Source: a virus. Taken from it: a DNA stretch of 22,328 nt. The notes beneath the pieces were generated by a model. That model made no database searches and was not told the origin of the DNA. It saw only the letters and a list, made by a program, of their open reading frames with translations. Positions 1-22,328 of the stretch are shown in pieces; position 1 is the stretch's first letter; each line of letters begins with the position of its first letter. The stretch lies in the IMG/VR virus record IMGVR_UViG_3300032050_000882, positions 1 through 22,328 of that record; one strand, 5' to 3'. The translations under genes and the position numbers were made by a program.

Positions 1-1464
1 GAAGCCCATGTCCTTGAGCGAGGCGACGTCGCCGTACCGCAGGTCGACGAACGTGTAGATCTTATCTATATCGAACGTCTTTATAGCATACTTGAGCAGC
101 TTGGAGTAACCGCCAACGACCACGGTGCTCAGCGCAGAAGCGAACCTTACTATTTTTACTTGACTGCCCTCGAACCTTAAGGAGAGCAGGACTTTTATCT
201 GATCTACGTCCTTGAGGGCCAGATACACGGAAGCGGACGCGAACCCCATGAGATGGTTGGCCTTGAGGAAGGTCTTCGCCTCCGGTGCGGTCACTTGTCT
301 TATATCAAGCTTCCTGGCATGGAGTTTATCTTTCACCGCGCCAGCCTTTACCGCTATCATAGAGTCGACGATCGACCGCTTGTAGATCACCTCGTCTGCC
401 CTGAACTGCAGGAGCCTTAAGTTAAACTCTTCTGCTTTTAGCCTTGCCTTCAGGTGGTATTTCTTGTGTAATGTTTTGTCCGAGTGCCAGTATAGACCGT
501 CGACGTTGACGTAGACGCGATCGGAGACCTTGAAGTCAGGTCTTATGTTGCATCCTTTTGCCGGGAACTTATCGAACCTTGATAACATAGGATTTGAGCT
601 CATTAGCGTTTCTATGTCGCTCATGGTAAAGTGCTCTTCGACTAGGCTGATAAAATCGCTCTCCGTAGCTGGTAGGTGCTTGGCATAGATCTTGCACACG
701 AACGAGTAGCTTATCTTGTCTGCGAAGTTGAGCTTCCATATATCTTTGATGGATCTTCCGTCTAAGCTCTTAGCTACGCCGATCTCTTGAAGTTTTCGTA
801 GCCTATCCGCTGGATCCGCCTTTGTCCTTTTAGATCTCTTTCTCTCGTTTAGTCTTAATCTTCTTTCGGCTCTGGTCTCTTCTTTCTTCTTCAAGGCCTC
901 AGGGCTAAGGAAGCGGGACCTGTTCTTGTCTATCGTCTCTGGCAGGAGCAGCGGAGTGGACACGCCGTACCGCTGGAGGTTCGTGCTCGCTATGTCGTGG
1001 TATTTTTCCTTTATCCTCTGACTCATCTTTGCCCTGAAGTCGTCTGTGGTGTGGGTCGACGCACGGCTGTCCGACAGCTTCTTAGACTTTCTTCCAGGAT
1101 GAGACTGACCGTAGAAAGCAACCTTGTACACCGGAGCCCACCACTCTCCGTGGTCTACGTCGATGAACTTGGCTTTCTTGTTGGAGGAAGAGTACGAGCT
1201 TGAGTCTATAAAAACTAGACCTTGATGGTTTGTATCGAGTGCGGCGATTATGTCCGCAAGCGATATCTTTCTTCTATTGGGGTGCTTTTGGCCGCATGTG
1301 ACCACCTTCGTAGGCGTCGCCCACCACTCTCCGTGGTCTACGTCGATGAACTTGGCTTTCTTGTTCATGCCGCAGAAGGTTGAGACGTCTATAGACACTA
1401 GGCCGCCGTGCTTCTCCAGCAGAAGCTGCCGTATCTTGTCTGGTGATGTCCTGACGTTAGACAA
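1..1464 (-). CDS. Vsr-like (EDxHD-type) homing endonuclease, 3' end cut by window edge
   Basis: This reading frame is open from a TTG start at 1464 to the left edge, 488 codons without a stop. The TTG follows AAGGGG at 6-nt spacing, and an in-frame TAA lies just upstream. The N-terminus holds two ~60-residue repeats, each with the block KKAKFIDVDHGEWWA, which I take as DNA-binding repeats of the kind found in homing endonucleases. A basic charged stretch follows (about 200-240). The catalytic region (about 310-370) reads IRPDF, VNVDGLYWHS, HKKYH, LLQFRADE, the arrangement of the Vsr-like EDxHD family typified by I-Bth0305I. Downstream, KTFLKANHLMGF, VVVGGYSKLLKY and FVDLRYGDVASL match the accessory domain often attached to this family. 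The gene lies two genes downstream of a broken terminase with half an intein, where this enzyme family is known in fractured genes. Family assignment is from recalled motifs; catalytic residues are not proven. Confidence 0.8.
   Translation of the reverse strand, partial: MSNVRTSPDKIRQLLLEKHGGLVSIDVSTFCGMNKKAKFIDVDHGEWWATPTKVVTCGQKHPNRRKISLADIIAALDTNHQGLVFIDSSSYSSSNKKAKFIDVDHGEWWAPVYKVAFYGQSHPGRKSKKLSDSRASTHTTDDFRAKMSQRIKEKYHDIASTNLQRYGVSTPLLLPETIDKNRSRFLSPEALKKKEETRAERRLRLNERKRSKRTKADPADRLRKLQEIGVAKSLDGRSIKDIWKLNFADKISYSFVCKIYAKHLPATESDFISLVEEHFTMSDIETLMSSNPMLSRFDKFPAKGCNIRPDFKVSDRVYVNVDGLYWHSDKTLHKKYHLKARLKAEEFNLRLLQFRADEVIYKRSIVDSMIAVKAGAVKDKLHARKLDIRQVTAPEAKTFLKANHLMGFASASVYLALKDVDQIKVLLSLRFEGSQVKIVRFASALSTVVVGGYSKLLKYAIKTFDIDKIYTFVDLRYGDVASLKDMGF
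1136..1182. repeat. 47-bp direct repeat, copy 1
   Basis: This stretch is identical base for base to 1319-1365. It encodes the second KKAKFIDVDHGEWWA block of the Vsr-like endonuclease. The flanking parts of the two protein repeats have diverged, so identity is confined to this core. Confidence 0.95.
1319..1365. repeat. 47-bp direct repeat, copy 2
   Basis: Identical to 1136-1182 at an offset of 183 bp (61 codons, in frame). It encodes the first KKAKFIDVDHGEWWA block of the same gene. Confidence 0.95.
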
Positions 1465-1488
1465 TATAATCCCCTTAGTGCCATAGGG

Positions 1489-1494
1489 ATTATA
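1489..1494 (-). promoter_or_regulatory. Candidate -10 box upstream of the Vsr-like endonuclease
   Basis: TATAAT on the minus strand, 24 nt before the proposed TTG start, in the short gap 1465-1547. It is framed as GGGTATAATCCC, which adds small dyad symmetry. No TTGACA-like -35 is seen at 16-18 bp. The gap also contains a run of eight A on the coding strand just after the HNH stop. Promoter activity is inferred only from the hexamer and its position. Confidence 0.35.
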
Positions 1495-1547
1495 CCCGAT
1501 ATTTATCAATTAGCCTTGATTACGGTGCATTTTTTTTACAAAGCAGC

Positions 1548-2345
1548 TCATGGACCAATCCACCCCCTTCCCAGAAGCCTACTGCACGATGCTATTGCTT
1601 GCTCCGTAGCAGTGTCACGCTTTGCGAAGTTCTCGTCTTTCCACATCGGGCTAAGGTTGGTGTAGTGCTGCAGCTTTATGAGCTCTTCTTCGTTCTGAGC
1701 CTGAGAACAAGGACATATGTGGTCGATGTGCCAGCTACCAAAGTTGTCCCACGACATCCCCGGCTGGAACAAGGACTCCAGGTGTCTTCTAACTCCCTCT
1801 ATGTTGAGCCCCAACAGCTTCTCGGCCTTGTCGTTCTTCTTGTAGCGCCTGTTGATCGAGTTGGTTATCCTCACCCTTATGCCGCGCACGAAAGCCGTTT
1901 CTGGATCGAATATCTTCCAGTGTGAAAAACAAAGTTTATGCTTGAAGGCATTGTTGTCGCATGAAGCATGGGAGCATTTCTTTTTAGGTTGCCTAATTCG
2001 CCACGCTTGATAATGCGTGCCACATAAGCCTTTTTTCTCAACCTTCTTTGTGCACCCAGAAATTGAGCACTCTGGGGCCTGTTTTAGTTTGTTGGCGTTG
2101 TAGTGCACAGAACAAAGCCCGTTGTGCTTTGCATTTTCTTTGCAGTCATATTCGGAGCATCTAGGTCGAGTTGCAAATCTATCTTTATCGTAATGGGACC
2201 TACACATGCCCCTGCGAAAGATAGAGGAACCACACTTGGTGCAGCCTTTATCTAGGCGGCATTCCTTGCACGTCGTGTAGACATTCTTGTAGAGAGGCTT
2301 CTGGCAGGATTCACAGTAGTCGGCTTTACGCTTTAACTTCTGCAT
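1548..2345 (-). CDS. Zinc-finger HNH homing endonuclease in the terminase break
   Basis: This 265-residue protein starts at ATG 2345 and overlaps the last 20 nt of the truncated terminase gene. The frame stays open up to 2468, but that extension (serine/threonine/proline-rich) is a shadow of the intein half and is not included. The first ~145 residues contain about five Cys-rich modules, several of the form C-x4-C-x(7-8)-GLC-x2-HY. The C-terminal part carries the HNH core: WHIDHICPCSQ, TNLSPMW, DENFAKRD. HNH nucleases of this type are typical free-standing phage homing endonucleases. No strong ribosome binding site precedes the ATG, so translation may be coupled to the upstream frame. It likely promotes spread of the broken terminase locus. 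Family is confident; the target site is unknown. Confidence 0.85.
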   Translation of the reverse strand: MQKLKRKADYCESCQKPLYKNVYTTCKECRLDKGCTKCGSSIFRRGMCRSHYDKDRFATRPRCSEYDCKENAKHNGLCSVHYNANKLKQAPECSISGCTKKVEKKGLCGTHYQAWRIRQPKKKCSHASCDNNAFKHKLCFSHWKIFDPETAFVRGIRVRITNSINRRYKKNDKAEKLLGLNIEGVRRHLESLFQPGMSWDNFGSWHIDHICPCSQAQNEEELIKLQHYTNLSPMWKDENFAKRDTATEQAIASCSRLLGRGWIGP

Positions 2346-4581
2346 GCGCTCGCGTTGAGGTGCTTTCCAAGGATGAGATCTCGTCGGCGTCGGTGAGGTG
2401 CTGAAGCTCGATCCATCCGCGCTGGGTCCAGACTTTGTGGTCGAGGGTTCCTTCGATGACTCTTCCATCTTCTAGCTCTATCCTTATGCACTCGGCGTCT
2501 TCTAGCTCGTTGCCGAGGACCTCGACGAAGCCGGTGGTGTCTTTGATAAAATCGCCTGGCTTGAAATCTGCCAATGATCTTATTGTACCATGCACATCGG
2601 TTGACGTAGCGGAGGAAACCAGGCACGCTCGCAGCGTGCACGGGAGCACTTCAAGTGTGACTTTCTCACTCTTGATGTTGAACACTGACTTCTCCATCGT
2701 CATCTTCTCTAGGATCTTGTTCTCTTCGCTGACCTTCGGTGGGTTCACTATCGGCTTTATTCGGTCTGAAAGAAGGAATTTCTGCTGATACTCGTAGCAT
2801 CGTTTTGCCTGAGAAAGGATCGCGCCCACGTGCACCACATCGCGCTGATCGTGCATCAGCACTAGAAGCTCAGCTATGGCCATGCCGAGGGTGTTGTGGC
2901 TGATGAAGCCGTTCGACCAGTACGCGTGATCGACGTCTACTTCAAGATCGTAGAAGTAATGTTTGCCAAAGGCAACTGAATCTACGGTCTCGTAACACCC
3001 CCTCCTGACGAAGGAAAGGTAGTCGGCCCAATCATATTCCTCTAGGCGTTTCGCTAGATCTATGAAATAATCGATCTTGTAACCGTAGACATAAAGCTCC
3101 TTAGCCTTCTCGCCAGATCCCCAAAGATCTTTAGAATACTTTATATCGGAGTGGGTCTTTTTTCCCGCCTCGAGACGCCAGTATCCATTCGCGATCTCAT
3201 ACTTGTCTTTTATAAAAGATGCAAAGGGTTTCAACAATTTAGACGGATAGCGAAACTGCTCGTTCATCTTAGCGCTGTAGATCTTGAAGGCCTCGCGCTT
3301 AGAGAACAATGGCATCAAATATTCTGGTAGAGCGGTTTTATAATCGACGCAGTGATACTCCACTACGTGGTCTTTAACAAACTTAGTTGTAGAAGGCTTG
3401 CGTCGTTTTTTGTTGATGACGGCATGAACACCGAATAAATTCAAAATCTGAGCTATTTGTTTTATGAGCTCTGGATTGGCTAACGTTATCGAGTCTTTGG
3501 AGCCATCGGTCTCCATCATTCCAGATATAAAACCAGCCAGAAAACTTGGACTATGGTTCAATGTCTTCAGCTTTTTGAAATAGCAGAGTTCGCCCTCGAT
3601 AATGGAGTCGCAGTATTCTCTTAAAGCCTTGCTACAGATACCAGCTATACTGAGATTTGGCGATCTTTTGTCATATTTCACTTTTGGTTCTACGCCAAAA
3701 TGTTTGACTATAGTATCTATATATATTGCTAATTGATCTTTATCTTTTGCGGCAAAAGATATGGCATTATCAAAGCGACTAACAGAACCATCTCCGGTTA
3801 TGCAGCCAACAAGCCATCCTAGTTCGTAATCGTTAGAAGACGTGTCTACTAAGGCACCTAGTGACTCTAAGGACCTATAGATCAACTGGCCCGGAATAAG
3901 ATTTTTCATGTAGACCCAGTCGATCTTGCCGGTCTCGGGGTCAAGGGCTTGAACACGATGCTTTAAGGAACCAGTCAAAGACCATGCGCCATCTTTGGTA
4001 AGATGTTTGGTAGTAATGGTTACGCCATCTTTAATGCCTTCGTCAAAAGTTTCGACCACGGGTTTCCAGGACCAGCCGGTCCAAACTAAATCGCCAACCT
4101 TAACGTTTTGTACATATTTGGTACCACTATTGGTAATGATTACAGTATCTTGCGAAACGCACTTACCGCTGCCCCTTCCTGCAACATACAGTAATTCTTG
4201 GATATTTTGCGGATTGTTGTTGTTCGTGCATATGTCGTACACGTCCCAAACTGCATGAAAAGGAGTGGTGTCTGCATACCTGGAGACCTTGCAGTCTGGC
4301 AGGTGTAGGTTGAAGAAGTACCGGATAAAGTTCTTGAGGTCTTTCTCCGTGCGGCACGGCGTTAGCAGTATACGCTCCAGCTGCTCTGGCGTAAACTTGG
4401 ACGCGTTCTCTGAGATCTTGCGGTTTATCACCTCCTGGCGCGCAGCCTTGGTCTCCTCGATCTTCTTCTGCTTGATCTTTGGTCGGTCGATTATAGACTT
4501 ATAGTGCCCGGTGCAGTAGCCTCTGGACTTCAACGGTTTGCTGCAGCCTTCTACGGTGCATGTCCTGTTCTTACTGTCCAT
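2326..4581 (-). CDS. terL: Large terminase, N-terminal half, with one full intein and one N-terminal intein half
   Basis: The 751-residue product mixes extein and intein. Residues 1-30 form a Cys/His module (CTVEGCSKPLKSRGYCTGHY). Residues up to 140 lead to the Walker A motif YVAGRGSGK. A complete intein (141-563) interrupts it, and the extein resumes as TLGMAIAELLVLM, restoring GRGSGKT. The ATPase domain continues to LEVLPCTLRA (652), after which a second intein starts (CLVSSATSTD, 653) and the frame ends at 751. Walker B, the coupling motif and the nuclease domain are missing. The extein totals only ~229 residues; large terminases are usually 450-700. The gene follows a putative small terminase with an 11-nt overlap. 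The large-terminase call rests on Walker A, the EVLPCT motif usual just before Walker B in some phage terminases, and context. Function needs a second gene supplying the C-half. Confidence 0.85.
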   Translation of the reverse strand: MDSKNRTCTVEGCSKPLKSRGYCTGHYKSIIDRPKIKQKKIEETKAARQEVINRKISENASKFTPEQLERILLTPCRTEKDLKNFIRYFFNLHLPDCKVSRYADTTPFHAVWDVYDICTNNNNPQNIQELLYVAGRGSGKCVSQDTVIITNSGTKYVQNVKVGDLVWTGWSWKPVVETFDEGIKDGVTITTKHLTKDGAWSLTGSLKHRVQALDPETGKIDWVYMKNLIPGQLIYRSLESLGALVDTSSNDYELGWLVGCITGDGSVSRFDNAISFAAKDKDQLAIYIDTIVKHFGVEPKVKYDKRSPNLSIAGICSKALREYCDSIIEGELCYFKKLKTLNHSPSFLAGFISGMMETDGSKDSITLANPELIKQIAQILNLFGVHAVINKKRRKPSTTKFVKDHVVEYHCVDYKTALPEYLMPLFSKREAFKIYSAKMNEQFRYPSKLLKPFASFIKDKYEIANGYWRLEAGKKTHSDIKYSKDLWGSGEKAKELYVYGYKIDYFIDLAKRLEEYDWADYLSFVRRGCYETVDSVAFGKHYFYDLEVDVDHAYWSNGFISHNTLGMAIAELLVLMHDQRDVVHVGAILSQAKRCYEYQQKFLLSDRIKPIVNPPKVSEENKILEKMTMEKSVFNIKSEKVTLEVLPCTLRACLVSSATSTDVHGTIRSLADFKPGDFIKDTTGFVEVLGNELEDAECIRIELEDGRVIEGTLDHKVWTQRGWIELQHLTDADEISSLESTSTRAHAEVKA
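2329..2625 (-). other. N-terminal half of a split intein (terminase, before Walker B)
   Basis: This 99-residue segment starts with Cys (CLVSSATSTD) directly after the extein LPCTLRA. It has intein block A followed by LADFKPGDFI and block B (GTLDHKVWTQRGWIEL, then LTDADEI). The frame stops 16 residues after DADEI. That length and end point are typical of N-terminal halves of split inteins. The opening and block B recall NrdJ-1-type split inteins. No C-terminal blocks (…HN plus Cys/Ser/Thr) occur downstream within the window. The alternative is a dead intein remnant. Confidence 0.8.
2893..4161 (-). other. Complete LAGLIDADG intein in the terminase Walker A motif
   Basis: The intein is 423 residues, from Cys141 (CVSQDTVIITNSG, block A) to Asn563 (DVDHAYWSNGFISHN, blocks F and G). 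The first downstream extein residue is Thr. Block B is recognisable as SLKHRV. Two dodecapeptide motifs mark a LAGLIDADG endonuclease: LGWLVGCITGDGS (254-266) and FLAGFISGMMETDG (347-360). Both keep the acidic residue expected at the active site. Removing the intein joins GRGSGK to TLGMA and rebuilds the P-loop. The endonuclease part appears more AT-rich than the surrounding extein DNA, in keeping with later arrival. Confidence 0.92.
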
Positions 4582-5182
4582 CGTCGTCTACCTGCACGAG
4601 CTGCTCAAGGAGCATGGCCTCTTCTGACTTTGGCATAAGCTTCTTCGTCGACTTAGTCTTTACCACCCTCGCCTCCTGCTGCGCGTTCGGGTTGGTGAGC
4701 GAGCGGACCGAGTCGGTGACCTTGGCCAAGGTGTCGATGACCTGCTGGTACTCTTTGAAGTTCTTTATGCGCATGTTCGGCAGCGGGTTGTTCTTGGGAT
4801 CGTCAAGGAACTTCCTTATCTCGTCCGCGTTCTCGACCGACGAAACGGTTATCATGTCGGTCAGGAACTCGACCTGCTCTACGGTGGACCTGATTATCCT
4901 GGCCCTGATGCGGTCGTATATCGAGCTCGCCAGCCTTTCCTTGTCCTTCACCCATCCGCCGGCGGCAGCCGTGTACAGTATGCGCGACTTGGAGTACTGC
5001 GGAAATCGAGCGGCAAGTTCCTCGGTGCTGTAGCCGATCAGGAACAGCTCGTATATCGGTGATGCTTCTTGTTTGTCTATCGCGCCTGACGCAGTCGGCT
5101 GACGAAGGTAACGCTCGATCTCTGCGATCTGTTCACCGGTCAGCCCGTGCTTCTGCTCCGAGCTTAGCTTTTTCTTCGACAC
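4571..5182 (-). CDS. Putative small terminase subunit
   Basis: The 203-residue protein starts at GTG 5182 with GGGAG about 8 nt upstream. Its stop overlaps the terL start by 11 nt. An N-terminal helix-turn-helix-like segment (about residues 50-80: YSTEELAARFPQYSKSRI, then GGWVKDKE) resembles the DNA-binding domain of small terminases, which select packaging DNA and regulate the large subunit. A helical middle and a charged C-terminus follow (VKTKSTKKLMPK, then an acidic tail). The position directly before terL is the usual small-subunit position. No specific family can be proven, and another DNA-binding adaptor is possible. Confidence 0.6.
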   Translation of the reverse strand: MSKKKLSSEQKHGLTGEQIAEIERYLRQPTASGAIDKQEASPIYELFLIGYSTEELAARFPQYSKSRILYTAAAGGWVKDKERLASSIYDRIRARIIRSTVEQVEFLTDMITVSSVENADEIRKFLDDPKNNPLPNMRIKNFKEYQQVIDTLAKVTDSVRSLTNPNAQQEARVVKTKSTKKLMPKSEEAMLLEQLVQVDDDGQ

Positions 5183-5567
5183 GCAAGGTCTCCCACACTG
5201 GGTGCAAAGAGATGTTGTGCAGCGTCTGATTTAGACGCAGCAACCCTATCATCTTATACCTTGATATCTGCTCGTTGGATAGACCTAAAAGGATGAGAAC
5301 TATGATTGAGCGCTCTAGGTCGGTGAAATTACTGAGTATATTCTGAACAAAGCCGACCTTAAGCGTTGAGGTGTAGAGGTTCACTATGTCGTCGGCGATC
5401 CTGTCTCTTATAGAGTTTCTGAAGCTTATGTCTTCGATATTACTGTATAAATCAGAGTCAGGGTTTTCTAGGTATCGCACCCAAAGATCCTGACGATCGT
5501 CCTCGTTGGTCGAAAGTCTATCGATCTTTTCCTTTATCATCATTATCTTTGGATCTTTGTTCCTCAT
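5133..5567 (-). CDS. Small protein with sigma-region-4/HTH-like segment
   Basis: 144 residues. The N-terminus has DRQDLWVRYLENP. Residues ~84-120 read LSNFTDLERSIIVLILLGLS then NEQISRYKMIGLLRLNQTLH, which has the look of a LuxR or sigma region 4 helix-turn-helix (a 'length of time spent growing, acid-rich turn, recognition helix' layout). It could be a diverged phage sigma-like factor or a regulator of late or packaging genes. The gene overlaps the next one by 50 nt and the previous one by 50 nt. Internal ATGs at 5543 and 5540 are alternative starts that shorten the upstream overlap. I do not recognise a named family. Confidence 0.55.
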   Translation of the reverse strand: MRNKDPKIMMIKEKIDRLSTNEDDRQDLWVRYLENPDSDLYSNIEDISFRNSIRDRIADDIVNLYTSTLKVGFVQNILSNFTDLERSIIVLILLGLSNEQISRYKMIGLLRLNQTLHNISLHPVWETLRVEEKAKLGAEARADR

Positions 5568-5943
5568 ACTCAGAACTCTTCTTTAACTCCATTGATGTGG
5601 CCCATCCCGGGCCACAATACGACCGCACAAACGTCGACAGCAACTGCTGAAACTCAAGGTTTCCGTTATTGCTAAGGATACGTCTTGTTCTCCACATAGC
5701 CCATACAGAGCCTAGACTCTTGAGCTCTTGATACTTATTATAAGCTTTGACCAAGGATGGGGCCGCATACAAGACGTAGTGTACGCGCTTATTGTCTGGA
5801 TCTATCGATAGTTCCAGTGCTGTAATGTGCTTGTTGACGATGCTGCCGTACATGAAAAGCGTGTCTTTGGCGTTGTCGGTGAAGAGGCCGCTGTTCATAA
5901 GCCAGCGCTGCTGGTCTAGGTACTCGCTGGATACCGTGCTCAT
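5518..5943 (-). CDS. Hypothetical protein
   Basis: 141 residues, with an ATG start coupled to the sbcD-like stop by an ATGA overlap. The N-terminal half has an IDPDNKRVHYVLYA segment suggesting a small mixed alpha/beta core. A basic middle follows (WAMWRTRRILSNNG). The C-terminus is highly charged (SKDNDDKGKDR) and overlaps the start of the next gene. There is no signal peptide or membrane segment. I do not recognise the family. It sits between recombination and packaging genes in one transcription unit. Confidence 0.6.
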   Translation of the reverse strand: MSTVSSEYLDQQRWLMNSGLFTDNAKDTLFMYGSIVNKHITALELSIDPDNKRVHYVLYAAPSLVKAYNKYQELKSLGSVWAMWRTRRILSNNGNLEFQQLLSTFVRSYCGPGWATSMELKKSSEYEEQRSKDNDDKGKDR

Positions 5944-6932
5944 CGATCCGTCCTCGTGTAGTGTCTCAGGGTTGACTTAAGGGTGTCCCTGTCGATTCCT
6001 CCAGCGTAGACCTTGTCTACGTACTGGTCGGTCATAGTCTCGATCGTAGGAGCCGATATAGAGACCCTGGATGATCTTGCCGTGTCCGTGAACTCGGTCT
6101 TGAAGGTCACGTGGGCCACTTTCTTGAGTTCCTTGATCTCTTTGGACTCGAGCATGGCCTTGACCTCTGCCCTTGGCCCTATAAGTTTTACTATCCACAT
6201 GTCTGTCGAGTTTATGTTCATAGCAGAATCTTTGCCGACCTCGAAGTCTAGGGTCCGCCACATAGGAAAGGGTGACTCTATGAACTCCTGGGACATATCG
6301 GATATGTCTAGTATGGTGAGTCCTTTGGTCTGTCCCGCATCGCCTGCAGATAGACACATAGGCGTACCTGGGTATAGAACTCTGCCAGATCCCATCGGTC
6401 CATACTCGAGAACCTGCTTCTTGTGAATATGCCCAGATGCGACAAGGTCGCAATCCAAGACATCAGTTGAGATTCCGTCAGTAGCCGTCTTGAAGCCATA
6501 GTCTGCGCCTATGAATGTGTTGTGCGTTATCGCGACGCTGGTTGAGATCTTAGGCCAGTCTCTTGGGTCATGGACGTAGGGGACATACGTTATGCCGTCT
6601 GCCACGGTGACGACGTCGGCCACTATCAGGTTTTTACTCTCGAAAGGCTCGAGCGCGTGATACTCGCTTGAGTTGGGTTTATGCATGTCGTGGTTGCCTA
6701 GGAGAAGCACGGTCGGGATCTTGAGCTCGAGGAGACGGTCGAGATGCCTAGAGACCGTACACATCACCTCTGCTCGGATAATGGCGTGGGTGTCGAACGT
6801 GTCGCCTAGGTTTACGATCAAGTCTGGCTTCTTGGTCTCGGCGATAAACTCCACCCACTCCAGTAGGGCCTTGCCCTCTGAAAGATGGGTGTGGCGGATA
6901 TGTGGGTCGCCGATGAGCAGGATTCTAGTCAT
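5940..6932 (-). CDS. sbcD: SbcD/Mre11-type nuclease (T4 gp47-like)
   Basis: 330 residues with the full metallophosphoesterase motif series: GDPHIR (8-13), GDTFDTH (43-49), GNHD (79-82), ITHN (135-138) and SGHIHK (166-171). These bind two metals in Mre11/SbcD/gp47 nucleases. With the Rad50-like SbcC/gp46 partner the complex resects DNA ends for recombination-dependent replication. The length is close to T4 gp47. AGGAAAG precedes the ATG, lying just after the stop of the 45-residue ORF. The 3' end overlaps the next gene as ATGA. Its likely partner is encoded 12.6 kb upstream in transcription order (19578-21326). Confidence 0.92.
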   Translation of the reverse strand: MTRILLIGDPHIRHTHLSEGKALLEWVEFIAETKKPDLIVNLGDTFDTHAIIRAEVMCTVSRHLDRLLELKIPTVLLLGNHDMHKPNSSEYHALEPFESKNLIVADVVTVADGITYVPYVHDPRDWPKISTSVAITHNTFIGADYGFKTATDGISTDVLDCDLVASGHIHKKQVLEYGPMGSGRVLYPGTPMCLSAGDAGQTKGLTILDISDMSQEFIESPFPMWRTLDFEVGKDSAMNINSTDMWIVKLIGPRAEVKAMLESKEIKELKKVAHVTFKTEFTDTARSSRVSISAPTIETMTDQYVDKVYAGGIDRDTLKSTLRHYTRTDR

Positions 6933-6941
6933 ATCTTTCCT

Positions 6942-7079
6942 TCAGATCTTGAAGCTGAGATTTATCGAGTCGATGCTCTTGACTATCTTGAGTCGCTCTA
7001 TGGCTCGTATGAAGCACACATACACCATGTATGCCTCAAACGAGTCTAGATCATAGTCGTCGTCAGGATCACGCATCAT
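6942..7079 (-). CDS. 45-residue small protein, uvsX operon
   Basis: A short ORF beginning MMRDPDDDYDLDSF and ending SIDSINLSFKI. Its ATG overlaps the stop of the preceding small gene (ATGA), and its stop lies 9 nt before the sbcD-like start, with the sbcD ribosome binding site between. It has an acidic N-terminus and a helical core (VCFIRAIERLKIVKSI). The core resembles the end of the upstream 54-residue protein (shared RLK-x3-SI pattern). The tight coupling on both sides is the main reason to believe it is translated. Function unknown. Confidence 0.6.
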   Translation of the reverse strand: MMRDPDDDYDLDSFEAYMVYVCFIRAIERLKIVKSIDSINLSFKI

Positions 7080-7240
7080 AGACCGCGACTTCCTGCTATC
7101 GAAAGCAGTCGCTCTATCTCTGGATCCGATATAGCGATGCTTCTACTCATCTTGAGTCTGCAGAACGCGTACACAACCCTGACAATCAGGAAACGGCCCT
7201 TTACTAATCGTCTTAGGTTGTGGTTCGCTAAGGTGTTCAT
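7076..7240 (-). CDS. 54-residue small protein following uvsX
   Basis: ATG 7240 overlaps the uvsX stop (GTATGA), and the stop overlaps the start of the next small ORF, so translation is probably coupled throughout. The frame stays open upstream to 7399, but that part is a shadow of uvsX. The protein is basic (NHNLRRLVKGRFLIVRVVYA) with RLKMSRSIAIS in the second half. Its C-terminal half resembles the following 45-residue ORF, so the two may be duplicates. Function unknown; the position suggests a recombination or replication accessory. Confidence 0.6.
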   Translation of the reverse strand: MNTLANHNLRRLVKGRFLIVRVVYAFCRLKMSRSIAISDPEIERLLSIAGSRGL

Positions 7241-8325
7241 ACGTCGTCTTCCACAAACCCAGACGAGTCGATCTCGACCTTGGCGTCCTGATGCTCGTAG
7301 CAGGCACTTAGGATACGGTTCTGGAGATCTTTGTCCCCTATCACCATGTTCTTGATGTTCTGCTCGCCGCGAACCGGTGCCTCGTTTGCGAAGCACCACA
7401 TCTGCGGGTTCTCTCTGCCTGTGTCTGGGTTTGTAGGATGCTTGATGACACCCAATGCTTTAGCGAGCTCGAAGATCTCGCCTCCCGTGTCGATGACGCC
7501 TAGGTCGTAGTGGAACGTGAACTCTGCCTGGCGAGCAGGCGCGCCCATCCGGTTCTTCTTCACCTTTACGCGAACCTTGTGGCCTACTTGAGCCGCTGCG
7601 CCGGTTATGGTCTCGCCTGACTCGATCACGCCCTTCTTAGAGTCAACGCGTGTGATCTCAAGCATAAGATCTGCCGCGTGCTTGAGCGCGTGGCCTTCTG
7701 AGATGACGTACGGGTTGCGCAGTGCCTTCATCGGGTCCATTTGCGCCGTAACTTGTTGAATAAACAGGGTTAATAGTTTATGTTCTGCAACTACGGGGAC
7801 CACGAGTTTCAACGCAGAGCCGAGGTACTGGGATCCACTACCACCCATAATTTGGTCAGTGGTCTGCTTGCGTACGTCCTTAGGATATCTGATCGACTTA
7901 ATCGAATCGATCACAATGGCCTTGATCGGTGCGCCATCCTGAATCAGCTCAAGCATCTCACCGCCGATATAGTCGAAGATCTTAACCGGATCGTTTGATT
8001 TCCTTACGACAAGACGATCTGCGTCGCCGCCTAGTTTGATGAACATCTGTGAATTGAAGGAGTACTCGGCATCAAACCAGATCGCTAAAGCCTCTTTATC
8101 AAGCCTCTGAAGCTCGATCAGCGCCATCATAGCGAGCATCGATTTTCCAGAGCTCTCTGGACCATATAAAATATTCACTTTGCCTGGGATAAAGCCGCCT
8201 TGGCACGTGGCCCAATTTAAAGACGGAGACCAAGTAGGAATAGCCGAGGGTGTTTGAGATCTTAACTTAGATACAGCAACGCCTATATCGCTTGTTAGTT
8301 TAGACATCCATTTGTTTGTCGACAT
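7237..8325 (-). CDS. uvsX: RecA/UvsX-family recombinase
   Basis: 362 residues. Walker A is GPESSGKS (55-62), with a RecA-like FDAEYSF (84-90) that includes the catalytic-type Glu. Walker B is AIVIDSI (136-142), and QQVTAQMDP (190-198) corresponds to the RecA sensor/L2 region. The family forms ATP-dependent filaments on single-stranded DNA and catalyses strand exchange; in phages it drives recombination-dependent replication. The C-terminus is acidic (GFVEDDV), as in RecA-like proteins. AAGGAG at 8333-8338 fixes the start at ATG 8325. That start and its ribosome binding site lie inside the 3' end of an upstream homing endonuclease gene. SSB and SbcC/D-like proteins are encoded nearby and are expected partners. 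Confidence 0.93.
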   Translation of the reverse strand: MSTNKWMSKLTSDIGVAVSKLRSQTPSAIPTWSPSLNWATCQGGFIPGKVNILYGPESSGKSMLAMMALIELQRLDKEALAIWFDAEYSFNSQMFIKLGGDADRLVVRKSNDPVKIFDYIGGEMLELIQDGAPIKAIVIDSIKSIRYPKDVRKQTTDQIMGGSGSQYLGSALKLVVPVVAEHKLLTLFIQQVTAQMDPMKALRNPYVISEGHALKHAADLMLEITRVDSKKGVIESGETITGAAAQVGHKVRVKVKKNRMGAPARQAEFTFHYDLGVIDTGGEIFELAKALGVIKHPTNPDTGRENPQMWCFANEAPVRGEQNIKNMVIGDKDLQNRILSACYEHQDAKVEIDSSGFVEDDV

Positions 8326-8983
8326 TTTTATGCTCCTTAAATTCTAAATATTGCTCTTTGGTGTTTAAGATCTTCTTATTTCTTTGCGTTCTACCGTGTC
8401 TGACATGAAATTCTTTATGGCATGTTTCGCAAAGACATACCAGATTGCTTAACTCGTTCAAAAGGTGAGGATGATTTGCATAATCGTATAGATGATGAGC
8501 ATTCAATGCCACACCTCTTTTAGAGCAACAATCACAAGTATAGTCTGCTAACTCAAAACACTGCTTACGAAGTTTAATATCAAACTGCTGTTTTCTAACG
8601 GCTTCCTGCTTCCAGCCAAAGTCATCAAACTCATCTAGTGATATTCCACGAACCTTGCAACTAATCTTTATCTTTGTTTCTTCTGAGACGCTCTGTCCCT
8701 TGTTAGGGGGAGACTTTCCTAGATTTGCTTTGCGAAGCTTTTGCTTCATATCTTCACTCATTGGCTTGCCCTTGTTGGTAGGGACTCTACCAATTGAAGC
8801 TAGACCAACCACTTTATCTCTGCATTTTTTACATGGCCTATCAGCAGAAGAAATATCACTCATCTTAGAGTAGACAATATATCCCCTATCTAAACCACAT
8901 TTATCACAATAGTGTCTGTAGAGCTTTTGTCTTTTGCCGCTATTTTGAATCCTTATTTGAAAATCTGTTTTATCCACAGACAC
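8300..8983 (-). CDS. NUMOD3-HNH free-standing homing endonuclease
   Basis: 227 residues. The N-terminus has two Cys pairs (YCDKCG, PCKKC) that could bind zinc. Two NUMOD3-type DNA-binding motifs follow (NKGKPMSEDMKQKLRKANLG and NKGQSVSEETKIKIS). The C-terminal HNH domain has YTCDCCSKRGVAL, NAHHLYDY, LSNLVCLCETCHKEFH. It starts at GTG 8983, shortly after the stop of the preceding gene, with AAAGGA upstream. Its last 26 nt overlap the uvsX start. The region looks more AT-rich than its neighbours, consistent with a mobile insertion between two host-phage genes. Such enzymes normally cleave a nearby site in phages lacking the gene. Confidence 0.9.
   Translation of the reverse strand: MSVDKTDFQIRIQNSGKRQKLYRHYCDKCGLDRGYIVYSKMSDISSADRPCKKCRDKVVGLASIGRVPTNKGKPMSEDMKQKLRKANLGKSPPNKGQSVSEETKIKISCKVRGISLDEFDDFGWKQEAVRKQQFDIKLRKQCFELADYTCDCCSKRGVALNAHHLYDYANHPHLLNELSNLVCLCETCHKEFHVRHGRTQRNKKILNTKEQYLEFKEHKNVDKQMDV
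8333..8338 (-). promoter_or_regulatory. Ribosome binding site of uvsX, inside the HNH gene
   Basis: AAGGAG at 7-nt spacing from ATG 8325. The bases are also codons of the HNH endonuclease C-terminus (…EFKEHKN), so the inserted gene retains a working start region for uvsX. Confidence 0.8.
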
Positions 8984-8989
8984 TACACT

Positions 8990-9463
8990 TCATCCTTTCA
9001 TGCCTTCCCAAGGCGTCATGTATCCATCTTCTGACAGTTTCTTTACCGCATCGATCGCGAACCTAAATTCTTGCACCTTGTTCCTCATCAGGAGGGACAT
9101 GGCTTGTGCCCTGGCGTGAACTTCCTTGGCGTGCTGAACGTCAGGGTCCAGTGCCACGTACGCCTTACGGGACTCGACCGTGGGCTTCTCGTTTCTTTGC
9201 CTGAAGAAGTCTGGTGCTCTGTCTAGGTATGCGATCGCTTCTGCTGTATCTACTGCTGATTTTGCGTTGAGCTCTGCCTGAACCGCTTTAGCGTGCATCA
9301 CTGACGTGACGTCATACGCGATGATGAACTCCCGCAGATACACGGGAGCCATCATCTTGTTGAAGCCTTGTCCGATGTCGCTGAGCTTTCTGGTGAACTC
9401 GGCGATCTTCTTTAGGTCGATCGCCTCCAGCGTAGACTCTATCGTTGCAAGGTCTACAGACAC
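8990..9463 (-). CDS. Hypothetical helical protein between SSB and UvsX
   Basis: 157 residues from GTG 9463, with GAGGTG just upstream. It is nearly all helical by composition (for example VDTAEAIAYLDRAPDFF, SRKAYVALDPDVQHAKEVHA, EFRFAIDAVKKL). It has no membrane segment, signal or Cys motif. The gene sits directly between the SSB and recombinase genes apart from the inserted HNH, so a role in recombination or replication, perhaps as a mediator, is plausible but not shown. I do not recognise a named family. Confidence 0.65.
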   Translation of the reverse strand: MSVDLATIESTLEAIDLKKIAEFTRKLSDIGQGFNKMMAPVYLREFIIAYDVTSVMHAKAVQAELNAKSAVDTAEAIAYLDRAPDFFRQRNEKPTVESRKAYVALDPDVQHAKEVHARAQAMSLLMRNKVQEFRFAIDAVKKLSEDGYMTPWEGMKG

Positions 9464-9471
9464 GGTTCACC

Positions 9472-10521
9472 TCAGTTGTCGAGGAGTGATTCTGCGTAAG
9501 AGAAGATATCGTCGTCGGACGAAGCGCGAGCTTTGCTGGCTGGTGCCGGTGTAGGCTTTTTGGCTTGCGTTTGTGCCTGAGCTTGCGCTACGGGCTTCTT
9601 GGCTTCCCAAGGAGGAGTCTCTTCATCGTCTGCGTCGTCGAAGCGGGTCGTGATCTTCTTTGCGGCTGGAGCCTGAGCCTTCTTGATGGGTGTAGGCGCT
9701 GGAAGCTCGTCTTCCTCGACCAAGAAGCCGTCTACCGCTGCGTCTGGGTTCTGCTGGTAGATCACGGAAAGATTTGCCATCAAGACATCTTTGAGCTCCT
9801 CGTACGACATGCGCTTGTAGAGGGTCGTAAGATCGTAGCCCAGATTGTCGTAGTTGTCTACGACGTTCTGCGGCAGAGGATCACGGTCGTCGATGTAGCT
9901 GATGCCTTTGGCAGTTTTCTCTTTGGCCTGACTCTTAGAGACCGAGTACTCGGTAGATGTGCCCTCGCCTTCTCGGCGGATCTTGAACCACACGCCAGAG
10001 TCGTCGTCCTCTGACAGGAGAGAGGTAGGATCTTGGCCGTAGTCTGTCACGTACTGCATCATCTGCTTCTTCATGGCGTCGTGCGCGGTTTTCTTGAGCT
10101 CGAGAAGACCGACCTCGCCGGCCTTGTTGCAGGCGTTGTAGACGTACGTTGCTTTTGGCTTGGTGGTCCAGATAACGTCGCTGATGGGCTTGAGCTGGTC
10201 TCGGATCTCTTCCTTGCTTAGGCCTTGGGCCTTAAGCTCTGTCTCGATGGCTTCGCGCTTCTTCTCGAGGCGAGCGATGTACTCGGTAACAGGACAGGCA
10301 TCTTCGCCGAACGATCGTGGAGAAGCGTACGGACGACGACGGCCGGACTGAGGGTCGGTCAGCCATGCTACGACCCAGCGGCGATAAGCGTAGCCGTCTG
10401 AGTTCTCGCCGAACGGCGGCAGTACGCGGTAGACGTTGTCTCCTTGGTTTACTTCGTGGCGTTTCCAGCCTTTGCGCTCTTTGAGAGAATCGAGGTTGAT
10501 CTTGAGTGGTGTCTTTGACAT
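9472..10521 (-). CDS. gp32-like single-stranded DNA-binding protein
   Basis: 349 residues. The N-terminus (LKINLDSLKERKGWKRHE) and the YRVLPPFGENSDG segment (31-43) match the start of the OB-fold core in gp32-type phage SSBs. A basic/aromatic core follows (YRRWVVAW, GRRRPYASPR). After ~275 an Ala/Pro/Gln linker leads to an acidic tail (SSDDDIFSYAESLLDN), the usual protein-partner tail of SSBs. I do not see the Cys/His cluster of the T4 gp32 zinc site. It would coat single-stranded DNA and recruit UvsX and polymerase. The start is preceded by TAGGAGC. A TATAAT box lies 44 nt upstream, which may give this abundant protein its own promoter. Confidence 0.8.
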   Translation of the reverse strand: MSKTPLKINLDSLKERKGWKRHEVNQGDNVYRVLPPFGENSDGYAYRRWVVAWLTDPQSGRRRPYASPRSFGEDACPVTEYIARLEKKREAIETELKAQGLSKEEIRDQLKPISDVIWTTKPKATYVYNACNKAGEVGLLELKKTAHDAMKKQMMQYVTDYGQDPTSLLSEDDDSGVWFKIRREGEGTSTEYSVSKSQAKEKTAKGISYIDDRDPLPQNVVDNYDNLGYDLTTLYKRMSYEELKDVLMANLSVIYQQNPDAAVDGFLVEEDELPAPTPIKKAQAPAAKKITTRFDDADDEETPPWEAKKPVAQAQAQTQAKKPTPAPASKARASSDDDIFSYAESLLDN

Positions 10522-10564
10522 GTTAAGCTCCTAAGTTTAGTGAATAGACACAATGTCTAATGAT

Positions 10565-10570
10565 ATTATA
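10565..10570 (-). promoter_or_regulatory. Candidate -10 box for the SSB gene
   Basis: TATAAT on the minus strand in the 57-bp gap between the upstream gene's stop and the SSB start. No clear TTGACA is found 16-18 bp upstream. It is followed by a leader of about 40 nt with TAGGAG before the ATG. Separate expression of an SSB is expected because it is needed in large amounts. Confidence 0.4.
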
Positions 10571-10578
10571 CATCCAAT

Positions 10579-11289
10579 TCATTTATCGACAGGCTGAGAA
10601 GATGCCTTTTGCTCTCGGTTTCGGCGGTGGTTGTTAGAGGGTTTCTCTGGCTTAGGCAGCGGTGCAGGTTTTTCTTCAAGCTCTACCATCTCTACAAGAA
10701 GGTCTAACGCCTCAGAGACCTCAGGATCTGGCTTGGGTTGCTCTGGCTCAGATCTGTCGATCTTCACTTCTTCCATGATCTTGAGCCTGTCGACCACCTG
10801 CTCTACGGAAGGCTTGCGCTCTTCCACAGGTTTCTCGACCGTGAGATGGGCACCAGCCTCGCTGAGGTCGATCTTGCCGATGCCGAGCCTGAAGAAGACA
10901 GACTCGTCCTGCTCGTCGCCTGTGAAATATATGACTTTGATATCTAAGGATCTTTCCTTTATGACTGTCTCATAGTATCTCTGGTAGATGGTGGGATACC
11001 GCGCTTGAAACATCTCGTGAACCACCAGTGCGACCTCTTCGTCTGAGGCGCAGTATCGGCCCATGTAGTCGTGCGGGACGACGTTGCGGTACGCGTTGAA
11101 GCTGCGGTCGTACCTGCGGCCGATCTCTTCGGCTATCGCCCTAAGGTAGTTTGGGCCCAGTATAGCGGAACCGCCTTTCTTCTTGAAGCATGCTCTGACC
11201 TCTTCTACGAAGGTCGGCGGAGCCAGGACCATCTCCTGGTGCGAGATGATCTTAGGGGGAGATTTTGTAGAGACATAGACGCTGTTCAT
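10579..11289 (-). CDS. Hypothetical protein downstream of the polymerase
   Basis: 236 residues from ATG 11289, which has a strong GGAGAG 5 nt upstream. The frame is open to 11493, but that part is a shadow of the polymerase. Residues 1-150 look like a folded alpha/beta domain (FVEEVRACFKKKGGSAILG, YLRAIAEEIGRRYDRSFNAY, KVIYFTGDEQDESVFFRLG). The last ~90 residues are charged and Pro-rich (PEQPKPDPEVSEALDLLVEM, then APLPKPEKPSNNHRRN), like a flexible tail. It lies between the polymerase and SSB genes, hinting at a replication accessory. I do not recognise the family. Confidence 0.65.
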   Translation of the reverse strand: MNSVYVSTKSPPKIISHQEMVLAPPTFVEEVRACFKKKGGSAILGPNYLRAIAEEIGRRYDRSFNAYRNVVPHDYMGRYCASDEEVALVVHEMFQARYPTIYQRYYETVIKERSLDIKVIYFTGDEQDESVFFRLGIGKIDLSEAGAHLTVEKPVEERKPSVEQVVDRLKIMEEVKIDRSEPEQPKPDPEVSEALDLLVEMVELEEKPAPLPKPEKPSNNHRRNREQKASSQPVDK

Positions 11290-11330
11290 TATTCTCTCCT
11301 TGAGACATTTGCTGTGCAGTATGTTTGTAC

Positions 11331-14300
11331 CTACAGGGTCTTCTTGCTTCTGGTGTCGTTTCTCTCTACCTTCTCGATCTCGAGTATCTCGAGCGTTGGT
11401 GAGCCTCTCCATCCGCGCTTCAGGTTGCCCATGACGTAGACCAGCGAGTCTACTGGAAAGCGAAAGGCTTTCTTCTGGTCCCACTTGATGCACTCCATGG
11501 TCGATAGACCGTCAGACAGAACCACTCTGACTCTAGACCACTGTCTTCCGCTCTTGGAGACGCCTTCCGCATGCTCCGAGGACTGATACAGTCCTATCAT
11601 CGCGACCCTTACGTTATGGCCGTTTTCTGAGGACTCGCTCGACGCCACAAGCTTCTCGGCCACACTGACAGACGCTATGACAGGGACTGCTGGCGATGTA
11701 CCGAACGCCAGCGGTATGTCTTTTCGCTTGGTCTCTCGCATCGCCGGCCACATGTCCGAGATCTGGTTTCTTATATACTGATCGTCGAGCACGGCCTTGT
11801 TGAAGCACTTGTAGACCTCACGCTGGTTGAGGAAGATGTTCAACGGCGAGACGTCTACCACGTCGTCTGGGATCTTCTTGATCTTCTTTAGCTTTGTGTA
11901 GTGCGACAGAAAACGCTCCCTAGCTTCTGCTATTGACTCGGTTTCGTTGGCGAGCTCGTCGAAAACGCCTGCCTTAAACAGAGCCCAGAAGTGAGACGAG
12001 TTTATGGGTCCGTTGGTCTTGGCAACGAAGTCCTCGAAGGAGGAGAACGGACCCTTGTCGATTATGTTCCTGATACTCGCTGGACCTAGACCTTTGACTG
12101 TCGACAGCGGAGCCGCGATCCTGTTTCCGACTATGGTGAATCTGTCGGCTGGATTTCTAACAGACGGCGGTATGATCGTGTTGCCGAGGATGGAAACGTA
12201 GTGGCGGATCTTTTCCTCGCCTGAGTTGTTGAGCTCTGCTGTCCACCACTCTAGAGGAAAGTTTCGTTTCAGATACATCGTTATGTAGCCAAGGTGTCCG
12301 TAGGCGGCCGAATGAGATCTGTTGAAACTGTAGTTCGAGTACGCTTCTAGAACCTTACACAGCTCTTCTGCCTGCTGAAGCGTCCAGCCATGCTTTGAGG
12401 TTTCAGTCCTAACTTTATCAAACGCCTTTGTCATCACATCGCGCTTCTTCTTAGCGATGGCCGACCGTATCTGGTCTGATTCTTCCAGCGTGTATCCGCA
12501 GAATTTAACCAAGATCTCCATTAGTTGCTCTTGGTAAGTGACTACGCCGTTGGTTTCCTCGAGGATCTCTTTGAGATCTTCGTGAACGTATTCCGGCTCG
12601 CGGGCTCCGTTCCTGACATCTATGTAGAACTGCGTTGCCGACACACCAGGGATAAATTCTACGTCCAACGCACCAGGGCGACACAGCGCCGTAAGGTCGG
12701 CAAGATCTTTTCGACACACCGGAGCAAACTGCTTGATGTAGCTCTTGATGAGGTCTGTGTTGAACTGAAACGAAGAGTCGGTCTTGCGCTTATAGAAGTC
12801 CTCGTACACGCCTGGATCTTCCGGCAGGCGATAGAGCATCTGAACGCCTTTGTCGTCTTCCTCGAGAAGATCGATGCCTGTGTTTGTTTTCACGAGATCT
12901 ACCACTCGTTCGATGGTCTTGATGGTCGTGAGACCTAGTATGTCTGCCTTCACTAGGCCTGACTTCTCGACCATCGGAGCCTCAAACTGGGTCACCGGCA
13001 CAGGACCAAGTTCCTCGTCGTCGAACACCATGGTCGGCACGCGCGTCTGCGAGATGTCTAAGGTCGATATCACGAAAGCAGAAGCGTGTCGACCCATACC
13101 CTTGGGAAGACCGATCAATCGCTTGGTGATGTACTCGATCTCTGGGTATTGCCTGAAGAAGCTCTGAAGCGTCTCGTTCGTCTCGAGATGGCCTCTGTGA
13201 TATACGCCCTCTGAGTCTACGTATCCGTACAAAAAGTCGGCCTCGTCTAAGCCCTGCGGCGAGTCTGGTATCGTCGAGCATATATCCATGACCTCTTTGT
13301 CGGTGCGGCTCCTACCGAATATAGCGAACATGGCATCCTTGAGCGCGTTCTTGGTCTTGAACCTCTGAAACGTGCCGATCTGCGCGAAGCCTACGCCGTA
13401 CTTCTCTTGAAGGTACTTGAGCACCGGAGACCTGTTGCCGAGGTCCAGGTCGATGTCAGGAAATGATCCTGCGTTGATACGGGCGTGGCTTAGAAACCGC
13501 TCGAAAGGCAGCTTTTCTTCTATGGGGTTTACGTGTATGATCTTCAGATAGTACGAGATCAGACACCCACCGGCGGAACCACGAGCCAGGTTCTGTAGTA
13601 TGCCTTTTGCCCTGGCAAACGCGCAGATATCCTCGTACATCAAGAAGTACGGCAGGAAGTTGAGCTTAGGGTTCTTCCATATGACCTCGAGCTCTTTCTT
13701 GAAGCGCGCGACGTAGACCGGATCGTCTGACCATCTACCGTGCTCTTTGACCTTTGCCATAAGAAGAAAGTAGAGCTGCTTGTCGTAGTCGTCGGTCTTG
13801 TCTAGTATGGATTGCGGAATCTCTATCTTAGGCAAGTGATATTCGTGCTTTATGTTGATTGTCTTAGATCTCTCTACTATCTTCATAGCGTTAGATCTTG
13901 CTTTTTCAACGACGTCTAGGCTCATCCAGTCTCCAAGATGGCGCTTGAGTATGGCATACTGCTCGTCCATGGACCTTTGATGCCTAGACTCGTAGAAGAA
14001 GCGCTTGTCCTTGAACGACGACTTAGAGACGACGTCCTGCAGCACCTTGTCGTCGGGCGATATGAAATTAGCCGTAGAAGATATGATAAAGTCGTAGCCG
14101 TGAGAGTCTATCAGACCTGATATAGTGCGATTGACGAGCTCCGTTAGGTTTGGCACGTCTTGATAGGACCTGAAGCCGATGCCTTTGCTGAAGTATTTTG
14201 TGACGTCTACTGGGATCAGCTCTAGGACCAGAGATCCGAGCTTTCGCCTGACCTCTTTTACGTAGCCCTCAAGATCGATAGAAGCATCAAGCAGAAGCTT

Positions 14301-15350
14301 GCCTATAAGGCCCTTCTCGCACCCGGTGCCGAACACGACGCCTTCTCTGTACTTTGAGATCTTGTCTAGGGAAACGACCGCGATCCTTACCTCGGAATCT
14401 TCTCTTGACTCGTCCCAGCCAAGAGACGCCAGCTTTAGAAGGTTGTAGTAACCGGCGTCAGACGTCGCCCAGGCGTTTAGCCTGAAGTACTCGAGCTTTC
14501 CGTCGAGCGACACGTTTAGGCTTATAGACGGAACCACGGTGATCGCATCCTCAGGGATCGAGATCTTGTGGAGCTTCTTGATCTTGTCTAGAACGGACTT
14601 CTTGTTTATAGACTTATACAAAGACGCAGCCCAGTGGTGGTCTGGAAACGATATCGCGCTGACGCTGTTGCTGTGCGCCCATAGGATCCAGTCCTCGACC
14701 GACACCACAGAGTCCGTGTTGCTGTACTCAGAGTGGACGTGGAGCTGAGGAAGCGGAGCGATGTTGAGCGATCTTACTTCGTCTACTATGGAGATCTCCG
14801 CGAACTCTTCTCCTGCGATCTCTGCGATCTTCATGTCTACTAGATACGTGGCACGTATGTCGCTCATGGCTTCGTGGGCATCTATCTCGATGCCGAACTC
14901 TTCGGCCAGATTGACGAGCTTGAACTTGGTCGTCTTGAGCTTGTCTTTTACGCCCTTTGCCCTGGCGTAGACGTCTCTGATCTCGCTCGAGAACAAAGAA
15001 GAAAAATGGCTCTGTCTGCCGGCTTTCTGAAACAGAGCCGCAACAAAGGATCTGTCGAAGTTTGTGTTGTAGCCAGACATCACGAACTTGACGTTGAAGG
15101 ATGAAAGGTATCGCACGAACTTGTCGACCAGCTCGGCGGACGGCTGAAACGATAGCATCCGCTCGCGCGTGATGCCGTGTACTTTTACGGCTCCATCGTC
15201 GATGTTGTTCCAGTTTGTGGGCTGACAGAACTCGTTGAAAGGCGCATGCTCTACGCCATTTATGATAGGGATGCACGCGAGCTGGACGACGTCGTTGAGG
15301 GTGGGGTTGAGGCCCGTGGTCTCGACGTCGAGGTAAAGGTAGGCTTTCAT
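11331..15350 (-). CDS. dnaE: Family C DNA polymerase (DnaE-like) with N-terminal DEDDh exonuclease
   Basis: 1339 residues. Residues 1-180 are a DEDDh proofreading exonuclease: DVETTG (8-13), NTNFD (95-99), HEAMSD (159-164). A PHP-like domain follows (LHVHSEYS 203-210, FPDHHW 235-240, GTGCEKGL 341-348). The usual TNDVHY motif is replaced by TANFIS (426-431), so PHP metal binding looks damaged. The polymerase core has LARGSAGG (588-595), FERFLS (616-621), PDIDLDLG (631-638) and FNRSHSAAYGHLGYITMYLK near 1010. A helix-hairpin-helix (TVKGLGPASI, about 1080) and a C-terminal OB domain (about 1245-1330) complete the architecture. It would be the phage replicative polymerase with proofreading on the same chain. 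Length and order fit a complete enzyme. An inverted repeat and TATAAT box lie just before its start. Confidence 0.95.
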   Translation of the reverse strand: MKAYLYLDVETTGLNPTLNDVVQLACIPIINGVEHAPFNEFCQPTNWNNIDDGAVKVHGITRERMLSFQPSAELVDKFVRYLSSFNVKFVMSGYNTNFDRSFVAALFQKAGRQSHFSSLFSSEIRDVYARAKGVKDKLKTTKFKLVNLAEEFGIEIDAHEAMSDIRATYLVDMKIAEIAGEEFAEISIVDEVRSLNIAPLPQLHVHSEYSNTDSVVSVEDWILWAHSNSVSAISFPDHHWAASLYKSINKKSVLDKIKKLHKISIPEDAITVVPSISLNVSLDGKLEYFRLNAWATSDAGYYNLLKLASLGWDESREDSEVRIAVVSLDKISKYREGVVFGTGCEKGLIGKLLLDASIDLEGYVKEVRRKLGSLVLELIPVDVTKYFSKGIGFRSYQDVPNLTELVNRTISGLIDSHGYDFIISSTANFISPDDKVLQDVVSKSSFKDKRFFYESRHQRSMDEQYAILKRHLGDWMSLDVVEKARSNAMKIVERSKTINIKHEYHLPKIEIPQSILDKTDDYDKQLYFLLMAKVKEHGRWSDDPVYVARFKKELEVIWKNPKLNFLPYFLMYEDICAFARAKGILQNLARGSAGGCLISYYLKIIHVNPIEEKLPFERFLSHARINAGSFPDIDLDLGNRSPVLKYLQEKYGVGFAQIGTFQRFKTKNALKDAMFAIFGRSRTDKEVMDICSTIPDSPQGLDEADFLYGYVDSEGVYHRGHLETNETLQSFFRQYPEIEYITKRLIGLPKGMGRHASAFVISTLDISQTRVPTMVFDDEELGPVPVTQFEAPMVEKSGLVKADILGLTTIKTIERVVDLVKTNTGIDLLEEDDKGVQMLYRLPEDPGVYEDFYKRKTDSSFQFNTDLIKSYIKQFAPVCRKDLADLTALCRPGALDVEFIPGVSATQFYIDVRNGAREPEYVHEDLKEILEETNGVVTYQEQLMEILVKFCGYTLEESDQIRSAIAKKKRDVMTKAFDKVRTETSKHGWTLQQAEELCKVLEAYSNYSFNRSHSAAYGHLGYITMYLKRNFPLEWWTAELNNSGEEKIRHYVSILGNTIIPPSVRNPADRFTIVGNRIAAPLSTVKGLGPASIRNIIDKGPFSSFEDFVAKTNGPINSSHFWALFKAGVFDELANETESIAEARERFLSHYTKLKKIKKIPDDVVDVSPLNIFLNQREVYKCFNKAVLDDQYIRNQISDMWPAMRETKRKDIPLAFGTSPAVPVIASVSVAEKLVASSESSENGHNVRVAMIGLYQSSEHAEGVSKSGRQWSRVRVVLSDGLSTMECIKWDQKKAFRFPVDSLVYVMGNLKRGWRGSPTLEILEIEKVERNDTRSKKTL

Positions 15351-15357
15351 CTCTTCT

Positions 15358-15382
15358 CCGATGGCTGTTCCATCGGATTATA
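15358..15382 (-). promoter_or_regulatory. TATAAT box abutting a perfect inverted repeat before the polymerase gene
   Basis: On the minus strand, TATAAT (15377-15382) is followed at once by CCGATGG-AACAG-CCATCGG (15358-15376), a perfect 7-bp inverted repeat with a 5-nt spacer. The repeat ends inside the ribosome binding region GGAGAAG of the polymerase gene. Transcripts reading through from upstream would form a hairpin that pairs part of the ribosome binding site. Transcripts starting from this box would begin inside the repeat. It could be a repressor operator or an RNA hairpin for translational control; both are inferred. Confidence 0.5.
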
Positions 15383-15385
15383 CGA

Positions 15386-16975
15386 TCATCCTACGTGCCA
15401 TTCGCCGTCTATGGCGTTGATGAGCTGACGAGCACCGCCCTGATAAACGAGGCACGACGAGTGGAGCCACGAAGAGCTGCCCTTGTTGTACTCAAGCTTT
15501 AGATAAGACGACGTCCCTACGCACCATGCTCCTCTTAGGATCTCTGGCGTATGAGAGTGACCGGATACAGAGTTTCCGTACGAAGACTCCATAGACTGAA
15601 GACTCCCTCTGGCACCGTTTGCGCCGAGATGGCCGTGCGCCCCGCACTGTATGCCTTCGACGGTGTAGTCATCGTCTATCGACAGCCATGTGAGCTTCTT
15701 GGCAGTCTCTGCCTTCACGAAGCGCGAGATGGCTGACTTAAGCGGATCTTTTCCGTCCAGGACCTCGATCGCTAGCGTCAGGGCCACACGATGGTTGTGG
15801 GGATCTTGAACGTAGCGCGCTTCCTGAAGGTAACGCTCTAGGAACTGATCGTGGTTCGATTTTACGATGACGACCTCGTCTGTTATGGCCGCGATATCGT
15901 CAAGGTCTCTTCCAAGGATCTTGAGCTCTTCTTCAAGAGAAAGCTGGCCCTTTTCGGCGCGCTTTGCCTTAAGGAGTTTGTAGTGTTGCTCGTGATGGTT
16001 TATGGAAACGCCGTCGAAGGCGTCGTGCAAGATTATCCGCTTGGGTCTCGTTTCCTTAGACACGGCGAACCACGCTTCGCGAGCCTTAGGGTCCGTGGAT
16101 CCTGCGTGCCAGTCGCCAAGCACGAAGGCCTCTGGCCTACTAGGAGTAGTTGCTGTAGACGTGTACTTTGTGCCGAGATCGAAAAACGCGCCCTTTGAGT
16201 CAGCTTGGATCTGGCGAAAGTGGTAGATCTCGTCATCCTTGATCTCCACGACGATCGCGCCTAGGACGTGGTCGTGCTCTGCGATGTAGGCAGTACGCTG
16301 CGACATGTAGATGTCAGATGCGTAGTTGGGAGCCGTGATGGCGCCGGTGGTCATCATGAAGTGCGGGAGCTCTTTGTTGGACGTAGGCACGGCTTTGAGC
16401 CTCTGCTTAGGAGAGGCATATATGAACGTACCGTTTCGCTGGCCGATGCGACCTAGGCCCGTCGTCGGGTCTATGTGCTTTGCTGAAAGCTTGATCGTAG
16501 ACAAGAAGACGTTCGAGTTCAGCTTCGTGTCCTCGAGAACGATGGTCTCATCCTTGAGCTTTGATGCGATAGTACCCCATTCCCTAGACTTAGTGTGGGC
16601 AGGATCAGACGACATCAGGATAAGAAGCTTCGCGTTGTTTTCCTTGCAGTACGTCTTTATCGACGCGTAGAACTTGTCGTGAACGTTACACCCGGTCACT
16701 GCCGTAGTCACAACGAACCTTGAGTGCGCTTTTACGTCGTCCCTGAGCGATGCAAGAGCCTTAGGAGAGTAAAGGTTCTCTACGGGGACATCGAAGAAAT
16801 CGTCAGGCTTGTAGTTTCTCGCGACGCGCTCGAGCGCAGACAAAGATCCGAAATGGTGAGAGACCATATCTTTGGTGATGTCCGCTTCCTGAAGATCTTT
16901 CATCTTGATATCGCGCTTGAGCTTCTTTGCAAGCTTGACGTACGTCTTTACTATATGGCTCTTCTTGTCTTTCAT
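15386..16975 (-). CDS. Metallophosphoesterase resembling T5 A1-type DNA-metabolism protein
   Basis: About 529 residues. ATG 16975 forms a TGATG junction with the previous stop and has AAGG 9-10 nt upstream; GTG 16978 is one codon longer. The N-terminal ~60 residues are basic and HTH-like (HIVKTYVKLAKKLKRDIKMK). The C-terminal half carries calcineurin-type motifs: VLGDWHAG (286-293), HDAFDGVSINHH (318-329), SNHDQ (374-378), GAHGHLGANG and SGHSHTPE (near 485). From recall, this domain order and the HDxFDG…NHH pattern resemble phage T5 A1, a protein tied to host DNA breakdown. The substrate is not determined by sequence. Alternatives are a nucleotidase or RNA/DNA-repair phosphoesterase. Confidence 0.65.
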   Translation of the reverse strand: MKDKKSHIVKTYVKLAKKLKRDIKMKDLQEADITKDMVSHHFGSLSALERVARNYKPDDFFDVPVENLYSPKALASLRDDVKAHSRFVVTTAVTGCNVHDKFYASIKTYCKENNAKLLILMSSDPAHTKSREWGTIASKLKDETIVLEDTKLNSNVFLSTIKLSAKHIDPTTGLGRIGQRNGTFIYASPKQRLKAVPTSNKELPHFMMTTGAITAPNYASDIYMSQRTAYIAEHDHVLGAIVVEIKDDEIYHFRQIQADSKGAFFDLGTKYTSTATTPSRPEAFVLGDWHAGSTDPKAREAWFAVSKETRPKRIILHDAFDGVSINHHEQHYKLLKAKRAEKGQLSLEEELKILGRDLDDIAAITDEVVIVKSNHDQFLERYLQEARYVQDPHNHRVALTLAIEVLDGKDPLKSAISRFVKAETAKKLTWLSIDDDYTVEGIQCGAHGHLGANGARGSLQSMESSYGNSVSGHSHTPEILRGAWCVGTSSYLKLEYNKGSSSWLHSSCLVYQGGARQLINAIDGEWHVG

Positions 16976-17310
16976 CACTCTGCCTTTTCAAGGAGTTTGA
17001 TCTTCTGCTCTTTCTCTTCTTGGATGAGCATATACAAAAGAGCAAGATAGTTTCTTGCGTCTGCTATTCGGCTCTCGATGCTCTCGTTAGAGTATACTTG
17101 ACCGTTCTTGATGTAGCTCTTGATAGATGATAGATGCTTAGACAAGTATATCCACAGCTTCTGCTTAGGGTCTACGCCGATGTCGTCGCAGTCCTTAAAG
17201 TTGCCAAGAGAATCAGAGGCTCCGGCATACTCAAGACCCTTCTTATACAGAAGCTCTGTCTCTTCTTCGATCATCTTGTTGAAATGATGTCTATGCTCTG
17301 CCCAGTTCAT
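16975..17310 (-). CDS. MazG-like / all-alpha NTP-PPase-like protein
   Basis: 111 residues, all helical. Motifs include EEETELLYKKGLEYA (15-29), LGNFKDCDDIG, YLSKHLSSIKSYIKNG and RIADARNYLALLYMLI (81-96). The conserved EYA, NF, KH and D-x2-NY spacing recalls small phage proteins of the all-alpha nucleotide pyrophosphohydrolase (MazG/DUF1599-like) group. A role in hydrolysing nucleotides would fit a replication block, but catalytic acidic residues are only partly evident. AGGAGA precedes the ATG within a small hairpin. The stop overlaps the start of the next gene. Confidence 0.55.
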   Translation of the reverse strand: MNWAEHRHHFNKMIEEETELLYKKGLEYAGASDSLGNFKDCDDIGVDPKQKLWIYLSKHLSSIKSYIKNGQVYSNESIESRIADARNYLALLYMLIQEEKEQKIKLLEKAE

Positions 17311-17315
17311 AATAT

Positions 17316-17331
17316 TCTCCTATATTGGAGA
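17316..17331 (-). promoter_or_regulatory. Small inverted repeat covering a ribosome binding site
   Basis: On the minus strand, TCTCC-AATATA-GGAGA forms a 5-bp stem whose 3' arm is the ribosome binding site of the MazG-like gene. It may modulate translation. A 5-bp stem involving a GGAGA motif can easily arise by chance. An AATAATC stretch just upstream could be a weak -10. Confidence 0.25.
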
Positions 17332-17361
17332 TTATTCTACAACTTTTTCACAGGCATAGGA

Positions 17362-17964
17362 TTAAGAATATGTGAACGTGAAGCTGAATATTATGCCGGT
17401 CGAAGACACCTGACTAGTGTCAAGGCTCAGAGAAACCTCGTATGTGTTGAAGATTCCTTCTTTGTTCAAGGCGTAGTATATGCCGGCGAAGTATGCCTTC
17501 ATATAGTTGCCTTTGAGCCTTAGGTACGTGGTGTTGTCTGTCGTCGTCACCGTGACAGTGAACACAGATTTTCCTGCTGCTGCAGCAGCCTGAAGACCGC
17601 TGAGAAGGGTGGCGTACGAGGCTGGACGAGGGCTAGAGTATCTCAGCGATTTGTCGCTGAGCGCGTTGTCTGGTGCTACGGTGGTGTCGAACGTGGATCC
17701 TGCCGTAACCGGGGTCTCTACGATCCTTTCGACCATATCACCTGAGTCGAGATATCGGACCGTGTAGCCGGCTAGTATCGGCGCGTTAGATCCTGAGTTC
17801 TTGATGGTGAACATAGGAGACGTGGTCGAGATGTCTACGGCATCTTCTAGAACCACATCGTCGTACCTAGGAAGTATGAATCTGCGGCCTAGATCGAACG
17901 CCTCGGCCAGCTTGCCGTTGAGGCCGTTGTTGCCGTCTAAGTAGAGTGATTTCAGGGTGGCCAT
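17362..17964 (-). CDS. Putative virion structural protein
   Basis: 200 residues from ATG 17964, with AAGGAG 6 nt upstream. The sequence is rich in Ser, Thr and Gly with beta-type stretches (MFTIKNSGSNAPILAGYTVR, SVFTVTVTTTDNTTYLRL, VSSTGIIFSFTFTYS). It has no Cys cluster, signal or membrane helix. Such composition is typical of tail, baseplate or decoration proteins, but no family motif is recognised. It has a long upstream gap with a TATAAT box and tandem repeats, so it is probably expressed separately from the replication genes. Confidence 0.5.
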   Translation of the reverse strand: MATLKSLYLDGNNGLNGKLAEAFDLGRRFILPRYDDVVLEDAVDISTTSPMFTIKNSGSNAPILAGYTVRYLDSGDMVERIVETPVTAGSTFDTTVAPDNALSDKSLRYSSPRPASYATLLSGLQAAAAAGKSVFTVTVTTTDNTTYLRLKGNYMKAYFAGIYYALNKEGIFNTYEVSLSLDTSQVSSTGIIFSFTFTYS

Positions 17965-17996
17965 ATTGTCTCCTTGGAACGCAAAGCTCAGAGACT

Positions 17997-18040
17997 ATTA
18001 TACGCCATGGGCAGATTAGGTGGGCAGTTAGGCATGCCCA
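17997..18040 (-). promoter_or_regulatory. Promoter-like region with tandem 12/13-bp repeat in the 17965-18122 gap
   Basis: This lies in the longest gene-free stretch (158 bp). TATAAT at 17997-18002 lies 33 nt before the ATG of the putative virion gene. Directly upstream are two tandem repeats, TGGGCAGATTAGG (18008-18020) and TGGGCAGTTAGG (18021-18032), written on the plus strand, followed by an inverted TGCCCA (18035-18040). The repeats occupy the -35 region, where no TTGACA is seen. They could bind an activator or repressor. Upstream of them are further dyads (GCTGA-AATGTA-TCAGC). No ORF or tRNA is seen. Confidence 0.4.
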
Positions 18041-18122
18041 GGCCTTATCCAGCTGTAACGTAGCTGATACATTTCAGCAGCTTAGAGCAACAACTTCTTT
18101 TATGGGCTCACCATTCCGCGCG

Positions 18123-18443
18123 TCACGGATACGCTTGGGAAAGACTTGATGTCGGATTTACTTCACCAGACTCGATCTCCTCGATCTTTCCTAGAAGGAA
18201 GTCGATCTTGGCCTTCTCGTATTTGATAGCAGAGTTGTAGCCCTCGTTGAGGTCCTTGACGATCTGCTTGGCAGCGTTGAGCTTGTCGTCTGCTGCTTTC
18301 TCTTCTCGCAGGAACTTGATCTTGAGCTCTGCTTTTGCGATGAGGTGCTCTGCTTCTTCTGGGGTGATGCTGGTGTTGTTCTCGACAAACGCCTTAGAAA
18401 GTACGTTTTTTGCTTTACCGATGTTGACCTTGCTGTTTGCCAT
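18123..18443 (-). CDS. Small coiled-coil protein
   Basis: 106 residues from ATG 18443, with GGAG 7 nt upstream. It is almost wholly helical, with heptad-like charged segments (EEAEHLIAKAELKIKFLREE, KLNAAKQIVKDLNEGYNSAI, KYEKAKIDFLLGKIEEIESG), a short N-terminal basic region (KVNIGKAKNVLSKAF) and a Ser/Pro tail. The pattern suggests a short dimeric coiled coil. Function unknown. It follows the RuvC-like gene by 36 bp. Confidence 0.65.
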   Translation of the reverse strand: MANSKVNIGKAKNVLSKAFVENNTSITPEEAEHLIAKAELKIKFLREEKAADDKLNAAKQIVKDLNEGYNSAIKYEKAKIDFLLGKIEEIESGEVNPTSSLSQAYP

Positions 18444-18478
18444 TTCGATCTCCGTGGCTGTTTATTTGATCGAGGGTC

Positions 18479-18484
18479 TTTATA
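18479..18484 (-). promoter_or_regulatory. Weak -10-like TATAAA before the small coiled-coil gene
   Basis: TATAAA on the minus strand overlaps the stop codon of the RuvC-like gene (GTA TAA AGA). It lies about 36 nt before the next ATG. No -35 is seen. The match may be incidental. Confidence 0.2.
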
Positions 18485-19130
18485 CAAGATCGTCGTACGC
18501 GAATTGTTTCTTGCTGATCTTCTTGAAGGTAAAGTCTGGCGGCACAGGAACTAGGCTCGTGTACGTCTTGCAGTTGTATCGAAGGTACGCGGCATACATT
18601 CCCTGAGCTACGGCGTCGACAACGTCGAACCTGAACATTATGGGCTTTCCGGTGGCCTCTGAGATGCTGTGGTTAGGAAAGCGGATGTTGAATCTTCTCC
18701 ACAGTGCCTCTACTACCATAAGCTTCTTGGCCGGCTCTTTGCCCCAGCGCAATTTCTGCTCTTTGGTGGGAGTAGATCTTCCGGCAGCGAACACCTTCCA
18801 GTTAGAGATGTTCAGGACCTCGTAGTGAAGACCCTGCTTTCTGCACCACATATGAATCGCGGTCCTGTAGGCTGGGTTAACGTTCGCGCCCTGCTTGAAC
18901 CTTGTAGAGTAGAAATAATCCTCTACGGCGATCTCGTCTGCTTTTATGCGGTCTTGCACTAAGGTGAGTCTGTCTTGAAGGTCTATGCACCAGTCACCGA
19001 GGTACGGCGAGGAGTTGTCTACGTCTATGAAACCGTACTCGACGATCTCGCAGCGATCGCCGTCGATCTTGACTACCGAGTATCCGCACGATTGGCCAGG
19101 ATCGATCGCGAGTATGGTTTTCACGGTCAC
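18480..19130 (-). CDS. RuvC-fold nuclease (Holliday junction resolvase-like)
   Basis: About 216 residues from GTG 19130, which overlaps the previous stop as GTGA; GTG 19148 is an alternative, 6 residues longer. It opens with VTVKTILAIDPGQSCGYSVV, the RuvC first-strand motif with catalytic Asp. IAVEDYF supplies the Glu, and FRFDVVDAVAQG supplies two Asp three residues apart, as in RuvC D138/D141. This D-E-D-D set supports a RuvC/RNase H-fold resolvase acting on branched DNA made during recombination and before packaging. It lies between SbcC-like and polymerase genes, which suits that role. It is longer than E. coli RuvC (173 residues), with an extra segment (GRSTPTKEQKLRWGKEPAKK) around 125-145. 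Confidence 0.8.
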   Translation of the reverse strand: MTVKTILAIDPGQSCGYSVVKIDGDRCEIVEYGFIDVDNSSPYLGDWCIDLQDRLTLVQDRIKADEIAVEDYFYSTRFKQGANVNPAYRTAIHMWCRKQGLHYEVLNISNWKVFAAGRSTPTKEQKLRWGKEPAKKLMVVEALWRRFNIRFPNHSISEATGKPIMFRFDVVDAVAQGMYAAYLRYNCKTYTSLVPVPPDFTFKKISKKQFAYDDLV

Positions 19131-19573
19131 TCTTTTGTGAGAGTCCACTGCCCGTTCTTGGAGAGAGTCAGCTTCTCTTTCTTGACGGGGACGAGCCGAA
19201 AGCCGGCCGACTCGAGTCTTTGTACCCCGCCGTGCTTGGCGTTGATCTCAGACAGAGACATAGGCTTGTCGGTGATCCTCTGACCGTTCTCTGTTATGTG
19301 ATAGTGGTGCGATTCGCCCTCGGATTTTGTGGCGTATGCAAGAGGGTTACTGGACGCTTGGACCTGAGAAGTGGCTTGTCGCATAGCAAAATCCTTTGCG
19401 CTAGGGGCCGCGACCTGCTGCGCAACCTTGATTGGGTTCTTCTTAGACTTTGGCGCCATAGACGGCATCTTAGGTGGCTTTGGCGGATCAATTGAAGGCA
19501 TCCTTAGGCTTGGCATCAGACTTGCCTTGAGCAGGTCAGACAGCTGAGCGAGTTTTTTAATCAACGTTTCCAT
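19127..19573 (-). CDS. Hypothetical linker-rich small protein
   Basis: 148 residues from ATG 19573, 4 nt after the SbcC-like stop. The N-terminal third is Pro/Met/Lys-rich and probably flexible (PSLRMPSIDPPKPPKMPSMA). The last ~65 residues form a possible small beta domain (HHYHITENGQRITDKPMSLS, EINAKHGGVQRLESAGFRLV). No enzymatic motif is visible. The operon position between the recombination ATPase and the RuvC-like nuclease suggests an accessory DNA-metabolism role, without proof. Confidence 0.55.
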   Translation of the reverse strand: METLIKKLAQLSDLLKASLMPSLRMPSIDPPKPPKMPSMAPKSKKNPIKVAQQVAAPSAKDFAMRQATSQVQASSNPLAYATKSEGESHHYHITENGQRITDKPMSLSEINAKHGGVQRLESAGFRLVPVKKEKLTLSKNGQWTLTKE

Positions 19574-19577
19574 ATGC

Positions 19578-21326
19578 TTATGATACCATTGTTATGCCGC
19601 TTTTCTTCACGACGCTTATTGACTTATCAAACATCGCCTTTGCCTCAGCAGCGTGATCAATCACTATTATACAGCGATCCTTTGCCATCTCCTGAAGAAG
19701 TTCCACGATCTTTGTGCGGTTAGAGGCATCGAGGTGGTCAAAAGGTTCGTCTAATATCAATGGGTTAAGATCTGCTCCGGTATACGACGACACTACGCTG
19801 AGTATGGCAAAGTCTATAGCAATAGACAGACATTTCCTCTCGCCGCCTGACAGTGACCCTATAGTTCGCTTGATGCCGTCTACCACGAAGCTGTCGGACA
19901 TCTTAGTCGTAACCTTGCCGGACTTATTTTCCTTGAAGGACAACAGCTCGTACGAGGAGCTCGGCCACACGACCTGGATTATGTCGTGTATCCTGTCGTT
20001 TATGCCTTGAACCACAGAGTCCATGACGTACGCTGGAACGCCCAGCGGGGACAGGATCATAGACCCTGTCTGAAGGAGCTCGATCCTTGCCTTTCTCTCG
20101 TCGAGCTTCTCTGAGAGCTTTAGGATCTCGCGCGAGATGTGCTGTATCTTTTCAGACACTATAGACTGCTTGTCTAAAGAAGCCTGCATCATCTGCATCC
20201 TTATCTCAGACTGCTTAACGAAAGCCTTAAGCTCTGCGATCCTGTTGCTCACGGACCTGTTATCTCTTTCTCTGTCTTTTATGGTCTGCCTGACGCTGTC
20301 GAGAGCGTCTGATATCTGCTGCTCTTTCGAGATCTTAGACTCTATGTCCTTGATGCTCGACACGATGTCTTCTCGCCGCTTGTCGTACGCGGCCTTTCTT
20401 TCGTCGGCCTTGGCCTTAAGCGAAACTTTGTCGTGCTTGACGAACCTACCGTCAACGACGTCTATGTCCACCCCGCAGCACGGGCACTCTCCGTCAGGAG
20501 AGAGGCTCTCTTCTGGTGCGGTCATGTCCTTAAGCATCTTCTTGTAGACGTTTAATCTGCCCTTGTTGACCGATATCTCGTTGAGCTTGTTCGTGAGCTT
20601 TCCCATGGTGTCTTGATATCTGTAGTCTTCTTCGTCGTCGATCTGAGACTCTAGATCAGACACCTTGGCACTCGACTCTAGCACAGATTCTTTTATGCGC
20701 TGCATCTCTGTCTCGCAGGCGCTCTCGTCTATGAGGCTCTCCTGGTAAGCAGAGACCTTTGCTCGAAGGTTAGAGATCTCGTTCGTCATCCTTAAGACCT
20801 CTGCGTTCTTGTCCTTAAGCTCTGAGTCAAGCTTTGACTTCGCGTCTGCGAAACCGTCGGCTCTCATGAGCTCCAGGATAAGGTCCTTGCGGCCTGAGTC
20901 ATTCAGCTCTAGGAACCTTAGTCCTCCTGTCTGACATGCATACTGAGCGATCACGAACTGCTGGTAGTTTATGGGCAGAAGCTTGAGATACTCTTCCTCC
21001 ATGAGTATGGCACCGTCAAGGGTGGCTTTGAAGCCCTTGGGTCTGCTTCGCTCGACCTCTATCTTGCCGTACTGAGTATGGATGGCGACGCAGACCCTAG
21101 ACTGCTTCGAGCCTATTCGCACGAACTCTGACACGGTCGTTGACCTTGGGAACTGGTTGAATATGCCCCAGGCAAGCGCCTCGAATATGGCGGTCTTGCC
21201 TGCGCCGTTTGCAGAGTTTGTGTCGTGGTTCCAGCCTTCTACGAGAACAAGACCGCTCTCGGGAAAGTCGATATGCGCGTGCTCGATCGACAGTATGTTC
21301 TCGATCGTCAGCGATGATATGCGCAT
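19578..21326 (-). CDS. sbcC: SbcC/Rad50-type ATPase (T4 gp46-like)
   Basis: 582 residues from ATG 21326, with AGAGG 6 nt upstream; GTG 21329 is one codon longer. Walker A is NSANGAGKT (37-45), followed by the Rad50-like Q-loop region (YQQFVIAQYACQTGG). Two coiled-coil arms flank a zinc hook CPCC near residue 280. The ABC signature is SLSGGERK (near 490), Walker B is PLILDEPFDHLD (near 520), and an IVIDHA H-loop follows. The length matches phage gp46 rather than the ~1050-residue bacterial SbcC. It would pair with the SbcD-like nuclease to process DNA ends. Upstream it is coupled to the zinc-ribbon gene. Confidence 0.93.
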   Translation of the reverse strand: MRISSLTIENILSIEHAHIDFPESGLVLVEGWNHDTNSANGAGKTAIFEALAWGIFNQFPRSTTVSEFVRIGSKQSRVCVAIHTQYGKIEVERSRPKGFKATLDGAILMEEEYLKLLPINYQQFVIAQYACQTGGLRFLELNDSGRKDLILELMRADGFADAKSKLDSELKDKNAEVLRMTNEISNLRAKVSAYQESLIDESACETEMQRIKESVLESSAKVSDLESQIDDEEDYRYQDTMGKLTNKLNEISVNKGRLNVYKKMLKDMTAPEESLSPDGECPCCGVDIDVVDGRFVKHDKVSLKAKADERKAAYDKRREDIVSSIKDIESKISKEQQISDALDSVRQTIKDRERDNRSVSNRIAELKAFVKQSEIRMQMMQASLDKQSIVSEKIQHISREILKLSEKLDERKARIELLQTGSMILSPLGVPAYVMDSVVQGINDRIHDIIQVVWPSSSYELLSFKENKSGKVTTKMSDSFVVDGIKRTIGSLSGGERKCLSIAIDFAILSVVSSYTGADLNPLILDEPFDHLDASNRTKIVELLQEMAKDRCIIVIDHAAEAKAMFDKSISVVKKSGITMVS

Positions 21327-21329
21327 CAC

Positions 21330-21683
21330 TCACCTCTTGTGCGGTGGTTTTGTGTGAACTTTTATGTTGCCCTGCTCGTCGTAGTAGATCCAGCCCTCTT
21401 TAAGGCAGTGATCTGGCGGATACTCTTGAACCAGTCTTGGAACCTCTACTGCCCAGAAGTATTCAGACCTTCTGGCCTCAAGGATCTCTTTGTTGTCTGG
21501 TGCAAGGTGGATGCCGGAATAAGAGTCGACCATCTCTTTTACCGTAGACTGCTCGACCGTAGACGGTATAAGTCGCTGCATATCGCCTCCGCATACGCTG
21601 CACACCGCATAAAGAGTAGAGGCCGGAACGTACTTGACGATCTCGGCCTCGCACTGCCTGCACGTGAATCTGTACTTAGGCAT
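21330..21683 (-). CDS. FmdB-like zinc-ribbon protein
   Basis: 117 residues. The N-terminus has two Cys knuckles, FTCRQCE and CSVCGGDMQR, about 20 residues apart, with YRF at the start, as in FmdB-type zinc ribbons. The remainder (KEILEARRSEYFWAVEVPRL, GWIYYDEQGNIKVHTKPPHK) is unassigned. The ATG shares one base with the preceding stop (TGATG). Similar small proteins are common in phages beside recombination or replication genes and their role is unclear. Confidence 0.65.
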   Translation of the reverse strand: MPKYRFTCRQCEAEIVKYVPASTLYAVCSVCGGDMQRLIPSTVEQSTVKEMVDSYSGIHLAPDNKEILEARRSEYFWAVEVPRLVQEYPPDHCLKEGWIYYDEQGNIKVHTKPPHKR

Positions 21684-22328
21684 CAGAATCTTATCCCCAA
21701 TGATAGGCCTGCTCTATCATTAGATATACCCCCTCTATCATACGAGGCACCTACGTAGACAGGTCCCCAGAAGGTGTAATGGGTCTCTACAGTGTACTGT
21801 CTGTCGGTGTTGAGTCCTAGTCCTAGCGCAAACGGTCTAGGATTAGACGTCGTTCTCGATGTCTTCTCGCGCTCTTCCTTTAGCAGACTCTCGCTCTTGT
21901 TAAGCTCCAGCGAGAGCTTGTCGATCTTGGTCTGAAGAACGGACGTCTTCTCGTTGAGCTCTCTGGCGTGCTCGAACTTGAGCTTAGACACTGTGTCCAC
22001 GATCTTCTCCTCGGCCTCTCTCTGTATCTGAGCGATAACTTGAGTCTCAGACTCGAGCTCGGAGGTCGAGATGGTCTTTCTTTCCACGGTGCCGTCTGGA
22101 TGGACCTTCTCTACCGTGACCATCTTGGTCTTCTGCTTCAAGGAAGAGTTCTCGGTGGACAAAGAACTGATCCTCGTCGTAAGCTCTTGCTCACGCCTGA
22201 AAGATTCTTGCCTAACGGTCTCGATATCTTTCTGATGCGTCTCGCGCTCTTGCTTTAGGGTCTTCTCGGACTCTTGAAGCTTAGACTCATAAGATGCGCG
22301 AGTTTCATTAAGGATCTTTTCCTTCTCT
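21683..22328 (-). CDS. Coiled-coil protein with beta-rich C-terminus, 5' end cut by window edge
   Basis: The frame is open from the right edge (first full codon at 22327) to a TGA at 21683, at least 214 residues; a TTG at 22162 is only an internal codon. The visible N-terminal ~160 residues are long charged coiled coil (ESKLQESEKTLKQERETHQK, IQREAEEKIVDTVSKLKFEH, KIDKLSLELNKSESLLKEER). The final ~50 residues switch to a Gly/aromatic beta pattern (PFALGLGLNTDRQYTVETHY, YDRGGISNDRAGLSLGIRF). A membrane anchor may lie outside the window. It might be a structural rod or envelope-associated protein. I do not recognise the family. Confidence 0.6.
   Translation of the reverse strand, partial: EKEKILNETRASYESKLQESEKTLKQERETHQKDIETVRQESFRREQELTTRISSLSTENSSLKQKTKMVTVEKVHPDGTVERKTISTSELESETQVIAQIQREAEEKIVDTVSKLKFEHARELNEKTSVLQTKIDKLSLELNKSESLLKEEREKTSRTTSNPRPFALGLGLNTDRQYTVETHYTFWGPVYVGASYDRGGISNDRAGLSLGIRF

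What the first reader, a model, noticed from the sequence alone, without database searches (positions are those of the whole stretch)
1..4581. Terminase gene broken by a split intein, with homing endonucleases in the break
Seen: the terL frame ends 99 residues into an intein that begins at LPCTLRA/CLVSS, after blocks A and B. No C-intein, Walker B or terminase nuclease domain follows in the window. Two free-standing endonuclease genes occupy the break. Known: 'fractured genes' from marine metagenomes (Dassa and colleagues, 2009) have split inteins flanking a free-standing endonuclease of the Vsr-like/EDxHD family, the family seen here. Inference: active terminase is made by trans-splicing, and the C-half lies left of position 1. 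A phage packaging motor that depends on trans-splicing is unusual.
Basis: partly seen in the sequence, partly recalled or inferred. Interest (0 to 1): 0.92.

Follow-up and report, generated by a model that had tools for sequence, protein, structure and literature searches.

The report
Phage terminase split by mobile intein
A phage's DNA-packaging motor gene is cut in two by a split intein that very probably joins the two proteins after they are made, and the gap between the halves holds different mobile or passenger genes in different relatives.

Summary
Near-identical contigs run past the window's left end; 188 bases beyond position 1 starts the missing half: a 44-residue C-intein ending HN|C, then Walker B and the terminase nuclease domain. 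The exteins add up to 694 residues; an unsplit relative has a 698-residue open frame. No second terL copy was found in eight split-type records. Among 63 distinct TerL exteins retrieved, 14 carry this split intein, 48 have an empty site, 1 holds another, unsplit intein. Splicing residues are conserved, both intein halves are under purifying selection, and they diverge together beyond what extein divergence explains.

Split TerL inteins and "fractured genes" are known, so the kind is not new. New here are the canonical split position in TerL and, above all, the exchangeable gap: HNH/EndoVII-like, EDxHD on either strand, both, or no recognised endonuclease but a PolX-like gene plus an unknown gene, or a trypsin-like protease. 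Trans-splicing and homing are inferred, not tested.

The parts
4162..4581 (-). TerL N-extein, part 1 (140 aa): zinc-finger-like N-terminus, ends at Walker A GRGSGK
   Evidence: phrog_5351 (annotated HNH endonuclease) matches residues 4-53, E 2.6e-6
2893..4161 (-). complete cis-intein 1 (423 aa) with LAGLIDADG endonuclease, inserted in Walker A (GRGSGK|C...HN|T)
   Evidence: LAGLIDADG_3 E 1.4e-9; intein_Cterm 20.8 bits, over cut-off; absent from the same site in relatives such as L007 and L024
2626..2892 (-). TerL N-extein, part 2 (89 aa), ends PCTLRA
   Evidence: in empty-site relatives the matching stretch continues without a break into NGPHVPLVVVDEID
2329..2625 (-). N-half of the split intein (99 aa: Cys1, blocks A and B)
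1548..2345 (-). HNH/EndoVII-like zinc-finger endonuclease gene in the break (the frame is open back to an ATG at 2468, overlapping the N-intein in another frame)
   Evidence: phrog_5351 E 1.3e-7; distant relatives (26-46% identity) include proteins annotated endonuclease VII
1..1509 (-). EDxHD (Hef-like, Vsr-fold) homing endonuclease gene in the break, cut by the window edge; 567 aa in L003:11384-13084, overlapping the start of the C-half by 8 bases
   Evidence: phrog_3339 'homing endonuclease' E 1.8e-34; nuclease-domain model's top PDB match is I-Bth0305I
1489..1495 (-). GTATAAT, promoter-like motif near the start of the EDxHD gene
   Evidence: 5 in the window, all on the coding strand; shuffles average 1.19, and 1 of 100 reaches 5. 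It lies ahead of this gene only if a start downstream of the TTG at 1509 is used. Consensus match only

Best explanation
TerL is made as two proteins. The N-half carries the Walker A part plus an N-intein; the C-half, encoded 188 bases left of the window, carries a C-intein, Walker B and the nuclease. The intein halves associate and ligate the two exteins at ...CTLRA|CNGPHVPLVVVDEID; two further cis-inteins (Walker A; FVKK|C in the C-half) also splice out, leaving a 694-residue terminase. Split intein plus break genes form one mobile unit: endonucleases in the break (here HNH/EndoVII-like and EDxHD) would cut empty terL alleles, and repair would copy the whole unit in. Shown by sequence: both halves, exact empty sites, conserved catalytic residues, purifying selection, patchy distribution and linked divergence of the halves. 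Inferred: trans-splicing, cleavage and homing.
For: C-half with C-intein found in near-identical contigs. Of L001-L037, 20 loci are split, 16 have an empty contiguous site and 1 is cut off before the break. Asn-last and Cys+1 are invariant in 13 of 13 C-inteins aligned, His before Asn in 11 of 13; Cys1 and block B His are invariant in 12 of 12 N-inteins aligned. PDB profile hits: gp41-1 and NrdJ-1 first for the N-half, the 36-residue chain 4lx3_B first for the C-half (E 0.011; that it is a DnaE split C-intein is recalled). pN/pS below 1 in all 11 pairs chosen, for each half (N-intein 0.20-0.50, C-intein 0.05-0.73). N-inteins carry net charge -4 to -13, C-inteins 0 to +4, in the 12 types computed, without a control set. 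N- and C-intein distances correlate after extein distance is removed: r 0.74, 0 of 5000 permutations as high for nine close types; r 0.43, 9 of 5000 for 13 types. On the extein tree the split state needs 7 changes, 6 forced by well-supported branches. In eight split-type records the C-extein and the N-extein each occur in one place; three empty-site records also have one C-extein.
Against: No biochemical, transcript or mass-spectrometric evidence. Synonymous sites are near saturation, so pN/pS values are rough. Without correction, intein distances also follow extein distances closely (r 0.86-0.88 over 13 types), so vertical descent explains much of the divergence. Records may be fragments, so an unseen second terL cannot be excluded outright. 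The halves could in principle work unspliced as a two-chain enzyme. C-inteins of two types lack the usual His before Asn (L060 Ala, L067 Lys), and intein 3 ends SGN|C. Some rows of the tree have long, uncertain branches. No endonuclease target was tested.
Confidence: 0.87

Rival explanations
1. Assembly chimera or sequencing error: a continuous terL was broken in silico.
For: The window is a 22 kb metagenomic fragment that ends inside the break.
Against: Five contigs from differently numbered metagenomes carry both halves and the same stop. Thirteen other split types have the site broken too, with varying break contents. The N-half frame is closed in all 13 types examined: 1-66 stops in its frame, its own stop included, before the C-half (L061 not among them).
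Confidence: 0.01
2. terL was inactivated by endonuclease insertions and is decaying, an intact copy serving elsewhere.
For: Two mobile endonucleases sit in the gap; records may be fragments.
Against: A single place for the N-extein and for the C-extein in eight split-type records; purifying selection on exteins and both intein halves; splicing residues kept in the aligned types.
Confidence: 0.03
3. The halves are joined at RNA level (group I/II intron in cis or trans, as reported for ICP1 terL and mirusvirus TerL).
For: ICP1 terL is RNA-spliced (PMC10448857, passages); mirusvirus TerL is trans-spliced at RNA level near Walker B (PMC12768974, passages).
Against: No Rfam match in the window at E up to 1 or in 11 loci at gathering thresholds. 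Both sides carry conserved intein halves whose removal gives the uninterrupted protein.
Confidence: 0.03
4. The two halves work as a two-chain terminase without protein splicing, as recalled for the split NrdA of phage Aeh1.
For: Splicing is not shown; a reductase gene split by an endonuclease gene and working as two peptides is cited in PMC10448857 (passage).
Against: Both intein halves keep the splicing residues and diverge as a pair, which a two-chain enzyme would not need.
Confidence: 0.06

Closest known systems
'Fractured genes' with split inteins and free-standing EDxHD endonucleases (Dassa and colleagues 2009; paper not held, content recalled)
   Same: Host gene split inside an intein, free-standing endonuclease between the halves, EDxHD family, uninterrupted homologues.
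   Different: Here the host gene is terL. The break contents vary among relatives and include HNH/EndoVII-like genes, EDxHD on the opposite strand, both together, or no recognised endonuclease (PolX-like plus unknown; trypsin-like protease). Whether the 2009 paper already noted terL or such variation could not be checked.
AceL-TerL, GOS-TerL and Cat-TerL split inteins (PMC11766414, passages and table)
   Same: Split inteins of TerL, with trans-splicing rates reported.
   Different: Those are atypically split (N parts 25-37, C parts 104-115 residues). Here the split is canonical: N parts 84-108, C parts 39-44 residues. Whether the insertion site in TerL is the same was not tested.
Pseudomonas phage MIJ3 DNA polymerase B with a split intein and an HNH gene between the halves (PMC6892783, passages)
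   Same: Phage gene split by an intein with an HNH gene in the break.
   Different: Different host gene; one phage; no alternation of break contents described in the passages seen.
Mirusvirus and alloherpesvirus TerL trans-splicing (PMC12768974, passages)
   Same: Large terminase broken near Walker B and rejoined from two separately encoded parts.
   Different: Joined at RNA level by spliceosomal splicing (shown for mirusviruses, hypothesised for alloherpesviruses), in eukaryotic viruses.

Membership tests
Fractured gene with split intein | Host gene in two ORFs, N-half ending in an N-intein and C-half starting with a C-intein | tested here: met
   20 of 20 loci of L001-L021 that reach past the break (L019 is cut off before it)
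Fractured gene with split intein | Splicing residues Cys1, block B T/SxxH, HN at the C-terminus, Cys/Ser/Thr +1 | tested here: met
   12 of 12 N-inteins and 13 of 13 C-inteins aligned (His before Asn in 11 of 13)
Fractured gene with split intein | Free-standing endonuclease gene between the halves | tested here: met
   Met in the window. 11 of 14 split types have an endonuclease in the break (in L061 it is fused to the N-half); no recognised endonuclease in L010, L017, L062
Fractured gene with split intein | Uninterrupted homologues at the same site | tested here: met
   48 of 63 distinct exteins have an empty site
Fractured gene with split intein | Protein trans-splicing activity | not testable with these tools
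   needs expression or mass spectrometry
AceL/GOS/Cat-TerL split inteins | Atypical split with an N part of 25-37 residues | tested here: not met
   N part 84-108 residues in 13 of 14 types; L061 is irregular (table in PMC11766414)
AceL/GOS/Cat-TerL split inteins | Same insertion site in TerL | not tested
   I did not have their sequences or sites
EDxHD homing endonuclease | Vsr-like catalytic fold as in I-Bth0305I | tested here: met
   model of the nuclease domain (pLDDT 79.4, pTM 0.72): top two PDB matches are 3r3p chains, TM 0.60-0.63, probability 0.99, E 0.03-0.04; no match at E 0.001 or better. A sequence search of the PDB found nothing
EDxHD homing endonuclease | Site-specific cleavage of the empty allele | not testable with these tools
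   needs an enzyme assay
Group I or group II intron | Intron RNA structure across the break | tested here: not met
   no Rfam match in the window or in 11 relatives

The most novel reading that the evidence does not exclude
The break in terL is a lasting cargo slot. Once split, the intein keeps the gene in two pieces, and what lies between is exchanged: homing endonucleases of different families and orientations come and go, and in some lineages other genes (a DNA polymerase X-like gene with a partner, a trypsin-like protease) stand in their place. The phage thereby keeps genes inside its packaging-motor locus that are inherited with an essential, self-rejoining protein, and the split intein persists without a resident endonuclease.
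Probability: 0.5. Interest if true: 0.75.

Novelty: new variant of a known kind. Interest (0 to 1): 0.62.

Why it matters
It gives a well-sampled family (14 split TerL types, 48 empty alleles, 1 other intein at the same site among those retrieved) in which the life cycle of a split intein can be read: gain, change of endonuclease, possible loss of endonuclease and replacement by cargo. That makes testable how split inteins arise and why they persist. It also offers about a dozen candidate canonical split inteins for protein ligation, and a case where an essential phage motor very probably needs protein trans-splicing.

Tried and rejected
Rejected: misassembly (and 13 other split types), RNA intron, pseudogene with a second terL. 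Named phages: the window's N-half matches 33 records, none at 60% identity or more, and the intact TerL L024 is at best 30% identical over 80% (Myxococcus phage Mx1), so no isolate close to this group was found. L038-L044 match the N-intein only weakly (25%), and L136-L148 did not show this TerL; both groups were set aside without identifying their genes. Literature searches for this arrangement. The key 2009 paper and two other intein papers were not held.

Full report
The thing itself. The window is one phage record of 22,328 bases. On the minus strand, 2326-4581 encodes 751 residues. It begins with a zinc-finger-like stretch, reaches Walker A (LLYVAGRGSGK), is interrupted there by a complete 423-residue intein with a LAGLIDADG endonuclease (2893-4161, ending HN|T), goes on with 89 residues of terminase (2626-2892, ending EVLPCTLRA) and then enters a second intein at CLVSS. 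After 99 intein residues comes TAA.

The missing half. A scan of viral contigs with the terL/N-intein piece gave 44 loci. Five contigs of the window's type contain the whole break (L001-L005); L003 and the window differ at 1 of 12,892 bases. Window position 1 corresponds to L003 12,892, and the C-half begins at L003 13,080, 188 bases further on. It reads MAKVTKIERTGIKQIAKLEV...DGTINHN|CNGPHVPLVVVDEID: a 44-residue C-intein, then Walker B. The C-half carries a third intein of 378 residues (FVKK|CFSDD...SGN|C; LAGLIDADG_3 E 4.2e-6) and ends with the RNase H-like nuclease (Terminase_3C: E 4e-6 for L007, over its cut-off; E 4.3e-4 for L003, under it). Without its three inteins TerL would be 229 + 465 = 694 residues; the uninterrupted relative L024 has a 698-residue open frame and matches several PHROG terminase large subunit families (best E 1e-21).

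The empty site. In L022-L037 (16 loci) terL runs straight through as PCT(L/M)(K/R)A|(L/V)NGPHVP. In many more distant relatives it is PCTLKA|CNGPHVP, with the Cys already in place (that scan used CNGPHVP as a search pattern, so this says nothing on frequency), and in a few it is T or V. Among loci L001-L116, some of which are the same contig fetched twice, 101 have both halves readable (15 do not and were dropped); they give 63 distinct extein sequences: 14 split, 48 empty, 1 (L103) with a contiguous, different intein of 398 residues containing a LAGLIDADG_2 domain. These are what capped scans returned, not a census. No case of this split intein in one piece was seen. Scans 81-83 added empty sites, known types and one cut-off locus.

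Is it functional? Asn-last and Cys+1 are invariant in 13 of 13 C-inteins aligned, with His before Asn in 11 of 13; Cys1 and the block B His are invariant in 12 of 12 N-inteins aligned. The N-intein profile hits gp41-1 (E 3.2e-5) and NrdJ-1 (E 0.002) first in the PDB, inteins that PMC11766414 lists as found in metagenomic data (passage). The C-intein profile hits the 36-residue chain 4lx3_B first (E 0.011; a DnaE split C-intein by recall). Non-synonymous change is held back in both halves: pN/pS 0.20-0.50 and 0.05-0.73 over 11 chosen pairs, against 0.03-0.31 in the exteins, with synonymous sites near saturation. N-inteins are acidic (net -4 to -13) and C-inteins neutral to basic (0 to +4) in the 12 types computed, without a control set. 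In the eight split-type records searched, the C-extein and the second N-extein stretch each occur in one place only; the C-extein is also single in three empty-site records. No RNA family matches the window or 11 relatives.

Mobility. On the tree of 63 exteins the split state needs 7 changes, at least 6 of them forced by well-supported branches; shuffled labels average 12.8 and none of 500 is as low, so the state is clustered, yet gained or lost several times (several rows have long branches whose place is unsure, and L061 and L066 may be joined falsely). Inteins follow exteins only in part. Raw distances correlate well over 13 types (N-intein with extein r 0.88, C-intein with extein 0.86, N with C 0.87), but L003 and L017 share 97% of the compared C-extein residues and only 63% and 59% of the intein halves, while L003 and L007 share 89% and 77%/93%. 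After removing extein distance, N- and C-intein distances still correlate: r 0.74, 0 of 5000 permutations as high (nine close types); r 0.75, 5 of 5000 when a near copy is left out; r 0.43, 9 of 5000 for 13 types, L061 left out. Types that share a break gene, by my labels, have more similar inteins than extein distance predicts: 116 of 5000 permutations as extreme for 8 close types, 4 of 5000 for 12 of the 14 types (L016 and L061 left out). The two halves and the genes between them thus seem to travel largely as one unit.

What lies in the break (14 types): window type, HNH/EndoVII-like plus EDxHD; L006, a related HNH plus a different EDxHD gene on the opposite strand; L007, HNH only; L008, L015, L016 and L067, EDxHD only; L021, EDxHD on the opposite strand only; L063, another EndoVII-like gene only (phrog_1035, E 1.1e-20); L066, HNH plus another homing-endonuclease-like gene (phrog_3339, E 1.9e-20); L061, irregular (an HNH 45% identical to the window's, fused in frame after the first intein residues, the rest of the N-intein in a separate ORF, then the C-half); L010 and L017, a DNA polymerase X-like gene (PF14791 thumb E 1.8e-8 and 3.7e-12, PF14792 palm) plus a gene without family matches in Pfam or PHROGs, no recognised endonuclease; L062, a trypsin-like protease (PF13365 E 1.7e-6), no recognised endonuclease. 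The PolX-like and unknown genes were found in 3 of 16 records, the three chosen because their break holds them (two of one type), and nowhere else. A distant relative (30% identity) of the L062 protease lies in 1 other of 16 records. L010 (next to L007, HNH) and L017 (next to the window type) sit apart on the tree, so break contents differ between close TerL relatives while the split stays. Their PolX-like proteins are 55% identical and the unknown proteins 40%.

The endonucleases. The EDxHD protein is 567 residues in L003. A model of its nuclease domain (pLDDT 79.4) has the catalytic domain of I-Bth0305I, an EDxHD enzyme (PMC3943268, passages), as its top two PDB matches (TM 0.60-0.63, probability 0.99, but E only 0.03-0.04). 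Its N-terminal part has two repeats around KAKFIDVDHGEWWA; they recall the CapR-like repeats described for intron-borne EDxHD/Vsr relatives (PMC12350094, passages), a likeness I did not test. The C-terminal part, the best-predicted stretch of the full model (10-residue mean pLDDT 88-96 over residues 381-510), resembles GNAT acetyltransferases, which fill most of the 45 PDB matches at E 0.001 or better. Distant relatives are annotated 'Hef-like homing endonuclease'. The HNH gene matches PHROG HNH families, and distant relatives are annotated endonuclease VII; an EndoVII-type homing endonuclease has been characterised (F-CphI, PMC6083498, abstract and passages). The EDxHD gene overlaps the start of the C-half by 8 bases in L003.

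What is known and what is new. Split TerL inteins exist (AceL-, GOS-, Cat-TerL; PMC11766414, passages), but with short N parts of 25-37 residues; here the split is at the canonical place. A phage gene split by an intein with an HNH gene between exists (MIJ3 PolB, PMC6892783, passages). Fractured genes with EDxHD were described in 2009 (recalled; paper not held). TerL is also broken and rejoined near Walker B at RNA level in mirusviruses (PMC12768974, passages) and RNA-spliced in ICP1 (PMC10448857, passages). In five literature searches, of which I saw listings and the passages cited, I saw no description of a split-intein break whose contents alternate among endonuclease families and other genes; that is not proof of absence from print. 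No close isolate was found among 50,697 phage records.

Verdict. The kind is known; the variant (canonically split TerL intein with exchangeable break contents, beside two cis-inteins in the same protein) appears new. Splicing in trans and homing remain to be shown at the bench.

Noticed in passing
window 2893-4161; L003:13875-15008: Two complete inteins besides the split one in the same TerL: one in Walker A (423 aa), one after FVKK in the C-half (378 aa, ending SGN|C). Each is present or absent independently among relatives.
   Followed up: partly
window 1-1509; L003:11384-13084: The EDxHD homing endonuclease has a confidently predicted C-terminal GNAT-acetyltransferase-like fold (top match 9mto, E 5e-6) whose role is unknown.
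   Followed up: partly
L061:4098-6135, L064: Apparent three-piece intein in L061: the TerL N-half carries only the first intein residues fused in frame to an HNH endonuclease, the rest of the N-intein is a separate ORF (5586-6005, 45% identical to the L066 N-intein over 78 residues), then follows the C-half. L064 has the same C-intein.
   Followed up: partly
L103:4387-7506: An unrelated-looking contiguous 398-aa LAGLIDADG intein at the same terL site; it ends LQ|C rather than HN|C.
   Followed up: no
window 1489-1495, 10565-10571, 15377-15383, 17997-18003, 19666-19672: GTATAAT occurs five times, only on the coding strand; three lie 27-44 bases ahead of listed ORF starts (10521, 15350, 17964), a fourth near the EDxHD start. 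In L006, L007 and L017 GTATAAT or GTATAAC lies 28-58 bases before the C-half start, so the C-half may have its own promoter.
   Followed up: partly
window 2326-2468: The HNH frame is open back into the N-intein coding region (about 140 bases in another frame), with a similar overlapping frame in L006, L007 and L066; the true start is unclear.
   Followed up: no
window 4423-4572: The N-terminus of TerL shares a zinc-finger-like module with the HNH gene in the break (both match phrog_5351); the empty-site TerL L024 has it too.
   Followed up: no
window 8300-8983: Free-standing NUMOD3/HNH endonuclease gene next to the RecA-like gene; its HNH part matches the IscB model (E 4e-8, 32.8 bits against a cut-off of 175).
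   Followed up: no
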